NCBI RefSeq assembly: GCF_026616205.1
Contig: NZ_JANHGR010000002.1
Span: forward strand, 62,001 to 126,000
Length of the DNA: 64,000 nt
Reading direction: 5' to 3'
DNA from: Halolamina litorea
GTDB taxonomy: Archaea > Halobacteriota > Halobacteria > Halobacteriales > Haloferacaceae
Shown: one piece after another, positions 1 through 64,000 of the stretch
Numbering within the stretch: the stretch's first letter is position 1
Layout of the letters: each line of letters begins with the position of its first letter
Position numbers and translations under genes: made by a program
Notes under the pieces: generated by a model
The model's database searches: none
Told to the model about the DNA's origin: nothing
What the model saw: only the letters and a program-made list of their open reading frames with translations

Positions 1-1585
1 GCACGTCGTCCTCGTCGACGTAGTCGCGGTCGGTCAGGAGGTCGACGCCAGCCATGACGTCGGTCAGCGTCACGTCGCCCCAGTCGCGCTCGATGGCCTG
101 CATGTAGTCCGTCCCGTAGCCGGTCGAACCGCGGGGGTTCGACCAGAAGACGACGTAACCACGCGCCGCGAGCGTCTGGAACTCGTGCCACATCGTGCCG
201 GCGGTGGTCCACATCGCGTGGGGGCCGCCGTGGACCTCGACGGCCAGCGGGTAGGTGCCGTCCTCGTTGAAGCCTTCGGGAGTGATCGTCCAGCCGTGGA
301 CCTCGCCCTGTTCGGACTCGAAGTGGAGCTCCTCGGGTTCCTGTACGTCGACGCCGCCGAGGTAGGTCCCGTTGAGTTCCGAGAGGCGGCGGCAGTCCTC
401 GCGCTCGACACCGCTGCCGCCGTCGAGGCCGGGTTCGGCGGCGTGCTCGCGCGCACAGACGAACACGTCACCCGGGTGGTCCCACTCGCTCATGGCGAAG
501 GCGACGTGCTCCTCGCCGACGTGGGCGGTACTGATCGCGCCGGGACGGACCACGCGGCTCGGCGCCTCGCTGGCGTCGCCGGGTGCCGTCCAGAGGCTGG
601 TCTTGCCCTCGTCGGGGGTCGAGAAGTAGACGCGCTCGCCCTCGGGGCCCCACTGCGGGGCGGCCTCGTAGCCCAGCCCGCGGTCGAGGTCCTCGGTGAT
701 CCACGCGACCTCGCCGCTGGCGGCCTCGAGCACCTTGAGTTCGGTCGGCTGGATGCTGATCTGCTCCTCCTCGCTGTAGAGGAACGCCAGGTCGCCCTCG
801 CCGTTGGCGGCGATGCCGGCGCCCCAGCCGCTCGACTCGTGGACCTTCTCGGCCTCGGCGGCGTCGGTGTCGTAGCGGTAGATGGAGTAGCGGTTGGAGT
901 CGTCTGGGTCCTCGCCGACGTCCTGTGCGGTGTAGTAGAGCGTCGAGGCGTCGCCCCACTCGGGGGAGCCGAAGTCGACGTCGCCGCTGGTGAGGCGCTC
1001 GACGGTGACGTCCTCGGCGTCGATGACGCCGTCACCGACGTGGGCGACGTAGACGTGTGCGCGGGTGCCGTCGAAGTACTGCTGGGCCGAGCGGTAGACG
1101 GTCCGGTCGATGACCCGCGGGTCGGGCGTCTCGCGCTCGTACTCCTCCTCCTCGGAGATGTCCACGTCGAGGCCCTCCTCGCGTTCCGCCTCGGTCGTCG
1201 ACTGGACGAACGCGATCCGGTTGCCGTCGGGCGACCACGAGATGGCGCCGACGCCGGCCGGGACTTCGGTGACGGGGCGGGCTTCGCCGCCGCTCACGGG
1301 GATGATCCAGAGCTGTGGGCGGTCGTCGTCCTTGCCGCGGTTCGAGACGAACGCGAGGCGGTCGCCGGAGGGGGACCAGCGGGGCTGGCTGTCGGCGCCC
1401 TCGGAGACGGTGAACTGGCGGGGCTCCTCGCTGCCGTCGCTGGGGACGAGGTGGATGGTGGACTCGTAGCTCTCGTCGTCGTCCGGGATCTGCCGGACGA
1501 AGGCGACCTGCTCGCCGTCGGGCGAGAGCCGGGCCTCGCCGGGCTTGGCGATGTCGTGGAAGTCGGCGGCCTCGATTCGTGCCAT
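1..1585 (-). CDS. S9 family peptidase (acylaminoacyl-peptidase type), C-terminus cut by window edge
   Basis: Serine peptidase of the prolyl oligopeptidase family, probably cytosolic, cleaving short or N-acylated peptides. About 528 codons are present from ATG at 1585. The N-terminal 350 or so residues hold repeated beta-propeller blades (motifs such as SPDGEQVAFV, SPSGDRLAFV, SPDGNRIAFV). The alpha/beta hydrolase domain then begins with the oxyanion segment EVHGGPH and the NPRGSTGYG motif. The nucleophile GxSxGG motif and the Asp and His of the triad would lie beyond position 1, so catalytic competence cannot be judged. The gene is divergent from the signal peptidase, with 165 bases between them. 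Confidence 0.93.
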   Translation of the reverse strand, partial: MARIEAADFHDIAKPGEARLSPDGEQVAFVRQIPDDDESYESTIHLVPSDGSEEPRQFTVSEGADSQPRWSPSGDRLAFVSNRGKDDDRPQLWIIPVSGGEARPVTEVPAGVGAISWSPDGNRIAFVQSTTEAEREEGLDVDISEEEEYERETPDPRVIDRTVYRSAQQYFDGTRAHVYVAHVGDGVIDAEDVTVERLTSGDVDFGSPEWGDASTLYYTAQDVGEDPDDSNRYSIYRYDTDAAEAEKVHESSGWGAGIAANGEGDLAFLYSEEEQISIQPTELKVLEAASGEVAWITEDLDRGLGYEAAPQWGPEGERVYFSTPDEGKTSLWTAPGDASEAPSRVVRPGAISTAHVGEEHVAFAMSEWDHPGDVFVCAREHAAEPGLDGGSGVEREDCRRLSELNGTYLGGVDVQEPEELHFESEQGEVHGWTITPEGFNEDGTYPLAVEVHGGPHAMWTTAGTMWHEFQTLAARGYVVFWSNPRGSTGYGTDYMQAIERDWGDVTLTDVMAGVDLLTDRDYVDEDDV

Positions 1586-1750
1586 GGTGTGACGCGCGGC
1601 CCTTCGGACCGAAAGGGTGTCGATTGCGGTCAGGGCGTGGGGGTCGACGACGGCGACGCGGTGTGGCGATGGCTCGCTGATCCCGGCGGGAGCGGGCGTC
1701 GGGGGGACAGACAGAAGGACTATGCACGCGCCCCGAGAAAGCCCGTACAG

Positions 1751-2626
1751 ATGAGCGCAGGCGATGGTCCCCGGCCGGAGCCGTCCACTGACGACGAGGA
1801 CGAGGGGCTGTTCTACCGGTTCCTCAACGACGAGACCGGCCCGCTGATGTTCGCCCGCGAGATGCTGACCAGCATCGCGACGGTGGCGGCGGTGGGCGTC
1901 CTCCTCTTCGCGATCAGCGGCGTCTGGCCGCCGATGGTCGCCGTCGAGAGCAGCAGCATGGACCCCAACATGCAGAAGGGTGACCTGATCTTCGTCACCG
2001 AACCCGGCCGGTTCGCGCCCGACGCCGCGCGCGGCGATACGGGCGTCGTCACGTACGAAACCGGGCAGGAAGTCGGCTACAAGACGTTCAACGACTACGG
2101 GACGGTGGTGATCTACGAGAGCAGCAGCGAGTTCCGACCGCCGATCATCCACCGCGCACGCTTCTGGGTCGACGAGGGCGAAAACTGGTACGACCGCGCC
2201 AACGAGGCGTGGGTGCAGGGCGCCGACAACTGCGACCAGATGGACAACTGTCCGGCGCCCCACGCGGGGTTCATCACGAAAGGCGACAACAACAACTACT
2301 ACGACCAGACCGGCGACATCCGCGCCCCGGTCAAGCCGGAGTGGGTGATCGGGACCGCGCGGGTCCGCATCCCCTACCTCGGCTGGGTCCGCCTCGGCGT
2401 CTCCGGCGCGATGGTCGCCGACACCGGGATAACGTCGGCGACGACGGCCGACGACGCGGCGACGCCGGGTCCGGTGGAGATGGTGACCGATCCGACCGGC
2501 AACGTCAGCACGAGTTCGACCGGAGACGTCACCGTTTCCGGTGGAGCCGTGGCGTCGATGGCGTCGCCCAGCGTGTCGGCTCAGGGGCCGACGCCAGCGT
2601 CGACGGCCCCGACGGCGACGGCCTGA
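1751..2626 (+). CDS. sec11: Archaeal Sec11-type signal peptidase I
   Basis: Membrane signal peptidase that removes signal peptides from Sec (and possibly Tat) substrates outside the cytoplasmic membrane. The protein is 291 aa. A transmembrane helix spans about residues 38-60. The catalytic Ser is S69 in ESSSMDPN. The archaeal/ER-type catalytic His is H134 in PIIHRAR, replacing the bacterial Lys, and the Asp is D179 in TKGDNNNYY. The open frame extends far upstream, but ATG at 1751 is chosen because homology and the acidic N-terminus begin there; the upstream part is antisense to the S9 peptidase. The last 60 residues are Ser/Thr/Ala-rich and low in complexity. The gene is convergent with orc1, as in other haloarchaeal oriC1 loci. 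Confidence 0.93.
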   Translation: MSAGDGPRPEPSTDDEDEGLFYRFLNDETGPLMFAREMLTSIATVAAVGVLLFAISGVWPPMVAVESSSMDPNMQKGDLIFVTEPGRFAPDAARGDTGVVTYETGQEVGYKTFNDYGTVVIYESSSEFRPPIIHRARFWVDEGENWYDRANEAWVQGADNCDQMDNCPAPHAGFITKGDNNNYYDQTGDIRAPVKPEWVIGTARVRIPYLGWVRLGVSGAMVADTGITSATTADDAATPGPVEMVTDPTGNVSTSSTGDVTVSGGAVASMASPSVSAQGPTPASTAPTATA

Positions 2627-2661
2627 GGGCTATCGCTTCGAGTGGAAACGAGCGTCAAACG

Positions 2662-2697
2662 ACGAGAAGCGGCGCGGTCACGAGAAGCGGCGCGGTC
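2662..2697. repeat. Perfect 18-bp tandem duplication at the orc1 3' end
   Basis: Two identical adjacent 18-base units (ACGAGAAGCGGCGCGGTC) lie at 2662-2679 and 2680-2697. Read on the minus strand, the unit carries the orc1 stop codon (TGA at 2698-2696), and the same TGA recurs in frame 18 bases later. The duplication therefore creates a tandem stop in the short convergent gap between the signal peptidase and orc1. Confidence 0.8.
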
Positions 2698-4372
2698 AGT
2701 TGTCGAATCGAGCCTGCACGAACGGTTGGGCGTTCTCGATGTCGCCGAGCCGTGAGTCCGACAGCAGGACGTGTTCGGTCTCCTCGATCGGGACCGACAG
2801 CGATATCTCCTTCGTGCGGCCGTAACGACCCTTCGAGACGACGACGGCGTTGACGATGCCCAGCATGTCGAGTTCGCTGATGAGGTCGGTGACACGGCGC
2901 TGGGTAAGGACGTCGGCGTCGATCTCCTCACAGAGGCGCTTGTAGATGTTGAACACCTCGCCGGTGTTGATGTTGTGGACGCCGTTTTTCTCCAGCAGGA
3001 TGGTCGCGAACAGGACGATCTTGCTCTGAGTCGGGAGGGTGCGAACGACCTCGACGACGCGGTCGAGTTCGATCTTGTCCTGTGCCTGCCGGACGTGCTG
3101 TTCCTCGACGGTCTCTGCCTGACTCCGCTCGGCGAGTTCGCCGGCGGTCCGGAGCAGGTCCAGCGCGCGCCGGGCGTCACCGTGTTCCTGCGCGGCGAAG
3201 GCCGCACACAGCGGGATCACGTCGTCGGTAAGTGCGTCGTCCTTGAACGCCACGTCCGAGCGGTGCTGGAGGATGTCCCGGAGCTGATTGGCGTCGTAGG
3301 GCGGGAAGACGATCTCCTCCTCGCCCAGGCTCGACTTGACGCGGGGGTCGAGGAAGTCGGTGAACTTCAGGTCGTTCGAGATCCCCATGATCGAGATGCG
3401 GGAGTTCTCCAACTCCGAGTTCATCCGCGAGAGGTTGTAGAGCGTGTCGTCGCCGGACTTCTCGACGAGTTTGTCGATCTCGTCGAGCATGATGACGACC
3501 ACGCGCTCGTGGTAGTCGATGGCGTCGAAGAACTTGGAGTAGACCCGGTCGGTGGGCCACCCGGTCATGGGGACCTCCTCCATCTCCTCGCGGTCGGTTT
3601 CGAGGTCGGCGATCCGGTCGTCGACGGCCGAAACGTCGTCGTACTCGGTGTCGGCGAGAGTGGCGGTGCCCGCCTCGGTGGCTTCCGAGCGGAGGTCCCG
3701 AAGGTCTTCGAGCCTGCCGGCGACGATTTCGCGGTTCTTCTCGATGAACTTGTTCGCCAACTGCGCGAGGACGCGGTACTGCGTGTCGGTGATCTCGCAG
3801 TTGATGTACTCGACCTCGCAGGGGACGTCGTACTTCTGGGAGGTGGACTCCAACTCCTGGCTCACGAACTTCGCGCTCGCGGTCTTCCCGGTCCCGGTCT
3901 TGCCGTAGATCAGGATGTTCGACGGGGTGTCACCGCGCAGCGCGGAGACGAGGATCGTCGCCATCTGGTTGATCTGGTCGGTCCGGTGGGGGAGCTCGTG
4001 GGGCGTGTAGGACGGGCGCAGGACCTCCTTGTTGCGGAAGATCGGCTCGCCGGCCATCAGGTCGTCGAACAGCCCCTGGCTGTCGTCGTCGTCCTCGAGC
4101 ATCCGGTCGATGTCGACGCCGCCGGTGTCGAGGTTGACGGAGGTGTCGACGGTGTCGCTCCCGGCGACCGAACCGGTGGCGTCGGCGTCTCCCGAGAGGT
4201 CGGACTCCACGTCGGGAACCGTCCCGGACGGTTCGTCCGAGGTGTCGGTCTCGGGGGCGTCCGGATCCGGCGTGGCCTCGTCGGCGTCGAAGGCGTCGTC
4301 GTCCGCGGTCGGCCACCCCTCGTTCTCGTCGTCCGCTCCCTCCTCCCGGTTCGTGTCGTCGGTTTCGTCCAT
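2696..4372 (-). CDS. orc1: Orc1/Cdc6 replication initiator
   Basis: Origin-binding AAA+ ATPase that recognises ORB repeats and recruits the MCM helicase. The protein is 558 aa. The N-terminal 110 residues are very acidic and low in complexity. Walker A is GKTGTGKT (157-164). Walker B with the D-E pair is VVVIMLDEID (about 291-300). Sensor and lid follow, and a C-terminal winged-helix domain ends in the LSDSRLGD region. A charged helical stretch of about 55 residues (roughly 214-270) separates Walker A from Walker B. The start at 4372 (MDETDD) is preferred over the upstream extension because an ORB lies only 7 bases before it (4379-4400), which suggests autoregulation. The adjacent 1.36-kb origin confirms this as the oriC-linked paralogue. 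Confidence 0.96.
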   Translation of the reverse strand: MDETDDTNREEGADDENEGWPTADDDAFDADEATPDPDAPETDTSDEPSGTVPDVESDLSGDADATGSVAGSDTVDTSVNLDTGGVDIDRMLEDDDDSQGLFDDLMAGEPIFRNKEVLRPSYTPHELPHRTDQINQMATILVSALRGDTPSNILIYGKTGTGKTASAKFVSQELESTSQKYDVPCEVEYINCEITDTQYRVLAQLANKFIEKNREIVAGRLEDLRDLRSEATEAGTATLADTEYDDVSAVDDRIADLETDREEMEEVPMTGWPTDRVYSKFFDAIDYHERVVVIMLDEIDKLVEKSGDDTLYNLSRMNSELENSRISIMGISNDLKFTDFLDPRVKSSLGEEEIVFPPYDANQLRDILQHRSDVAFKDDALTDDVIPLCAAFAAQEHGDARRALDLLRTAGELAERSQAETVEEQHVRQAQDKIELDRVVEVVRTLPTQSKIVLFATILLEKNGVHNINTGEVFNIYKRLCEEIDADVLTQRRVTDLISELDMLGIVNAVVVSKGRYGRTKEISLSVPIEETEHVLLSDSRLGDIENAQPFVQARFDN

Positions 4373-4378
4373 TTGTGT

Positions 4379-4400
4379 ACCCCTACGTTTCAGGTGGAAG
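4379..4400 (-). repeat. ORB 1, abutting the orc1 start
   Basis: On the minus strand it reads CTTCCACCTGAAACG, then TAGGGGT. It is a full consensus match that ends 7 bases from the orc1 ATG and overlaps the region where its promoter or leader must lie, so initiator binding here would be expected to repress or tune orc1. Confidence 0.88.
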
Positions 4401-4698
4401 ACGCCGTGCGAGACCCCCATATTCGACGCGAAAGGGCCTATGAGACTCGATACGTGGCCGGGAGTCTCGCAGCGTCGTCCAGTTGATGCAGTCGAACCAA
4501 ATGAATAGGGGTACCAAAAGCCTGTCCCTGTCGGCCCGTCCCGTCGGAGCGGCGGCGCCGGTAACCCGGCCACTCGCCGTCGCTCACGGCTGCCGGATAC
4601 TGCCACATCCGACGGAGCCGGCGCCGTTGGGCCATCACGCCGTTCCTTAGCGTGCTGAGACGCTCGCTCGTGATCCAGCGTCCCGCGGTGACCCCCCA

Positions 4699-4720
4699 AC
4701 CCCTCCGTTTCGAGTGCACA
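4699..4720 (-). repeat. ORB 2
   Basis: The minus strand reads TGTGCACTCGAAACG followed by GAGGGGT. The core GAAACGGAGGGGT is intact and the upstream TTCCAC half is altered to TGCAC. Confidence 0.82.
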
Positions 4721-4744
4721 ACGAACTCAGGGATGGCCCGTCGG

Positions 4745-4767
4745 TTGGAGGTGAAGCGGAAGGGGGT
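4745..4767 (+). repeat. ORB 3 (degenerate)
   Basis: The plus strand reads TTGGAGGTGAAGCG followed by GAAGGGGGT. One core base differs (GAAGCG for GAAACG), but spacing and G-tract are kept. It lies 19 bases from ORB 4 in the same orientation. Confidence 0.65.
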
Positions 4768-4786
4768 CGTTTCGCGTCTGTGGGTA

Positions 4787-4808
4787 TATGGAGGTGAAAC
4801 GCCGGGGT
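4787..4808 (+). repeat. ORB 4
   Basis: The plus strand reads TATGGAGGTGAAACG followed by CCGGGGT. The core GAAACG and the GGGGT end are intact. Sites 3 and 4 share GGAGGTGAA. Confidence 0.75.
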
Positions 4809-4862
4809 CCGACCCACTGGCGACCGAAAGCGCGCGAAATTTTCCGGTCTGAGGTGTCAATG

Positions 4863-4938
4863 GTCGGCTACAGCCCGGTGGTGAGGTGGCAGCAGTCGGC
4901 TACAGCCGCCGGTGTTGGGTGTCGGTGGTCGGCCACAG
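4863..4938 (+). repeat. Triplicated GTCGGCYACAG motif inside oriC
   Basis: Eleven-base copies lie at 4863-4873, 4895-4905 and 4928-4938, spaced 32 and 33 bases apart, which is about three helical turns. The first two are GTCGGCTACAG and the third is GTCGGCCACAG. A loosely conserved CCGGTG or CCGGGTG follows each. The motif does not resemble an ORB. Confidence 0.7.
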
Positions 4939-5098
4939 TCCGGGTGTTCGAGTGCAGCCCTGTTCGCGGAGTGCGCGACCGTCCACGATCGAGGCGGGTG
5001 TACGGCCGATAGGTGTTGGTCGATCTACTCCGTGGGAGCGAGCTGCGACGGACGGGAAGCGAAGCCCGTTCATCGAGGGACGGCGGGATCGGGGGACC

Positions 5099-5120
5099 AC
5101 CCCCCATTGTTTCCCGTCGA
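5099..5120 (-). repeat. ORB 5 (degenerate)
   Basis: The minus strand reads TCGACGGGAAAC, then AATGGGGGGT. The G-tract is long but the core is GAAACA. It lies directly beside ORB 6 in the same orientation. Confidence 0.6.
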
Positions 5121-5136
5121 TGCCGACGACCCCCCC

Positions 5137-5158
5137 ACCCCCTCGTTTCGGGTGGAAC
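5137..5158 (-). repeat. ORB 6, left flank of the putative unwinding element
   Basis: The minus strand reads GTTCCACCCGAAACG followed by AGGGGGT, a full consensus match. It is inverted relative to ORB 7, with its G-tract pointing away from the AT-richer core. Confidence 0.9.
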
Positions 5159-5194
5159 GGGGCTGATGGTGGGGGTGGGGAGAGGGATGCGGCA

Positions 5195-5300
5195 GAAAAT
5201 GCCGTCTGTCAGTCGATGGTTTTACTACACCGCACGATAGATTAGTCCGTACTGCCTTAGCCGTTCTTCGTTTCGTGGTGGAAGTGTTGGTGAGTTATCG
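5195..5300. other. Candidate DNA unwinding element of oriC
   Basis: This stretch is close to half A+T against about 30% in the surroundings, with runs such as GGTTTTACTACA, GATAGATTAG and GAGTTATCGCTATTC. It lies between the inverted ORBs 6 and 7, where archaeal origins melt. The assignment rests on composition and position only. Confidence 0.6.
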
Positions 5301-5344
5301 CTATTCGGCAGCTGCTCGCGACCCCACCCCTCCAGCAGATGCGT

Positions 5345-5366
5345 GTTCCACAGGAAACGAGGGGGT
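5345..5366 (+). repeat. ORB 7, right flank of the putative unwinding element
   Basis: The plus strand reads GTTCCACAGGAAACG followed by AGGGGGT, a full consensus match. It is the mirror image of ORB 6, 186 bases away. Confidence 0.9.
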
Positions 5367-5470
5367 GGGGGTTGTTTCCCGTCGAGTGTCTCCCCGAACC
5401 TCCGGATCGTTTCGGGTGCAGTGTCGCTCCGCCCTGATTCGTGTCGAAACGCGCTCCGGATTCGCGAAAC

Positions 5471-5492
5471 AGGCCTCCGTTTCGACTGGAAA
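5471..5492 (-). repeat. ORB 8
   Basis: The minus strand reads TTTCCAGTCGAAACG followed by GAGGCCT. The core is complete but the G-tract is interrupted. Confidence 0.72.
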
Positions 5493-5535
5493 CCCCCGCA
5501 GATCTCTGCGCTTTGGTAGCACGTCTGGGCGTTCG

Positions 5536-5557
5536 ACCCCTCCGTTTCACGTCGAGG
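5536..5557 (-). repeat. ORB 9
   Basis: The minus strand reads CCTCGACGTGAAACG followed by GAGGGGT. Core and G-tract are intact. It is the ORB nearest to the oapA promoter. Confidence 0.82.
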
Positions 5558-5659
5558 TTCGACGTGGCGGTCGGCGCCGCGGCGGTGATGGGTCAGCGTC
5601 GCCCGGCGACCCACGCACGGGAAAACCGATATCCGTCCGCTCGACCCCGGTCGACGCCA

Positions 5660-5668
5660 TTCTTAAGT
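5660..5668 (+). promoter_or_regulatory. TATA-like box of the oapABC operon
   Basis: TTCTTAAGT is the only AT-rich hexamer-like stretch shortly before oapA. Initiation about 27 bases downstream would leave a leader of some 36 bases containing AGGAG at 5717-5721, six bases before the ATG. An untranslated leader with a Shine-Dalgarno is the less common arrangement in haloarchaea. Confidence 0.55.
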
Positions 5669-5727
5669 GGGTTGCCGGCGGTACTGGGGACAACGGCCCT
5701 CCACGTTGTGGGGGGCAGGAGAAAAGG

Positions 5728-6369
5728 ATGGGTCTGCTCACGAGTCTGAAAGACAGCATTACGCGGGTCACCGACGGCCTGTTTGCCTCAGAGGAGCCGA
5801 AACGCATCGGGATCTACGGCCCGCCCAACGCCGGGAAGACGACGTTGGCGAACCGCATCGCCCGCGACTGGACCGGCGACGCGGTGGGCCCGGAGAGTCA
5901 CATCCCGCACGAGACACGCCGCGCACGACGCAAGGAGGGGGTGACTATCGAGCGCAGCGGCAAGGAGGTCACCATCGACATCGTCGACACCCCCGGGGTG
6001 ACGACGAAGGTCGACTACGAGGAGTTCCTCGAACACGACATGGAGAAGGAGGACGCCGTGCGCCGCTCCCGCGAGGCCACCGAGGGCGTCGCGGAGGCGA
6101 TGCACTGGCTCCGCGAGGACGTCGACGGCGTCATCTACGTGCTCGACAGCACCGAGGACCCCTTCACGCAGGTCAACACGATGCTGATCGGCATCATCGA
6201 GAGCCAGGAGCTCCCCGTGCTGATCCTCGCCAACAAGATCGACAAGGAGGAGTCCGACATCCAGCGGATCGCGAACGCGTTCCCGCAGCACGAGACGATC
6301 CCGCTCTCCGCACTCGAGGGACAGAACATGGACGAGGTTTACGAGAACATCGCGGAGTACTTCGCCTGA
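5728..6369 (+). CDS. oapA: Origin-associated Era-like GTP-binding protein OapA
   Basis: Small P-loop GTPase of 213 aa, product of the first of three genes conserved beside haloarchaeal oriC1. G1 is GPPNAGKT (31-38), G3 is DTPG (87-90) and G4 is NKID (169-172), with SALEG as a likely G5. The substrate is GTP; the partner and exact role are unknown, and a link to replication is inferred from its fixed position. The ATG at 5728 follows AGGAG by six bases. The longer upstream reading frame runs through the ORBs and is rejected. It is followed after two bases by oapB. Confidence 0.92.
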   Translation: MGLLTSLKDSITRVTDGLFASEEPKRIGIYGPPNAGKTTLANRIARDWTGDAVGPESHIPHETRRARRKEGVTIERSGKEVTIDIVDTPGVTTKVDYEEFLEHDMEKEDAVRRSREATEGVAEAMHWLREDVDGVIYVLDSTEDPFTQVNTMLIGIIESQELPVLILANKIDKEESDIQRIANAFPQHETIPLSALEGQNMDEVYENIAEYFA

Positions 6370-6371
6370 TC

Positions 6372-6791
6372 ATGGCCGAAGCAACGAGCGGCGACGGCGA
6401 CGGCACGCCCCCCGAAGAGGACGGCCTCGACGACGGCGTCCGGGTCGACATGATCAGTGGCGCCCGCATGGACGGGCTGACGAGCATGGAGAAGATCCGG
6501 CTGATCCTCGACGGGGTCAGGGACGGCAACATCGTGATCCTCGAGGAGGGTCTAAGCCCCGACGAGGAGTCGAAACTGATCGAGGTCACCATGACCGAGA
6601 TCAGCCCCGACGAGTTCAGCGGGATCGAGATCGAGACCTACCCCAAGTCCAGTTCCAAGGAGCCGGGGCTGTTCGACCGGCTGATGGGCAACGAGACCAC
6701 CCAGAAGCTGACCGTGATCGGGCCGGCAAACCAGATCGAGACGCTGCACAAAGACGAGAACCTCATCAGCGCGCTGGTCTCGCGCAAGTAG
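6372..6791 (+). CDS. oapB: Origin-associated DUF2073 protein OapB
   Basis: Conserved archaeal protein of 139 aa with a DUF2073-type core (residues about 27-139: GLTSMEKIRLILDGV, GNIVILEEGLSPDEESKLIE). It has no catalytic motif and no membrane segment. The N-terminal 25 residues are acidic and variable. It starts two bases after oapA ends and is followed by oapC after three bases, so the three are surely co-transcribed. Family knowledge says that oapABC stay next to the major origin; the molecular role is not established. Confidence 0.9.
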   Translation: MAEATSGDGDGTPPEEDGLDDGVRVDMISGARMDGLTSMEKIRLILDGVRDGNIVILEEGLSPDEESKLIEVTMTEISPDEFSGIEIETYPKSSSKEPGLFDRLMGNETTQKLTVIGPANQIETLHKDENLISALVSRK

Positions 6792-6794
6792 CCC

Positions 6795-7646
6795 GTGCCT
6801 CACGAGTGCACCAACTGCGGTCGGACGTTCGAGAACGGCTCGAAGCAGATGCTCTCGGGCTGTCCGGACTGTGGCGGGAACAAGTTCCAGTTCCAGCCCG
6901 CCGGCAAGGCCTCGGCGGCGGACGCCGCCGACTCGACGGCCGACCCCGCAGAACCTGCCGACCAGACACCGACGGCCGACCCCGCGCCGGCCGTCGACGC
7001 CGACGACGCGGCCACCGCGGACACAGAGCGGGAGCTGTCCGAACTCATACAGGACGACGACCCCGCGAGCGTCGCCGACGCGGGCGCCGGTACCGACCGC
7101 GCCGCCGACGACTCGGTTCCCGTCGAGTTCGACGACGAGTTCGAGGACGCCCAGATCGACGACGAGGTGGGCGAGGAGAACAGCGCCCAGAGCGACGCTC
7201 GATCCTCTTCGGCCAGCTTCGACGAGATCGACGAGGCCCGTCGCAAGATGGAGGAGGCCGCCGAGGAGCGTCTCGACGAGGTGGCGGGACAAGCGCGGGG
7301 CACCCCACAGGGCCCGCCGACCGACCCGCCGGCCAGTGAGGAGAGCGAAGCGTTCGACATCTCGGGCGCCGTCGGACCCGACGACGGCGAACCCGTCGAG
7401 AAACAGCCCGTCGGCGGCGCAACCGGCGAGCCTGCCGAGCCGGTGACCGACGACGACACCGACCTCGCGGCGCTGCGTGAGGAGCTCAACGACCAGTTCG
7501 AGAGCATCAAGATCACCGCGCCCGGGCAGTACGAACTCAACCTCATGGAGCTGTACGACCGCAAGGAGTACATCATCTCCTTGCAGGAGGACGGCCGGTA
7601 CGTGATCGAGATGGCCGACAGCTACGGGATCGACGACGATAGCTGA
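6795..7646 (+). CDS. oapC: Origin-associated zinc-ribbon protein OapC
   Basis: Protein of 283 aa starting with GTG at 6795. An N-terminal zinc ribbon is formed by C5-x2-C8 and C23-x2-C26 (PHECTNCG, SGCPDCGG). A long acidic, disordered Ala/Asp-rich middle (about 35-235) follows, then a compact C-terminal domain (about 236-283) with the hydrophobic pattern KITAPGQYELNL and KEYIISLQEDG. The arrangement of ribbon plus acidic linker plus short beta-rich domain fits the oapC product of haloarchaeal oriC1 loci. Function is unknown; nucleic acid or protein binding by the ribbon is an inference. Confidence 0.9.
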   Translation: MPHECTNCGRTFENGSKQMLSGCPDCGGNKFQFQPAGKASAADAADSTADPAEPADQTPTADPAPAVDADDAATADTERELSELIQDDDPASVADAGAGTDRAADDSVPVEFDDEFEDAQIDDEVGEENSAQSDARSSSASFDEIDEARRKMEEAAEERLDEVAGQARGTPQGPPTDPPASEESEAFDISGAVGPDDGEPVEKQPVGGATGEPAEPVTDDDTDLAALREELNDQFESIKITAPGQYELNLMELYDRKEYIISLQEDGRYVIEMADSYGIDDDS

Positions 7647-7728
7647 GCGACCCGCCGTTTTTCCTCGACCACGAACACGCCGACGCCTGACAGCAACTGT
7701 TAACAGCGCCCCGGTCGCAGTCGGGGGT

Positions 7729-7821
7729 ATGAGCACGGCGACGAAGATCGTGACTAGCACAGTCGGCCTCTCGGCGCTTCTCGCGATCGCCCTGGTGTTC
7801 CAGATCGTCCTCTCGGCCTGA
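7729..7821 (+). CDS. 30-residue membrane microprotein
   Basis: A 30-codon frame starts with ATG at 7729 and encodes MSTATKIVTS followed by one hydrophobic helix of about 19 residues (VGLSALLAIALVFQIVLSA). Its TGA overlaps the next gene's ATG by one base (TGATG at 7819-7823), the coupling typical of real operon genes. A short Ser/Thr/Lys head before a single membrane helix is seen in other haloarchaeal microproteins. No function can be assigned. Homology cannot be tested here, but the translational coupling argues against chance. Confidence 0.62.
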   Translation: MSTATKIVTSTVGLSALLAIALVFQIVLSA

Positions 7822-8603
7822 TGTTCAGCCAGCGGACGCTCTCCTCGCCGGTCCAGCGACTGCACTGTGAGATCACGCCGGACGTACTCGTTCTCGACGT
7901 GGAGCGGGACTTCGAGACGCTCCCGCCGGCAGTCGCCGAGGAACTCGGCCTGCTGGTCGACGCACTCGACCCCGCATCGTACCCCGAGTCGTGGCTCCCC
8001 GAGAACGCGCCCGCCCAACTGACGGCCTACGCCGGGTCGCAGTTCACCATCGGCTTGCCGGGTGACGGGACGGTCGTCCGAACCCACCAGACCGAACCGG
8101 CGACGGTGCTGGTGAAAGCCCGAGCGGAGACGACTCCCGAGCCGTTCCGCTCGTTCCTGCTCGCGGAGGCGCTCGTCGAGATCGACGAGAGTCTCCCCGA
8201 GAGCTTCCTCCCCTTTTTCGGCGAACAGTACGCCGCCCTCGACGACGCGCTCGGACTCGGTGGCCCCGCCACCTACCAGGTCGCACGCGCACTGTTCGAC
8301 GCGTGGGTCGGCCTCCACACCCGCGAGCGGTTCCGCGCGTGGGCGGGCGAGCACGAGGAACTCCACGCGGCCTGGGAGGACGCCGGCGACCGGCTCGTCG
8401 GCCGCGTCGACGGCCTGCCCGGCGAAGTCGCTCGCGGCGAGACGGAGTTCCCGGCGGCGACGGAGTTGGCCTGTTCGGCGGTCAAACACGGCCTCGACAT
8501 CCCGGCGCCGTTCGCGGCCCTCGATACGCTCGCCTACCGGGACCACGGCTCGGCGTACGCGGTTCAGTGGGCCGAGAAGACGATGGCCGCACTTGCGGAG
8601 TAA
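7821..8603 (+). CDS. Conserved haloarchaeal hypothetical protein
   Basis: Soluble acidic protein of 260 aa with no signal peptide or membrane helix. I do not recognise the family. Visible features are a hydrophobic beta-like start (LHCEITPDVLVLDVERDFE) and a helical middle rich in Trp and Glu (ALFDAWVGLHTRERFRAWAG) that could be a helical bundle. It has no Cys pairs or nucleotide-binding motif. ATG at 7821 overlaps the stop of the membrane microprotein by one base, so the two are probably translated together and may interact at the membrane. Confidence 0.8.
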   Translation: MFSQRTLSSPVQRLHCEITPDVLVLDVERDFETLPPAVAEELGLLVDALDPASYPESWLPENAPAQLTAYAGSQFTIGLPGDGTVVRTHQTEPATVLVKARAETTPEPFRSFLLAEALVEIDESLPESFLPFFGEQYAALDDALGLGGPATYQVARALFDAWVGLHTRERFRAWAGEHEELHAAWEDAGDRLVGRVDGLPGEVARGETEFPAATELACSAVKHGLDIPAPFAALDTLAYRDHGSAYAVQWAEKTMAALAE

Positions 8604-8604
8604 C

Positions 8605-8723
8605 GGTCCGTTTCGACTGCACGAAGCGTTTCGACTCGACCGACTGCTTCGAGTGGACGATCCCTTTCCACTGCAGCGACCGATTCGGTTGCACCGCGCC
8701 CGCCCCGTGTTTCGGGTGGAGTC
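8605..8723 (-). repeat. Two degenerate ORB-like sites outside the origin
   Basis: The minus strand at 8703-8723 reads GACTCCACCCGAAAC followed by ACGGGG. At 8605-8622 it reads GTGCAGTCGAAACGGACC. Both keep the GAAAC core and part of the CCAC or GCAG half but have weak G-tracts. They occupy the 171-base convergent gap about 3 kb from the last origin ORB. Confidence 0.4.
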
Positions 8724-8774
8724 GGCTCGGAACGCGCGGTCACGGGCCGGAACGCTTCGTCGCCGAGTCCGCGC

Positions 8775-9359
8775 TCACTCGTGGGGTTCGTAGCTCACGG
8801 TTCCGTCGTCGTCGAGTCGAACCGTCGCGTCGAACAGGGCGGCGAACGCCTCGACGGTCTCGTCGTCGTGGACCTCACTGGAGAGGTGGAACATACAGAC
8901 GGCGTCGTGTTCGGCGACCAGTTCGATCAACCGTTCGGCGGCTTCGAGCGCGGCGTCCTCGTCGCCGTAGTAGGCGAGTTCACTGAGGGAGTCGAGGGTG
9001 ATTCGGCGGCGCCCCTCGGAGTCCTCGAGGAACGACTCGACCTGTTCGACGATTCCCTCCACGTCGTCGGGCCCGGCCGCGTAGTGGATGTGTGGGGCCG
9101 AGCGCCGCGAGTAGCCCCGTTCGACCGAGAGCGTGTCGAGGATCACCGCCTTTTGCTCGTCAACCTCGTAGTAGTCGAGTTTCTGTTCGACCTCGCGGGC
9201 CGTCGTCCGCGTGGAGATCACGAGGAAGCGGTCGGTGTCGGCGCTGAGGAAGTCGGTGTCCACGCGGTCCGTCTCCCCGATACTCGGGTGTAACAACAAC
9301 AACGCGGTCCCGCTCGGGACGGTTTCGGGTGCGCCGTCGATGGCGAGGTCGTACTCCAT
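8775..9359 (-). CDS. RecA/KaiC-like fold protein without Walker A (HTR-like)
   Basis: Protein of 194 aa. The pattern of strands and helices (GTALLLLHPSIG, RFLVISTRTTAREVEQKLDYY, KAVILDTLSVERGYS, RITLDSLSELAYYGDEDAA, HDAVCMFHLSSEVHD) follows a RecA/KaiC ATPase core, but the P-loop position (SGTALLLL) has no GK[ST], so ATP binding is unlikely. Haloarchaea have many such degenerate KaiC-like proteins, often called HTR-like, with suspected signalling or regulatory roles. It is divergent from the methyltransferase at 9460 and has no membrane segment. Confidence 0.75.
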   Translation of the reverse strand: MEYDLAIDGAPETVPSGTALLLLHPSIGETDRVDTDFLSADTDRFLVISTRTTAREVEQKLDYYEVDEQKAVILDTLSVERGYSRRSAPHIHYAAGPDDVEGIVEQVESFLEDSEGRRRITLDSLSELAYYGDEDAALEAAERLIELVAEHDAVCMFHLSSEVHDDETVEAFAALFDATVRLDDDGTVSYEPHE

Positions 9360-9459
9360 AGACGCTTGTACGCCGGCGGTGACTTCAAACTCGCGGCAAG
9401 GACACCCCGCTCGACGGGAAGCCGAACCGGTTTTTGCCGGTCACGACCGAACCCCGGCC

Positions 9460-10137
9460 ATGAGCGTTCGTGAGGAGTTCGACGCGTGGGCGGCCGAGGG
9501 CCGGGAACAGGGGATGGAAGAGCGTCACTGGCACACCGCACGGCCGATCCTCGCGCGGATACCCGTCGAGGACGGCGACACCGTACTCGATCTGGGCACC
9601 GGTAGCGGCTACGCGCTGCGGGCGCTGCGCGAGCGCGGCATCGACGCCGGCTACGGCCTTGACGGCTCCCCCGAGATGGCTCGGAAGGCCGCGGGCTACA
9701 CCGACGACGACGCCGTGGGCTTCCTCGTCGGCGACTTCGATCACCTCCCCTTCGCCGACGACTCGGTGGATCACGTCTTCTCGATGGAGGCGTTCTACTA
9801 CGCGAACGATCCAGACCGCGTGCTCTCGGAGATCCGCCGAATCCTCCGACCCGGCGGGACGTTCTACTGTGCGGTCAACTACTACGAGGAGAACGTCGCC
9901 TCCCACGACTGGCAGGCGAACATCGAGGTGGAGATGACCCGCTGGAACCGCGAGCAGTACCGCGAGGCGTTCCGCGAGGCCGGCCTCCACGTCGCCGAAC
10001 AGGACACCGTCCCGGACCGCGAGATCGAGATCCCCGAGGCGTCTGCGTTCCCCCACGAGGGGTTCGCCGACCGCGGGGCGATGGTCGAGCGCTACCGGAC
10101 GTGGGGGACGCTGCTCACCGTCGGCGTCGCGCCCTGA
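9460..10137 (+). CDS. Class I SAM-dependent methyltransferase
   Basis: Rossmann-fold methyltransferase of 225 aa (Methyltransf_11 type). Motif I is VLDLGTGSGYALR (about 43-55), an acidic residue ending strand beta2 follows in GYGLDGSPEM, motif II is in VGDFDHLPFADDSVD, and the post-core PGGTFYCAVNYY is present. The substrate is not predictable; the family includes ubiquinone/menaquinone and small-molecule methylases. The ATG at 9460 replaces the longer upstream frame, which overlaps the divergent HTR-like gene. Confidence 0.88.
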   Translation: MSVREEFDAWAAEGREQGMEERHWHTARPILARIPVEDGDTVLDLGTGSGYALRALRERGIDAGYGLDGSPEMARKAAGYTDDDAVGFLVGDFDHLPFADDSVDHVFSMEAFYYANDPDRVLSEIRRILRPGGTFYCAVNYYEENVASHDWQANIEVEMTRWNREQYREAFREAGLHVAEQDTVPDREIEIPEASAFPHEGFADRGAMVERYRTWGTLLTVGVAP

Positions 10138-10158
10138 GCACGGCTCCCCGACCGCGCG

Positions 10159-10350
10159 CTACTCCGCGTCTCCCCGACGCCGCCGTTCGTTGAGCAGCGT
10201 CGGGACCACCACGCCGAGGCCGATCAGCAGCGCGAACTGGGCGACTCGTCCGGCGTCCACCTGTGCGGCGGCGTACCAGCCGAGGACGCCGAGGAACACG
10301 AACAGGAACGTCGTCTTCTGCTCGGTCGAGAGGATCGGCTCGTCGCTCAT
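10159..10350 (-). CDS. Small two-helix membrane protein
   Basis: 63-residue protein with two hydrophobic helices (about 14-30 FLFVFLGVLGWYAAAQV and 36-52 FALLIGLGVVVPTLL) and a basic tail NERRRRGDAE, which by the positive-inside rule puts the C-terminus in the cytoplasm. The family is not recognised. It is convergent with the methyltransferase, 21 bases apart. Its ATG at 10350 lies 61 bases beyond the stop of the oxidoreductase upstream on the same strand. Confidence 0.72.
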   Translation of the reverse strand: MSDEPILSTEQKTTFLFVFLGVLGWYAAAQVDAGRVAQFALLIGLGVVVPTLLNERRRRGDAE

Positions 10351-10411
10351 GGGTACTCCCTCCGACCGGTCGGAGTTAGCTGTACCGACGCCGTGGGCGG
10401 TGAGTCACCGT

Positions 10412-11446
10412 TCAGTCGCCGCGCGGTTCGATCCCGACGCCCTCCGCGATCAGTTCGTGGGAGCGGAGCGCGGCGTCGTGGTCCGGGACGACGTGTTGGA
10501 CCATCATCTCGTCGACGCCCACCCGGTCGGCCAACTGCTCGAACAGTCCCGCGAGCGTCTCCGGGCTGCCGGAGATGGCACGGGGCCACTCGTCCGCATC
10601 GAGCGTCGCCGGCGTCGGCTCGGGCACCCCGCCGAGTTCGTCGATCGCTTCCTCGACGGTCGGCGTCGACCCGACGTCGCCGCGCTGGAGCCGTTTGAAC
10701 GACGCCTCGGCGACCGCACGCAGCCGCGCTGCCTCCTCGTCGGTCTCGGCGGCGACGGCGTTGAGTGCGACCATCCCCTCGGGTTCGTCGATCCCCCCAG
10801 CCAGCGAGGAGGGCTCGAACGCCTCGCGGTAGGCCTCGAACGCCGGCACCGCGAAGCTCGGACGGATGAACGCCGCGAAGCAGAAACGCAGCCCCAGTTG
10901 GCCGGCGATCTTCGCGCTCGACGCGCTGGAGCCGAGCACCCACGGAACGGGCTCGTCGGCGCCCGAGCGGGGGATCTCGATGTCGGCGTACTGGTGGGCC
11001 TCGGGGAAGTCGTCGTAGAGGTGGTTCACGACGGCGGTGATCTTCTGGCGGTGGTCCTCGTCGGGGTTCTTGACGCGTCGGCTGGTCCCGAGCGCGCGAT
11101 CGACCGCCGGCGAACCGTTCGCACGCCCGAGACCGGCGTCGACGCGTCCCGGCGCGAGGGCGTCGATGGTGCCGAACTGCTCGGCGACCTTGAAGGGGTT
11201 GTAGTGGTTCAGCAGCACCGCGCCCGAACCCAGCCGGATCGACTCGGTCTCGGCGGCGAGGTGGCCGAGCAGCACCTCCGGGGTTGTGCCGGCCAGCCGG
11301 GAGGCCATCCCGTGGTGTTCGGCGACCCAGAATCGTTCGAAGCCCAGTTCCTCGGCCTGTTGGGCGGCCTCAACGGTGTTCTGGAAGGCCTCGGTCGCGG
11401 TGCCGTCCTCGGGGACCGGGGAGAGGTCGACGACGGAGAGATCCAT
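10412..11446 (-). CDS. LLM-class flavin-dependent oxidoreductase
   Basis: Bacterial-luciferase-like TIM-barrel enzyme of 344 aa, using reduced FMN or F420 to oxidise an unknown substrate. Typical segments are LGFERFWVAEHHGM, the TPEVLLGHLAAETESIRLGSG loop, LNHYNPFKVAEQFGTIDAL and the VDAGLGRANG patch, followed by PWVLGSSASSAKIA. Length and motifs match the group 1 LLM family (MsnO8-like). The start at 11446 gives MDLSVVDLSPV, the usual N-terminal beta strand. No cofactor or pathway gene adjoins it, so the substrate is open. Confidence 0.92.
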   Translation of the reverse strand: MDLSVVDLSPVPEDGTATEAFQNTVEAAQQAEELGFERFWVAEHHGMASRLAGTTPEVLLGHLAAETESIRLGSGAVLLNHYNPFKVAEQFGTIDALAPGRVDAGLGRANGSPAVDRALGTSRRVKNPDEDHRQKITAVVNHLYDDFPEAHQYADIEIPRSGADEPVPWVLGSSASSAKIAGQLGLRFCFAAFIRPSFAVPAFEAYREAFEPSSLAGGIDEPEGMVALNAVAAETDEEAARLRAVAEASFKRLQRGDVGSTPTVEEAIDELGGVPEPTPATLDADEWPRAISGSPETLAGLFEQLADRVGVDEMMVQHVVPDHDAALRSHELIAEGVGIEPRGD

Positions 11447-11538
11447 ACCCGAAGGCGGGGATTGCGGGAGAAAACGGTTCGGCTACCGGCCCCGGCGGCC
11501 GTCACCGGCCGATACTGACGCGGCGAAACCGCGGCACC

Positions 11539-12693
11539 TCAGTTGCCCGCGATCTGCCGGCTCCAGTCCTCGATCCAGCCCTGTACGTCGCCTTTGAGTT
11601 CGTCGTAGGTGAAGCTGACCGCTTCCGGGGGGACCTGCGCGTACTGCTCGTACTCGGCGTTCTCCTCGCCGAACTCGGCGTTCGTCACCGCGGGGAAGGC
11701 GACGTTGCGGACCGCGATCTGGCCCTGTACCTCCGGCCGCAGCATGAACTCCATGAACGAGCGGGCGAGGTCGGGGCTGTCGGTGCCGGCGAACTGGGCC
11801 ATCCCCTCGGGGTTGGCGTACCCCTGATCGTTCAGGAACCGGATCCGGTGGCGATCCATGTCCTGTCCGGCGCGGTTGGCGTACACCTGATCGGTCGAGT
11901 AGGAGACGACCATCGGCGCCTCGTCGGTGCCGTAGGCGCTGTAAGCCGAGTCCCAACTGTCGAGGACACGGACGCCGTTGTCCTGCAACTGGCTCCAGTA
12001 GTCGAGGTAGCCGTCCGTCCCTTTGGCCTTGATCGAGTGCAGCAGGAACGCCCGACCAGTCGCCGACGAGGCGGGGTTCTGGGCGAGGAGGTCCCCCTCG
12101 AACTCGGCGTCGAGCAGACCGTCGAACGTCTCCGGTGCGGTGAACTCCCCGCCGTCGGCGGTGGCGTTCCAGACCAGACTGATGTAGCCGGTGTCGAAGG
12201 GAACTGCCCGGCCCTGGGGGTCGAAACCGAGGCCGTCCTTGACGTTCGCGGCCCCGTCGAGGCTCGGGGCCTCGGCGAACAGCGAATCGCCGTCGAGGTT
12301 CTCGTCGAGACGGATCAGCCCGTCGACGTTCAGCCCGACGAACACGTCGGCGTCGATATCGACCCCCGCGTTGGCCCGCTGGATGTACTGATTCAACTCG
12401 TTGGGCGGCGTCTGCCAGACCAGGTCCGCGTCGAACTCCGCCTCGAAGTTCTCCTTGATCCAGCCGCCCGGACTGGTGCTCACCGCGTCGATGAACGAAC
12501 TGTACGTCGCGACGACCAGCGTGTCGCGGCCGCCGGGCGTGCCGGTGACCGTCCCCGTGCTGTCGGTGGCCGAGCGCTCGGGCCCGCTCGTCGGCGAACC
12601 CGTCTGTTCGGCCGAACAGCCGGCGAGCAGCGCCAGCCCGGCCGCCCCGGTCGTCCGAATGAACCGCCGCCGTCCGATCCGATCGTCCGTCAT
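11539..12693 (-). CDS. Thiamine ABC transporter substrate-binding lipoprotein
   Basis: Extracellular periplasmic-type binding protein of 384 aa, TbpA-like. The N-terminus is a Tat-type lipoprotein signal: GRRRFIR, hydrophobic helix, then lipobox LAGC with Cys26 as the acylated residue. The mature part has the two-lobe binding fold with characteristic TbpA segments (TLVVATYSSFID, GFDPQGRAVPFDTGYISLVWN, APMVVSYSTDQVY). Thiamine or its phosphates are the likely ligands. No permease (thiP) or ATPase (thiQ) gene is adjacent on either side, which is unusual for this family, so partners must lie elsewhere. Confidence 0.88.
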   Translation of the reverse strand: MTDDRIGRRRFIRTTGAAGLALLAGCSAEQTGSPTSGPERSATDSTGTVTGTPGGRDTLVVATYSSFIDAVSTSPGGWIKENFEAEFDADLVWQTPPNELNQYIQRANAGVDIDADVFVGLNVDGLIRLDENLDGDSLFAEAPSLDGAANVKDGLGFDPQGRAVPFDTGYISLVWNATADGGEFTAPETFDGLLDAEFEGDLLAQNPASSATGRAFLLHSIKAKGTDGYLDYWSQLQDNGVRVLDSWDSAYSAYGTDEAPMVVSYSTDQVYANRAGQDMDRHRIRFLNDQGYANPEGMAQFAGTDSPDLARSFMEFMLRPEVQGQIAVRNVAFPAVTNAEFGEENAEYEQYAQVPPEAVSFTYDELKGDVQGWIEDWSRQIAGN

Positions 12694-12774
12694 TACTCGG
12701 TGGTTTCACCGGGTGGTAGATAAACGACCCGATACCGGGACAACGGTTTTCCCGGTCCGCCACCCGGAGGAGGT

Positions 12775-13818
12775 ATGGAACGGGACTCGGAGGCGACGCG
12801 GATCCTCGTGGTCACGCTGGTGGCGCTGACGGTCCTTTCGGCGATCATCCTCGCGGAAGTGATCTACACGGTCGTGTTCGCCATCACGGTGGCGTACGCC
12901 CTGTTCCCCTTCCGACAGGGGCTGCTCGACCGTGGCTACTCCCGCCGGGTGGCGACCGGCGTGGTCACCGGCGTCGCCGCGTTCGGGATACTCGCGGCGG
13001 TGGTTCCGACGGTGTACGTCCTCTACCGCCGCCGTTCGACGCTGCTCGACGTGGCCCGGTCCCTCCCCGACACCATCCCGATCGAGGTCGGGGAGTTCTC
13101 GTACGTCCTCGAAACCACCCCCCTGATCGGCGCCGCGGCGGCGACCCTCCGGGACGCCGCGCTCTCGATCGCGAGCGCGGCCACGGTGCTCTCGCTCAAG
13201 GGGATGCTCTTCGCCATCGTCGTCTACGGCATCCTCGCGCGCCCGAGTTCGATCCGGGCCATCGCCGTCGGGATCGTCCCGAACAGCCTCCACGATGCCC
13301 TGGAGTCCTACCACGAGCGGACCCACGCGACGCTCGTGGGCATCTATCTCGTCCAAGCCGCGACGGCCGCTGCCACCGCCCTCGTCGCCTACGTCGTGTT
13401 CCTCCTGCTGGGCTACGAGGCCGCGCTGACGCTGGCCATCGTCGCCGGCGTGCTCCAGTTCATCCCCGTCGTCGGTCCGAGCATCGTCATCGTGGGGTTG
13501 GCTGCCGTCGATCTGGTGGGCGGCAACGCCCCGCGAGCGACGACGGTGCTGGTCGTTGGGCTCGTGCTGGTCGGCTTCCTCCCCGACGCGGTGCTACGGC
13601 CCCGGTTGGCGTCCGTGGCAGGGGAACTCCCCACGACGCTCTACTTCGTCGGCTTCGTCGGCGGCGTGCTCACGATCGGCCCGATCGGGTTCGTCCTCGG
13701 GCCGCTGGTGGTCGGCCTACTGGTCGAGACGGTCGAACTGCTGTCGACGGCCCCCGGCGTCGAACCGGTCGACCCCGACACGGCCGTCGATTCGGACCGC
13801 GACGCCGGCATCGAGTAA
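12775..13818 (+). CDS. AI-2E family transporter
   Basis: Polytopic membrane protein of 347 aa in the AI-2E (UPF0118/PerM) superfamily, members of which export small molecules or act as Na+/H+ antiporters. About eight hydrophobic segments are visible. The family hallmark is the conserved C-terminal block GVLQFIPVVGPSIVIVGLA (about 222-241), preceded by the re-entrant helices. It is divergent from the thiamine-binding lipoprotein, 81 bases apart. The substrate is not predictable from sequence. Confidence 0.9.
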   Translation: MERDSEATRILVVTLVALTVLSAIILAEVIYTVVFAITVAYALFPFRQGLLDRGYSRRVATGVVTGVAAFGILAAVVPTVYVLYRRRSTLLDVARSLPDTIPIEVGEFSYVLETTPLIGAAAATLRDAALSIASAATVLSLKGMLFAIVVYGILARPSSIRAIAVGIVPNSLHDALESYHERTHATLVGIYLVQAATAAATALVAYVVFLLLGYEAALTLAIVAGVLQFIPVVGPSIVIVGLAAVDLVGGNAPRATTVLVVGLVLVGFLPDAVLRPRLASVAGELPTTLYFVGFVGGVLTIGPIGFVLGPLVVGLLVETVELLSTAPGVEPVDPDTAVDSDRDAGIE

Positions 13819-13844
13819 GTTACTCCCCCGCGACGCCGTCGGCG

Positions 13845-14672
13845 CTACTCTGAAACGATCTCCCCGCCGCGATCCTCCCACTCGGTCAGGCTCCCCTCGT
13901 ACAGCCCGACGTCCTCGTAGCCCAGTTCCCGCAGCGCGAGGTACGTGTGGCTCACCCGCCGGGCGGTGTTGCAGTAGAGCACGGCTCGCTTCCCGGGGAC
14001 GATCCCGCGCGCTTCGAGCAACGCCCGCAGTTCGGCCTCGGGTTTCAGCCCGCGTGACTCCTCGTCGACCAGTTCGCGCCAGTCCACCTGCACCGCACCG
14101 GGGAGGTGCCCCTCCTCGAACTCCCAGTCCTCGCGCGTGTCCACCAGCGTCACGTCGCCGGCCTCGACGGCCGGCAATAGCTCGTTGACCGTCTCGAAGT
14201 CGACCAACGGCGTCTCGGCGTCGGGGTCGCTCACGTAGTGGGCCGGCTTCGGGTCGACGTCATCGGACTGCGTCCGATTGGCAGACGAGCGTCGCTCGTC
14301 GATGGCGTCGGTGGTCGTCTCGCCCTCGCGCTGCCACGAACTGAAGTCGCCGTCGAGGACGTGGACTTTCGCGGGGTCGTGGCCCAACAGCAGCGCCGTC
14401 ACGGCGAACCGCGCGGCGAACACACCCTGTGTGTCGTCGTAGGCGACGATCTCGTCGTCGGCGTCGATCCCGGCCGCCGAGAGCAGGTCCTCCCACTCCC
14501 CGCGGGGTGGGAGCTTCCCGGCCTCGCCCTCGTCCGAGCGAAAGCTCTCGAAGGGGACGTTCACCGCGCCCGGCAGGTGGCCGATGCTGTCGTACTCCCA
14601 CCGGTCGCGGACGTCGACGACGCGAACGCCGTCGTGCTGTTCGAGCCACGACGCAGGGACGAACGGATCCAT
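13845..14672 (-). CDS. Two-domain sulfurtransferase (rhodanese) carrying an inserted peptide
   Basis: Thiosulfate/3-mercaptopyruvate sulfurtransferase type, 275 aa, with tandem rhodanese domains. The N-terminal domain (about 5-115) is inactive because the loop reads AYDDTQG without Cys. The C-terminal domain (about 155-275) has the active loop LYCNTARR with nucleophile Cys234. The interdomain linker contains residues 126-140, ERRSSANRTQSDDVD, encoded by a double-hairpin DNA element also found in the ABC transporter at 33 kb. The ATG at 14672 (MDPFVP) is preferred to a TTG four codons upstream. It is convergent with the AI-2E transporter and divergent from a second sulfurtransferase. Confidence 0.92.
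   Translation of the reverse strand: MDPFVPASWLEQHDGVRVVDVRDRWEYDSIGHLPGAVNVPFESFRSDEGEAGKLPPRGEWEDLLSAAGIDADDEIVAYDDTQGVFAARFAVTALLLGHDPAKVHVLDGDFSSWQREGETTTDAIDERRSSANRTQSDDVDPKPAHYVSDPDAETPLVDFETVNELLPAVEAGDVTLVDTREDWEFEEGHLPGAVQVDWRELVDEESRGLKPEAELRALLEARGIVPGKRAVLYCNTARRVSHTYLALRELGYEDVGLYEGSLTEWEDRGGEIVSE
14253..14309. repeat. Double-hairpin in-frame insertion element, copy A
   Basis: Plus-strand order: GTCGACGTC (14253-14261), hairpin 1 ATCGGAC-TGC-GTCCGAT (14262-14278), linker TGGCA, hairpin 2 GACGAGC-GTC-GCTCGTC (14284-14300), then a weak flank GATGGCGTC. It lies inside the sulfurtransferase gene and, read on the minus strand, adds 15 codons in the linker between the two rhodanese domains. 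It aligns base for base with copy B at 33678, except for the length of hairpin 2 and a compensated base pair in hairpin 1. Confidence 0.8.
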
Positions 14673-14798
14673 GCCCCGACCCAAGTCCCGCGCGGACTTA
14701 GCCCTCGGGGATGCTCACACGCGAACCCACGGAAACCGCCGGCGTCGCCGCCGAACGCGGGCGTCCGAGAGCGCGGCGAGCGCCGCCGGTGGCTGGTC

Positions 14799-14807
14799 GC
14801 TTAAGTA
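14799..14807 (+). promoter_or_regulatory. TATA-like box of the second sulfurtransferase
   Basis: GCTTAAGTA is centred about 31 bases before ATG 14834, matching the distance for a leaderless or nearly leaderless haloarchaeal transcript. The same CTTAAGT core appears before oapA. Confidence 0.6.
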
Positions 14808-14833
14808 GGATCCGGACCTATTGTCGAGCGACT

Positions 14834-15697
14834 ATGTCTTCCGAATACGCGACAGACGCGCTCGTCTCCCCCGAATGGGTGGAGGAGCGCCTCGACGAGT
14901 TCCAGAGCGACGACCCCGACTACCGGCTGGTCGAGGTCAGCGTCGACACCGAGGCCTACGACGAGGGCCACGCCCCCGGCGCCATCGGGTTCAGCTGGGA
15001 GACCCAGCTACAGGACCAGACCACCCGCGACATCCTCAGCAAGGGCGACTTCGAGTCGTTGCTGGGCGGGCACGGCATCGCAAACGACTCCACGGTCGTC
15101 TTCTACGGCGACAACTCGAACTGGTTCGCGGCGTACGCCTACTGGCAGTTCAACTACTACGGCCACGACGACGTGCGCCTGCTCGACGGCGGCCGTGACT
15201 ACTGGGTCGAGAACGACTTCCCGCTCACCACCGAGGAACCGGACTTCCCCGAACAGGAGTACACGGCCCGCGGCCCCTTCGAGGACGTTCGAGCCTACCG
15301 GGAGGACGTCGAGAACGCGATCGAGCGTGGCGTCCCGCTCGTCGACGTTCGTTCACCCGAGGAGTTCTCCGGCGAGGTGCTCGCGCCGCCGGGACTCAAC
15401 GAGACCGCCCAGCGCGGCGGCCACATCCCCGGCGCGCGGAACATCTCGTGGGCCGCGACGGTCAACGACGACGGGACGTTCAAGTCCGCCGACGAACTCC
15501 GCGAGCTCTACGGCGCCGAAGGGATCGACGGCGACGAGTCCATCGTCACCTACTGCCGGATCGGCGAGCGCTCCTCCATCGCGTGGTTCGCGCTCCACGA
15601 ACTGCTCGGCTACGAGGCGACGGTGAACTACGACGGCTCGTGGACCGAGTGGGGGAACCTCGTCGGTGCCCCCGTCGAGACGGGCGACGCCGAGTAA
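14834..15697 (+). CDS. Thiosulfate sulfurtransferase (rhodanese), TssA-like
   Basis: Tandem-rhodanese sulfurtransferase of 287 aa transferring sulfane sulfur from thiosulfate to cyanide or another thiophile. The first domain (about 8-130) has NSNWF at the loop and no Cys. The second (about 145-285) carries the active loop TYCRIGERSS with Cys241. The family signatures LVDVRSPEEFSGEV and GHIPGARNISW are intact. It is divergent from the other sulfurtransferase (161 bases between start codons), a close arrangement that suggests shared physiology, though the two proteins are not near-identical. The upstream frame before 14834 is rejected because of the TATA-like box. Confidence 0.92.
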   Translation: MSSEYATDALVSPEWVEERLDEFQSDDPDYRLVEVSVDTEAYDEGHAPGAIGFSWETQLQDQTTRDILSKGDFESLLGGHGIANDSTVVFYGDNSNWFAAYAYWQFNYYGHDDVRLLDGGRDYWVENDFPLTTEEPDFPEQEYTARGPFEDVRAYREDVENAIERGVPLVDVRSPEEFSGEVLAPPGLNETAQRGGHIPGARNISWAATVNDDGTFKSADELRELYGAEGIDGDESIVTYCRIGERSSIAWFALHELLGYEATVNYDGSWTEWGNLVGAPVETGDAE

Positions 15698-15745
15698 GCC
15701 CGCTCGCTACTCCGCGTTTCCCTTCGCTCCTTTCTCTCCCTTCTC

Positions 15746-17101
15746 TCAGAACTCGAAGCCCCCGGTCTCCCCTGCAGTCTCGTCGTCACTCGGAGCGTCG
15801 TCGCTCTCGCCGTCGGTCCCGGCCCAGTTCCCGATCCCGCCGGTGGTCGCCGCCTCACTCGCCGGCGCGCTCCCGTCGTCTCCCGGCGCGCCGTCAACGG
15901 GTTCGGCGGCGACGAACGAGCCGAACGTGTCGTCGACGACGGTGGGTTCGCCGGTCTCGCCGCTCTCGACGGTCTGGGTCGAAAGCGGGCGGTCGGTTCG
16001 GAGCGTCCCGTCGGCGTCGTCGACGGTCGTCGTCACCGCGTCGGCGGTCGAAGCCGCCGTGTCCCCGACCGCGTTCCCGTCGTCCTCGACGCTCGCCGTG
16101 CCCGCGGCCCCCGAAACACCCAACCGCTGGGTGTCCGTGCTGTCGTCGACCGGTTCGGTCGACTCGGCCGTCGACCAGCGCCCCGCGTCGCCGAGCGACT
16201 CCCTCGGCTCCTCGGTCGATGCCTCGCTCGCGGTGACTCGGCCTGTGGCGAACGCGGGATCCACGTCACCTGCGTCGAGCGAGCGGTCGGGGTCCTCGAC
16301 GTCGCAATCGGCTGTCCCGCCGGCACCGGGTGGAAGCCCGGCCGCTGCGGGTATCGTCGGCGACGGGTCGGTGTGCTCCGGGCCGGCCGCGTTCGGCGAC
16401 GCCGCCGGAACGCTGGTCCCGCCGTCGAGCTCCGTGGTCCGCGACTGGCCGCCGCCCCGTGCCCGTTCGATCTCGCCCTCTGCCCGCGCCTGTTCGGCTT
16501 CTGCCCGGGCTTTCGCCGCCTCGGCCTCGGCGCGGGCGGTCTCTGCCTCTGCGCGGGCTTTCTCGGCTTCCGCTTCGGCGCGGGCCTTCCGTGCCTCCTC
16601 GCGAGCTTGCTCGACCGACTCACCCGAGCTTCGGGGGGCCGGCTCGACGGACGCCGCGGTCCCCCCCGCGACGCCGTCGCGCTTGACCGGCGGAGCGGGT
16701 TCGATCGCCGGCTGGGGCTCGGGTTTGGGCTGTTGGACGAACTCAACGACCCCGGCACCCTCCTCGCGGGTGACGGTCACGTCGTACTCCCGCGGATCGA
16801 GTTCGATGATGGTCCGGATTGACTCCAGCCCGTTGGCGTCGCCGGCGACCGCCCGGTAGCCCCGGTCGACCTCCGGCAGCGGCTCGACCCGGTCGATCCC
16901 GGCGATCCCGTGTTTGGTGACGGAGGTGATGACCTTCGGCGCGAACCCGCCGTGGCTGCCGGCGACCGCCGAAACCAGCCGGCCGACGGTGCCGCCGGCG
17001 TCGCCGCCGCCGAGGTTACTGATCGCGGCCATCGCCTCGCTGCCGGCGCTACTGGTCGCGTCACCCAACTGGTCCAGTAAGCCGCGCTGTCCCCGACTCA
17101 T
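15746..17101 (-). CDS. Hypothetical acidic protein with KARAEAE-type coiled coil
   Basis: Unrecognised protein of 451 aa. The N-terminal 130 residues look folded (GGFAPKVITSVTKHGIAGIDRV, a strand-rich DPREYDVTVTREEGAGVVEFV). A Pro-rich link follows, then about 55 residues (about 170-225) of near-uniform repeats of KARAEAEAE and TARAEAEAA, certain to form a long helix or coiled coil. The last 200 residues are Asp/Ser/Thr-rich and presumably disordered. There is no signal peptide and no membrane segment. It could be a haloarchaeal scaffold or cytoskeleton-associated protein, but there is no direct evidence for any function. Confidence 0.72.
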   Translation of the reverse strand: MSRGQRGLLDQLGDATSSAGSEAMAAISNLGGGDAGGTVGRLVSAVAGSHGGFAPKVITSVTKHGIAGIDRVEPLPEVDRGYRAVAGDANGLESIRTIIELDPREYDVTVTREEGAGVVEFVQQPKPEPQPAIEPAPPVKRDGVAGGTAASVEPAPRSSGESVEQAREEARKARAEAEAEKARAEAETARAEAEAAKARAEAEQARAEGEIERARGGGQSRTTELDGGTSVPAASPNAAGPEHTDPSPTIPAAAGLPPGAGGTADCDVEDPDRSLDAGDVDPAFATGRVTASEASTEEPRESLGDAGRWSTAESTEPVDDSTDTQRLGVSGAAGTASVEDDGNAVGDTAASTADAVTTTVDDADGTLRTDRPLSTQTVESGETGEPTVVDDTFGSFVAAEPVDGAPGDDGSAPASEAATTGGIGNWAGTDGESDDAPSDDETAGETGGFEF

Positions 17102-17312
17102 GGCTCACCACCGACCGACCGTGGACCGCAAACGGCGACTCGTGGCGTGGATCGCCGGCCAGACGGCTCGACCCGCGGGTTTCCGCCGCGGCCGGAGCCC
17201 CCACGCCACCCGCACATACACGCCTCGACACAGGCCACGTACGTATATCCTTCAGCCGACACCCCCTCGCCCTGACCGTGGGCTACAAGCCGCTGCTTTC
17301 CCACCCTGCGGT

Positions 17313-17930
17313 ATGGACGCCGACACGTTCCTCGAGGACATCCGTGCCGCCCACCGGACCGAACTCTCGCGGCTGAGTTCCTCCAAAGCCGTCTACGCGC
17401 TCACCCGCGGGGAGATGGACGGCGACGCCGTCCGGCGCGGGATCGCACGCGAACTCCACGCCCTCGCGCCGGTTCTCGACGGCTGGGCCGACGACGCCGA
17501 CGGCGACGTGGCCGACCTGTTCGCTGAGGCCACCGACTTCGCGGCAAATGCTGCCGAGAGCTTCGACAGCGGGGCAGCCGCCGGGGGAGACTCGGTCACA
17601 CACGTCACCGCCGACGCCCTCGGGGCCGTCGAGCCCGCCGACCGGCCGGCGGCGATGGCGGCGGCGTTCCTCGTGCTCGAAGAGCTCGCCGGCCAACTGG
17701 TCGGCTTCTTCGTCGGCGACGCCGACCGAAAGAGCGCCGACGAGTTCCGCGCGTTCCGGGGCGAACTCGGTGAGTTCCGCGATGCGGCCGCCGACCTGCT
17801 CGCCGACCGGGCCGACGACGGCGACTGGGAGGACGCCCATGAGGTCGGCACCGGCGTCGTCGAGGGTGCCTACGACTGGTACGTCGGGACGTTGGAGTCG
17901 ATGGGTGTCGAACCGAAAAACGTCTGCTGA
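17313..17930 (+). CDS. Conserved all-helical hypothetical protein
   Basis: Soluble protein of 205 aa that looks entirely helical and resembles a ferritin-like or four-helix bundle in pattern (FLEDIRAAHRTELSRLSSSKA, AMAAAFLVLEELAGQLVGFFVGDADRKSADEF, GAYDWYVGTLESMG). I cannot see a complete set of iron-ligand ExxH motifs, so a rubrerythrin assignment is not supported. Similar haloarchaeal proteins have been annotated inconsistently. The ATG at 17313 is chosen; a TATA-like GTATATCC at 17245-17252 would give a leader of some 40 bases. Confidence 0.72.
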   Translation: MDADTFLEDIRAAHRTELSRLSSSKAVYALTRGEMDGDAVRRGIARELHALAPVLDGWADDADGDVADLFAEATDFAANAAESFDSGAAAGGDSVTHVTADALGAVEPADRPAAMAAAFLVLEELAGQLVGFFVGDADRKSADEFRAFRGELGEFRDAAADLLADRADDGDWEDAHEVGTGVVEGAYDWYVGTLESMGVEPKNVC

Positions 17931-17973
17931 GGCCGTATCGGCGGCGCTCGGGAGAGAGCTGTATCCCTCAATA

Positions 17974-17996
17974 GTTCCACTCGAAACGAAGGGGTT
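17974..17996 (+). repeat. Isolated near-perfect ORB
   Basis: The plus strand reads GTTCCACTCGAAACG followed by AAGGGGTT, a better consensus match than most sites in oriC itself. It stands alone in the 69-base convergent gap between two hypothetical genes, about 12.4 kb from ORB 9. No second ORB or AT-rich core accompanies it, so it is unlikely to be an independent origin. Confidence 0.78.
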
Positions 17997-17999
17997 CGC

Positions 18000-18269
18000 T
18001 CAGTTCTCGCCGTCGTCCCGGACCGCGCGGACGGCCTCGAGCGCGGCGTCGACGCGCTCGCTCACGTCGCCGCCCGTCGCCTCCCGGAGGTCACCCAGCG
18101 CGTGGAGGTGTTGCATCAGGGTGTCGCCGTCGGGCGCCTCGTCGGCGGCCGCGAGCGAAGCGATCCGGTCGGACTGGTCGTAGAGGCGGCGCTGGACCTC
18201 GGCGTCCTCGGTCGCCGCGCTCGCCTGTCTAAGCTCCTCGCTGGCCGTCCTGAGCCGGTCGTCGGTCAT
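18000..18269 (-). CDS. Small conserved helical protein
   Basis: 89-residue acidic protein starting MTDDRLRTASEELRQASA. Regular spacing of Leu, Ala and Ile over two long helices (about 3-45 and 50-85) suggests a helical hairpin or a short coiled-coil dimer. No catalytic residues are apparent. Haloarchaea carry many such proteins of unknown function. An upstream in-frame start at 18320 would add 17 basic residues and is less likely. It is divergent from uvrB, 101 bases apart. Confidence 0.72.
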   Translation of the reverse strand: MTDDRLRTASEELRQASAATEDAEVQRRLYDQSDRIASLAAADEAPDGDTLMQHLHALGDLREATGGDVSERVDAALEAVRAVRDDGEN

Positions 18270-18370
18270 GGCTGTAGCGTCGGCTTCCCGGCGGGAAAGC
18301 CGTTCGGCTCGGCGTGGCAAGGTGTTCCACGACCGGGTCGCTCAAGTCCGTTCGACCCGTGTTTTCCCCA

Positions 18371-20431
18371 ATGAGCGACTCCCAGAGCGGCCCGCTCTCT
18401 CCGGACCGGCCCGACGCCGAGCGCCCGTTCCGCGTCGACGCTCCCTTCGAGCCCGCGGGCGACCAGCCCGAGGCCATCGAGCAGCTTTCCGAGGGGTTCC
18501 GCGAGGGGATGGACACCCAGACGCTGCTGGGGGTCACCGGCTCGGGGAAGACCAACACCGTCTCGTGGACCATCGAGGAGATCCAGCGGCCGACGCTGGT
18601 GATCGCCCACAACAAGACTCTCGCCGCACAACTGTACGAGGAGTTCCGCGAGCTGTTCCCGGACAACGCCGTCGAGTACTTCGTCTCCTACTACGACTAC
18701 TACCAGCCCGAGGCCTACGTCGAGCAGACGGACACGTTCATCGACAAGGACGCCTCGATCAACGACGAGATCGACCGCCTGCGCCACTCCGCGACCCGCT
18801 CGCTGCTGACCCGCGAGGACGTGATCGTCGTCGCCTCGGTCTCGGCCATCTACGGGCTGGGCGACCCGCGTAACTACGTCGACATGTCGCTGCGCCTCGA
18901 ACAGGGCGAAGAGATCGGCCGCGACGAACTGCTCGGACAACTGGTCGACCTCAACTACGAGCGCAACGACGTGGACTTCACGCAGGGCACCTTCCGCGTC
19001 CGCGGCGACACCGTCGAGATATTCCCGATGTACGGCCGCTACGCCGTCCGCGTGGAGTTCTGGGGCGACGAGATCGACCGCATCCGAAAGGTCGACACGT
19101 TGGAGGGCGATGTCGTCAGCGAGGAGCCCGCCGTCCTGCTCCACCCGGCGGAGCACTACTCGATCCCGGAGGACCGACTCCAGAACGCGATGGCCGAGAT
19201 CGAGGAGCTGATGGACGACCGCGTCCGGCACTTCCAGCGACAGGGCGACCTCCTCGCCGCCCAGCGCATCGAAGAGCGCACCACCTTCGACCTGGAGATG
19301 CTGCAGGAGACGGGCTACTGTTCGGGGATCGAGAACTACTCGCTGCACCTCTCGGACCGCGAGCAGGGCGAGGCGCCCTACACGCTGCTCGACTACTTCC
19401 CCGACGAGTTCCTCACCGTCGTCGACGAGTCCCACCAGACGCTCCCCCAGATCAAGGGGCAGTTCGCCGGCGACAAGTCACGGAAGGACTCGCTGGTCGA
19501 GAACGGCTTCCGGCTCCCGACCGCCTACGACAACCGCCCGCTCACTTTCGAGGAGTTCCAGGAGAAGACCGACGAGACGCTGTACGTATCGGCGACGCCC
19601 GGCGACTACGAACGCGAGCACTCCGACCAGATCGTCGAACAGATCGTCCGCCCCACCCACCTCGTCGACCCTGCCATCGAGGTGACGAGCGCCGAGGGCC
19701 AGATCGAGGACCTGATGGAGCGTATCGACGACCGGATCGAGCGCGAGGAGCGCACGCTCGTCACCACCCTCACCAAGCGAATGGCCGAGGACCTCACGGA
19801 GTACCTCGAAGAGACAGGGGTGAACGTCGCCTACATGCACGACGAGACCGACACGCTCGAACGCCACGAGATCATCCGATCGCTCCGACTCGGCGAGATC
19901 GACGTGCTCGTCGGGATCAACCTCCTGCGTGAGGGGCTGGACATCCCCGAGGTCAGCCTCGTCGCCATCCTTGACGCCGATCAGGAGGGGTTCCTGCGCT
20001 CGACGACGACGCTGGTCCAGACGATGGGTCGTGCGGCCCGGAACGTCAACGGCGAGGTCGTGCTGTACGCCGACGAGCGCACCGACGCGATGAACGACGC
20101 GATCGAGGAGACCCGCCGCCGTCGGGCGATCCAGCAGCGGTTCAACGAGGAACACGGCTTCGAGCCCCGCACCATCGAGAAGGCGATCGGCGAGACGAAC
20201 CTCCCCGGCAGCAAGACCGACACATCGGGGACGACGACTGGCGACGTGAGCGACGCCGACGACGCCGCTCGCCAGATCGAGCAGTTGGAGGACCGCATGG
20301 AGGCGGCCGCCGAGAACCTCGAGTTCGAGCTCGCGGCCGACATCCGCGACCGCATCCGCGAACTCAGACAGGAGTTCGAACTGGACAGTCAGGAAGAGGG
20401 TGTGGTGCCGGAACCGGACGGCGAGTTCTAG
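18371..20431 (+). CDS. uvrB: Excinuclease ABC subunit B
   Basis: UvrB of bacterial-type nucleotide excision repair, 686 aa; it receives damaged DNA from UvrA, verifies the lesion and recruits UvrC. Walker A is GVTGSGKT (54-61). The damage-verifying beta-hairpin carries [14 protein letters not shown] forms the Walker B/DEAD-like motif. Helicase motifs V-VI appear as [10 protein letters not shown] and QTMGRAARN. The C-terminal UVR domain that contacts UvrC is [21 protein letters not shown]. It is full length and intact. uvrA and uvrC are not in the window. Its TAG overlaps the convergent gene's stop in a shared CTAG. Confidence 0.97.
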
Positions 20432-21642
20432 AACGCCTCGGCGAGAATCGCTCGCTCGGTCGTCACGACGGCCGTCTCGTTCCCGGTTGCGGTCGGCGCG
20501 TTTTCACCGTTGGCCCCGGGCGGCGTGGCGCCGGCCGTTCCGTTCTCCCCGGCCGTTTCGTTCCCGTTCCCGACCGCTGTTCCGTTCTCCCCAGCCATCG
20601 TTCCGTTCCCGGCAGCGGTCCCGTTCGCGCCCGTCGAGTTCTGCCCGTTCTGCCCGCTCGCGTTCGGCGCGGCGCCGTTCGAGTCCTGCCCCGTGCCGGC
20701 TGTGCGGTTCTCGCCGGTCACGTTCGTACCGGTGCCAGCCGGCGGTCCGCGGGTCGTGTTCTCGACTGCGTTAGTGCCGTTCATCCCGTTCGCCCCGGCG
20801 GCGTCGGTCCCCGTCCCCGCGGTTCGGTTCTGCCCGGCTTCCCCGGGGGCGGCGCCGTTGGTGGTGTTCTGCGACCCACCGGTCGCGTTCGGCGGTGTTG
20901 ATCTGTTCGAGGCTCCGTCGGTTCCCTCGGGTCCCGCCCCCTCAGGCGGGCCGTTCGCTCCCGGGCCGCTCCCGTTCACCTCCGAGGTGTTCGGCCCGAC
21001 GGCGTCGGTCCCGCCGACGCTATCGGGCGCGCCGTCGGCGTTCTCGGGGGGACCGCGCTCGGTCCCGTTCGGCGGGCCGCGGAGTCCGTCGCCGACACCC
21101 GGGCCGCCGATGGCTCGGGCGGCCTCGGCGACTTCACCGCCGCCGGTCCGGTTCGCCCGTTGGGCCACCTCGCGGACGGCGCTGACGTTCGCGCCGTTGG
21201 TGCGGAGCGCCTCCTCGGGGAGCCCCGCCGCCCGCTCGGCGGTCTGGTTCGCCCGGCGTTCGAGCGCACGGAGTTCGGCGCCCAGCGCGGCGAGTCGCGC
21301 TCGGTACTCCCCACGGCTCATGTTGCCGTCGGCGTAGGCTTGCTCGACCCGCGCCTTCTCGGCTTCGAGTTCGTCGAGGCGCTCGTCGAGGCGTCGCTGT
21401 TGGTCGGCGACGACTTGGGCTTTCGAGTCGTTCGACTCGGCGGCCGCGAACTGCCGGTCGAGCGACCGCTGTGCGACCTCGTTGTCCACTTCGGCCTGTT
21501 GGACCCCCACGACGCCGGCGAAGGTGGCGCCCGGCGCGGCATCCTCCGTCCCGGTTTGGGCTCCGTCGGCCAGCGCCGCCGCGGCCGGCACGCTCCCGGC
21601 GAGCACGACCAGCGCGACGACGAGCGCAGCGACTCGGTTCAC
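20428..21642 (-). CDS. Secreted, heavily N-glycosylatable Asn/Gly/Thr-rich protein
   Basis: 404-residue exported protein. An N-terminal Sec-type signal ([25 protein letters not shown]) precedes a helical domain (about 45-165) with an uninterrupted coiled coil ([20 protein letters not shown]). The remaining 230 residues are low in complexity and contain more than twenty N-x-S/T sequons (NGT, NRT, NAS, NET), a density expected of a heavily glycosylated surface stalk. No C-terminal anchor is evident. It lies just downstream of, and on the same strand as, the membrane winged-helix regulator at 21737, with 94 bases between them, so co-transcription is possible. Confidence 0.85.
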
Positions 21643-21736
21643 AGTTCACCCGTAGCGGTACGTCCCTAAAAACCGTCTACTCCGTCCACTCGGGTTCACC
21701 ACGATTAACCCAGCTTAACGGGCCGCAGTCGGGCGA

Positions 21737-22798
21737 TCACTCGTCGTCGCCGTCGTCGGGGAACTTCAGGACGTTCTCCCGGCCCAGTCGGAACGACTCG
21801 ACTTTCCCGTCGTCGCGGAGGCTCCCGACGACCTGACTCGTCCGGGCGGCGCTCCAGTCGAGTTCCTCGGTCACGGTCTTCTGTTTGATCCGACCGCCGT
21901 TCCGTTCGAGCAGTTGGATCACGCGCTCCTCCGGGCTGAGGAGTTCCTCGGGTGTGTCGTCGCCCGGCCCGTCGTCCGCGTCGGCCGCATCCTCCCCGGC
22001 CGATCCCTCGTCGGCTTGCTCGGCGGTGGGATCGGGCGGGGGCATCGGTGCCCCGTCGTCGTCGGTCGGTGCCTCGCTCCCTGCTTTCTCCGCCGCGCGT
22101 CGGCGGTAGTACCAACCGATCCCGGCGGCACCGAACAGCACGACGCCGACGATGGGCCCCCACGGCGGGAGCGAGTTCTCGGTCCGGAGGACGACGCGGG
22201 GCTGGCCCAAGTCGAACTCCCGGGGGCCCGTCCACGTCACCGAGCGCTCGCCCTCCCGGTCCGGCTTCGGTTCGGCGACGTCGGCGACGTAGCCGTCGGG
22301 CCAACTCACCGTGAGTTCGGTGTCCGAATCGAGGAAGATCCCCGCGAGCGCGTCGCCGATGGCGAGTCGGTCGCCGTCGACCTCGGCGAAGCCGACCCAG
22401 TGGAAGCTGTACCGGACGACGCCGTACTCGCCGCTCAGCGGGCTGGTCTGGGCCTCGACGGTGACGTTCTCGACGGCCATCTCCCGGCCGGTCGCGTTCT
22501 CGGCGGCCGCCACCGTCGACCGCATGCGCGAGGCGAACTGCGTGCGGTAGTCGCTGGTGTTGGTCTCGATGTCCCGCTGGAGGCTCTCGAAGGCCTCGGT
22601 GGTGTTCTCGTCGTCCAGCGCCACCCGGTACTCGATGCTCCACTGCGCGTCGCCGTCCGCCTCGACGGCCGTTTCCAGCACCACGGCGTCGGTCTCCACG
22701 TTCCCGGTCTGCATCGCCGGGAACTCCGCGGCGGCGCCGACCCCCGAGCTACAGAGCAGCAGCGTCAGCGCAACCGCGAGGACGATCCGTCGGTCCAT
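21737..22798 (-). CDS. Membrane-anchored winged-helix regulator with extracellular domain
   Basis: Protein of 353 aa. It has a signal peptide (about 1-25), an extracellular domain of about 200 residues with sequons (NTT, NTS, NAT, NVT) and a transmembrane helix GPIVGVVLFGAAGIGWYY (about 226-243) followed by RRRAAEKAG. A disordered acidic linker leads to a cytoplasmic C-terminal winged helix (about 290-350: LSPEERVIQLLERNGGRIKQ, then LDWSAARTSQVVGSLRDDGKV). The topology of sensor outside and DNA-binding domain inside suggests one-component transmembrane signalling. The likely target is its own locus with the adjacent glycoprotein gene, which is an inference. Confidence 0.88.
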   Translation of the reverse strand: MDRRIVLAVALTLLLCSSGVGAAAEFPAMQTGNVETDAVVLETAVEADGDAQWSIEYRVALDDENTTEAFESLQRDIETNTSDYRTQFASRMRSTVAAAENATGREMAVENVTVEAQTSPLSGEYGVVRYSFHWVGFAEVDGDRLAIGDALAGIFLDSDTELTVSWPDGYVADVAEPKPDREGERSVTWTGPREFDLGQPRVVLRTENSLPPWGPIVGVVLFGAAGIGWYYRRRAAEKAGSEAPTDDDGAPMPPPDPTAEQADEGSAGEDAADADDGPGDDTPEELLSPEERVIQLLERNGGRIKQKTVTEELDWSAARTSQVVGSLRDDGKVESFRLGRENVLKFPDDGDDE

Positions 22799-22932
22799 TC
22801 GCCCGAAACTGCGGCGGCCCGGAGTAAAGGCGTTGCCGTCCCGGTCGGGGGCTGTGAGCGCGGCGATTCGCCCGTCAACCCCCCGAAACGTCGGCCACAG
22901 CCCTTTTGCTGCCGCCCCGCGCAGTCGACGGC

Positions 22933-23106
22933 ATGGAAGCCGAAGACCTGTTGAAGCTCATACTGGTGTTGGTGGTCGCGTGGCTGGTCATCGGCCTGCT
23001 GGGCGAAGTGCTCGAACTGTTCACCGGCCTGCTCGGCCTGCTGCCGGACCTGCTCGGGGTCGTCATCGTCGTGCTGGTGATCCTCTGGCTGCTCGACCGG
23101 CTCTGA
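22933..23106 (+). CDS. Small two-helix membrane protein
   Basis: 57-residue protein MEAEDLLKLI... composed almost wholly of two hydrophobic helices (about 8-27 and 33-53) with a short acidic start and the end LLDRL. The ATG at 22933 is used; an upstream in-frame start adds a Pro-Arg stretch and is less likely. The segment VLELFTGLLGLLPDLLGVVIVV between the helices is typical of small haloarchaeal DUF membrane proteins. No function can be stated. Confidence 0.75.
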   Translation: MEAEDLLKLILVLVVAWLVIGLLGEVLELFTGLLGLLPDLLGVVIVVLVILWLLDRL

Positions 23107-23217
23107 ACCGTCGCCGCGCACCGCCCCGCCGACTGCCGCACACCCCGACGAGCTTTTTGCCGCCGACCGACGCCCTAGAGCCGTGCCCCACCGCTCAGCC
23201 AGCCCCTACAGCTATCG

Positions 23218-23718
23218 ATGAACCTTCGCGTCCCACCGGCCGTCGAACGCCTCGCCGACCGCCTCCACCCGAAGCTCACGCCCTTCGAGACCGTCCGTGA
23301 GCGCCACACCCTGGTCGTCAAGCGAATCGAGTCCGACACGTGGCAGGCGGGCGGCGGCGGCGTCCGCGAGCGGCTCCGCCGGATCCTCGACCGGACGCGG
23401 CCGTTCCCGGTCCGCATCGACGGCCTCGACTACTTCGCCGACCCGCCGGACGGCCGCGGGCCAGTCGTCTACCTCCGCGTCGAGAGCGAGGGGATCGAAC
23501 AGCTTCACCGGCGCCTCTGCGAGGAGTTCCCCGTCGTCGACGCGCTGGAGGGGCCGAACTACGTCCCCCACGTGACGCTGGCCCGCGGCGGCAGCGTCGC
23601 CGACGCCGAACGCGTCGCCGAAACCGAGATCGACCCCGTCGAGTGGACCGCCGAGCGGGCCCTGACGTGGGATCGGGAACACCGCGAGGCGGTCGACCGG
23701 TTCCGGCTCCGTGGCTGA
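23218..23718 (+). CDS. 2H phosphoesterase (2'-5' RNA ligase-like)
   Basis: Protein of 166 aa with the two H-x-T/S-x signatures of the 2H phosphoesterase superfamily: RHTLVVK near residue 30 and HVTLARG near 118. Members hydrolyse cyclic phosphodiesters at RNA ends (LigT/ThpR type). The spacing of about 90 residues and the small alpha/beta size fit the family. It is flanked by a small membrane protein gene and the ferredoxin gene, neither of which indicates a pathway. Confidence 0.85.
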   Translation: MNLRVPPAVERLADRLHPKLTPFETVRERHTLVVKRIESDTWQAGGGGVRERLRRILDRTRPFPVRIDGLDYFADPPDGRGPVVYLRVESEGIEQLHRRLCEEFPVVDALEGPNYVPHVTLARGGSVADAERVAETEIDPVEWTAERALTWDREHREAVDRFRLRG

Positions 23719-23814
23719 ACCGTAATCGTTCGAGCGCATCCGTGAAAGTCGTTTCGCGCCTTTTGGCCGGCCTAATCACCGCTATCGGGCGTTCTCTCGG
23801 CCTGAACCACAAAA

Positions 23815-23823
23815 CCCTATACG
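23815..23823 (+). promoter_or_regulatory. TATA box of the ferredoxin gene
   Basis: CCCTATACG is centred 27 bases before ATG 23846, which implies a leaderless transcript even though a purine-rich GGCAGGAGAA (23825-23834) lies between them. Confidence 0.65.
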
Positions 23824-23845
23824 GTGGCAGGAGAACGTCAATGTG

Positions 23846-24235
23846 ATGCCAACCGTCGAATACCTCAACTACGAAGTACTTGACGACCACGGCTGGTCGA
23901 TGGATGACGACGACCTGTTCGAGCAGGCGGCGGACGCCGGCCTCGACGCCGAGGACTACGGCACGCTCGAGGTCAACCAGGGCGAGTACATCCTCGAAGC
24001 CGCCGAAGCACAGGGCTACGACTGGCCCTTCTCGTGCCGTGCTGGTGCGTGTGCGAACTGCGCGTCGATCGCCAAGGAGGGCGAGATCGACATGGACATG
24101 CAGCAGATCCTCAGCGACGAGGAGGTCGAAGAGAAGAACGTCCGCCTGACCTGCATCGGGTCGCCGGCCACCGACGAGGTCAAGATCGTCTACAACGCGA
24201 AGCACCTCGACTACCTCCAGAACCGCGTCATCTGA
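23846..24235 (+). CDS. fer: Halophilic 2Fe-2S ferredoxin
   Basis: Plant-type [2Fe-2S] ferredoxin of 129 aa, the main one-electron carrier for the CoA-dependent oxidoreductases of haloarchaea. The cluster ligands are seen in [12 protein letters not shown] (C-x4-C-x2-C) and in RLTCIGSP. The N-terminus contains the acidic helical insertion characteristic of haloarchaeal ferredoxins ([20 protein letters not shown]). ATG at 23846 is chosen over the GTG one codon earlier because it sits at the expected start for the TATA box. Strong expression is likely. Confidence 0.96.
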
Positions 24236-24277
24236 TCGGGCGGCGACGGCGGTCCCCTTTCTTGCACGCGCGAACGC

Positions 24278-25033
24278 CTAGAGCCCGCCCCAGCGCAGCG
24301 ACACCATCAGCCAGATCAACACCAACTGCAACAGCCCCTGCACCCCGCCCAGCATCGCGTTCCGCGAGCCGATCCGGGCGATGATGCTCGCGTCCGGCTC
24401 GGCCGAAGTCATCTCCTGATACATCCGGAGTTCGCCGGGCAGCAGGAAGCCGAAGCCCTGTACCGACAGCAGCGTCACGATCCCCAGCGAGAGCGCGACC
24501 ACCGTCGAGATCGACCCGAGGTCGCCGACAGTCGTCGCCACCCACGCGAGCGAGCCGACCGCCGAGAGCGCGAACAGCCCCTGCCAGCGCCGATCATCGA
24601 ACACCTTGAGCCGCCAGCCCGCGAGCAGCAGCGCCGGGATCAGGTTCGCGGCGGTGAACAGCGCCAGCCACGGCTCGCTGTTCGGGAAGTAGCCCAGCCG
24701 CTGAGCGAGCGTGATCCCGCCCGTGATGGTGATCAGCGCCATCGCGGGCAGGAAGAACGTCGTCTTCGGCGTCAACCGCGTGAACAGCGCGGCGCTCTCC
24801 TCGTCTTCCAGTCCCCCGGTCACCGGGCCCAGTACGGCCCCCATGAACAGGTCCGTCCCGGTCCAGAGCAGCCCCGCCATCACGTGGACGTACGTGTGGG
24901 TTTGTACGGAGGCCTCCCCGGAGACGATGTAGCCGACTGCCAGCACAGCGATTGCGACGACCCCGCCCGCGAACGCCGGGTTCGCCCGGGAGCCCAATCC
25001 TCGGATCGTACCACGCACCGAACGTGTCGACAT
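24278..25033 (-). CDS. Integral membrane protein, CopD/DUF2269-like pattern
   Basis: 251-residue polytopic protein with seven or so hydrophobic helices and a conserved His-rich segment, HTYVHVMAGLLWTGTDLFMGAVLGP, where the His residues face a predicted helix interior. This pattern resembles DUF2269 and copper-resistance CopD proteins, but the metal ligands of CopD are not fully matched. It is divergent from the histidine kinase (132 bases). The role is unknown; heme or metal handling is only a suggestion. Confidence 0.72.
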   Translation of the reverse strand: MSTRSVRGTIRGLGSRANPAFAGGVVAIAVLAVGYIVSGEASVQTHTYVHVMAGLLWTGTDLFMGAVLGPVTGGLEDEESAALFTRLTPKTTFFLPAMALITITGGITLAQRLGYFPNSEPWLALFTAANLIPALLLAGWRLKVFDDRRWQGLFALSAVGSLAWVATTVGDLGSISTVVALSLGIVTLLSVQGFGFLLPGELRMYQEMTSAEPDASIIARIGSRNAMLGGVQGLLQLVLIWLMVSLRWGGL

Positions 25034-25165
25034 GGGGGACAGTTCGATCGGTCCGACATAAGGTTACTCCTTGCTACGGTTTGGCGCCGCGGCGGTGTCG
25101 TTCGAACGACAGAGTATCCGGCGGCCGAAATACCCATTACCGACGTTCTCTATTGCCCAACCAGT

Positions 25166-27277
25166 ATGGGGACCTGGGGCCGGCTCCTCGGCCGGATCGG
25201 GGAGGGGCGCGTGATCAGCACCATCGGCGTCGTGTACGTACTCATCGCCACCGGCTGGACCGTGATCCAGTTCGATCAGGGCGTTCCCGTGGGGAGCCTG
25301 CTCGTCGTGAGCTTCATGATCGCGACCCCCGGTTCGCTGCTGGTCTACGGTGGCTACCGGCTCAGCGACGCCGACCTCGATCCCGACCTCCACGCCGGCG
25401 TCGTGGCCTGGTGTCTGCTCGGCCTCGTGACGATGGGGTCGCTGCTCGTGCTCTATCACCTCCAGCCCGCCGCAGCCATCATGGACCCGATGGCCTCCTC
25501 GCCGATCCTGACCGCCGTCGGCGCCGTCTCCGGTCTCGCGGTCGGGGTGTACGACGGACGGGCGAAGATGCGGGCGCGCCAGCTCGATAGCCGGAGTCAG
25601 GACCTCCGTGCGGTCCAGAGCGAACTCGCCGACACCGTCGACCGACTGGATGACTCGAACGAACGGCTCAAGCGCCACACGGCCTACACCGAGCGCGTCC
25701 TCGACGGCATCGACGACATCTTCTACGTCATCGCCGCCGACGGGAGCGTCGAGCGCTGGAACGACAGCCTCCGGGACGTGACCGGCTACTCCGACGAGCG
25801 GATCGCGGAGATGAACGGCCGGGACTTCTTCGCCGACGAGGACGCCGACCAGATCACCGCCGCCATCGAGTCGGGGTTCGAGACCGGGACGACACAGCTC
25901 CAACTCGACCTCCAAACCATCGACGGCGAGGGTATTCCTTACGAGTTCGCCGCCTCAACCCTCGAGAACCCCAACGGCGAGCGGGTGCTCGCGGGCATCG
26001 GTCGTGACGTCTCGGAGCGGGTCGCCCGCGAGCGCGAACTCGAACGGAGAGCCCGCCAACAGCGGGTCGTCGCCGACCTCGGCCAGTCGGCGCTCGAGGC
26101 CGACGACCTCGACGAACTCGTGGCCGACGCGGCCCGGCAGGTCGCCGACGCCCTCGGCGTCACGCACGCGGAGGTCCTCGACCTCGACGGGGAGGCCGAC
26201 GAACTCCTGCTCCGGCAGGGTGTCGGCTGGGACGAGGGCGCCGTCGGTGCGACGACGGTCTCCGCGGCCGGCGTCGACTCGCAGGCGGCAGCTACCCTCG
26301 CCGGCGACACGCCGGTCGTCGTTGAGGGACCCGCCGACAGGGAGCGCTTCGAGGACCCGTCGCTCCTGAGCGGCCACGGCATCCAGAGCGGTATCAGCAC
26401 CGCCATCGGCCCGTTCGACGAGCCCTGGGGGATCCTCGGCGCCCACGACACCGAGCAGCGAACGTTCTCCGAGGAGGACGTGAGCTTCGTTCAGAGCGTC
26501 GCCAACATCATCGCGGAGGCGATCGAGCGCCGGCGCTACCAGCGCGAACTCGAGGAGTTGGTCGCGGAGCTCGAAGCCTCGAACGAGCGCCTCGAACAGT
26601 TCGCCTACGCCGCCTCCCACGACCTCCAAGAGCCCCTGCGGATGGTCTCCTCGTACCTCCAACTGATCGAGCGCCGGTACGGCGACGACCTCGACGAGGA
26701 GGGCCGGGAGTTCCTCGACTTCGCCGTCGACGGCGCCGACCGGATGCGCGAGATGATCGACCGGCTACTGAGCTACTCCCGCGTCGAGACCGACGGGGAG
26801 CCACTGGAGCCGGTCTCCCTCGAGACGGTGCTCGCGGACGTCCGTGCGGACTTGCAGGTCACAATCACCGAACACGACGCGACGATCACGGTCGGGGACC
26901 TCCCGACCGTGGCGGGCGACCCGAACCAGCTCCGCCAGCTGTTCCAGAACCTCCTCGACAACGCCATCGAGTACAGCGGCGAGGACACCCCGAGCGTCAG
27001 GATCAGCGCCGAGCGCGACGACGACCGCTGGATCGTCACCGTCAGCGACGACGGTATCGGCATCGACCCGGCGGATCAGGAACGGGTGTTCGAGGTGTTC
27101 GAGCGGGGGCACTGCCACCAGGAGACGGAGGGCACCGGCATCGGGCTGGCGCTCTGTGAGCGCATCGTCGAGCGCCACGGCGGCAGTATCTCCGTCGAGT
27201 CGGCGCCCGGCGACGGCACCACGTTCAGGTTCGGGCTGCGTCCGGCCGCGGAAGCGGAGGGTGGTTCCGATGAGTGA
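25166..27277 (+). CDS. Membrane-bound sensor histidine kinase (PAS-GAF-HisKA-HATPase)
   Basis: 703-residue kinase. Four membrane helices lie at about 15-35, 45-62, 78-98 and 112-128. A coiled coil follows, then a PAS domain (about 172-295, DGIDDIFYVIAADGSVERWN), a GAF domain (about 305-455), a dimerisation segment with the phosphoacceptor His in FAYAASHDLQEP, and a C-terminal ATPase with N-box QNLLDNAIEYS, G1 DDGIGI and G2 GTGIGLAL. The ATG at 25166 replaces the longer upstream frame. The last eight bases overlap the response regulator gene, so the two form a translationally coupled pair. Confidence 0.93.
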   Translation: MGTWGRLLGRIGEGRVISTIGVVYVLIATGWTVIQFDQGVPVGSLLVVSFMIATPGSLLVYGGYRLSDADLDPDLHAGVVAWCLLGLVTMGSLLVLYHLQPAAAIMDPMASSPILTAVGAVSGLAVGVYDGRAKMRARQLDSRSQDLRAVQSELADTVDRLDDSNERLKRHTAYTERVLDGIDDIFYVIAADGSVERWNDSLRDVTGYSDERIAEMNGRDFFADEDADQITAAIESGFETGTTQLQLDLQTIDGEGIPYEFAASTLENPNGERVLAGIGRDVSERVARERELERRARQQRVVADLGQSALEADDLDELVADAARQVADALGVTHAEVLDLDGEADELLLRQGVGWDEGAVGATTVSAAGVDSQAAATLAGDTPVVVEGPADRERFEDPSLLSGHGIQSGISTAIGPFDEPWGILGAHDTEQRTFSEEDVSFVQSVANIIAEAIERRRYQRELEELVAELEASNERLEQFAYAASHDLQEPLRMVSSYLQLIERRYGDDLDEEGREFLDFAVDGADRMREMIDRLLSYSRVETDGEPLEPVSLETVLADVRADLQVTITEHDATITVGDLPTVAGDPNQLRQLFQNLLDNAIEYSGEDTPSVRISAERDDDRWIVTVSDDGIGIDPADQERVFEVFERGHCHQETEGTGIGLALCERIVERHGGSISVESAPGDGTTFRFGLRPAAEAEGGSDE

Positions 27278-27725
27278 GTGCACGGGGGAGGAGGAGCCGA
27301 TCGACGTACTCCTCGTCGAGGACAACCCCGGCGACGTGCGCCTCACCGAGGAAGCGTTCAGGGGAACCGAGACGCCAAGCGTGCTCCACGTCGTGAACGA
27401 CGGCGTGGAGGCCCTGGAGTACTGCCGGCAGCGCGGCGAGTACGCCGACGCCGCCCGCCCGGACATCATCCTGCTCGACCTGAACCTCCCCCGGAAGGAC
27501 GGCCGTGACGTGCTCGAAGCGCTCCACGCGGACCCGTCGCTCAAGTCGATCCCGGTGGTCGTTCTGACCAGTTCGGACACCCAGGCCGACGTGGCCGAAT
27601 CCTACGAACAGAGCGCCAACGCCTACCTCACCAAGCCCGTCGACCCCGACGAGTTCATCCGGACCATCGGTGCGTTCTCGGAGTTCTGGCTCGCGACGGC
27701 CCGCCTGCCCGACCACGCCGAGTAG
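27270..27725 (+). CDS. Single-domain response regulator (Rcp1-like)
   Basis: CheY-like receiver of 151 aa with no output domain. The acidic pair is EDN (residues 17-19). The phosphoacceptor is Asp70 in IILLDLNLPRKDG. The Thr and Lys of the switch are in VLTSSDT and LTKPVD. The C-terminal extension AFSEFWLATARLP matches Rcp1-type regulators paired with phytochrome-like kinases. It overlaps the 3' end of the kinase gene by eight bases, so it is almost surely the kinase's partner. The output may be by protein interaction. Confidence 0.93.
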   Translation: MSECTGEEEPIDVLLVEDNPGDVRLTEEAFRGTETPSVLHVVNDGVEALEYCRQRGEYADAARPDIILLDLNLPRKDGRDVLEALHADPSLKSIPVVVLTSSDTQADVAESYEQSANAYLTKPVDPDEFIRTIGAFSEFWLATARLPDHAE

Positions 27726-27803
27726 CCGTTCCCGGCCGCGACTGCCAGACCGGCGCCGGTAGCCTTTCCCAAACGCTTTGCACGTCGCCGCTGGCCTCCG
27801 AGT

Positions 27804-28832
27804 ATGTTCGACGCGCTCGGAACGGTCGCCTCGACGGGCGACGCGCTCCGCCTGCTCGCGGTGCCCCTGCTGGGGTGGGCGGCGCTCCGGGACGTCCGCA
27901 CTCGGCGGGTCCCCAACTGGATCTGGTACGTCATCGGCGGCCTCGGACTCGTCCTCCTCGTCGCCGACTTAGTCCGCTGGTGGCCGTTCACCGGCGCGTT
28001 CGCCCGCCTCCAACTGTTCCGCGTCGCGGTGAGTGTCGGCGTCGTCGTCCCGCTCTCGTACCTCTTCTGGCGTATCGGCGGCTTCGGCGGCGCCGACGCC
28101 AAGGCGCTGATGGCGCTCGCGGTGCTGTTCCCGACCTACCCCGCCTACTACCCGCCGGTCACGCTGTTCGGCGTCGACCTGCCGCCGGTTCTCCCCGCAG
28201 AACCGACCGTCGTCGGCGTGTTCTCGTTTACGGTGCTGACCAACACCGTTCTCGTCGGGGCCCTCTTTCCGGTCGTGCTCGCGGTCCGGAACGCGCTCGC
28301 AGGGCGGGTCGCGCCGGCGATGTTCCTCGCACGGGTCGTCCCCGTCGCCGACCTGTCGGGGCTCCATGGCCGACTGTTTCAGAACCGCTCGGGGCTCACG
28401 CGCTCGGGCCTCGACGTGGACGCCCTCCGGATGTACCTCCGCTGGCGCGGCCTCTCGCTCGCCGACCTGCGGGCGGCCCCCGACCGCTACCGCGACCCCG
28501 CGAGCGTCGTCCGGACGTACGAGCCGACCGACGGCGCCGTCAACGAGGCGGCCGCCGAACACGGCCCCGCCGCCGACGACCCGCGTGAAGCGACCGGCGG
28601 GGAGTACGGCGACCCGTGGGCCGCCGAGCGCTTTTTGGACGAACTCGACGGCTCGGCGTACGGCACCGACGCCGAGACGCTGCGGGAGGGGCTGGAAACC
28701 GTCGCCGCCGAGGAGGAACTCTGGCTCTCGCCGGGGCTCCCGTTCATCGTCCCGATGTTCGTCGGCCTGCTGCTCGCGCTGACCTACGGCGACCTGCTCT
28801 ACGGGCTGTTGACCGCGATCGGGCTGGCTTGA
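27804..28832 (+). CDS. pibD: Archaeal prepilin/prearchaellin peptidase (A24)
   Basis: Membrane aspartic peptidase of 342 aa that trims the leader of type IV pilins and archaellins. The first catalytic Asp is in ALRDVRTRRVPNW (about residue 29). The second is in GGFGGADAKAL, corresponding to the GxGD motif. Around six to eight hydrophobic helices are present, with a long cytoplasmic loop between about 185 and 310 and two final helices. This single-gene peptidase serves both pili and archaella in haloarchaea. No pilin genes are nearby. Confidence 0.85.
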   Translation: MFDALGTVASTGDALRLLAVPLLGWAALRDVRTRRVPNWIWYVIGGLGLVLLVADLVRWWPFTGAFARLQLFRVAVSVGVVVPLSYLFWRIGGFGGADAKALMALAVLFPTYPAYYPPVTLFGVDLPPVLPAEPTVVGVFSFTVLTNTVLVGALFPVVLAVRNALAGRVAPAMFLARVVPVADLSGLHGRLFQNRSGLTRSGLDVDALRMYLRWRGLSLADLRAAPDRYRDPASVVRTYEPTDGAVNEAAAEHGPAADDPREATGGEYGDPWAAERFLDELDGSAYGTDAETLREGLETVAAEEELWLSPGLPFIVPMFVGLLLALTYGDLLYGLLTAIGLA

Positions 28833-28951
28833 CCAGCGGCTCGGTGATGGAGCCGTCGAGTTCCCGGCTGTGACCGACCGCCCCGGGCCGTTCGGTCAGG
28901 TCGACCGTTCGCGCCCACCTCGCTGCCTCCGTGGTCGCCGCCGCCCGCGCA

Positions 28952-28960
28952 CTCTTTACG
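28952..28960 (+). promoter_or_regulatory. TATA-like box of hisI
   Basis: CTCTTTACG is centred about 26 bases before ATG 28982, implying a leaderless transcript for hisI and the overlapping gene after it. Confidence 0.55.
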
Positions 28961-28981
28961 CCCGAGGGCAAACCCACCCGT

Positions 28982-29383
28982 ATGTCCGACCGCCAGACGA
29001 TCGATATCGAGTTCGGCGACGACGGCCTCGTCCCCGCGGTGGCACAGGACGCAGACTCCGGCGAGGTCCTGATGCTCGCGTACGTCTCGCCGGACGCCCT
29101 CCAGCGCACCGTCGACACCGGCCGCGCCCACTACTACTCCCGCTCCCGTGAGGAACTCTGGGAGAAGGGGGCCTCCAGCGGTCACACCCAGTCGGTGGTC
29201 GACGTGCGCGTCGACTGTGACGCCGACACGCTGCTGTACGTCGTCGAACAGGAGGGCGGCGCCTGCCACACCGGCCACCGATCCTGTTTCTACCGCTCGG
29301 TCGAGGACGCCGAGGGCGGGGAGACGGTGACGGCACGGAACGTCGGCGAGAAGGTGTTCGACCCCGACGCAGTCTACGAATGA
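28982..29383 (+). CDS. hisI: Phosphoribosyl-AMP cyclohydrolase
   Basis: Zinc- and magnesium-dependent enzyme of 133 aa catalysing the third step of histidine biosynthesis, the hydrolysis of the adenine ring of PR-AMP. The family signatures are [36 protein letters not shown], the acidic metal site [10 protein letters not shown] and the zinc-binding [13 protein letters not shown]. It is the stand-alone form without the HisE domain. No other his gene is in the window. Its TGA overlaps the ATG of the coiled-coil gene (ATGA at 29380). Confidence 0.96.
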
Positions 29384-30516
29384 GCGTCGCCGACGGACCG
29401 GTCCCCACGGAGCCGACGACCGACGACCTGCTCGCGGAACTCCGGGACGCCCGCGCCGAACGCGCCGAGGTCGAGGCCGAGATCGAGCGCCACGGCGAGG
29501 CGTCGGTGCAGGCCGTCGCCGACGCGGTCGGCGAGGCGGCCCGACTGTTCGAGCGCTACGAGGACTCGGCCACCGGCACCGGCGACTTCGAGGCGTATCT
29601 GGAGTTCCAGAGCCAGTTCGCGGAGTTGGTGGACGGCCTGTCCGAGGACCTCCCCGAACGCGACGGGTTCGAGGCGGCCGACGACGCGGTCGACCAGCGC
29701 ACCATCTCCGAGAGCGACTTCCAGCGCGCCCGCGAATCGATCGAGGGCGCACGGAGGATCGCCGACCTCCTCGACCGGCGCGAGGCCGCAGAGGAGCGCG
29801 TCGCAGACGCCGAACGTGCCGTCTCGAAGCGCCTGTCGGCGCTCGACCGCCGGCTGGACGAACTCGCGGACCTCCGGCGCCTCGGCGACGCCGACCTCTC
29901 GGCACCGACCGAGGAGCTGACCGAGCCCATCGAGCGCTACGACGCTGCGGTCCGTGACGACTTCGAGGGGTACGTCGACGAGGCGCCGGTTCGGGAGCTA
30001 CTGACCCTCATCGAGACGACGCGGCTCTACCCGCTGGTCGAGTTCGAGCGCCCCCCGGCGGACCTCCTGACGTACGTCGAGGACCACGCCGTCGGCGCCG
30101 AGCCGTTGCCGACGCTGCTCTCCTACGCCCAGTACTCCGGCTCGAAGCTCTCTCACTACGTCGAGGACCCGACGGCGTTCGAGACGACGGTGCCGGTCCA
30201 CCGTACCTATCTCGACCGGATCGACGCCGAGCCGCTGACGGTCGGCTCGCCGCCGCCGGCCGACCGGCTGCGCCACCTCGCCGCCGAGTTGGTGTCGGTG
30301 ACCGCCCGGTTCGCCGACGAGGAGACGGTCGCGCTGGCCCGCGAGCTACAGGCGCTCGCGCGCCGCGACGACTACGACCGCATCCGCGACGCCGTCGTCG
30401 CCGAGGCCGAACTCACTGCCGACCAGCGGCGGGCGCTGCAGGACGGCGAGATCGAGGCCGAGGCCGAACGGTGTAGAGAGGCTCGCGAACGGCTCGCGCG
30501 GGCGCTCGAGGACTGA
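29380..30516 (+). CDS. Conserved haloarchaeal coiled-coil protein
   Basis: Protein of 378 aa. The first 165 residues form long helices with coiled-coil spacing ([39 protein letters not shown]). A folded helical region follows ([41 protein letters not shown]), then another helical coil at the C-terminus. There is no ATP-binding head, so it is not an SMC or Rad50 protein. It is translationally coupled to hisI, a link that need not be functional. The function is unknown. Confidence 0.78.
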
Positions 30517-30521
30517 GAAAC

Positions 30522-30655
30522 GAGCGTCGCGCCGAAAGGGCGGCGCGACGTGTGGGCAAACGGTGATCCGCGGCGGGCAGCCGCGGGGGTGAGACCGGGC
30601 AGGTCTCGGGTCACGTCCGCGCCGGGCAGGGCGGACGGCGCCGGGTGTCCGGCGT
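30522..30655 (-). ncRNA. Candidate structured RNA with five hairpins and repeated GGGCA/UGCCC loops
   Basis: Five consecutive hairpins lie at 30526-30549, 30568-30586 (7 perfect pairs), 30591-30607 (6 pairs), 30615-30636 and 30639-30654 (6 pairs, GTGT loop). Hairpins 2, 3 and 4 all close the same five-base loop, GGGCA on plus or UGCCC on minus, and GGGCA also occurs at 30554 and 30671. On the minus strand a TATA-like TTATA (30680-30686) lies 25-30 bases before the hairpins, and the locus ends in a T-rich GCTCGTTTCTC. The minus strand is therefore favoured, but a plus-strand RNA or a shared terminator region is not excluded. Confidence 0.45.
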
Positions 30656-30710
30656 ACTACAACCGATGCAGGGCAGCGGTATAAGTCCGCGTCAGACCCG
30701 TTTCAGAACG

Positions 30711-30724
30711 GGGAAACGTTTCCC
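30711..30724. terminator. Perfect palindrome downstream of glmM
   Basis: GGGAAACGTTTCCC is a 14-base perfect palindrome starting five bases beyond the glmM stop. Overlapping it, CGTTTC (30699-30704) can pair with GAAACG (30713-30718). It may help end glmM transcription or act as a binding site. Confidence 0.35.
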
Positions 30725-30728
30725 GGAA

Positions 30729-32099
30729 TCAGGCGTCGGCCAGCGCGGCGCGGAGTTCGTCCTCGACGGCGTCGGCGAGTTCGGTCGCCCGGCCGGCGTT
30801 CCCCGCCTCGGCGTAGATCCGGACTTTCGGCTCGGTGCCGCTGGGGCGGACGAGAACCCACGCGTCGCCGTAGTCGAGGCGGTAGCCGTCGACGGTGCTG
30901 GCTTCCACGTCGGCCTCCTCGGCGTACCGTTCGGCGGCGGCGAGCATCGCGCTGAGTTCGGACTCCTCCCCGTAGCTGAGGTTCCGCCGCACGTTCTCGT
31001 AGGCGGTGTAGGGTTCGACGACGGCGCTCGCGGGGGCGTCGGTGCCGGCGAGCAGTTCGAGGAACTTCGCGCCGATGAACGCGCCGTCCCGGACCAGCCG
31101 GTAGTTCGGGAAGAAGATTCCCCCGTTGCCCTCGCCCGAGATCGGCACCCGGCGGTCGGCGGCCTGTAGCTCCTGGATCCGGGTGATGATGTTGGTCGCG
31201 CCGATGGGCGTGAGTTCGAGGTCCGCGCCCACGTCGTCGCAGACGTCGACGAGTCGCTGGGAGACGTTGACCGCGGCGACGGTCGCGTCGCCCGGTTCGA
31301 GCGCCTCGGCGGCCAGCGCGGCGAGCGAGGCGTCGCCCTCGATGTACTCGCCGGTCTCGTCGAAGAAGATGGCGCGGTCGGCGTCGCCGTCGTGAGCGAT
31401 GCCCACGTCGGCGTCGGTCGCCCGGACGAGTCGGCCCAGGTCGTCGAGGTTCTCGGGCACCGGTTCGGGGTCGCGGCCGGGGAAGTGGCCGTCGGGGTTG
31501 CCGTTGACGGTCACGACCTCACAGCCCAGCCGGCGGAAGAACTCCGGACTGGTCAGCGCGCCCGCCCCGTGGCCGGGGTCGAGCGCGACCGTGAGGTCGG
31601 CGTCGGCGATGGCCTCGCGGTCGGCGCCGCCGAGGAGGTCCTCGACGTAGTCGTCGCGGGGGCCCTCGATCCTCGTCGAACTCCCGGCTCCCTGCCAGCC
31701 GGCCTCGTCGAACGTCTCGCCGAGGAGGCAGTCCTCGACGCGTTCGAGTTCGGCGACGGGGAGTTCGACGCCGTCGGCGCCGACCAGTTTGATCCCGTTG
31801 TACTCGGGCGGGTTGTGGGAGGCCGTGACGACGACGGCCGGCAGTTCCTCGACCTCCGCGTAGCGCACGGCGGCGGGCGTGGGGAGCACGCCCAGCCGGT
31901 CGGCGTCGACGCCGACGGCGGTGAGGCCGGCGTCGGCGGCGTTGGCGAACTGTTCGCCGGTGGTTCGCGTGTCCCGGGCGATGGCGGCGCGGTCGGTGTC
32001 CCAGACCGTCCCCGCGGCTTTGGCGACCCGGAGCACGAACTCGGCGGTGAGCTGTTCCCCGGCGACCCCGCGGGTGCCGCTGGAGCCGAAGACCTTCAT
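30729..32099 (-). CDS. glmM: Phosphoglucosamine mutase / phosphomannomutase
   Basis: Alpha-D-phosphohexomutase of 456 aa that interconverts glucosamine-6-P and glucosamine-1-P (or mannose phosphates) for surface polysaccharide and glycan precursors. The phosphoserine loop is TASHNPPEYNG (about residues 93-103). The magnesium site is DGDADR. The sugar-binding GEGNGG loop and the C-terminal phosphate loop RPSGTEPKVR are all present. The start MKVFGSSGTRG is the usual one. Choice between glucosamine and mannose substrates cannot be settled from sequence. Confidence 0.9.
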   Translation of the reverse strand: MKVFGSSGTRGVAGEQLTAEFVLRVAKAAGTVWDTDRAAIARDTRTTGEQFANAADAGLTAVGVDADRLGVLPTPAAVRYAEVEELPAVVVTASHNPPEYNGIKLVGADGVELPVAELERVEDCLLGETFDEAGWQGAGSSTRIEGPRDDYVEDLLGGADREAIADADLTVALDPGHGAGALTSPEFFRRLGCEVVTVNGNPDGHFPGRDPEPVPENLDDLGRLVRATDADVGIAHDGDADRAIFFDETGEYIEGDASLAALAAEALEPGDATVAAVNVSQRLVDVCDDVGADLELTPIGATNIITRIQELQAADRRVPISGEGNGGIFFPNYRLVRDGAFIGAKFLELLAGTDAPASAVVEPYTAYENVRRNLSYGEESELSAMLAAAERYAEEADVEASTVDGYRLDYGDAWVLVRPSGTEPKVRIYAEAGNAGRATELADAVEDELRAALADA

Positions 32100-32263
32100 T
32101 CGGGTGGGAGTTGTGTGCTGGGGGTCAAAGCGGTTCCGAAGGGCGCAAGCGTGTGGTTTCCCGGCCCGTGTCGATCACGGGTGTGCAGGCATCGCTCGAC
32201 GGCGGGGCCACGTGTCACGGAAGTGGGTCCGCCCCGTGGCCGTCCGTAGCGAACACACGCCGC

Positions 32264-32812
32264 TCAGCGGGACCCGTTCTCGTCAACGGGAACCACGCTG
32301 AACCGACCGCCACAGTCGCCACAGCGGAACTGGTCGGCCTGCTTCACGAGTTTCGACTCCCTGTACCGGGCGATCTCCCGATCGCACTCCTCACAGCGTA
32401 CCCAGTAGGACGGCTCGCTGAACCGTTCGCAGTGGACGCTCGTGTCGAGGGCTTCGGCGAACTGTTGGAACCGTTTTCCGTGGCCCACGTCCCGTTCGGT
32501 GTTCAGGAGGTGTGCGTGGATCAGTTCGTGCCGGATCGTACTGGTGACTGCGAGCCACCCGCTGTTCTCGAAGTGCCGTCGGGCGATCTGGATCCGCTGG
32601 GGTTGCCCATCGGAATGGAACAGCGCGCCGGCCCGCCGTTTCGCGCGGTGACTGATCTCCCACTCCAACGAACTGACTGCGACCGCGAGGTCGTGTGCCT
32701 CGACCACCTTGCGAGCGTATATCTTCACGACCGAACGCAGTTCGCCGTCAGTGCAGTCACTGGAGAGGGCGTAGCGCTCTTCGGTACCCAAGTGCCCCGT
32801 CGAGTCACTCAT
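32264..32812 (-). CDS. SprT-like zinc metalloprotease
   Basis: Protein of 182 aa with the SprT/Spartan catalytic motif RHELIHAHL (His95, Glu96, His99) and a distal His111 in GHGKRF as probable third zinc ligand. A C-terminal zinc ribbon has C140-x2-C143 and C164-x2-C167. SprT-like proteases degrade DNA-protein crosslinks in eukaryotes; archaeal members are largely unstudied. The start MSDSTGHLGT at 32812 is preferred, while an ATG at 32860 would add a 16-residue Arg/Pro-rich segment. It is monocistronic. Confidence 0.85.
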   Translation of the reverse strand: MSDSTGHLGTEERYALSSDCTDGELRSVVKIYARKVVEAHDLAVAVSSLEWEISHRAKRRAGALFHSDGQPQRIQIARRHFENSGWLAVTSTIRHELIHAHLLNTERDVGHGKRFQQFAEALDTSVHCERFSEPSYWVRCEECDREIARYRESKLVKQADQFRCGDCGGRFSVVPVDENGSR

Positions 32813-33065
32813 CCGCCACCACTCGGGGCAGCCCCGCCCCGGCCCCCGGAACCGATGCATACGTCGGTGAACCGCTCATACGTCGTTACCCTCCCTCGGG
32901 GCACGACAACACCTATAGTTGATGGGGGGCGTTCGACAGGCCGTCATCGCGCGGCACAGCGTCGACGACGCGACCCCCCGTCGCGGCCCCTGTCGCCGTC
33001 CGCGGGACGAGTGCCGGCCCAGACAACCCACCGCGAACCCCGACTCTGGGAGCGCTTCCCGAGCA

Positions 33066-35018
33066 CTAATCGTCCCCGGTCGCCACGCCAGCCGACCCGC
33101 CCCCGCCGGCCTGCATCCCCCAGAGCTTCGCGTAGTCGCCGTCGCGGGCGAGCAGTTCCTCGTGGCTCCCGGTTTCGGCGACCTGCCCGTTCTCCATCAC
33201 CACGATTCGGTCGGCGTCCTTGATCGTTGAGAGTCGGTGCGCGATGACGAACGCCGTCCGGTCCTCGGTCAGTCGGTCGAGGCTCTGCTGGATCTGCTCT
33301 TCGGTCTCGGTGTCCACGTCGGAGGTCGCCTCGTCCAGAATGACGATCTCGGGGTCGTTCAGCAGCGCCCGAGCGATCGCCAGCCGCTGGCGTTGGCCCC
33401 CGGAGAGTTTCACCCCGCGCTCGCCGATCTGGGTGTCGTACCCCTCCGGCAGGTCGGTGATGAACTCGTGGGCCTCGGCGGCTTTCGCGGCGTCGACGAC
33501 CGTCTCGCTCACCCCCTCGTCGTCGCCCGAGAGCACCGAGAGGTCGCCGTAGGCGATGTTCTCCTCGGCGGTCCCCGAGAACATGTAGGGGTTCTGCTCG
33601 ACGATGCCGACGTGCTCGCGCAGGCTCGCGAGGTCCCACTCCCGCACGTCCACGTCGTCGACGCGCACGGCCCCAGAGTCGACGTCATCAGACTGCGTCT
33701 GATTGGCCGACGAGAGCCGACGGCTCTCGTCAACGTCGTAGAACCGCGGCAGCAGCTTCAGCAGCGTCGACTTCCCGGCGCCGGTGGTCCCGGCGAGCCC
33801 GACCGTCTGCCCCGCCTCGACGCCGAGGTCGACGCCGTTCAGGATCGTCTCGTTCTCGTCGTAGGCGAACGTCACGTCGTCGAACTCGACGTGGCCATCG
33901 ACGCCCTCTGGGACGTAGGCGTCCTCCGGCGTCGTCACCTCGGGTTCGTGGCCGAGGATGCCGAACACGCGCTCGGAGGAGGACTTCGCCAGTTGGTACT
34001 TGTTCGCCGTCTTCCCGACGCGGCGCATCGGCGCGTAGAGGCGGCGCAGCAGCATGAAGAACGTCGCCACGACGCCGGCTTCCAGCGCGCTGGAGGAGCC
34101 GGTGACGATGTCGCTGCCGACGACCCAGAGCATCGCGACGAACACCAGCCCCGTGATGACCCGCAGCGACGAGAAAAAGGCCCGCCTGATCTTGATCGCG
34201 CCGACCTTCTCGTCGTGATAGTGCTCGCTCTGGTCCGAGACTCGGTCGAGTTCGAAGTCGTAGCGGTTGAACGTCTTGATGACCCGCGCCCCGCCGAGGT
34301 TGTTCTCCAGTCGGGAGTTCAGTCGCGACACCGTCTCGCGGATCCCGCGGTACTTCGGCTCGATCCACGTCAGGAACTTCCCGGAGGCCAGCCCGATGAT
34401 CGGTACGGGCGCGAGCGCGATCACCGCGACCTTCGGCGAGTACCAGAACATGATCGCCGCGATGCCGCCGACGGTGGCGACGACGCGGATCGCCTGCCGG
34501 ATCTCGGTGTTCAGGAACTGCTCCAGCCGGTTCACGTCCTGGTTCAGCACGGACATCATCGCGCCGGTCTGGTGGGTGGCGAAGAAGCCCAGCGAGAGCC
34601 GCTGGATGTGGTCGTACGTGTCGTTCCGGAGGTCCCGCTGTACCTTCTGGGCGGTAGACATGAACAGGTACCGCGAGGCGAACCGGGCCAGCGACCGGAC
34701 GACGTAGGCGGCGCCGGCGATGATCACCAACTGTTCGAGGAACTGGAGGCGGGCGGCTTCGCCGGCGATCTGTCCCTCCGGGATCAGTCCGGCGCTGACG
34801 AGCAGCCCACCCTCGCCGGTGCCCTGCATGATCACGCGGTCGATGGCGACGCCGACCAACAGCGGCGGGATCAGCCGCGACAACCGGACCACGAACGCGG
34901 CGACGGTGCCCACGCTCAGGCGCCGCCAGTACGGCAGACAGTAGCGCAGGAGCCCCTTCATCGAGTGGCCGTCGACGGACTGACGGATCTCGGAGAAGCT
35001 CCCGTGTTCGTCACCCAT
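33066..35018 (-). CDS. ABC exporter half-transporter (permease-ATPase fusion)
   Basis: 650-residue ABCB-type half transporter, presumably a homodimer exporting lipids or drugs. Six membrane helices lie within about 20-350. The nucleotide-binding domain (about 375-630) has Walker A GTTGAGKST, Q-loop VEQNPYMF, signature LSGGQRQR, Walker B IVILDEATSD and H-loop AHRLST. Between Walker A and the Q-loop, residues 431-447 (ESRRLSSANQTQSDDVD) are an extra 17-residue peptide encoded by the double-hairpin element. Without it the sequence reads FYDVDSGAVRVDD, the normal ABC spacing. Confidence 0.93.
   Translation of the reverse strand: MGDEHGSFSEIRQSVDGHSMKGLLRYCLPYWRRLSVGTVAAFVVRLSRLIPPLLVGVAIDRVIMQGTGEGGLLVSAGLIPEGQIAGEAARLQFLEQLVIIAGAAYVVRSLARFASRYLFMSTAQKVQRDLRNDTYDHIQRLSLGFFATHQTGAMMSVLNQDVNRLEQFLNTEIRQAIRVVATVGGIAAIMFWYSPKVAVIALAPVPIIGLASGKFLTWIEPKYRGIRETVSRLNSRLENNLGGARVIKTFNRYDFELDRVSDQSEHYHDEKVGAIKIRRAFFSSLRVITGLVFVAMLWVVGSDIVTGSSSALEAGVVATFFMLLRRLYAPMRRVGKTANKYQLAKSSSERVFGILGHEPEVTTPEDAYVPEGVDGHVEFDDVTFAYDENETILNGVDLGVEAGQTVGLAGTTGAGKSTLLKLLPRFYDVDESRRLSSANQTQSDDVDSGAVRVDDVDVREWDLASLREHVGIVEQNPYMFSGTAEENIAYGDLSVLSGDDEGVSETVVDAAKAAEAHEFITDLPEGYDTQIGERGVKLSGGQRQRLAIARALLNDPEIVILDEATSDVDTETEEQIQQSLDRLTEDRTAFVIAHRLSTIKDADRIVVMENGQVAETGSHEELLARDGDYAKLWGMQAGGGGSAGVATGDD
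33678..33737. repeat. Double-hairpin in-frame insertion element, copy B
   Basis: Plus-strand order: flank GTCGACGTC (33678-33686), hairpin 1 ATCAGAC-TGC-GTCTGAT (33687-33703), linker TGGCC, hairpin 2 with arms GACGAGAGCC (33709-33718) and GGCTCTCGTC (33722-33731), then the flank GTCAACGTC (33729-33737), which repeats the left flank with one mismatch. The flanking 9-base direct repeats look like a target-site duplication. It inserts 17 codons into the ATPase domain of the ABC exporter. Confidence 0.82.
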
Positions 35019-35102
35019 TACGGTTCGAAACTGTCTCCAGCCGGAAAGATGTAGGCCTCGCGGACGGTCGGGCCGCTTCGGAACCGGCCGGCTCGGTCGG
35101 GG

Positions 35103-35429
35103 TTACTCGCCCTCGTCGTCGACCAGATCGGTCTCCGAGAGCGGCACCGCCGACAGCCCGCCGGCGTTGCCGTTCTTGTAGGCGTAGATCACCACGCCGG
35201 CATCGGGGTCGACGGCACGTTTAAGCGTCCCGTGAGGATCGTCGTCGGCGATGGTCGCGGTGTCGAGGTCGGCGAGCGGGACCGGTTCGGAGCCGTCGTC
35301 GACGGCGGGGTCGCCGGTGGCGTCAGCGGATTCGTCGACGTCACCAGAACGCTTTGCGCTCTCGTCGACGCCCCAGCCGCCGCTGTCTGTCGTGTCGTCC
35401 TGCTCGTCCTCGTCGTCGAAGAGGGCCAT
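35103..35429 (-). CDS. Small acidic hypothetical protein
   Basis: 108-residue protein beginning MALFDDEDEQDDTTDS. The first 60 residues are Asp/Glu/Ser-rich and disordered. A short ordered end (about 62-108: IADDDPHGTLKRAVDPDAGVVIYAYKNGNAGG) may form a beta-rich fold. The family is not recognised. An alternative ATG at 35438 adds three residues. It lies between the ABC exporter and the 2-oxoacid dehydrogenase operon on the same strand, but 37 bases separate it from lpdA, so coupling is uncertain. Confidence 0.68.
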   Translation of the reverse strand: MALFDDEDEQDDTTDSGGWGVDESAKRSGDVDESADATGDPAVDDGSEPVPLADLDTATIADDDPHGTLKRAVDPDAGVVIYAYKNGNAGGLSAVPLSETDLVDDEGE

Positions 35430-35469
35430 ACCGGGCATGTGACCCGGCGGACCGAAAACGTACCGGCGA

Positions 35470-36894
35470 CTACCGGTTCAGCGTGTGGATCGCTTCGTCG
35501 TTCGCGTTCTCGGCGGCCTCCATCACGGCTTCGGCGAGCGTCGGGTGGGTGTGGACCGTGGAGGCGACGTCCTCCAGGGTCGCGCCCATCTCGATGGCGA
35601 GTGTGAGTTCGGCGATCAGTTCGCTGGCCTCGGGGCCGACGATCTGGGCGCCCAGCACGAAGTCGGCCTCCTGCTCGGCGACGATCCGGACGAACCCCTC
35701 ACTCTCGCCAGTCGAGAGCGCGCGCCCGGAGGCGCGGAACGGGAACTGCCCGATCTTGGGCTCGAAGCCGGCCTCCTCGGCCTCGGCTTCGGTCATGCCC
35801 ACGGTGGCGATCTCGGGATCCGTGAAGACGGCCGCCGGGATCGCCTGCTGGTCGAGCGCCGCTGGCTCGCCGGCGATCACTTCGGCGGCGACGATACCCT
35901 CCTTGCTGGCCTTGTGGGCCAGCATCGGCTCGCCGGCCACGTCGCCGACGGCGTAGATGTTGTCGACGTTCGTGCGGGCCTGATCGTCGGTCGCGATGAA
36001 GCCGTGCTCGTCGACCTCGACGCCGGCGGCCTCGGGGTCGAGGCTCTCCGAGACGGGCTGGCGGCCGACCGCCACGAGCACCTTGTCGGCGTCGTAGGTC
36101 GACTCCTCGCCGTCCTCGTCCTCGGTGGTCACGACGATGCCGTCGCCGTCCTCGACCCACTCGCTGGCGGCCTCGCCGAAGTTGAAGTCGATGCCGAGGT
36201 CGTCGGCACGCTTCTTGACGACGCGGCTCACGTCGTCCTCGTAGCCCGGGAGGATGCCGTCGAGCATCTCCACGACGGTCACGTCGACGCCCATCTTCGC
36301 GAACACCGTCGAGAGCTCCATGCCGATGTAGCCCGCGCCGACCACGAGCAGTTTCTCGGGTGGCTCCTCGACGTCGAGGGCGTCCCGCGACGACCAGACG
36401 GGGTCGTCGGCGTACTCGAAGCCCGGGATCTGGATCGGACGGGAGCCCGTGGCGACGATGGCGTGTTCGAACTCGATGGACTCCGAGCCCTGCCCCTCGC
36501 CGCCGTGGGCGATCCGGGCGGTGGAGTCGTCGACGAACGTCGCCTCGCCCTCGATCAGGTTGACGCCGTTGGCCTTACAGAGCTTCTCGACGCCGCTCGT
36601 CAGTTGGTCGACGACGCCGGCCTTCCACTCCTGCATTTCGTCGGCGCGGATCAGGGGGTCGGCGTAGACGCCCATCTCCTCGGCGTTGCGCGCGTCGTGG
36701 GCCACGTCCGTGGCGCTGATGAGCGCCTTCGAGGGGATGCAGCCGTAGTTCAGGCAGGTCCCGCCGTAGGCGTCGCGGTCGACCAACGTCGTGTCCAGCC
36801 CGTTCTGGGCGGCGCGGATGGCGGCCACGTAGCCCCCCGGTCCCGCGCCGACCACCAGTACCTCAGTTCCCGTCGTTACGTCTCCTACGACCAT
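35470..36894 (-). CDS. lpdA: Dihydrolipoyl dehydrogenase (E3)
   Basis: FAD-dependent E3 of 474 aa that reoxidises dihydrolipoamide of E2 with NAD+. The FAD GxGxxG is VVGAGPGGYVAA. The redox-active disulfide is GGTCLNYGCIPSK. The NAD-binding motif is VVGAGYIGMELS. The second FAD motif is VGDVAGEPMLAHKA, and the C-terminal catalytic His-Glu pair is in HTHPTLAEAV. It is the last gene of the E1alpha-E1beta-E2-E3 operon and its ATG overlaps the E2 stop by one base. Confidence 0.96.
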   Translation of the reverse strand: MVVGDVTTGTEVLVVGAGPGGYVAAIRAAQNGLDTTLVDRDAYGGTCLNYGCIPSKALISATDVAHDARNAEEMGVYADPLIRADEMQEWKAGVVDQLTSGVEKLCKANGVNLIEGEATFVDDSTARIAHGGEGQGSESIEFEHAIVATGSRPIQIPGFEYADDPVWSSRDALDVEEPPEKLLVVGAGYIGMELSTVFAKMGVDVTVVEMLDGILPGYEDDVSRVVKKRADDLGIDFNFGEAASEWVEDGDGIVVTTEDEDGEESTYDADKVLVAVGRQPVSESLDPEAAGVEVDEHGFIATDDQARTNVDNIYAVGDVAGEPMLAHKASKEGIVAAEVIAGEPAALDQQAIPAAVFTDPEIATVGMTEAEAEEAGFEPKIGQFPFRASGRALSTGESEGFVRIVAEQEADFVLGAQIVGPEASELIAELTLAIEMGATLEDVASTVHTHPTLAEAVMEAAENANDEAIHTLNR

Positions 36895-38384
36895 TATAGC
36901 AGTAGCTTCGTCGGCTCAGCCAAGTATTCCTTCACCGTGTTGGTGAACTGTGCGGCCTCCGCACCGTCGATCACGCGGTGGTCGATGGCCAGCGAGAGCG
37001 GCAGCGTGTGGGCCGCCACGACCTCGCCGTCGTCGACGACCGGGCGCTGTTCGATGGCGCCCAGCCCGATGATCGCGGTTTCGGGGTAGTTGATGATCGG
37101 CGTGGCGTACTCGCCGCCGAACGCCCCGAAGTTGGTGATGGTGAACGTCCCGCCCTGCATCTCCGACGGCTTGATCGAGCGGTCCCGCGCCCGACTGGCG
37201 AGGTCGCTGATCTCGTCGGCCAGTTCGAGGAGCCCCTTCTCGTCGACGTTCTTCACGACCGGCACCATCAGCCCGGCGTCGGTCGCCACGGCGATGCCGA
37301 TGTTGTAGTAGTTCTTCAGCCGGATGACCTCCTCCTCCTCGTCGAGTTCGGAGTTGAGGATCGGGTACTCCTTCAGCCCGGCCACGACGGCCTTCAGGAC
37401 GAACGCCATGTAGGTCAGGCGCGTGCCCTTCTCCTCGGCGGTCTCCTTCAGCCCCTCGCGGGTCTCGACCAGCTGGTCGATCTCGGCGGTGTCGTGGTGG
37501 GTGACGTGCGGGGCGGTGTACTTCGAGGCCGCCATCTGATCGCCGATCGTTCGGCGAACGCCGCGGTAGGGGACCGTCTCCTCGCGGGCGCCCTCGTCGG
37601 CCGCCGACGTAGCGGGCTCGGCTGTCTCGCCGCCGGATTCGGCGAACGCGCGCAGCCGTTCCTCGGTGACGAACGCCTCGCCCTCGCGGGTCTCCTCGGT
37701 CGGCACGGCGTCGATGTCGACACCGAGGTCCTTCGCGAGCGCGCGGGTCGCGGGCACCGCGAGGGTCGTCTCGCGGCTCGCGGTCCCGCTCGGGGCGGCG
37801 CCGGCAGTCGCGTCGGCGCTCGCACCCGTGGACTCCGCCGCTTCGCCCTCGCCGGGCGTGACGGGGGTCTCGTCGGCGGTCCCGTCGTGCTCCTCGGCGG
37901 CGTCGTGGTGGGCCTGCACGTCGGCCTCGCTGATCCGGCCGCCGGGGCCGGAGCCGTCCACGTCGGTGATGTCGACGCCGAGTTCGCGGGCCAGTCGGCG
38001 CGCGGCCGGCGGCGCGAACACGCGACCCTCGGGGGTCTCTGCGGCGGCGGCTTCCTCGGTCTCGGTCTTCGCCTCGTCGACGCTGTCGCCGGGTTCCCCC
38101 TCCGTGTCGGGGGCTTCGGCCGCAGCGTCGCCGCCCTCGGCGTCGCCGACGTCAAACGAGATGATGACGTCGCCGACGGGGACCATCTGGCCCTCCTCGG
38201 CGAACAGTTCCTTCACGGTGCCGTCGTAGCGGGAGGGCACCTCGACCAGCGCCTTGTCCGTCTCGACCTCGGCGACGATCTCGCCCTCGCTCACGGTGTC
38301 GCCGACCGACACCAGCCACGAGACGAGTTCGCCCTCGGCGATCCCTTCGCCAACGTCGGGGAGTTTGAACTCTTTGACAGCCAT
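36894..38384 (-). CDS. Dihydrolipoamide acyltransferase (E2) with two peripheral binding domains
   Basis: E2 core of a 2-oxoacid dehydrogenase complex, 496 aa. A lipoyl domain (1-80) has Lys44 in VETDKALVEVPS. A disordered acidic linker follows, then a peripheral subunit-binding domain at about 122-158 (APPAARRLARELGVDITDVD) and a second one at about 208-248 (VPATRALAKDLGVDIDAV). The catalytic domain follows, with DHRVIDGAEAAQF. Two such E1/E3-binding modules in one chain are unusual for a one-lipoyl E2. It belongs to the operon with E1 and E3 genes. Confidence 0.94.
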   Translation of the reverse strand: MAVKEFKLPDVGEGIAEGELVSWLVSVGDTVSEGEIVAEVETDKALVEVPSRYDGTVKELFAEEGQMVPVGDVIISFDVGDAEGGDAAAEAPDTEGEPGDSVDEAKTETEEAAAAETPEGRVFAPPAARRLARELGVDITDVDGSGPGGRISEADVQAHHDAAEEHDGTADETPVTPGEGEAAESTGASADATAGAAPSGTASRETTLAVPATRALAKDLGVDIDAVPTEETREGEAFVTEERLRAFAESGGETAEPATSAADEGAREETVPYRGVRRTIGDQMAASKYTAPHVTHHDTAEIDQLVETREGLKETAEEKGTRLTYMAFVLKAVVAGLKEYPILNSELDEEEEVIRLKNYYNIGIAVATDAGLMVPVVKNVDEKGLLELADEISDLASRARDRSIKPSEMQGGTFTITNFGAFGGEYATPIINYPETAIIGLGAIEQRPVVDDGEVVAAHTLPLSLAIDHRVIDGAEAAQFTNTVKEYLAEPTKLLL

Positions 38385-38385
38385 C

Positions 38386-39375
38386 TTAGAACTCCACCGC
38401 CTCGCGGATACCGTCCTCGACCCGGGCGGCGTTGGGTAGGTAGTAGTCCTCCATCGCGTACAGCGGTACGGGCACGTCGAACCCGGTGACGCGCTTGACC
38501 GGCGCCTCTTGGTAGATCAGGGCCTCCTCCTGGATGAGGGAGGTGATCTCGCCGCCGAGGCCGCCCGACTTGGGGGCCTCGTGGACGACGACGGCGCGGC
38601 CGGTCTTCTTGAACGACTCGACGATGGCCTCGCGGTCGAGCGGCGAGACCGTCCGCAGGTCGATCACTTCGGCGTCGATACCCGCCTCCTCAGCGAGGTT
38701 CTCGGCCGCTTCCAGCGTCGGCCGGGTCATCGCGCCGTAGGTGAACACCGACACGTCCTCGCCCTCGCGGCGGGTCGCGGCCTCGCCGATGGGGACCTCG
38801 TAGTCCTCCTCGGGCACCTCGCCGCGGAACGCGCGGTAGATGAGTTTGGGTTCGAGGAAGACCACGGGGTCAGGGTCCCGGATCGCCGAGATCAGCAGCC
38901 CCTTGGTGTCGTGGGGCGTCGAGGGGATGACCACCTTCAGGCCGGCCTCGTGGGCGTAGAACGCCTCCTTGGAGTCCGAGTGGTGTTCGGGCGCGCGGAT
39001 GCCGCCGCCGTAGGGCGCTCGTAGCACCATCGGGAGCGAGAAGCGACTCCGGCTCCGGGTGCGGTAGCGCGCCATGTGGGAGACGATCTGGTCGAAACCG
39101 GGGTACATGAACCCGGAGAACTGGATCTCCGGAACCGGCTTCATGCCGCCGGTCGCCAGCCCGACGGCGCTGCCGATGATGCCCGACTCCGCCAGCGGCG
39201 TGTCGACGACGCGCTGGTCGCCGAACTCGTCCTGGAGGCCCTGCGTGGCCCGGAACACGCCGCCGTTGGCGCCGATGTCCTGTCCAAGCGCGACGACGTC
39301 GTCGTCGAGCGCCATCTCGGTCGCGAGCCCGTCCCGCACCGCCTGTACGATCGTGAGGTTCTGTGTCTCGCTCAT
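38386..39375 (-). CDS. 2-oxoacid dehydrogenase E1 component, beta subunit
   Basis: 329-residue beta subunit of the heterotetrameric E1 (PdhB/BkdB type) that with alpha binds thiamine diphosphate and decarboxylates a 2-oxoacid. Conserved parts are FDQRVVDTPLAESGI-like (DQRVVDTPLAESG), PEIQFSGFMYPGFDQIVSHMA, RAPYGGGIRAPEHHSDS and VVVHEAPKSGGLGGE. The true start is ATG 39375 (MSETQNLT); the longer open frame upstream overlaps the alpha gene and is rejected. It overlaps the alpha stop by four bases (ATGA). Substrate (pyruvate or branched-chain oxoacid) is not resolved. Confidence 0.94.
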   Translation of the reverse strand: MSETQNLTIVQAVRDGLATEMALDDDVVALGQDIGANGGVFRATQGLQDEFGDQRVVDTPLAESGIIGSAVGLATGGMKPVPEIQFSGFMYPGFDQIVSHMARYRTRSRSRFSLPMVLRAPYGGGIRAPEHHSDSKEAFYAHEAGLKVVIPSTPHDTKGLLISAIRDPDPVVFLEPKLIYRAFRGEVPEEDYEVPIGEAATRREGEDVSVFTYGAMTRPTLEAAENLAEEAGIDAEVIDLRTVSPLDREAIVESFKKTGRAVVVHEAPKSGGLGGEITSLIQEEALIYQEAPVKRVTGFDVPVPLYAMEDYYLPNAARVEDGIREAVEF

Positions 39376-40478
39376 TCTTCCAAGAACGCGTCCTTCCCGT
39401 GTCGGTCGACGCTGTCGAGGAACGCGTCGCGCTGTGCCTGCAGTTCCGGCGGGAGCTCCGCGTAGACGTGTTCGAACATCTCCTCGGGCTCGGGCCGGGG
39501 CTCGCTCTCGGCGGCGTCGATGGCCTCGTCGACCTGCTGTTCGACGCTCGCCTCGATATCGGAGACCTCCTCGTCGTCGAGGATGCCCTCGTTCCGGAGG
39601 TACGCCTCGAGTCGCGGGATCGGGTCTTTTGCCTTCCACTCCTCGACCTCCTCGTCGTCGCGGTAGACCGTCGGATCGTCCGCAGTCGTGTGGGCGCCGA
39701 AGCGGTACTGGACCGCCTCGATCATCGTCGGCCGGAGTTCGTCGGTGTCGGGGTCCCGGGCCTTCTCCAAGGCTTCCTGCGTGACCTTGTACACTGCCAG
39801 CGGGTCCATCCCGTCGACCTGCACGCCCTCGAAGCCGTAGGCCTCGGCCTTCTGGGCGAGCGTCTCGGCGGCCGTCTGTCGCTCGCGGGGAACCGAGATC
39901 GCCCACTGGTTGTTGTTACAGAAGAAAACCATCGGCACGTCGTAGACGCCGGCGAAGTTCATCCCCTCGTGGAAGTCACCCTCGCTGGTGGCGCCGTCGC
40001 CGAAGTAACAGATACCCGCACGGTCGTCGTGGCCCTGCAGTTTCCACGACCACGCCAGCCCCGCCGCGTGGGGGATCTGGCTGGCGATCGGGACCGCGAC
40101 CGGCAGGATGTTGGCGTCCTCGGGCACGTCGTTGCCCGCCTCGTAGCCCATCCAGTACAGCAGCGTCTGCTTCAACGGGAGGCCCCGAACGACGGCGGCG
40201 CCGTGTTCGCGGTAGGACGGCACCATCCAGTCGTCGTCGGCCAGCGCGTACGCCGAACCGATCTGGGCACCCTCCTGGCCGGACAGCGGCGGGTACGTCC
40301 CCATCCGCCCCTGTCGCTGGAGGCTGACCGCCCGCTCGTCGAAGTGCCGGGAGAGCTTCATGTCCCGGTAGATCGAACGCAGCGTCTCCTCGTCGAGGTC
40401 CGGCACGTCGCCGACGACGTTGCCGTCCTCGTCGAGCACCTGTACCCGGTTCTCGGGGTCGCGTTCTATCGTGCTCAC
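39372..40478 (-). CDS. 2-oxoacid dehydrogenase E1 component, alpha subunit
   Basis: 368-residue alpha subunit. The thiamine diphosphate motif runs from GDGATSEGDFHEGMNFA to FFCNNNQWAISV, and phosphorylation-loop-like segments RFGAHTTADDPTVYR are present. It starts with GTG at 40478, preceded by GGAGG (about 40487-40491) and a BRE/TATA promoter. It is the first gene of the four-gene operon. Haloarchaea oxidise pyruvate mainly through ferredoxin-dependent enzymes, so the physiological substrate of this complex is uncertain and has been debated for Haloferax. Confidence 0.94.
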   Translation of the reverse strand: MSTIERDPENRVQVLDEDGNVVGDVPDLDEETLRSIYRDMKLSRHFDERAVSLQRQGRMGTYPPLSGQEGAQIGSAYALADDDWMVPSYREHGAAVVRGLPLKQTLLYWMGYEAGNDVPEDANILPVAVPIASQIPHAAGLAWSWKLQGHDDRAGICYFGDGATSEGDFHEGMNFAGVYDVPMVFFCNNNQWAISVPRERQTAAETLAQKAEAYGFEGVQVDGMDPLAVYKVTQEALEKARDPDTDELRPTMIEAVQYRFGAHTTADDPTVYRDDEEVEEWKAKDPIPRLEAYLRNEGILDDEEVSDIEASVEQQVDEAIDAAESEPRPEPEEMFEHVYAELPPELQAQRDAFLDSVDRHGKDAFLEE

Positions 40479-40521
40479 GGCTTTGTCCTCCGCTCCATAG
40501 GTCGGGTTTTCCGCCGCCGCC

Positions 40522-40536
40522 GGTATAGTGCTTTCG
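40522..40536 (-). promoter_or_regulatory. BRE/TATA promoter of the E1-E2-E3 operon
   Basis: On the minus strand CGAAAG (BRE) is followed by CACTATACC (TATA). Initiation about 26 bases on, near 40500, leaves a leader of some 22 bases with a GGAGG Shine-Dalgarno before the GTG start. Confidence 0.75.
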
Positions 40537-40578
40537 TAAAAGGTTTACTATGGGCAGAAATCTTGCACGCTCGCTTGT

Positions 40579-40616
40579 GTTCTTTCGAGAACGACGCCGA
40601 TATTCTCAGAATATCG
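40579..40616. promoter_or_regulatory. Twin inverted repeats upstream of the 2-oxoacid dehydrogenase promoter
   Basis: GTTCT-TTCG-AGAAC (40579-40592) and, six bases on, CGATATTC-TCA-GAATATCG (40598-40616), a 19-base perfect inverted repeat. Both are AT-richer than their surroundings and lie 50-90 bases upstream of the TATA box, a position suited to an activator or repressor. Confidence 0.6.
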
Positions 40617-40783
40617 AATTAGGTGCGTCAAATTCCGGCGTTCCACTGCTCATCTATCGGTGAGCCGAACGGAATTGGACGAACGTTCGGGAAGGTTTCT
40701 TTCCGGCGGTCGACGCGCTCGGGGTCAGCACACTTCGAAGGTGCGTCCGCCTCGACGGGCGCGGTCCGCCCCGCCCGGGCCGA

Positions 40784-41734
40784 CTAATCGCCCGCCGCGG
40801 CGCGGGCTTCGTCCCGGGCCTGCTCCGGGCTCTTGCCGTCCCGGACGAGGGCGTCGACGAACAGCTCGCCGGCCTTGTAGGACGAGCGGACCATCGGGCC
40901 CGAGGCACAGTAGAGGAAGCCCAGTTCCTCCTCGGCGACCCGGCGCCACGTCTCGAAGGCGTCCGGGTGGACGTACTCGAACACGTCGAGGTGCGAGCGG
41001 GAGGGCTGGAGGTACTGGCCGAAGGTGACGATGTCGACGCCGACCTGCCGGAGGTCCGAGACGGTCCGGTAGATCTCGTGGTCGTACTCGCCGAGGCCGA
41101 GCATCAGGCTGGTCTTGGTGTAGATGTCGGACTCGCGGTCGACCTGTTCGAGCACGTCGAGGGTCTGTTCGTAGTTCGCACGGCGATCCCGAACCGGCCA
41201 CTGGAGGCGCTCGACGGTCTCGACGTTGTGGGCGATCACGTCGGGTTCGGCGTCGATGATCTGCCGGACGGCGTCCTCGTCGCCGCCGAAGTCGGGGATC
41301 AGGACTTCCACGAGCGTCCCGGGGTTTCGCTGCTTGCACTCCCGGATCGTCTCGGCGAAGTGGGCGGCGCCGCCGTCCTCGAGGTCGTCGCGGTCGACGG
41401 AGGTCAGGACGACGTAGTCGAGACCGATCTCGCCGACGGCCTCGGCGACGTTCGCGGGTTCGTCGGGGTCGAGCGCGTCCATCCCGCCGGTGGCCACGTC
41501 ACAGAAGTTACATCCCCGGGAACAGCGCTCGCCCATCAGCATGAACGTCGCCGTCCCCGGGCCGGTGCCGGGGCCGTCGCGGCCCGACCAGCACTCGCCC
41601 ATGTTCGGGCAGTTCGCCTCCTCACAGACGGTGTGGAGGTCCCGGTCGCGCAGCGTCTGCTTGATGTCGGCGAATCGCTGCCCCGTCGGCGGCTGGCTCT
41701 TCAGCCAGTCGGGTTTCCGCCTGCGGCTGCTCAT
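40784..41734 (-). CDS. lipA: Lipoyl synthase
   Basis: Radical-SAM enzyme of 316 aa that inserts two sulfur atoms into octanoyl chains on E2 or GcvH. The auxiliary [4Fe-4S] ligands are C37, C42 and C48 (CEEANCPNMGEC), the radical-SAM ligands C71, C75 and C78 (CSRGCNFCD), and the C-terminal SSYKAGE signature is intact. The true start is ATG 41734 (MSSRRRKPDW); the frame continues upstream into the divergent MATE gene region. It lies directly upstream of the E1-E2-E3 operon on the same strand, fitting its role in lipoylating that E2. Confidence 0.96.
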   Translation of the reverse strand: MSSRRRKPDWLKSQPPTGQRFADIKQTLRDRDLHTVCEEANCPNMGECWSGRDGPGTGPGTATFMLMGERCSRGCNFCDVATGGMDALDPDEPANVAEAVGEIGLDYVVLTSVDRDDLEDGGAAHFAETIRECKQRNPGTLVEVLIPDFGGDEDAVRQIIDAEPDVIAHNVETVERLQWPVRDRRANYEQTLDVLEQVDRESDIYTKTSLMLGLGEYDHEIYRTVSDLRQVGVDIVTFGQYLQPSRSHLDVFEYVHPDAFETWRRVAEEELGFLYCASGPMVRSSYKAGELFVDALVRDGKSPEQARDEARAAAGD

Positions 41735-41849
41735 GGCTCGGAGTGGGGCGGGGCCGGTGAAAAGCGTGCGGTTCGTTACACCGGACGCGCGGCTTGTTAC
41801 CGTACCGACGAGTATTTGTTCCCTCTCAGTAATGTGCGTACGATACAGG

Positions 41850-43295
41850 ATGACCGACCTCGATCCCGGCGACCTCACGGAGGGGTCGATCCCCCGCGCG
41901 CTGGTGCTGCTCGCGGCGCCGTTGGTCGCTCAGAACCTCGTTCAGGTCGCCAACTCCGCCGCCGACGTGTTCTGGCTCGGCCGGCTCGGCGACGGGGCGG
42001 TCGGCGCCGTGGGTTTGAACCAGCCCGTGATGGGACTCCTCTACGTCCCGCTGATGGCGGCGATGGTCGGGACCCAAGTGCTCGTCTCCCAGCGCGTCGG
42101 CGGCGACGACGACGCCGGCGCCCGGAAGGCGGTGTTCCACGGCGCCTGTCTGGCGCTTGTCGCCGGGCTCGCACTCACCCTGCTGATCGCGCCCAACGCC
42201 GGGCCGATCGTTCGCCTGCTCGGTGCCGGGCCGGATGTGGCGCCACAGGCCGCGGCCTACCTCTCTACGTACCTCCTGCTGTTCCCGTTTGTCTCCGTCA
42301 GCGACACCGTCGAGATGGGGTTCGTCGGTGCCGGCGACTCGAAGACGGCGATGTACCTGAACTTCCTGGCCATCGCCGGCAACCTCGTGCTCGATCCGCT
42401 GCTCATCTTCGGGGTCTGGGTCTTCCCCGAACTCGGCGTCGCCGGGGCCGCGCTCGCGACGGTGCTCGGCTACACGATGTCGATGGTGCTCGGGCTCTAC
42501 TGGCTGGCCGGCGATCACGGCTCGATCTCGCTGTCGCTCTCGGACTTCGGGGTCGACCTCGACGAGTTCCGCGAGATGGTGGATATCGGCCTCCCGGCGG
42601 GGGGCCAGCGGCTGGCGGCCCAGTCGGTCCGACTGGTCGTCGTCGCCATCGTCACGGTCGTCGGCGGCGCCGCGGGGCTGGCGGCCTACACCGTCGGTGC
42701 CCGCATCGCCACGATCGCGTTCGTCCCCGCCACGGGTCTCCAGCAGGCCGGCCAGAGCGTCGTCGGCCAGAACCTCGGAGCCGACCGACCCGACCGCGCC
42801 CGCCGGGCGACGTGGATCGGCGTCGCCCTCGCCGCTGGCGCCCTCGCCGTCGTCGGCGCCGTCCAGTTCCTCGTCCCCGAGTTCCTCGCCGCGGTGTTCG
42901 TCCCGGACCTTTCGGCTCGGGGGGCCGAACTCTCGGTTCGCTACCTCGAGATCCTCGCGTACGGCTACCCCGCCATCGGCGCGACGTACATGCTGCTCGC
43001 GGGGCTCAACGGCGCCCGCCGAACCAAGACCAGCCTGATCGTCGACCTCGTGAAGTACTGGGGCATCCGCCTCCCCGTCGCGGTGCTGGCACTGCCGGCG
43101 GGCGTCGCCATCGGTGCCTTCGGCGTCTCGGTCGCGCCGGGGATCGGCCTCGGAAGCGACCCGATGGTGACGGTGTTCTGGGCGGTCACCGGCTCGAACG
43201 TCGTCGCCGCGCTGGGGCTGGCGGCGTACTTCCGCTACGCGACGAGCGACGGGCTGATGCGCCGCGCCGCCGATACCGCGACGGCCGCGGATTAG
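41850..43295 (+). CDS. MATE family efflux transporter
   Basis: 481-residue multidrug and toxin extrusion protein, expected to have 12 membrane helices in two bundles and to export cationic compounds or metabolites with Na+ or H+ exchange. The family markers LAAPLVAQNLVQVANSAADVFWLGRLG, MGFVGAGDSKTAMYLNF and FVPATGLQQAGQSVVGQNLGA are seen. The ATG at 41850 is supported by divergence from lipA (115 bases); the upstream open frame overlaps lipA. The substrate is unknown. Confidence 0.93.
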   Translation: MTDLDPGDLTEGSIPRALVLLAAPLVAQNLVQVANSAADVFWLGRLGDGAVGAVGLNQPVMGLLYVPLMAAMVGTQVLVSQRVGGDDDAGARKAVFHGACLALVAGLALTLLIAPNAGPIVRLLGAGPDVAPQAAAYLSTYLLLFPFVSVSDTVEMGFVGAGDSKTAMYLNFLAIAGNLVLDPLLIFGVWVFPELGVAGAALATVLGYTMSMVLGLYWLAGDHGSISLSLSDFGVDLDEFREMVDIGLPAGGQRLAAQSVRLVVVAIVTVVGGAAGLAAYTVGARIATIAFVPATGLQQAGQSVVGQNLGADRPDRARRATWIGVALAAGALAVVGAVQFLVPEFLAAVFVPDLSARGAELSVRYLEILAYGYPAIGATYMLLAGLNGARRTKTSLIVDLVKYWGIRLPVAVLALPAGVAIGAFGVSVAPGIGLGSDPMVTVFWAVTGSNVVAALGLAAYFRYATSDGLMRRAADTATAAD

Positions 43296-43349
43296 CGTGA
43301 GCGGGCCGCTACCCCGGTGTCAGCTTTATTGCTCTCTCGTGTGCCGTGG

Positions 43350-43970
43350 ATGCCAACGCGCACCATGTTCGAGCACATCGTCTCCACGGTCACGAACAAC
43401 CCCGTTCGGTACGCCGCGCCGGTCGTCGCCGGCACGTTCCTGCTGATCACCCTCTATCAGGCCGAGAAGGGCCGTCGCGGCCCGGAGACGGAGTTCTGGG
43501 AGTTCGTCCGCGGGACGGCTATCCCGCTGCTCGACAGGGCCGGCCGCGCCCTGAACATCGGCTACGCCGCCTACACCGTCGGCTACCACGAGTACGCCGG
43601 CACCCTCGACATGAGCGCCGAGGACGCCGAGTCGTTCCTCTACGAACACGGCTTCCGACGGAACCCCCTCTCGGCGTACAAGACGCTCCCGGACGGCCGC
43701 GAGGAGGCGGGGTCGTGGGTGTACCGGGAGAGCCTGTTCGCCACCAAACAGCTCCACGTGATGACCTTCGAGCGCGACACAGGCGGGACCGACTGCTTCG
43801 CCCACTGGGAGTACTCGGCGATCAACCCCCTGACCGCGCTCAGACACTACCGCGGTAAGGACTACAGCCCGAAGCAGGGCCGCGAAAAGCTCCGGAACCG
43901 GCTCCCCGAGGGAAGCCTGACCGAGAAGCCGGTCAAGCCCGGCGAGGCCACCCAACAGGCGCGCGCGTAG
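43350..43970 (+). CDS. Conserved haloarchaeal membrane-anchored hypothetical protein
   Basis: About 206 aa. A single hydrophobic stretch near the N-terminus (YAAPVVAGTFLLITLYQA) may anchor it, and the rest is soluble, with a basic C-terminus (KDYSPKQGREKLRNRLPEG). Starts at 43350 (MPTRTMFEH) or 43365 (MFEHIV) are both possible; a TATA-like CTTTATT at 43324-43330 favours the first. Conserved Trp, His and Tyr residues in the middle (YTVGYHEYAG) resemble haloarchaeal proteins of unknown function. It sits between the MATE exporter and the helicase. Confidence 0.75.
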   Translation: MPTRTMFEHIVSTVTNNPVRYAAPVVAGTFLLITLYQAEKGRRGPETEFWEFVRGTAIPLLDRAGRALNIGYAAYTVGYHEYAGTLDMSAEDAESFLYEHGFRRNPLSAYKTLPDGREEAGSWVYRESLFATKQLHVMTFERDTGGTDCFAHWEYSAINPLTALRHYRGKDYSPKQGREKLRNRLPEGSLTEKPVKPGEATQQARA

Positions 43971-44012
43971 GCGAAGGAAACCTCTTTCTCCGTGGCCCCC
44001 CCGGTTGGGGTC

Positions 44013-46382
44013 GTGTCTCAGCGCTCCGACGCCACGGCCCGCGTCGCCGACGTCGTCCCCGAGTTCGCCGGGGCGTTCGCCTTCGAGTCGTTCAACGCCA
44101 TGCAGCGGGAGGCGCTGCCCGCACTGCTCGACACCGACGAGAACGTCGTCGCCAGCGCGCCGACCGCCTCCGGTAAGACCGCCCTCGCGGAGTTGGCCAT
44201 CTGTAAGGCGCTCCGGGAGGACGGCACGGCGCTGTTCATCGCGCCGATGCGGGCGCTGACCAACGAGAAGGAGGCCGAGTGGGACCGGTTCGAGGAACTG
44301 GGCTACTCGGTGTACGTCGTCACCGGCGAGCGCGACCTCGACCCCCGCCGGGCCGAACGGGCGGACATCCTCGTGATGACCCCCGAGAAGACCGACTCAG
44401 CCACCCGGAAACACGAGTCGGCCCGCTACGGCTTCATCACGGACGTCGACTGCGTCGTCATCGACGAGGTCCACCTGCTCGACTCCGAGAAGCGCGGCTC
44501 GGTGCTCGAAGTGACCGTCTCGCGGCTCCGCCGACTCTGTGCCCCCCGGATCGTCGCCCTCTCGGCGACGATGCCCAACGTCGGCGACGTGGCCGAGTGG
44601 CTCGACGCCCCGCCGGAGAACACGTTCGCCTTCGGCGACGAGTACCGCCCGGTCGACCTCGAAACCGGCGTCAAGACCTACCGCCACGGCGAGAACTCCT
44701 TCGCCGACAAGTACCGACGGCTCTACCGCGCCCTCGACCTCGCGAAACCCCACATCAGCGAGGAGGGCCAGTCGCTCGTGTTCGTCTCCTCCAGACAGGA
44801 CACCGTCCGCGCCGCCGAGAAGGCCCGCGACGAGACCACCGAGTGGGACATCGACATGGGCTCTCGCGGCGAGTACGACTTCCACACCGCCGCCAAGGAG
44901 GTCGAGAACGAGACGCTGCGGCGCTCGGTCGTCGACGGCGTCGCCTTCCACCACGCCGGCCTCTCCCGGAACGACAAGGACCTCGTCGAGCAGTGGTTCA
45001 AGGAGGGGAAGATCCAACTCCTCTTTTCGACCTCCACGCTCGCGTGGGGGGTGAACCTCCCCGCCCGCTGTGTGGTGATCCGCGACACGAAGTACCACGA
45101 TCCGCTCGAGGGCGAGGTCGACATCTCGCCGCTGGACGTGCTCCAGATGCTCGGCCGGGCGGGCCGGCCGGGTTACGACGACGTGGGCTACGGCTGGGTC
45201 GTCTGTGACGCCGAGGAGGCCGACAAGTACCGCCGCCTGCTCCGGGAGGGGAAAGAGATCGAGTCGACGCTCGCCGACGAGATCGAGACCCACCTCAACG
45301 CCGAGGTGGCGATGGGGACGATCCAGGGGCTCGACGACGTGATGTCGTGGGTCGAGACGACGTTCTACTACGTCCGCGCACAGTCGAAACCCGACGAGTA
45401 CGACTTCGAACACCTTCGCGAGCGCGTGCGCGGGACCGTCGAAAGCCTCGTCGACTCCGGCTTCGTCGAGACCGACGAGGACCTCGGCGTCGAGGCGACG
45501 ACGCTCGGCCGGCTGGCCTCGAACTACTACCTCCGGCTGGACACCGCCGAGGGCTTCCGCGACACCTGCGAGCGCGACCGGCTGACCGGCGACGACGTGC
45601 TCGAAGCCGTCGCCGCCGCCGGCGAGTTCGACTCCGTCTCCGCCCGCCAGTCGGAGACCGACGCCATCGACCGCGCCCTCGACGGCGCCGGCGTCGACAC
45701 GAACCTGGAGGACGGCAACCGCAAGGTGCTCGCCATTCTCCACGCCGCCACCGACGGCCGCACGCCGAGTGAACTCCGCTCGGACGCGTGGATCATCCGC
45801 CAGAACGCGCTGCGCCTGCTCGCCGCGCTGCGGGAGTTCGCCGCTGCCTTCGCGGGCCCCCGAGCCGCGAACCTCGTCCGCCGGATGGAGGCGCGCGTCG
45901 AACACGGCGTCCCCCGCGAGGCGGTGGGCCTGACCGCCATCGAGGGCGTCGGCGCCGGCCGCGCCGAAACCCTCGCCGGTGCCGGCTTCACCTCGCCGAC
46001 ACGGGTGGTCGACGTCGGCGCGAACGCGCTGACGAACGCGGGACTCTCCGCGAGCGTCGCCGAGCGGGTCGTCGACGCCGCGCGGGACCTCCCGCTGCTC
46101 TCCGTCGACTGGGGCGACTTCCCCGAGACCATCGCCATGGGGGAGAACGAGATGTGTGAACTGACGGTCCGCAACGCCGGCGGCGGCGCCCGTGCGGGGG
46201 TTCGCGTGACGGTCAACGGCACCGAGATGACCGAGACGACGGCGTATCTGGGTGACGAAGAGACCGTTCCGGCGCCCGTCTTCGGCGCCGACGCCGACGA
46301 ACTCCGGTTCGTCGTCGAAGTGAGCTTCCCGGAACTCCCGCTCGCGCCGATCCGCGAGGACCGGACGGTAGAGGTACGGTAG
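44013..46382 (+). CDS. Ski2-like DEAD/DEAH helicase with C-terminal Sec63 module
   Basis: Superfamily 2 helicase of 789 aa starting with GTG at 44013. Walker A is APTASGKT, motif II is VVIDEVHLL, motif III is LSATMPN, motif V is STSTLAWGVNLPA, and motif VI is QMLGRAGRPG. The C-terminal third holds a winged helix, a ratchet domain with helix-hairpin-helix AIEGVGAGRAETLAGAG, and an Ig-like end (MCELTVRNAGGGARAGVRV), together the Sec63 module of Brr2/Hel308-like enzymes. Whether it unwinds stalled DNA forks or RNA is not decidable from sequence. Confidence 0.92.
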   Translation: MSQRSDATARVADVVPEFAGAFAFESFNAMQREALPALLDTDENVVASAPTASGKTALAELAICKALREDGTALFIAPMRALTNEKEAEWDRFEELGYSVYVVTGERDLDPRRAERADILVMTPEKTDSATRKHESARYGFITDVDCVVIDEVHLLDSEKRGSVLEVTVSRLRRLCAPRIVALSATMPNVGDVAEWLDAPPENTFAFGDEYRPVDLETGVKTYRHGENSFADKYRRLYRALDLAKPHISEEGQSLVFVSSRQDTVRAAEKARDETTEWDIDMGSRGEYDFHTAAKEVENETLRRSVVDGVAFHHAGLSRNDKDLVEQWFKEGKIQLLFSTSTLAWGVNLPARCVVIRDTKYHDPLEGEVDISPLDVLQMLGRAGRPGYDDVGYGWVVCDAEEADKYRRLLREGKEIESTLADEIETHLNAEVAMGTIQGLDDVMSWVETTFYYVRAQSKPDEYDFEHLRERVRGTVESLVDSGFVETDEDLGVEATTLGRLASNYYLRLDTAEGFRDTCERDRLTGDDVLEAVAAAGEFDSVSARQSETDAIDRALDGAGVDTNLEDGNRKVLAILHAATDGRTPSELRSDAWIIRQNALRLLAALREFAAAFAGPRAANLVRRMEARVEHGVPREAVGLTAIEGVGAGRAETLAGAGFTSPTRVVDVGANALTNAGLSASVAERVVDAARDLPLLSVDWGDFPETIAMGENEMCELTVRNAGGGARAGVRVTVNGTEMTETTAYLGDEETVPAPVFGADADELRFVVEVSFPELPLAPIREDRTVEVR

Positions 46383-46456
46383 CACGCGACGCTGAACGAT
46401 CGCGAGAGAACGCTCTCGGGAGTTAGCGACCGAAGTTAGGTGGCTGGGGAGTCAGC

Positions 46457-46474
46457 CCAATTCGCGTGAATTGG
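46457..46474. terminator. Hairpin immediately downstream of tRNA-Ile
   Basis: CCAATTC-GCGT-GAATTGG is a seven-pair perfect hairpin whose arm ends one base before the tRNA 3' end. It may be a 3' processing or termination element for tRNA-Ile(GAT). Confidence 0.45.
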
Positions 46475-46475
46475 A

Positions 46476-46549
46476 TGGGCCAACGCGGATTTGAACCGCG
46501 GACCTCCCGGTTATCAGCCGAGCGCTCAACCTAACTGAGCTATTGGCCC
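46476..46549 (-). tRNA. tRNA-Ile (anticodon GAT)
   Basis: A 74-nucleotide cloverleaf reads, on the minus strand, GGGCCAA for the acceptor arm and TTGGCCCA at the 3' end. The D arm is TAGCTCAGTTAGG..., the anticodon GAT lies at 46515-46513 in CTGATAA, and the T arm is CCGCGGTTCAAATCCGCG. There is no intron and no encoded CCA. It sits between the helicase and FxsA genes, and a TTAA-containing promoter-like box lies about 37 bases upstream at 46584-46588. Confidence 0.97.
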
Positions 46550-46627
46550 AGGTGAGCGCATTCCTTCGTTGGCTGGCGCATCTGTTAAGGCTTTCTCTTC
46601 GCTATCCCGGTGCCCGCGGCCGGTTCT

Positions 46628-47212
46628 CTACTCGTCTTTGGTCCGGTAGTCGTCCGGGCCGACGTCGTACACGTCGTCGGCCGCCTCGTCGTCGCTCCCG
46701 GCGCCGAACGGATCGGACTCGCCGCCGTCGAACGGGTCGTCGTTCCCGCCGAAGGGGTTGCCGTTCGCGTCGCCGACGCCGCCGTCGCCGTCCGGGAAGC
46801 CGCTCGTCCAGACGCCGCCGGTGACGAAGCCGTTGGTCTGCTTGTCGAGTTGCGGGATCACGACGTAGCGCTTGAGCACCGACCGGATCGGGTAACGCGT
46901 CGGCGGGATCGCCAGCAGGAAGCCGATCGCGTCGGTCACGACGCCGGGGGTGAGCAGGAACGCGCCGGCCGCGATCAACAGCGCGCCGTCGAGCAGTTCG
47001 TTCGTCGGCGGCTCACCGCGGGCGGCCTTCTCCTGTATCCGAGCGAGCGTGTGTCGGCCCTCGGCGCGCACGAGGAGCATCCCGATCAGGCCGGTCAACA
47101 CCACCAACAGCACTGTCGGCACCGGACCGATCTCTCCCGCGACGAACACCAGCAGGATGGCGTCGGCCAGCGGGATCAGGAGGAGCGCCGCGATCACGTA
47201 CCGGGTTCGCAT
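46628..47212 (-). CDS. FxsA family membrane protein
   Basis: 194-residue FxsA (UPF0716) homologue with the core RYVIAALLLIPLADAILLVFVAG, VLTGLIGMLLVRAEGRHTL and LLTPGVVTDAIGFLLAIPPTR, about three to four membrane helices, and a glycine/aspartate-rich tail of 60 residues. In E. coli FxsA prevents exclusion of phage T7 by the F plasmid; the archaeal function is unknown. The start at 47212 (MRTRYVIAA) is taken instead of the long Arg-rich frame upstream, which crosses a tandem repeat. Confidence 0.85.
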   Translation of the reverse strand: MRTRYVIAALLLIPLADAILLVFVAGEIGPVPTVLLVVLTGLIGMLLVRAEGRHTLARIQEKAARGEPPTNELLDGALLIAAGAFLLTPGVVTDAIGFLLAIPPTRYPIRSVLKRYVVIPQLDKQTNGFVTGGVWTSGFPDGDGGVGDANGNPFGGNDDPFDGGESDPFGAGSDDEAADDVYDVGPDDYRTKDE

Positions 47213-47298
47213 CACTCGTAGTTCCGGCGGCGGCCGGATAGCCCTTTCGCGTGGCCCAGCGGTGACGTTCCGACATCGGGGGCGGCCGGTGGCCCATT

Positions 47299-47403
47299 GC
47301 CGTTCCGCCAGCGCCGCCGGCCGTCGCCGCGCTGCCGTTCTGCCACCGCGGCCGGCCGTTGCCGCGCTGTCGTTCCGCCACCACGGCCGGCCGTCGCCGC
47401 GTT
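47299..47403. repeat. Three 35-bp imperfect tandem repeats
   Basis: Units 47299-47333, 47334-47368 and 47369-47403 share the pattern G-YCGTTCYGCCA, then a variable core, then GGCCGGCCGTYGCCGCG. They fill the divergent promoter region between FxsA (start 47212) and the gene at 47453. The GTTCCGCCAC part followed by GGCCGGCC is partly self-complementary. There are no unique spacers, so this is not a CRISPR array. Confidence 0.8.
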
Positions 47404-47452
47404 CCCGTTCGCAAACCGCCACCCGTAAATCGCCGCCGCCCACACGTCGCGC

Positions 47453-47851
47453 ATGGCCGACGCCGTCGACGACGACCTCTATCAGCGGGCGAAGCGACTG
47501 CTCGAACCCGGCGACATCGAACTCGTCGGCTGTATCGTCCACACCGACCTCGGCGGTGAGCAGGACCTGGAGATGCACGAACTCACCGTGGCGATCAACG
47601 ACGTGATCGCCGACCACGCCGACAAAGGGGAGAGCTACATCTACGCCGGCAACGACACCGACGAGTTCGCCTCCAACCAGTTCCAGGGGAAGGCCCTCGC
47701 CGACGACGCCTTCGTCTGGGAGTGTCAACAGCTCCTGCGCTCGGGGACGTTCGATCTGGTGTTCTACTACGAGGCCGGCGTCGAGCAGGAGGACCTCGCC
47801 GACGACCTCGCGGCGCTCGACGACGTCGACCGAGTCACCCTCGTCCCCTGA
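47453..47851 (+). CDS. Conserved haloarchaeal hypothetical protein (DUF5778-like)
   Basis: Acidic protein of 132 aa: MADAVDDDLYQRAKRLLEPG, a strand-rich core IELVGCIVHTDLGGEQD, then EMHELTVAINDVIADHA and FDLVFYYEAGVEQ. The compact alpha/beta pattern without catalytic motif matches a haloarchaeal domain of unknown function. The start follows the 35-base tandem repeats by 50 bases. It is transcribed toward hemA, and with 68 bases between them the two may be separate units because hemA has its own TATA-like box. Confidence 0.75.
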   Translation: MADAVDDDLYQRAKRLLEPGDIELVGCIVHTDLGGEQDLEMHELTVAINDVIADHADKGESYIYAGNDTDEFASNQFQGKALADDAFVWECQQLLRSGTFDLVFYYEAGVEQEDLADDLAALDDVDRVTLVP

Positions 47852-47876
47852 AACGCGCTCCCTCGCCGTATTCGGA

Positions 47877-47886
47877 AGCTTTTACC
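47877..47886 (+). promoter_or_regulatory. TATA-like box of hemA
   Basis: AGCTTTTACC is centred about 38 bases before GTG 47920, followed by a GGGCCC-centred palindrome (CCCGGGCCCGGG). It would give a leader of about 12 bases. Confidence 0.5.
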
Positions 47887-47919
47887 CCGGGCCCGGGTTA
47901 CCTTCGCCGAGAGAGTCCC

Positions 47920-49206
47920 GTGACTGGAGTGATCACTGGGGTGAGTGTCTCCCACACGCTCGCCACCGTCGAGGAGGTGGAGTCGGCGGCGCCAGCCGAC
48001 GCGAGTGCGGCCGCAACCCGACTGGCCGCCCGCGACGGCGTCGCCGAGAGCGTCGTACTCGCCACCTGCAACCGTGCGGAGGCGTACGTCGTCACCGACA
48101 CGGCCGCAGACGGCGCGGCGGCGCTGTCCGACTTCGCCCCGGAGGTCCGCGAGGGCGCGGTGACCCGCCTCGACCACGAGGGGGCCATCCGCCACCTGAT
48201 GCGCGTCGCCTCCGGACTGGAGTCGCTCGTTCTCGGGGAAGACCAGATCATCGGGCAGGTCAAGGACGCCATCGAGCGCGCCCGCGAGGACGGGACGCTC
48301 GGTCCGGTACTGGAGGAAGCGCTGCTGAAGGCCGTCCACGTCGGCGAACGCGCCCGGACCGAGACTGCCATCAACGAGGGAACCGTTTCGATGGGGTCGG
48401 CCGCGGTCGAACTCGCCGCACGGGAAGCGGACCTCGACGAGGCCACGGCGCTCGTGTTGGGCGCCGGTGAGATGGGCACCCTCGCCGCCCGTGCGCTCGC
48501 CGGCGCCGGCGTCGAGCGCCTGATCGTCGCCAACCGAACCGTTCCCAACGCCGAACACGTCGCACAGGACGTGAGCGTCGACGCCGACGCGGTCGGGCTG
48601 GAGGCGGCCGCCGACGCCGCCCACGAGGCGACGGTTGTCGTCGCCGCCACCGGCTCCCCGGACCCGGTGCTCGACGCCGCCGAACTCCGCGGCGCCGACA
48701 CCGTCTGTGTCGACATCGCCCGCCCCCGCGACATCGACCCCGAAGCCGCCGACATCGACGGCGTCGTCGTCCACGACATCGACGACCTCGAAGCCGTCAC
48801 CGACGCCGCCCACGAGCGCCGACGCGCCGAGGCCCGACAGGTCGAGGCGATGATCGACGCCGAACACGAACGCCTGCTCTCCTCGTTCAAGCGCGCCCGC
48901 GCCGACGAGGCGATCCGCGGCATGTACGAGGGCGCCGAACGGATGAAGGGCCGCGAACTCGACCGCGCGCTCACCAAACTCGACGCGCAGGGCGACCTGA
49001 ACGAGGACCAGCGCGAGACCGTCGAGGCGCTCGCCGACTCGCTTGTCTCACACCTGCTCGCTCCCCCGACCCGGAGCCTCCGTGAGGCCGCCGGCGAGGA
49101 CGACTGGACGACCATTCGGACCGCGATGGAGCTGTTCGACCCGACGTTCGACGCCAGCGACGCCGAGGGCGCCCCCGGCGCCGTCGACGAAGCCGCCGGG
49201 GAGTAA
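47920..49206 (+). CDS. hemA: Glutamyl-tRNA reductase
   Basis: Protein of 428 aa that reduces glutamyl-tRNA to glutamate-1-semialdehyde, the first committed step of tetrapyrrole synthesis. The catalytic Cys50 lies in LATCNRAEAY. The HxxGxxSL-like active-site block is LMRVASGLESLVLGEDQIIGQV. The NADPH Rossmann motif is VLGAGEMGTLAARAL, and ANRTV and the C-terminal dimerisation helix with RAEARQVEAMIDAE are typical. GTG at 47920 is preferred, because the upstream frame runs into the preceding gene. The usual neighbour, a precorrin-2 dehydrogenase gene, is absent. Confidence 0.95.
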   Translation: MTGVITGVSVSHTLATVEEVESAAPADASAAATRLAARDGVAESVVLATCNRAEAYVVTDTAADGAAALSDFAPEVREGAVTRLDHEGAIRHLMRVASGLESLVLGEDQIIGQVKDAIERAREDGTLGPVLEEALLKAVHVGERARTETAINEGTVSMGSAAVELAAREADLDEATALVLGAGEMGTLAARALAGAGVERLIVANRTVPNAEHVAQDVSVDADAVGLEAAADAAHEATVVVAATGSPDPVLDAAELRGADTVCVDIARPRDIDPEAADIDGVVVHDIDDLEAVTDAAHERRRAEARQVEAMIDAEHERLLSSFKRARADEAIRGMYEGAERMKGRELDRALTKLDAQGDLNEDQRETVEALADSLVSHLLAPPTRSLREAAGEDDWTTIRTAMELFDPTFDASDAEGAPGAVDEAAGE

Positions 49207-49256
49207 CGCCCCGTCCCGACCGAGCTTTTTGGTGTTCCGGCCCCTATTACCCCGCT

Positions 49257-49532
49257 ATGGCCGAACTACTCGACGAGGACGAACTCGACGGCCGGCTCCC
49301 GGACGGCTGGGAGCAGGACGGCGACGAGATCGTGCGAGTGTACGGGTTCGACGACTACCTCAGCGGCGTCAGCTTCGGCACCGACGTGGCCGAGATCGCC
49401 GAGGAGGAGTTCCACCACCCCGAGATCGTCCTGCGTTACGACGAGGTGGAGGTCCGCTTCACCACCCACGACGCCGGCGGGATCACCGAGAAGGACCTCC
49501 GACTCGCCGCGCTCTGTAACGACGCGTACTGA
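49257..49532 (+). CDS. Pterin-4a-carbinolamine dehydratase
   Basis: Small enzyme (PCD/DCoH fold) of 91 aa that dehydrates 4a-hydroxytetrahydropterin. The signature [EK]HHP is seen as FHHPEI (His53, His54, Pro55), with the distal catalytic pair in TTHDAGGITEKD. The size and motif fit the family closely. A TATA-like GCTTTTT at 49224-49230 is about 30 bases upstream. Haloarchaea use modified folates or pterins, so the natural substrate may differ. It follows hemA on the same strand with an independent promoter. Confidence 0.9.
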   Translation: MAELLDEDELDGRLPDGWEQDGDEIVRVYGFDDYLSGVSFGTDVAEIAEEEFHHPEIVLRYDEVEVRFTTHDAGGITEKDLRLAALCNDAY

Positions 49533-49566
49533 TGACCCGGCGCCGTCGACCCCCGGCGGGGCGCCG

Positions 49567-49962
49567 ATGAAGGCCGCGTACACGTTCTCGGCGGTGTTCC
49601 GAGTCCCTGCCGGCGGAACCTCCCTCGATCCGGACCGCTTCGAGACCACGCTCCGACTGTTCGCGCCGCCGCCCGGTGTCGAACCCGGCCCCGAGCGCAT
49701 CGACTGGCTGTTCTTCCGGGACCGGCTCTGGCACGGCGATATCGGCGACGAGGCGCCGCTCCGGGAGCGCGTGAGCGAGTGGCTCGGCGTCGAGGTGGTC
49801 TCGCTTTCGTTCTCGGAGCTTCGAGCCGACGAGGCCTACCTCGACGCGCTCCGCGAGGAGATCGGTCGGGACCTCTCGCGGTTCAACGCCGACAGCACCG
49901 ATCAGGTGCTCCACCAGTACCTCGGCTCCTCGGTCCACGTCGTCGATGCGGATGCGGTCTGA
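49567..49962 (+). CDS. Small hypothetical protein
   Basis: Protein of 131 aa: MKAAYTFSAVFRVPAGGTSLDPDRFETTLRLFAPPPG..., with an alpha/beta pattern (ERIDWLFFRDRLWHGDIGDE, LREEIGRDLSRFNADSTDQVLHQYLGSS). It could be a haloarchaeal ferredoxin-like fold. No catalytic motif is recognised. It begins 34 bases after the dehydratase and 42 bases before the HAD gene, all on the same strand. Confidence 0.75.
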   Translation: MKAAYTFSAVFRVPAGGTSLDPDRFETTLRLFAPPPGVEPGPERIDWLFFRDRLWHGDIGDEAPLRERVSEWLGVEVVSLSFSELRADEAYLDALREEIGRDLSRFNADSTDQVLHQYLGSSVHVVDADAV

Positions 49963-50004
49963 GCGGAGCAAAGCACTTACCCGCGAACCCGCTACTTCCC
50001 GTCC

Positions 50005-50652
50005 ATGTACGACTTCTGGCTCCTCGACCTCGACGGTACGGTCGTCGACGTGGAGCCGCGCTACCGCTACGAGGTCTTCGAGGCCGTCGGCGACCGGCTG
50101 GGCCGGTCGTTCACCGACCAGGAGGTCGAGACCCTCTGGCACGGCCTCGGCGGCCCCCGTAGCGAGAAACTGGCGGCGATGGGGCTCGACCCGGGTACCT
50201 TCTGGCCCGCCCTCCACGAGGCCGAGGACCCCGGCGCCCGCGCCGAGGCGACGTACATCCACGACGACGCCGCTGCCCTCCTCGATGACCTCGACCAGGC
50301 TGGCGTCCCGGTCGGCGTCGTCACCCACTGTGCGCCGTTCCTCGCCGACCGCGTCGTCGACGACCTCGGCCTCCGATCGCGCTTCGACGCGTTCGTGACC
50401 TGCTCGGACGACCTCGGCTGGAAGCCCGACCCCGAGCCGGTCCGCCACACGATGAACGAACTCGGCGTCGGAAAAGCAGGATCGGGCGTGCTGGCCGGCG
50501 ACGGCCCCAGCGACGTTGGCGCGGCGTGGAACGCCGGCCTCGACGCGGTCCACGTCGAGCGCCACGGCCACGACAATCGCGGGCAGTGCGTGCTCGCCGA
50601 CCACCGCGTCGAACGGTTCACCGACCTCGACGACGCCGTCCTCGGCGGCTAA
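50005..50652 (+). CDS. HAD-family phosphatase
   Basis: 215-residue haloacid-dehalogenase-like hydrolase. Motif I is LLDLDGTVVDVE (Asp8, Asp10), motif II is in VGVVTHCAP, and motif III/IV is in WKPDPEPVRH and AGDGPSDVGAAWNAG. The cap is of the C1 type. Phosphoglycolate phosphatase or pyrophosphatase activity are common in this group, but substrate cannot be assigned. Its TAA overlaps the convergent lipoprotein stop by three bases within CTAA. Confidence 0.88.
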   Translation: MYDFWLLDLDGTVVDVEPRYRYEVFEAVGDRLGRSFTDQEVETLWHGLGGPRSEKLAAMGLDPGTFWPALHEAEDPGARAEATYIHDDAAALLDDLDQAGVPVGVVTHCAPFLADRVVDDLGLRSRFDAFVTCSDDLGWKPDPEPVRHTMNELGVGKAGSGVLAGDGPSDVGAAWNAGLDAVHVERHGHDNRGQCVLADHRVERFTDLDDAVLGG

Positions 50653-51380
50653 GCGTCGAGCGCCGCCGCCGCGACCGGGTAGATCAGCTCCAGCCACAGG
50701 TCGTACTGCTCGGCCGCCGGGTGGAGGTCGTCCTCGGCGATCAGTTCCGGGCTCCCGACGACTTCCTTCGACGGCGGCACCACGTCGACGAGCCGGGCTC
50801 CCGCGGCCTCGGCTTCCCGCTCGATGATGTCGTTGTACGCCGTCAGCCGGCTCCCGTGCTCGCCCGGCTGGTTCTGCTGGCCCACCGGGGTGAGCGTGTA
50901 GTCGGGCACGGTGATCACGACGACGCTGTCGGCCGACGGGGCGAACCCGACCGCTCGCTCAAGCGTGTCGGCGAACTTCGGCCCGAACTCACCGGGCGGC
51001 TGGCTCTGGAAGCAGTTGTTCGCGCCGATCAGGAGGGTGACGAGGTCGTACTCGTCGGCGAGGCCGACCCCGGATTCGGCCTTATCGATCGCCTCGTTCA
51101 GGTCCCCCGTCGTCCAGCCGTTCTCGGCGATCACGCGCGGGTCGGCGACGGTGTGTCCCGCCTCGCGACGCTTCTCGACCAGTTCGTTCACCCAGCGGTC
51201 CTCGTTTGCCACGCTCGTCCCGACGGTGTAGGAGTCCCCGAGCGCGAGGATCCGCTCACCAGCCGGCGTCGCCGTGCCGCCGCTGCCGGGCGCCGAGCAA
51301 CCGGCGAGCAGCCCCAGCACGCCGGAGAGCAGCCCGCCGCCACCGAGCCGGAGTGTCCGTCGGCGTGAGGGCACGGTCAC
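50649..51380 (-). CDS. SGNH/GDSL-hydrolase lipoprotein in the moeA operon
   Basis: 243-residue exported hydrolase. A twin-arginine signal (SRRRTLRLG) ends at the lipobox LAGC with Cys28. The SGNH family residues are Ser50 in ALGDSYTVG (block I), Gly and Asn in LIGANNCFQ (blocks II-III), and DLHP near the end (block V, Asp and His). It is likely an esterase or lipase acting outside the cell. It is the last gene after two moeA genes, with a four-base overlap with the second. A molybdenum role for it is not apparent, making the operon odd. Confidence 0.9.
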   Translation of the reverse strand: MTVPSRRRTLRLGGGGLLSGVLGLLAGCSAPGSGGTATPAGERILALGDSYTVGTSVANEDRWVNELVEKRREAGHTVADPRVIAENGWTTGDLNEAIDKAESGVGLADEYDLVTLLIGANNCFQSQPPGEFGPKFADTLERAVGFAPSADSVVVITVPDYTLTPVGQQNQPGEHGSRLTAYNDIIEREAEAAGARLVDVVPPSKEVVGSPELIAEDDLHPAAEQYDLWLELIYPVAAAALDA

Positions 51381-53272
51381 GAGTCGCTGAACCCCGGCAG
51401 GTCGGCGAACAGCTCGTCGATCCCGGCGAGTGCGGCTTTCAGGTCTTGGACTCCCTGCTTCTCGACGCGCTCGGGGTTGGCCCGGACCCGAACGGTCTGG
51501 GTGTCGACCGGGACGAAGCCGAGCCCGAGTTTCTCGGCGGTCGCGCGCAGCCCCAACCCGGCGTCGGCCTTCCCGTCGAGAACCCGCCGTGCGGGGCTCT
51601 CGTGGGCCTTCAGCGTGAACTCGTAGCCGTCGATGGCGTCCTGCAGGGCCGCGGCGTCCGTATCGCGGGCCGCCGCGAGTCGATCCAGTTCGGCGTCGGC
51701 GCTGGCCCGCAGCCCCGTGGCCGTATCGAGGTTCACGAACCGCAGGTCAGCGTCGGCGAGCGAGCCGAAGCCGTCGACGCCCTCGGGGTTGCCGTCGGGG
51801 ACGATCAGCCCCCACTCGCGCTCCCATGAGCCGAGGCCGACCGACTCCACCTCGCGCCGGACCGGGCCGGCGACGACGGCGGCGTCTGGCAGGCCGTCAC
51901 GCAGTCGCCGCAGGCCCTCACGGGAGCCGACGGCGAGGAACCGACTCGACGGGAGGCGGTCGAGCAGCCGCGAGAACGCGGGGTCGTCCTCGCCGAACGC
52001 GAGCACCGCGGGGGTGCGGACGCTCGGGGAGAACAGCGTGACCGTGACCGTCTCGCCCGCAGCGAGGTACTCGGTGTCGGCGTCGACCTCGACGACGCCG
52101 TCGGCTTCCACGAGGCTCGTGGTCGCGCCCGAGCCCTTGTCGACGGGGTAGACCAGCGTCTCGCCGGCCTCGTTCTCGACCAGCCCGACCGGCATCATCC
52201 GGGTGCGACCCTCGGTGTAGCGCTCCTCGGCCGCGAGGGTTCCTTCAACGGTCGCGGTTCGGGGCTCGGGCACGCCGGCCGCCCGGCGGATCGCCGGTGC
52301 GACGAACGTCCGGAAGATGGTGAGCGCCGAGACGGGGTAGCCCGGCAGGCCGACGTAGGCGCTTTCCTCCAGCCGGCCGACGAGCATCGGCTTGCCCGGC
52401 TTCACGGAGACGCCGTGGAGCAGCAGTTCGCCGCGCTCCTCGATCACGCGGTAGACCACGTCGACGGCCGACGCCGACGTCGACCCCGAAGAGAGCACCA
52501 GATCGCACTCCTCGGCGGCGGTCGTCAGTGCCTCCTCCATCACGGCCATGTCGTCGCCGGCGTGGGGGTAGAGCTTCGCCTCGCCGCCCGCCTCTTCGAC
52601 GCCAGCGGCGATGGTGTAGCTGTTCACGTCGTAGATCTGGCCGGCGTCGCTGTGGAGTTCCTCGCCGGGCCGAACCAGTTCGTCGCCGGTCGAGACGATC
52701 CCCACGGTGGGCTGGCCGCGGACTTCGATCTCGTCCCGCCCGAGCGCCGAGAGCAGACCGATCTCGCGGGAAGTCAGTTCGGTTCCCGGCCCCAACGCGC
52801 GCTGGCCGGCCGCGATGTCGGCGCCGGCGGGCATCACGCTGTTGCCGGGGGCGACGGAGGTGCGGATCTCGATCGCTTCCCCCTCGCTGCCGGCCTCGGC
52901 GGTCTTCTCGACCATCACGACGGCGTCGGCGCCGTCGGGCAGCACCGCGCCCGTCGAGATTTCGGCGCACTCGCCCTCGCCGACGAACACGTCCGGCTCG
53001 CTGCCGGCGTGGACCTCCCCGACCAGTTCGAGGATCGCCGGGTCGGCCTCGTCGGCGCCGAAGGTGTCACTCGCCCGGAGCGCGTAGCCGTCCATCGACG
53101 CGCGGTCGAAGCCCGGCACGTCGAGGTCGGCGTCGACGCGCTCGGCGAGGATCCGGCCGCGCGCCTCGGCCAGTTCGACGGTCTCCGGTTCGGGTTCGAG
53201 ATCCAGCGAGGCGATGGCCTCGTGGGCCTCGGCGGGCTCGGCGAGGTCGCGGAACTCCTTCCGGTCGCTCAT
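51377..53272 (-). CDS. MoeA fused to a PBP-like substrate-sensing domain
   Basis: 631-residue molybdenum insertase. The MoeA part (about 1-400) includes FDRASMDGYALRASDTFGA, the STGAVLPDGADAVVMVE signature, TVGIVSTGDELV, SSGSTSASAVDVVY and PGYPVSALTIF. The C-terminal 220 residues form a PBP-like domain (LAFGEDDPAFSRLLDRLP, then GSREGLRRLRDG, ESPARRVLDGKADAGLGLRA) seen in MoeA-LysR fusion proteins, possibly a molybdate or tungstate sensor. The two-domain fusion is well known in archaea. It is downstream of another moeA with a four-base overlap. Confidence 0.9.
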   Translation of the reverse strand: MSDRKEFRDLAEPAEAHEAIASLDLEPEPETVELAEARGRILAERVDADLDVPGFDRASMDGYALRASDTFGADEADPAILELVGEVHAGSEPDVFVGEGECAEISTGAVLPDGADAVVMVEKTAEAGSEGEAIEIRTSVAPGNSVMPAGADIAAGQRALGPGTELTSREIGLLSALGRDEIEVRGQPTVGIVSTGDELVRPGEELHSDAGQIYDVNSYTIAAGVEEAGGEAKLYPHAGDDMAVMEEALTTAAEECDLVLSSGSTSASAVDVVYRVIEERGELLLHGVSVKPGKPMLVGRLEESAYVGLPGYPVSALTIFRTFVAPAIRRAAGVPEPRTATVEGTLAAEERYTEGRTRMMPVGLVENEAGETLVYPVDKGSGATTSLVEADGVVEVDADTEYLAAGETVTVTLFSPSVRTPAVLAFGEDDPAFSRLLDRLPSSRFLAVGSREGLRRLRDGLPDAAVVAGPVRREVESVGLGSWEREWGLIVPDGNPEGVDGFGSLADADLRFVNLDTATGLRASADAELDRLAAARDTDAAALQDAIDGYEFTLKAHESPARRVLDGKADAGLGLRATAEKLGLGFVPVDTQTVRVRANPERVEKQGVQDLKAALAGIDELFADLPGFSDS

Positions 53273-54507
53273 CGGTCGCCCTCCCAGTGCTGCACCGCGA
53301 CGATCTCGTCGCCATCGATCCCCTCCGAGGCCTCCGGAACGACGACCCAGCCGTCGGCGAGCGCGACGCTCGACAGCACGCCCGACCCGGAGACGCGGGT
53401 CGGCGTCGCCGTCGGCACGGGGTCGCCCTCGTGGTGCTCCAGCCGCACGCGGGCGAACGTCCGGATCCCGGGCTCGCTGGCGATCTTGCGCTCCAGCCGC
53501 GCCTCCGTCGTCGGGTGTGGCGGTACCGGCGCGTCGGTCAAGCGCTTGACCGTGGGCCGGAGGAACTGCACGGCGTTGACGATGGTCGCCACCGGGTAGC
53601 CCGGCAGCATCAGGACGGGGGTGTCCTCGACGACCGCGAAGCCGAACGGGTGGCCCGGCTTGAGCGCGACGCCGTGGACGACGATCTCGCCGAGCTCTTC
53701 GAGCACCTCGGGCAGCAGGTCACGCTGCCCGACCGAGGAGCCGCCGGAGGTGACCACGAGGTCGCCGTCGAGACCCGAGCGGATCGCCTCTTCCAGCGCC
53801 GTCTCGTCGTCCTCGACGGGCGCGAGTTCGGTCGCCTCGCCGCCCCAACGCTCGACGAACCGCGCGACGGTGAGGCCGTTGGTCTCGATTGTCTCGCCGG
53901 GGCCGGGGTCGGCCTGGACCAGTTCGTCGCCGGTCGGGATCACCGTCACCTGGGGTCGCTCGAAGACGGGAACCTCGGTGAGTCCGACGGACTTCAGGAG
54001 GCCGAGGTCGGAGGGTCGAAGCACGTGGCCGGGGTCGTAGAGGTGCTGCCCCTCGCTCACGTCCTCGCCGGCGTCGGCGACGTTCTCGCCCTCGGCGACG
54101 GCGCCGAACACCTCGACCTCGTCGGCGATGGCCTCGGCCTGTTCGATCATCACCACGGCGTCGGCGCCCTCGGGGAGCGCGCTGCCGGTGTGGACCCGCA
54201 GGGCCTCGCCGTGGCCCACGGTGCCCTCGGTCGGTTCCGCGTCGACGGCGCGCAGGACTTCCGGCGAGCGGTCGGCGGCGCCGAAGGTGTCCTCGGCCCG
54301 GACCGCGTAGCCGTCCATCGCCGCCCGCGGGGCGGAGGGGACGTCCGCGGGCGACGCCACCGTCGCCGCGAGCGTGCGGCCGTCTGCGTCGGCCAGCGGG
54401 ACCTCCTCGGCGCGGCCGTGGGGGTCGACGGCGTCGCGGAGCGCCGCGAGCGCGTCGTCGACCCGGGTTCGCTGCTTGAAGCCGGACTGCTTCCGGTCGG
54501 TGCTCAT
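53269..54507 (-). CDS. moeA: Molybdopterin molybdotransferase MoeA (single-domain copy)
   Basis: 412-residue MoeA that inserts molybdate into adenylylated molybdopterin. Family blocks are APRAAMDGYAVRAEDTFGAA, VHTGSALPEGADAVVMIEQ, VTVIPTGDELVQ, TSGGSSVGQRDLLPEV and LMLPGYPVATIVNAVQF. It is first in the minus-strand operon moeA, moeA-PBP, SGNH, with ATGA overlaps. Two moeA copies in tandem are common in archaea and may divide tungsten and molybdenum use, which is an inference. Confidence 0.93.
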   Translation of the reverse strand: MSTDRKQSGFKQRTRVDDALAALRDAVDPHGRAEEVPLADADGRTLAATVASPADVPSAPRAAMDGYAVRAEDTFGAADRSPEVLRAVDAEPTEGTVGHGEALRVHTGSALPEGADAVVMIEQAEAIADEVEVFGAVAEGENVADAGEDVSEGQHLYDPGHVLRPSDLGLLKSVGLTEVPVFERPQVTVIPTGDELVQADPGPGETIETNGLTVARFVERWGGEATELAPVEDDETALEEAIRSGLDGDLVVTSGGSSVGQRDLLPEVLEELGEIVVHGVALKPGHPFGFAVVEDTPVLMLPGYPVATIVNAVQFLRPTVKRLTDAPVPPHPTTEARLERKIASEPGIRTFARVRLEHHEGDPVPTATPTRVSGSGVLSSVALADGWVVVPEASEGIDGDEIVAVQHWEGDR

Positions 54508-54566
54508 TAGCCCGGGATAGCGCCCCCGTGGTCAAAAAGCCGGTACACCTCACCCGTCGAAGCGTC

Positions 54567-55280
54567 CTACTCCGGCAGCGTCATCGCCACGCTGTACATC
54601 CGGCCCTCGTCGCTGCGCTTGGTCGCCTTCGCCAGCCGTTCGGCCTCGTTCACGAGCGGCTTCCCGATCGGGTCCGGCAGCGACCCCGCGTAGCCCCGAA
54701 CCTCCGCGGTGTGGGCCGTGAGGTGCCCCTCGCTCCACGGCACCGGTTCGAGGATCGACGTGGTGCGGTCGTGCTCCCAGCCGTGGCCGCCGAAGAGGCG
54801 CCGCAGGCCGTCGTCGGGGTAGAACGTCAGCGCGGCCCGGGCGTTCGCGAGTTCGGCGGCGGCGTTCTCGACGGCGAACAGCTGCCGGACCGGCGAGTCG
54901 GGTGGCATCGGGTCGTAGTCGTCGACGACCAGCGTCGCGCCGGGGGCGGCGACTCGGCTGAGTTCGGCGGCGATCGGCGCCGCGGCGTCGTTGGGCAGGA
55001 CGTTGAACAGCGCGTGGGCGGTGATCACGTCGACGCTGTCGTCGGGCAGCGCCAGTTCCCGGAGGTCGGCCTCGATCAGTTCGAGGCGGTCCTCGTCGGG
55101 GAACCGCTCGCGGACGCCGTCGGCGTGGTCGGCGCGGTCGGTGACGGCGTAGACGTGCTCGGCGCCGGCGGAAAGCAGGCCCGCGGTGGCGTTGCCGACG
55201 CCAGCGCCGGCTTCGAGACAGACCCGGCCGGCGACGTCGCGGTCGGCGAGGGCGGCGGAGACGGAGTCGGGAACGTTCAT
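54567..55280 (-). CDS. Class I SAM-dependent methyltransferase
   Basis: 237-residue Rossmann methyltransferase. Motif I is [16 protein letters not shown], motif II is [14 protein letters not shown], and motif III is in [17 protein letters not shown], followed by [12 protein letters not shown]. The start at 55280 ([10 protein letters not shown]) is favoured over the Arg-rich upstream frame. Class I members with this arrangement methylate small molecules or proteins; the substrate is unknown. It is divergent from the cytidylate kinase gene by 148 bases. Confidence 0.86.
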
Positions 55281-55428
55281 GCTCGCCGGTGGACCGGGGC
55301 GGCCAAAGCGCTGGCGACGTGCTGGACCGGCCGCCCGCTGCCACCTGCCGCCCCCGCTCGCCGTGCAGCCACTGCCGCTCCCGACCGCGAACGGCAACGA
55401 TTTTCCCCCTCTACACGCGAGTAGCGCT

Positions 55429-56007
55429 ATGTTACTCACCGTCTCCGGCCCGCCGGGCAGCGGGAAGAGCACGAACGCGGAACTGCTGGCGGAGCGATTC
55501 GACCTGGAGTACATCAGCGGCGGCGATATCTTCCGTGAACTGGCCGACGAGCGGGGCTACACCCCCGTCGAGTTCAACGAACTCGCCGAGGAGGAAGAGC
55601 AGATCGACAAGGACCTCGACCGGCGACTGCGGACCATCGCCGCCGAGCGCGACGACGTGCTGCTCGAGTCACGGCTCGCGGGCTGGCTCGCGGCCGAGAA
55701 CGCGGACCTGCGGTTCTGGCTCGACGCCCCGCTGGACGTGCGCGCCGAGCGCATCGCCAGCCGCGAGGACAAGACCGTCGAGGAGGCCCGATCGGCCACC
55801 GAGCGCCGCGAACGCAGCGAGGCCAAGCGCTATCTGGAACTCTACGATATCGACATCGAGGACCTCACCATCTACGACGCCGCGTTCAACACCGCCCGGT
55901 GGGGCGAGATGACCGTCCCGGACCTGTTGACGCAGGCCGTCGAGCGCTACGACCCCGACCACGACGAGGGGAAACAGCCCGTCGAGGGCGTCCGCTACGA
56001 CTTCTGA
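55429..56007 (+). CDS. cmk: Cytidylate kinase (archaeal type)
   Basis: CMP/dCMP kinase of 192 aa that phosphorylates CMP with ATP. The P-loop is GPPGSGKST (7-15), [15 protein letters not shown] is the CMP-binding segment, and [19 protein letters not shown] and [14 protein letters not shown] are archaeal Cmk signatures. It is followed after two bases by the Cbf5-like gene; cmk-cbf5 adjacency is typical of archaea. ATG at 55429 is chosen because upstream sequence is antisense to the methyltransferase. Confidence 0.95.
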
Positions 56008-56009
56008 CC

Positions 56010-56906
56010 GTGAGCGACCCACTCCGCGACCCCCCGGGCGAGCGTTCCCTCGACGCCCTGCTGAACTTCGGCGTCGTCAACCTCGACAAGCCCGCCGGCC
56101 CCTCGGCCCACCAGGTCGCGGCGTGGGTCCGGGACCTCGTCGGCGTCGACCGGGCGGCCCACGCGGGCACGCTCGACCCGAAAGTCACCGGCTGTCTGCC
56201 GACGATGCTCGGCGACGCCACCCGGCTCGCGCCGGTGTTCCTCGAAGGTGCCAAGGAGTACATCTCGGTGCTGGAGATCCACGGGCTGCCGCCGACCGAC
56301 ACGGAGGCGACTATCGCGGAGTTCGAGGCCGACGTGTATCAGAAGCCCCCGCGCAAGAGCGCCGTCTCCCGCCGGCTGCGCTCCCGCGAGGTCTACGAAC
56401 TCGATATGCTGGAACTGAAAGACCGGCAGGCGCTGCTCCGGATCCGCTGTGAGAGCGGCACCTACATCCGCAAGCTCTGTCACGACATCGGGCTGGCGCT
56501 CGGCACCGGCGGGCACATGGGCCACCTCCGCCGGATCGCCACCGACCCGTTCGACGACACCGACCTCGTCACCCTCCACGATCTCGCGGACGGCCTCGCG
56601 TGGGCACGCGAGGATCAGTTCGAGGAGTACCTCCGGGAGATCGTCGCGCCCGCCGAGCGCGCGATGGAGCACCTCCCGTCGGTCACGATTGCCCCGAGCG
56701 CCGCCGTAGAAGTCGCGCAGGGTGCGCCCGTTTACGCGCCGGGCGTGATAGAGGTGGACGACGCAGCCGCCGCGCTCTCACCGGGCGACGACGACCTGCT
56801 GGCGTGTTACACGCCCGACGGTAGCGCGGTCTGTCTCGGGACGCTCGTCGGCGACCCCGACGCCGAATCGGGCGAGGTCGTGAGCCTGCAGCGCGTGTTG
56901 GTCTGA
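56010..56906 (+). CDS. truB: tRNA/rRNA pseudouridine synthase (Cbf5/TruB)
   Basis: 298-residue archaeal Cbf5-type enzyme, catalytic subunit of H/ACA RNPs and a stand-alone tRNA psi55 synthase. The catalytic Asp56 lies in HAGTLDPKVTG. Motifs KPAGPSAHQVA, ESGTYIRKLCHDIG and RRIATDPF are present, with a C-terminal PUA domain (about 215-298: VEVAQGAPVYAPGV, LLACYTPDGSAVCLGTLV). It starts with GTG at 56010, two bases after cmk, so the two form an operon. Confidence 0.95.
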   Translation: MSDPLRDPPGERSLDALLNFGVVNLDKPAGPSAHQVAAWVRDLVGVDRAAHAGTLDPKVTGCLPTMLGDATRLAPVFLEGAKEYISVLEIHGLPPTDTEATIAEFEADVYQKPPRKSAVSRRLRSREVYELDMLELKDRQALLRIRCESGTYIRKLCHDIGLALGTGGHMGHLRRIATDPFDDTDLVTLHDLADGLAWAREDQFEEYLREIVAPAERAMEHLPSVTIAPSAAVEVAQGAPVYAPGVIEVDDAAAALSPGDDDLLACYTPDGSAVCLGTLVGDPDAESGEVVSLQRVLV

Positions 56907-56971
56907 TCGGGACTCCCGGCAACCGCCGCCAGAGCCGTAGCTTCTTCCCCCGCCCCGCCACAGCCTCGGGC

Positions 56972-58039
56972 ATGGATATCGGCACCGCGACTGCGGCACC
57001 CGGCGAACTGGCCCGCGGCCACCTCGAACTCACCGACCTCCCGACGGGCGTCCCCGAACGACTGCCCGTCATCGTCGCCAACGGCGAGGAAGACGGCCCG
57101 ACGCTCTGGATCACCGGCGGCGTCCACGGCGACGAGGCCACCGGGGTCGCGGTCACGCAGGACACCATGCGCGAGGACCTCCCCGAGCGGATTTCGGGCG
57201 CCGTCGTCGCCGTGCCCGTCGTCAACCCCGCCGGCCTGCGTCGGAACGCCCGGCAGTCCTACTACGGCAACGACGACCCGAACCGGAAGTTCCCCGACCC
57301 CGAGAGCGACTCCGACCAGCCCGCCGAGGTGCAGGAACGCATCGACGAGCGCCTCTACGACACCATCGTCGACTCCGCCGACGCGCTGATCGACAACCAC
57401 ACCGCCGGCGTGAACTCCTTCCCGTTCGTCATCCGCGACCGCGTGCTCTACGGCGAGCGCCGGACCGAGGACGAGGCCGAGGAACTGGCCGAGGACCTCG
57501 ACGCGCTCGTCGAGGCGACCGGCCTCCCGCTGCTGACGGAGTACCCCGCCGAGGAGTACGTCGAGAAGGCGCTCCAGCGATCGACCGCTGGCGCGGTCTG
57601 TAACGCCGCGGGTATCCCGGCGTTCACTACCGAACTCGGCGGCCACAGTGTCGTCACCGAGTCCACCCGCGAGGCCGGCGTCGCCGCCGCCTACGGCGTG
57701 ATGGACGAACTCGGGATGCTGGAGGAGTGGCCCGAGGAGGTCGCGGAACCGGGCTCTTTCGAGTCGCCGGTCGACTTCCCCGTCCGGCGGTTCCGCGGCC
57801 CGCGGACCGAGACGGCCGGGCTGGTCCGCCACCGCGTCGAGGCCGGTGATGTCGTCGAGGAAGGCGAGGTCGTCGCGGACATCACCACCGCCGCCGGCGA
57901 GCGGTTGGACACGGTCGAAGCCGAGCACGACGGCTACGTCATCGGTCGAAAGGAGGGGTTGGCCGCCTACGAGGGTGACGCGGTGTTGAGCATGGCAGCC
58001 CGCGACGACGGCCCGCTGGTGGCGCCCCGCGACTCGTAG
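56972..58039 (+). CDS. Succinylglutamate desuccinylase/aspartoacylase family protein
   Basis: 355-residue zinc-dependent M14-like deacylase. The zinc ligands are His52 and Glu55 in GGVHGDEATG and a distal His in IDNHTAGVNS. The C-terminal part contains a barrel-sandwich hybrid (TAGLVRHRVEAGDVVEEGEV) that may act as a lid. The acyl substrate is not known; the family removes acyl groups from amino acids. It is convergent with the MscS gene, with one base between their stop codons. Confidence 0.88.
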   Translation: MDIGTATAAPGELARGHLELTDLPTGVPERLPVIVANGEEDGPTLWITGGVHGDEATGVAVTQDTMREDLPERISGAVVAVPVVNPAGLRRNARQSYYGNDDPNRKFPDPESDSDQPAEVQERIDERLYDTIVDSADALIDNHTAGVNSFPFVIRDRVLYGERRTEDEAEELAEDLDALVEATGLPLLTEYPAEEYVEKALQRSTAGAVCNAAGIPAFTTELGGHSVVTESTREAGVAAAYGVMDELGMLEEWPEEVAEPGSFESPVDFPVRRFRGPRTETAGLVRHRVEAGDVVEEGEVVADITTAAGERLDTVEAEHDGYVIGRKEGLAAYEGDAVLSMAARDDGPLVAPRDS

Positions 58040-58040
58040 C

Positions 58041-59291
58041 TCAGTTGTTTCCGTCCTCGTCTTCGTCCTTGTCGGGCGGGTCGGGGGCGTCGTTGCCGTT
58101 GGAGCCCTTGGGGGCCGGTGCCTGCTGGGGTTTCTCCTGACCGACGCTGAGGTCCTGCGTCGCCTCCTTTCTCTTCTCGCCGTTGCCGTTTCGCTGCTGG
58201 CCGTTCTCCTTCTGGTGGCCGTTCTGCGTGCTCCCCTTCGTTTCCGTCTTCGCGCCCGAGCCGTCGTCGAAGTCCACGGCCTCCTCCAGCGTCTCGGTCA
58301 CGGTTTCGGCGACGCCGACGTCCTGTTTCTTGCGCTCGGCGTCGAGCGTTTCGGGGTCGACGGGGAGTTCGACCTCGGAGTGGTGGTCGATCTTGGTCTC
58401 CTCCTCGGGGGAGAGTTTGTCCGAGTCGATGTTCGCCACCTGCATCTGTCCCGCGATCGCGGTCGTCTCGTAGGGCATCGAGATGTTCTCTTTCCCGAAG
58501 CGGCTCTTGATCCGCGAGACGAGGTCGTCGCGGGTCTCGACCATCGTGTCGTGGTCGGAGGTGTCGATCCAGACGGCGAGTTTCATGTCGACCCACGAGG
58601 CGCCGAGGCCGGTGACGCTGACTCCCGGCATGGGGTTTTTCATCACGCTCGGGATCTTGAGCGCCTCGGCGACGGCGACGCGCTTGACGATCTCCAGGTC
58701 CTCGTCGTAGCCGACGCCGATCGGGACCACCACCTTGATCCGGTCCTTGTCGTTGTGGTTGGTGATCGCGCTGTTGCCCAACTCGGAGTTGGGGACGACG
58801 ATGGTGCGGTTCTCGAAGGTGCGAACCCGGGAGACGCGGATCCCGACCTCCTCGACGATACCCTCGTTGTCGCTCCACTCGACCCAGTCGCCCACCTCGA
58901 ACTGCGGGTCGGCGATCAGGAACAGGCCGTTGGTGAGGTTCGAGATGATGTCCCGCGAGGCGACGCCGACCGCGAGCGTCCCCGCGGAGATGATGGTCGC
59001 GGTGCCGGTGATGATGCTGTTTGCGTCGGCGAAGTGCAGCCCGACCCAGACCCCGACGATGAACCCGGTCACCTCCACCACCTGCACGACGAGCTGGCGG
59101 ACCGCGGGCTCGACGACGATCCGTCGGTACTTCAGCAGCCACCGGAGCACCGGCTTGACGGCGTACCGGGCGACCAGATACACCATCAGGAACCCGAACA
59201 GGAACTCCAGAGCCGAATCGAAGAAGGTGCCCAGCGCGGACGGCTCCACCGGGAGCCGGCTGAACACGGCGTCGGCGACCGAGAGGATCAT
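58041..59291 (-). CDS. Small-conductance mechanosensitive channel (MscS family)
   Basis: About 416 aa. Three to four N-terminal helices (LEFLFGFLMVYLVARYAVKPVL, LVVQVVEVTGFIVGVWVGLHF, IITGTATIISAGTLAVGVASRD) precede the MscS beta domain VEWSDNEGIVEEVGIRVSRV, the NSELGNSAITN pore-adjacent loop and an alpha/beta domain. A long disordered acidic C-terminus (about 340-416) is added. The ATG at 59291 is taken as start; a GTG four codons upstream is possible. It should release solutes on hypo-osmotic shock, relevant to a halophile. Confidence 0.92.
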   Translation of the reverse strand: MILSVADAVFSRLPVEPSALGTFFDSALEFLFGFLMVYLVARYAVKPVLRWLLKYRRIVVEPAVRQLVVQVVEVTGFIVGVWVGLHFADANSIITGTATIISAGTLAVGVASRDIISNLTNGLFLIADPQFEVGDWVEWSDNEGIVEEVGIRVSRVRTFENRTIVVPNSELGNSAITNHNDKDRIKVVVPIGVGYDEDLEIVKRVAVAEALKIPSVMKNPMPGVSVTGLGASWVDMKLAVWIDTSDHDTMVETRDDLVSRIKSRFGKENISMPYETTAIAGQMQVANIDSDKLSPEEETKIDHHSEVELPVDPETLDAERKKQDVGVAETVTETLEEAVDFDDGSGAKTETKGSTQNGHQKENGQQRNGNGEKRKEATQDLSVGQEKPQQAPAPKGSNGNDAPDPPDKDEDEDGNN

Positions 59292-59363
59292 GCCCGGGTT
59301 CACTCAAGCCACACGGATAACGTTCTGCGTGACCCCGACCTCTCGGGGGGACGAAGCGAAGCG

Positions 59364-59370
59364 CTTAATT
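59364..59370 (+). promoter_or_regulatory. TATA-like box of tRNA-Pro
   Basis: CTTAATT is centred about 29 bases before the mature 5' end of the tRNA at 59396. Confidence 0.6.
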
Positions 59371-59395
59371 GCTGGACGGCGCTGTTTCTAGGTAC

Positions 59396-59466
59396 GGGAC
59401 CGTAGGGTAGTGGTATCCTCTGCGGATGGGGTCCGTAGGACCTGAGTTCGAATCTCGGCGGTCCCA
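59396..59466 (+). tRNA. tRNA-Pro (anticodon GGG)
   Basis: A 71-nucleotide cloverleaf starts GGGACCG and ends CGGTCCCA, giving a seven-pair acceptor arm with the discriminator A. The D arm holds GGGTAGTGGTATCC. The anticodon loop ATGGGGT gives anticodon GGG (Pro, CCC codons). The T arm holds GAGTTCGAATCTC. There is no intron and no encoded CCA. A TATA-like box precedes it. Confidence 0.95.
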
Positions 59467-59525
59467 CTTTTCGACGAACTCGAAACGGCAGCACGAGCTC
59501 TCGCGGTTCGATCGTCCGTCCCCGT

Positions 59526-60038
59526 CTACCTCGGTCGGTTCCGCTCCCCCTCGTAGAACGTCGTGTGCGGTGACGACTCCTTCACGCGATCCACTTTCGA
59601 GGGGCTCCGGTTCCGGACGATCAACACGTCGTAGGCGTCGTCGCTGGCGATGCTGCCGCCGACGCTGGTGACAGACACCGTCAGATGGCCCGCGTTCTCG
59701 CTGCCCAGCACCACGAGGGAGGCGTCGGCCTTCCGCGCCGCCCGGCGGACGTGTTTGGCGATCGTGCCCGCGGAGGCGTGTTTCCCGACCACCTCGTACT
59801 GGAACTCCGCCCGCGGCGCGAGCGCGTCCACTCGCTTGTGCAGGCGCTCGACCACCGTCTCCACGTCGAAGGACTCGTCGGCGTCGAGTAACCCGACCTC
59901 GCGGGCGTGGGTGACGTCAGCCCGCGGAACCACGCTCACCGCGACCACCCCCTCCTCGAACACCGCGTCGAACTCGACGGCGCGGACCAGCGCCGCCTCG
60001 GCGAGTTCGGAGCCGTCGAACGGCACGACAAGTGTCAT
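59526..60038 (-). CDS. UspA-family universal stress protein
   Basis: 170-residue single-domain Usp with the alpha/beta Rossmann-like pattern. MTLVVPFDGSELAEAALVRA begins the ATP-binding fold. VLGSENAGHLTVSVTSVGGS is the usual G-x2-G-x9-G[ST]-like phosphate-binding loop, though the spacing is not canonical. A C-terminal Arg/Ser/Lys extension is added. Many paralogues are found in haloarchaea. It is divergent from the histidine kinase at 60153. Confidence 0.88.
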   Translation of the reverse strand: MTLVVPFDGSELAEAALVRAVEFDAVFEEGVVAVSVVPRADVTHAREVGLLDADESFDVETVVERLHKRVDALAPRAEFQYEVVGKHASAGTIAKHVRRAARKADASLVVLGSENAGHLTVSVTSVGGSIASDDAYDVLIVRNRSPSKVDRVKESSPHTTFYEGERNRPR

Positions 60039-60152
60039 ACGGCGCTTTAGTCACCGACTGGCAAGAATCTGTCCGAGCGGACTTATACGGCCGGTTCTCG
60101 GCTGTGATAGATGATCCAGAGATGATTTACCACTCGGAGTTCACCGGACGGT

Positions 60153-61262
60153 GTGACGAGCCCGCTCCCGACAGGAATCACGACGGCGGGTGTCGACGCA
60201 CTGCCCGTGGAGATCGCCATCCTCGACGCCGAGGGCACGATCACGCTCGTCAACGAGGCGTGGCGACGGTTCGCCGACGAGAACCACGGCACCCACGGGC
60301 GCTATTGGATGGGGGAGAACTACCTCGAGATCTGCCGGCGAGCCCACGCCGACCCACTCGCCGCCGCGGCGGTGGAGGGGATCGAAGCGGCTCTCGGTGG
60401 CGACGACGGGCCGTTCCGGCTGGAGTACCCCTGCCACTCGCCCGACGAGCACCGCTGGTACGCGATGGAGGTCTCGGGGTTCGACGCCGACGGCAGTCGC
60501 TACGCCGTCGTCGCACACATCAACATCACCGAACGAAAGCTGGCGGAGCTCCGATCGACCGCCCGCGAGCGGCAACTCGAGACGCTGCTCACGGTGCTCA
60601 CACACGACATCCGGAACCCGCTGAACGTCATCGAGGGGTACGCCGACCTCCTCGCGACCGATCTCGACCACGCCGACGAGGCCGCGCGCATCCGGCGGGC
60701 GGCCCTCCGGATCGCCGAGATCACCGAGGCAACGCTCTCGTTCAGCCAGTCGGGAGCGCTGTCGACGGTGAGCCCGGTCCGGATCGAGGAGGTGGCCCGC
60801 GAGGCGTGGACGAGGGTCGACGACGCCGCGGCGTCGCTCACGGTCGTGAACCCCCCGACCATCCACGGCGACCGACGGCTCCTGATCCAACTGTTCGAGC
60901 GACTGTTCCAGAACAGCGTCGAGCACGGTTCGACCGGTCCCCGGACAGCACACGGGGACAACACCGAGCCCGGTGGCACGAACGGGGAGGCGCCTCCCGA
61001 CCCCGATGCCGGCGGCGACCCCGCGATCACCGTCGGCTCGCTGCCCGACGGCTTCTACGTCGAGGACGACGGGCCCGGAATCCCCGAAGAGATCCGGGAG
61101 GTGGCGGTCGTGGCGGACTTCTCCACCCGGGGAACCGACGGTCTCGGGCTTGCCATCGTCCAGTCTATCGTGCAGGCCCACGGCGGCACGCTGACCATCA
61201 CCGACGCCGTCGGCGGCGGTGCCCGGTTCGAGATCCGCGGCATCGACGTGGCGCCGGTGTGA
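60153..61262 (+). CDS. Soluble PAS histidine kinase
   Basis: 369-residue kinase without membrane segments. A PAS domain lies at about 14-130 (LPVEIAILDAEGTITLVNEAW). HisKA has His151 in LTHDIRNPLNVIEG. The ATPase has an N-box QNSVEHG, G1 EDDGPGIP and G2 GLGLAIVQSIVQAHGG. The start is GTG at 60153, immediately preceded by a GATTTA box about 27 bases upstream. There is no adjacent response regulator, so it is an orphan kinase or one of a multi-kinase network. Confidence 0.9.
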   Translation: MTSPLPTGITTAGVDALPVEIAILDAEGTITLVNEAWRRFADENHGTHGRYWMGENYLEICRRAHADPLAAAAVEGIEAALGGDDGPFRLEYPCHSPDEHRWYAMEVSGFDADGSRYAVVAHINITERKLAELRSTARERQLETLLTVLTHDIRNPLNVIEGYADLLATDLDHADEAARIRRAALRIAEITEATLSFSQSGALSTVSPVRIEEVAREAWTRVDDAAASLTVVNPPTIHGDRRLLIQLFERLFQNSVEHGSTGPRTAHGDNTEPGGTNGEAPPDPDAGGDPAITVGSLPDGFYVEDDGPGIPEEIREVAVVADFSTRGTDGLGLAIVQSIVQAHGGTLTITDAVGGGARFEIRGIDVAPV

Positions 61263-61457
61263 GGGGCTCGCCTGGGGACGTTTCAGGTGGCTGTACGGTC
61301 GAGTCACGTTTATGGCCCATGCCAACGTCCAACACGATCAGAGGTTTGTGGGACCTCTGGCTATCCGCAGTGACGGTGCAGCCGCCAGCCCCGCCGCTCG
61401 CGAGTCGAATCACGTGGTACCGTGCGGCCACAGGCGAGGGACTGATCGTGCCGGAAC

Positions 61458-61500
61458 GGGGGCCGACCGATCCTCGGTGGGGGATCGGTCCCGAACCCCC
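61458..61500. terminator. Strong hairpin between convergent kinase and DUF192 genes
   Basis: GACCGATCC (61465-61473) pairs perfectly with GGATCGGTC (61482-61490), and GGGGG (61458-61462) with CCCCC (61496-61500) extends the stem. It lies between two convergent stop codons and could end transcription from both sides. It has no clear poly-T tract. Confidence 0.5.
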
Positions 61501-61848
61501 TCACTCTCGTATCTCGATCGTATCGCCCGGCGTCACGCCCTCGGCGGCGCCGGCGGGTAACTCGATCACCGTGTCCGCAAGCCCGTGAGCCAGCCCGCGG
61601 AACGGCTCCAGTCGTTCGACCTTCACCACTTCGTCGTCGACCACCCAGAGCACGTCGAGCGGGACGAACACGAACAGCGTGTGGATCGTTCGGCTGTCGG
61701 GTTCGTCGAACGGGAACACCAGCGCGTAGTCCGCCGGCATCGAGCGCCGGAACATCACTCCACGGGCCTGTGAGAGGGGGCTGTCGGCCCGCTCGACGGT
61801 CTCGGCGAGCGTTCGTTTCTCGCCGTTGCGGTGGTGGACGATTCGCAC
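61501..61848 (-). CDS. DUF192 family protein
   Basis: 115-residue protein with the DUF192 core: LSQARGVMFRRSMPADYALVF, then FVFVPLDVLWVVDDEVVKVERLEPF, and TVIELPAGAAEGVTPGDTI. No signal peptide is visible here, although many homologues have one. The function of DUF192 proteins is unknown; they are small beta-rich domains. It is divergent from the HNH-like gene, 89 bases apart. Confidence 0.9.
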   Translation of the reverse strand: MRIVHHRNGEKRTLAETVERADSPLSQARGVMFRRSMPADYALVFPFDEPDSRTIHTLFVFVPLDVLWVVDDEVVKVERLEPFRGLAHGLADTVIELPAGAAEGVTPGDTIEIRE

Positions 61849-61937
61849 GCCCCTCGCTCCCGTCGCCGCCCTACTAAGCGTTGCCCCCCGCGGACGGGTG
61901 GCCGAGCGTTCAAGAGCGCGGGCGCCCCACGGCCGGT

Positions 61938-62567
61938 ATGGAGGAGACGCCAGAGGGGACCCCGGTCGGCGTCGACGACCCCTACGCCGTCGCCGGGCGC
62001 TGTGACCACCTCACCGGCGACGGCCGCTGTCGCTACGCACTCGACCACGCGGGCGCCGACCCCGGGTTCGCGGCCGAGCGCCGCGCCGACGACTACACCT
62101 GCGTCGTCGCCGACACCGACGCGGCGGCAGTCGAGGGCGAGGACCCCGACTGGTCAGCCTGTCCACACTACCGCTCGACTACCGACGCCAAGAAGTGCGT
62201 TCGGTGTGGGTTGGAGGAGGTCCGGATCGCCCACGACCCCGACGCCCGGCCGTTGATCGAGGAGCACCACCTCTCGTACGCCGGTGCTGGCGGCGACGGT
62301 CAGTCGGGGGACGACGTTGGTGCTGGCGGCGACGGTCGGCCGGCAGACGACGCCAGCGGGGGTTCGCGGGCGGACGGCCACGAGCCCTCTCACGAGATTA
62401 CGGTGGGGCTCTGTCGCTGGTGTCACACCAAGGTCCACCGCTCGTTCGCCCGGATCGACGACGACGCGAGCCCCGACCCGGAGGCGCTCGCGGCCCGCGA
62501 GAGCCGCCGCGGCGAGGAACTCTCCGAGATGGGGTTCCGGTCCGCGAACGACCGTCGCGAGGACTGA
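61938..62567 (+). CDS. HNH-like zinc-binding protein
   Basis: Protein of 209 aa. C-x2-C in KKCVRCGLEE, EEHHLSY and CRWCHTKVH (C-x2-C-H-x3-H) give the arrangement of an HNH/treble-clef zinc finger that could form a nuclease site. A glycine/aspartate-rich insertion with a 36-base duplication lies between them. N-terminal Cys/His (GRCDHLTGDGRCRYALDH) may form another zinc site. No signal or membrane region is seen. Whether the HNH is catalytic cannot be decided. The ATG at 61938 follows a GC-rich spacer. Confidence 0.75.
   Translation: MEETPEGTPVGVDDPYAVAGRCDHLTGDGRCRYALDHAGADPGFAAERRADDYTCVVADTDAAAVEGEDPDWSACPHYRSTTDAKKCVRCGLEEVRIAHDPDARPLIEEHHLSYAGAGGDGQSGDDVGAGGDGRPADDASGGSRADGHEPSHEITVGLCRWCHTKVHRSFARIDDDASPDPEALAARESRRGEELSEMGFRSANDRRED
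62283..62354 (+). repeat. Two diverged 36-base tandem units inside the HNH-like gene
   Basis: Units 62283-62318 and 62319-62354 share their first 19 bases (GGTGCTGGCGGCGACGGTC) exactly, and GACGACG occurs at equivalent distance. Each unit encodes 12 residues with the shared GAGGDG motif, so the linker of the zinc-binding protein grew by in-frame duplication. Confidence 0.75.
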
Positions 62568-62626
62568 CGCCGGTAGTCGGCGCCGGCGACGAAAACTATT
62601 CCGTAGCCAACGGCCTCAATCCCTCT

Positions 62627-63067
62627 ATGCCGTCCCACCTCGGACACGTCCACCTGAAAGTCACCGACGCCGACCGCGCCGTCGAGTTCTACCGGGATGT
62701 CCTCGGCCTCGACGTGACCGAGCGGGTCGGCCGCTACGCCTTCCTCTCCTTCGGCGAGCACCACCACGACCTCGCGCTACAGGGGACTGGCGGGGCCGGG
62801 GACGACGCCCCCGACCCCCGCGAGGCTCGGACCGGTCTCTATCACTCCGCGTGGGAGGTCGACGACGCCGCGGCACTCCGGGCGGTCGCCGAACGGTTGG
62901 CGGCCCGCGGCGTCGCCGTCTCGCCGGTCGATCACGGCATCAGCAAGGCGCTCTACTTCGATGACCCCGACGGGAACGGCGTGGAGGTGTACCTCGACAC
63001 CCGCGCGGAACGCGACGTCGAGGCGTGGGACGGCCGGAACGAGCGGTTCGACCCGTTCTCGTTGTGA
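62627..63067 (+). CDS. VOC (glyoxalase/dioxygenase) family protein
   Basis: 146-residue vicinal-oxygen-chelate protein with two beta-alpha-beta-beta-beta modules. Likely metal ligands are HVHLKV (His near residue 7), HSAWEV (His in the middle) and a C-terminal GVEVYLD Glu. It resembles catechol 2,3-dioxygenase or glyoxalase-like families. FYRDVLGLDVTERVG is the usual start of module 1. The ATG at 62627 is favoured. The substrate is unknown. Confidence 0.88.
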   Translation: MPSHLGHVHLKVTDADRAVEFYRDVLGLDVTERVGRYAFLSFGEHHHDLALQGTGGAGDDAPDPREARTGLYHSAWEVDDAAALRAVAERLAARGVAVSPVDHGISKALYFDDPDGNGVEVYLDTRAERDVEAWDGRNERFDPFSL

Positions 63068-63143
63068 ACTCCCCTTCCGTGGACGGCCCGGCACCGCCCG
63101 CGGGTCTGATGCACGGACGTGCGTATCTCCGCCCCGTTCCGAG

Positions 63144-63153
63144 GTGTTTTTGA
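63144..63153 (+). promoter_or_regulatory. TATA-like box of guaA glutaminase subunit
   Basis: GTGTTTTTGA is centred about 27 bases before ATG 63176, implying a leaderless transcript. Confidence 0.5.
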
Positions 63154-63175
63154 GCCTCGTCGGCCAACTCCGGAC

Positions 63176-63730
63176 ATGACCCGAATCGTCGTCATCGACA
63201 ACCACGGACAGTTCACCCACCTGGAGGGGCGCGCCCTCCGGGACATCGGCGTCGATACCGAGATCCTCGACAACGACGTCGATCCCGACGAGATCGACGC
63301 CGACGGGATCGTCCTCTCGGGCGGCCCGTCGATGGACCGCGTCGGCCGCTGTGCTGAGTACCTCGACCTCGACGTGCCCGTTCTGGGCATCTGTCTGGGG
63401 ATGCAGTTCCTGGCCGAGGAACTCGGCGGCACCACCCGAAGCGGCGACTACGGCGGCTACGCCGACGTGACCGTCGAGATCCTCGAGGAGGACGACCCGC
63501 TGATCGGCTCGCTCGCCCCGGAAACCCGCGTCTGGGCCAGCCACGCCGACGAGGTCGACGACGTGCCCGAGGGGTTCACCCGAACCGCCCGCAGCGACGT
63601 GTGTGAAGTCGAGGCCATGAGCGACACCGAGCGGGACTTCTACGGCGTCCAGTGGCACCCCGAGGTCGCCCACACCGCGGAGGGGGAGGCGGTGTTCGAG
63701 GCGTTCCGCGACATCTGCGAGTCCCGGTAG
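63176..63730 (+). CDS. guaAA: GMP synthase, glutaminase subunit
   Basis: Class I glutamine amidotransferase of 184 aa, subunit A of the two-subunit archaeal GMP synthetase, supplying ammonia to the ATP-pyrophosphatase subunit. The nucleophile Cys73 lies in LGICLGMQ, and the catalytic His161 and Glu163 in VQWHPE. The start MTRIVVIDNHGQFTHL is typical. The partner subunit gene (guaAB) is not in the window. Confidence 0.95.
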   Translation: MTRIVVIDNHGQFTHLEGRALRDIGVDTEILDNDVDPDEIDADGIVLSGGPSMDRVGRCAEYLDLDVPVLGICLGMQFLAEELGGTTRSGDYGGYADVTVEILEEDDPLIGSLAPETRVWASHADEVDDVPEGFTRTARSDVCEVEAMSDTERDFYGVQWHPEVAHTAEGEAVFEAFRDICESR

Positions 63731-63790
63731 GGCGTCGCCACGCGGGTGGATGTCCCGGGTTTTAGGCCGTCCGGGCCAGAGTCCGTAGCG

Positions 63791-64000
63791 ATGACGGCGT
63801 CCCAGAGCAACCTCGCGGGGCTCTCGCGGTTCATCTTCCGCGCCCCGAACTGGTACACCAGCCTCGCGTTCGCCCTCCTGGTGGCCGCCATCGCGGGCAT
63901 CGGCGCCTTCGACAGCGGCGAGGCGAACGCGGTGTTCCGCGGCATCCTCTTCATCGGGCAGGACGCCTGGGAGGGGATCTTCTTCATCGGCATCCCGACG
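63791..64000 (+). CDS. Membrane protein, N-terminal part (cut by window edge)
   Basis: The frame stays open from ATG 63791 to the end: MTASQSNLAGLSRFIFRAPN..., then a hydrophobic helix SLAFALLVAAIAGIGAF and another, FRGILFIGQDAWEGIFFIGIP. It looks like the beginning of a polytopic membrane protein. Length and family cannot be judged. Confidence 0.75.
   Translation, partial: MTASQSNLAGLSRFIFRAPNWYTSLAFALLVAAIAGIGAFDSGEANAVFRGILFIGQDAWEGIFFIGIPT

Follow-up and report, generated by a model that had tools for sequence, protein, structure and literature searches.

A short double-hairpin element inserted in frame into haloarchaeal genes, probably a non-autonomous mobile element

The window, i.e. 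the whole stretch of 64,000 nucleotides analysed here, contains two copies of a short element, which are located 19.4 kb apart in two genes of the minus strand. Copy A lies in the gene of a two-domain rhodanese (thiosulfate sulfurtransferase; 13845..14684) and copy B in that of an ABC exporter (33066..35018), both assigned by Pfam. On the plus strand, copy A (14253-14306) reads GTCGACGTC / ATCGGAC TGC GTCCGAT / TGGCA / GACGAGC GTC GCTCGTC / GATGGC, and copy B (33678-33737) reads GTCGACGTC / ATCAGAC TGC GTCTGAT / TGGCC / GACGAGAGCC GAC GGCTCTCGTC / AACGTC. All parts are described in the following for the minus strand, on which both genes are encoded. In copy A, a 36-nt core (14262..14297) lies between two 9-mers, the right target copy GACGTCGAC (gene strand; 14253..14261) and the left target copy GCCATCGAC (14298..14306). 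Hairpin 1 (14262..14278) has a 7-bp stem, the triloop GCA on the gene strand and a C-G closing pair, and is followed by the spacer TGCCA (TGGCA on the plus strand; 14279..14283), which is among the commonest spacers. Hairpin 2 (14284..14300) has a 7-bp stem and the triloop GAC; its outer GAC is part of the left target copy. In copy B, a 42-nt core (33687..33728) is flanked by the right target copy GACGTCGAC (33678..33686) and the left target copy GACGTTGAC (33729..33737). Its hairpin 1 (33687..33703) has a 7-bp stem with an A-T pair at the position of a G-C pair of copy A, and its hairpin 2 (33709..33731) has a 10-bp stem and a 3-nt loop.

Both copies are in frame with their host genes. Copy A encodes the 15 residues ERRSSANRTQSDDVD, equivalently IDERRSSANRTQSDD, in the inter-domain linker of the sulfurtransferase. 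Copy B encodes the 17 residues ESRRLSSANQTQSDDVD after LLPRFYDVD in the ATPase domain of the ABC exporter, and an alignment with solved structures places these residues in a gap of the solved relatives of the ATPase. With up to three mismatches allowed, the 19-base block CGGACTGCGTCCGATTGGC has two occurrences in the window, compared to an expectation of 0.06, and none of the shuffled sequences had as many. A covariance search of the window scored copy A at 71.0 bits and copy B at 78.5 bits, the next independent place reaching 23.6 bits. As a marker on its own, GTCGACGTC was uninformative (11 occurrences in the window, 9.2 expected). The preliminary description had reported two near-identical copies in unrelated genes 19 kb apart, in a sulfurtransferase linker and an ABC transporter, with G-C versus A-T in stem 1 and stem 2 lengths of 7 and 10 pairs; the sequences, the block statistic and the Pfam assignments bear this out. 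The window also contains an ordinary tRNA gene (46476-46549, minus strand; Rfam match).

Comparison with orthologous genes revealed empty sites for both copies. In a congener (G002), 45 nt, i.e. the core plus 9 nt, are missing at the site of copy A, which reads GGCGTCGAC there. Exactly 51 nt (again core plus 9 nt) are missing at the site of copy B, which reads GATGTGGAC in the same genome (85% identity). At the protein level, exactly the 15 residues of copy A are missing from the sulfurtransferases of all six congeners, which are 75-77% identical in the aligned region, and 23 of 23 further aligned orthologues of the family have no such residues either. The preliminary description had named as counter-evidence to a mobile element the presence of these residues in all orthologues together with the lack of further copies; this comparison was made and gave the opposite result. 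A conserved sulfurtransferase linker is refuted by the same orthologues. That the peptide is a conserved or convergent acidic linker and no mobile sequence has next to no probability: it is hydrophilic like many haloarchaeal linkers, but orthologues occur without it and the same DNA is found in unrelated genes and between genes. As judged by coordinates and sequence, the copy in an ABC exporter orthologue of another genome (G030:C1:1777240-1777293) is at a different place from that of copy B, and Halobaculum gomorrense (L354, near 1700) has a copy at the place of copy B.

Altogether, about 30 sites were found to be occupied in one genome and unoccupied in another, mostly with sharp edges; the pairs compared are different species or plasmids with 75-92% identity, none of them at strain level. 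Single units inserted in genes have lengths of 45, 48, 51, 54, 57 or 63 nt. For 24 clean pairs, the flanking 9-mers on both sides are more similar to the empty target than shuffled pairs are, with 6.2 versus 4.8 matching positions of 9 for the left and 7.0 versus 5.3 of 9 for the right 9-mer (0 of 20,000 shuffles in each case). The excess peaks at positions 4-9 in the right copy and, in the left copy, at positions 1-2 and 8-9, so the duplication comprises at least 6 bp and most simply 9 bp. Targets show a preference for GRCGYCGAC compared to random in-frame 9-mers (p = 1e-11). Because the duplicated 9-mer resembles the preferred target, a duplication at GACGTCGAC targets is indistinguishable from an end carried by the element, and only atypical targets (GGCACCGGG, AGCGTCGAC, GACGAGGTG) separate the two. 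After insertion, the atypical target GGCACCGGG is present as GGCAACGGG and GGCACCGGG, and AGCGTCGAC as AGCGTCGAC and GGCGTCGAC. The clearest case of a 9-bp target duplication is the plasmid gene merA of Halorubrum trapanicum, in which an exact 36-nt core lies between GACGTTGAC and GACGTCGAC (both GACGTYGAC). In six relatives with 87-92% identity the merA site is empty and reads GACGTTGAC or close variants thereof, and the extra residues fall into a gap of mercuric reductase in the alignment with solved structures. Two plasmid mercuric reductase genes, from Halorubrum trapanicum and Halomarina (L362, 1512-3011; L363, 1509-3011), have the insertion in common and are otherwise intact as annotated.

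For analysis of the family, a covariance model was built from eight copies of the host genome (genus Halolamina; 3.02 Mb, 97.95% complete), in which about 20 good copies were found by blastn, pattern and covariance searches. At E-values up to 0.01 and with 150 candidates scored for each genome, 54 matches were obtained in the congener G002 and at least 124 in Halolamina salifodinae (G066); the tail of both numbers, like the 137 of 148 family genomes with matches near E = 0.01, includes chance matches. E-values of the covariance search are optimistic against the GC-rich background, as the window gave 88 matches for an E-value limit of 1, at which about one would be expected, and our arguments use strong matches only. 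In 84,980 species genomes, a 25-base degenerate pattern found 69 stretches, all of them haloarchaeal (69/69) and from more than 20 genera. In a sample of the phylum, searched at E up to 1e-4, 19 genomes belonged to the same order; 11 of these had matches, as against none of the 101 others. Three haloarchaeal plasmids contain copies. There was no sign of viral spread of the element, with no match of the exact pattern in the viral contigs of IMG/VR and no copies in phage records. The many dispersed copies expected by the preliminary description for a mobile element are thus present in coding and intergenic positions. It had also known of no named family, and none was found in Rfam or in the open literature, where no description of the element was found; an earlier one in subscription papers is possible. 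The element has entered hundreds of haloarchaeal genes, the protein gaining a short soluble peptide and the gene surviving.

On the gene strand, the unit consists of the left target (approximately GACGTYGAC), hairpin 2, the spacer TGCCA, hairpin 1 and the right target GACGTCGAC. The core mostly has 36, 42, 45 or 48 nt in genes, and between genes lengths of 40, 46 and 47 nt occur as well. TGCCA (26 of 83 copies) and TGGCA (9 of 83) are the commonest spacers, 7 and 10 bp the commonest stem lengths. Of 166 hairpins, 153 have a loop of 3 nt, and in 160 of the 166 the loop is closed by C-G. GNA (84) and TNC (31) triloops together make up 69% compared to a background of 10%, most GNA triloops being located on the gene-sense strand. 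The d(C-GNA-G) motif forms an exceptionally stable DNA mini-hairpin. These C-G-closed GNA triloops, together with the near absence of G-U pairs described below, indicate folding as DNA rather than RNA. GACGNC follows hairpin 1 in most copies, yet it overlaps the target duplication. Several intergenic Halolamina copies lie within a larger dispersed repeat (L196:4000-4700, L193:13100-13700, L209:8600-9000, L222 near 8400), which contains blocks such as GGTGGACGCCTCGC and GGGGAGGGGTGGGGACTCGG and has no match in Rfam.

Stem pairing was measured on 78 distinct copies of one genome. In these, 97.8% of the stem cells are paired with hardly any G-U, all 500 shuffles were lower, and slid controls paired in 31-52% of the cells. 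Every stem pair shows double-sided changes (292 cells in total). A copy common to two species (L048, L202) shows the exchange of T-A to C-G in place. In two other, old copies common to species (L047, L058), one side of the stem has decayed, so pairing is not strictly preserved at a given site. The preliminary description had regarded covariation as a mark of selection on structure or of a mobile hairpin repeat. The stems are indeed kept perfect, but this does not in itself demonstrate selection for structure, since correction by template switching does likewise. That imperfect palindromes corrected by template switching during replication are the only reason for the complementary stems, with no selection for hairpins, is quite possible, at somewhat less than even odds. 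It fits the changes, which nearly always affect both sides and show hardly any G-U intermediates, and the pairs of hairpin 2 that reach into the target copy, one arm matching the target (GGG/CCC, GTG/CAC), and the mechanism has been put forward for coding palindromes elsewhere (PMC6649704). On the other hand, it leaves the spread to new sites, the GNA triloops and the conserved spacer unexplained. The process is compatible with a mobile element rather than exclusive of it and may account for part of the covariation.

To determine the reading frame, coding flanks were called with a codon model that had been trained on the genomes concerned. For 31 copies, both flanks are coding on one strand; 29 of these copies keep the frame, 24 reading in one direction and 5 in the opposite one (bias p = 5e-4), with a single phase within each set. 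Match lengths belong to the in-frame class in 28 of 29 copies in genes versus 13 of 37 intergenic ones (Fisher p = 1e-7), the latter having lengths in all three classes modulo 3. In a class-wide set, 41 of 41 in-frame copies have the same strand and phase, a number not independent of family history because the pattern search fixes the subtype. Stops are rare in the copies within genes, which form an open reading frame, and the inserted peptide is hydrophilic and rich in Ser, Asp, Gly, Ala, Arg and Glu. Hence the earlier view that the element maintains the frame holds for copies in genes, but the property is not built into the element: since intergenic lengths fall into any class and those in genes are multiples of three, the frame is kept by survival and by a codon-phased target. 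The fixed phase in both orientations follows from a target made of a run of GNC, as the reverse complement of GNC is again GNC. Selection on the peptide is the more likely cause of the 24:5 orientation bias. Copies at the same place were also observed in several genera (L323, L326, L360, L180:17899). They follow NLxxNxVEHG, which looks like the N box of sensor histidine kinases, and suggest a recurrent insertion hot spot at this site.

The frame data also bear on an action of the element in RNA, as a regulatory mRNA structure, an intron or a segment bypassed in translation. Stable hairpins within transcribed genes would suit such a role, and bypassed palindromes are known in a yeast mitochondrion according to a citation in PMC6649704. 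A length in multiples of three, a single phase and rare stops would be needless if the segment were removed, and the near absence of G-U pairs and of any Rfam match likewise makes this reading very improbable.

In some loci, units are combined to arrays. Head-to-tail units with alternating TGCCA-type and GACGTC-type spacers were found at L044/L046, L066 and L212. The Halolamina salifodinae orthologue of L047 contains a further two-hairpin unit of 51 nt within the TGCCA spacer; old units therefore are targets for new ones. A four-hairpin composite with the spacers TGCCA, GGGCAA and TGACA is present in two unrelated genes (L211:9895, L179:14405) and may itself move as a unit.

With presence and absence at orthologous sites, a duplicated target, a single phase in genes, paired stems and DNA-type triloops, the element is most probably a non-autonomous miniature mobile element of haloarchaea, for which we estimate a probability of about 80%. 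The mobile-element interpretation of the preliminary description is thereby upheld by many copies, empty orthologous sites and covarying stems. As to the mechanism, we infer recognition of hairpins on single strands and an enzyme supplied in trans, the loop composition being the one indication of the single-strand step. Such an enzyme would read the two DNA hairpins by their shape and insert the element with a stagger of about 9 nt, repair then filling in the duplication. With a run of GNC codons as target, insertions into genes would land in phase, and those of wrong length or harmful orientation would be purged by selection. Survivors would add a hydrophilic peptide, e.g. D-V-D-ERRSSANRTQSD-D-V-D, which loops and linkers should tolerate. 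Where a new unit lands in the spacer of an older one, or in its end that resembles the target, hairpin arrays would form. The complementary stems could arise because well-folded copies alone move, because template-switch repair perfects palindromes, or by both.

A double-strand DDE transposase mobilizing the element as a MITE, with the hairpins as by-products, is doubtful but has to be considered. DDE enzymes leave duplications such as 9 bp, and the duplication found here fits, but the core is without terminal inverted repeats, its ends being different, and the stem sequence varies freely with pairing kept. Moreover, a search of 2.46 Mb sampled found no autonomous parent, i.e. no larger element sharing these ends and the duplicated target. 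Mobilization of the IS200/IS605 type, in which a Y1 transposase acts in trans on single-stranded, PATE- or REPIN-like copies via subterminal hairpins, appears improbable. Two end hairpins in a compact element free of terminal inverted repeats would agree with it, and PATEs of such design are known in Haloquadratum (PMC3119063). However, IS605-type elements and PATEs make no target duplication (PMC3119063), compared to about 9 bp here, and the host genome has no match to Y1_Tnp (PF01797). Over 148 genomes, the number of Y1 genes and the copy number, which shares the E-value noise mentioned above, are unrelated (Spearman 0.06, p = 0.47), and 15 genomes free of Y1 have at least 10 matches. An inverse relation seen in a first sample of 20 genomes was dropped on this basis. 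Near 20 Y1 loci of other genomes, two weak matches of 32.4 and 27 bits were detected. Tentatively, the mobile element could represent a separate class of mobile DNA restricted to haloarchaea, in which two exceptionally stable triloop hairpins of DNA, read by shape, are the smallest unit able to transpose, with a 9-bp duplication, codon-phased GNC targets, an unrecognised enzyme and peptides added class-wide.

In-frame selfish DNA is known mainly from Rickettsia, and the element adds an independent example that is spread over an archaeal class. Its empty sites are clean, its target is defined and duplicated, and the open frames remain intact. Host genes include plasmid merA as well as ABC transporter and histidine kinase genes, and the insertions are a natural collection of peptide insertions for probing the tolerance of proteins. 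They account for the recurrent odd peptides SGSRTQSGD and SANRTQSDD in haloarchaeal proteins, and with precise boundaries annotators can treat such segments as insertions and not as conserved motifs. The movement of orphan palindromic repeats also becomes testable in a genetically tractable group.

Regarding known systems, the element departs from RPEs, CGTC-tagged REPs and PATEs/SMRs in at least one defining property each. With MITEs it has the target-site duplication in common, but it has no terminal inverted repeats that match those of an autonomous transposon. Like REPINs (PMC3116915), it spreads paired hairpins as one unit, but REPINs need a RAYT (PMC3116915), whereas the host genome is without a Y1 transposase and the two hairpins are unlike in sequence. 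The nearest haloarchaeal repeats, by analogy, are the PATEs and SMRs of Haloquadratum walsbyi (PMC3119063), which are also transposase-free with palindromes at their ends; as in PATEs and IS605 elements, the palindromes are near-terminal and terminal inverted repeats are absent. In contrast to the element, PATEs and SMRs have no target duplication, the ends of PATEs resemble IS605 elements, and SMRs comprise 80-110 bp with terminal inverted repeats (PMC3119063). The element does not have the size (about 110 bp), the terminal inverted repeats or the preference for PATE/IS605 targets of SMR-A, and in-frame insertion into genes is not among the properties described for PATEs and SMRs. In architecture, CGTC-tagged REPs, which include RPE-4, RPE-6 and dRS3 (Di Nocera et al. 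2013, PMC3733652), may be regarded as the nearest relatives in design. CGTC beside one hairpin foot and, at the opposite foot, an unpaired tail (TGGCA/TGCCA here, CCA there) may be common to both. Both frequently form two-hairpin dimers, have some copies in genes and have no dedicated transposase. Their stems of 8-9 bp and loops of 4-5 nt differ from the 7 and 10 bp and the 3-nt GNA loops described here, where the tails face each other across 5 nt and CGTC is within the duplicated target; moreover, the element is archaeal and the survey (PMC3733652) is without an archaeal member. The functional precedent, again as an analogy, is provided by the Rickettsia palindromic elements (RPE; PMC10969869), bacterial repeats of about 150 bp reviewed in PMC10969869 and PMC3733652. 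Differences to RPEs are the core of 36-48 nt and single-unit inserts of 45-63 nt versus about 150 bp, the two small triloop hairpins, the 9-bp duplication of a codon-phased target and the restriction to haloarchaea (69/69 exact-pattern stretches), with no sequence relation found. What both have in common is that short palindromic repeats, for which no enzyme of their own is known, are inserted in frame into many unrelated genes and add a peptide to the encoded protein.
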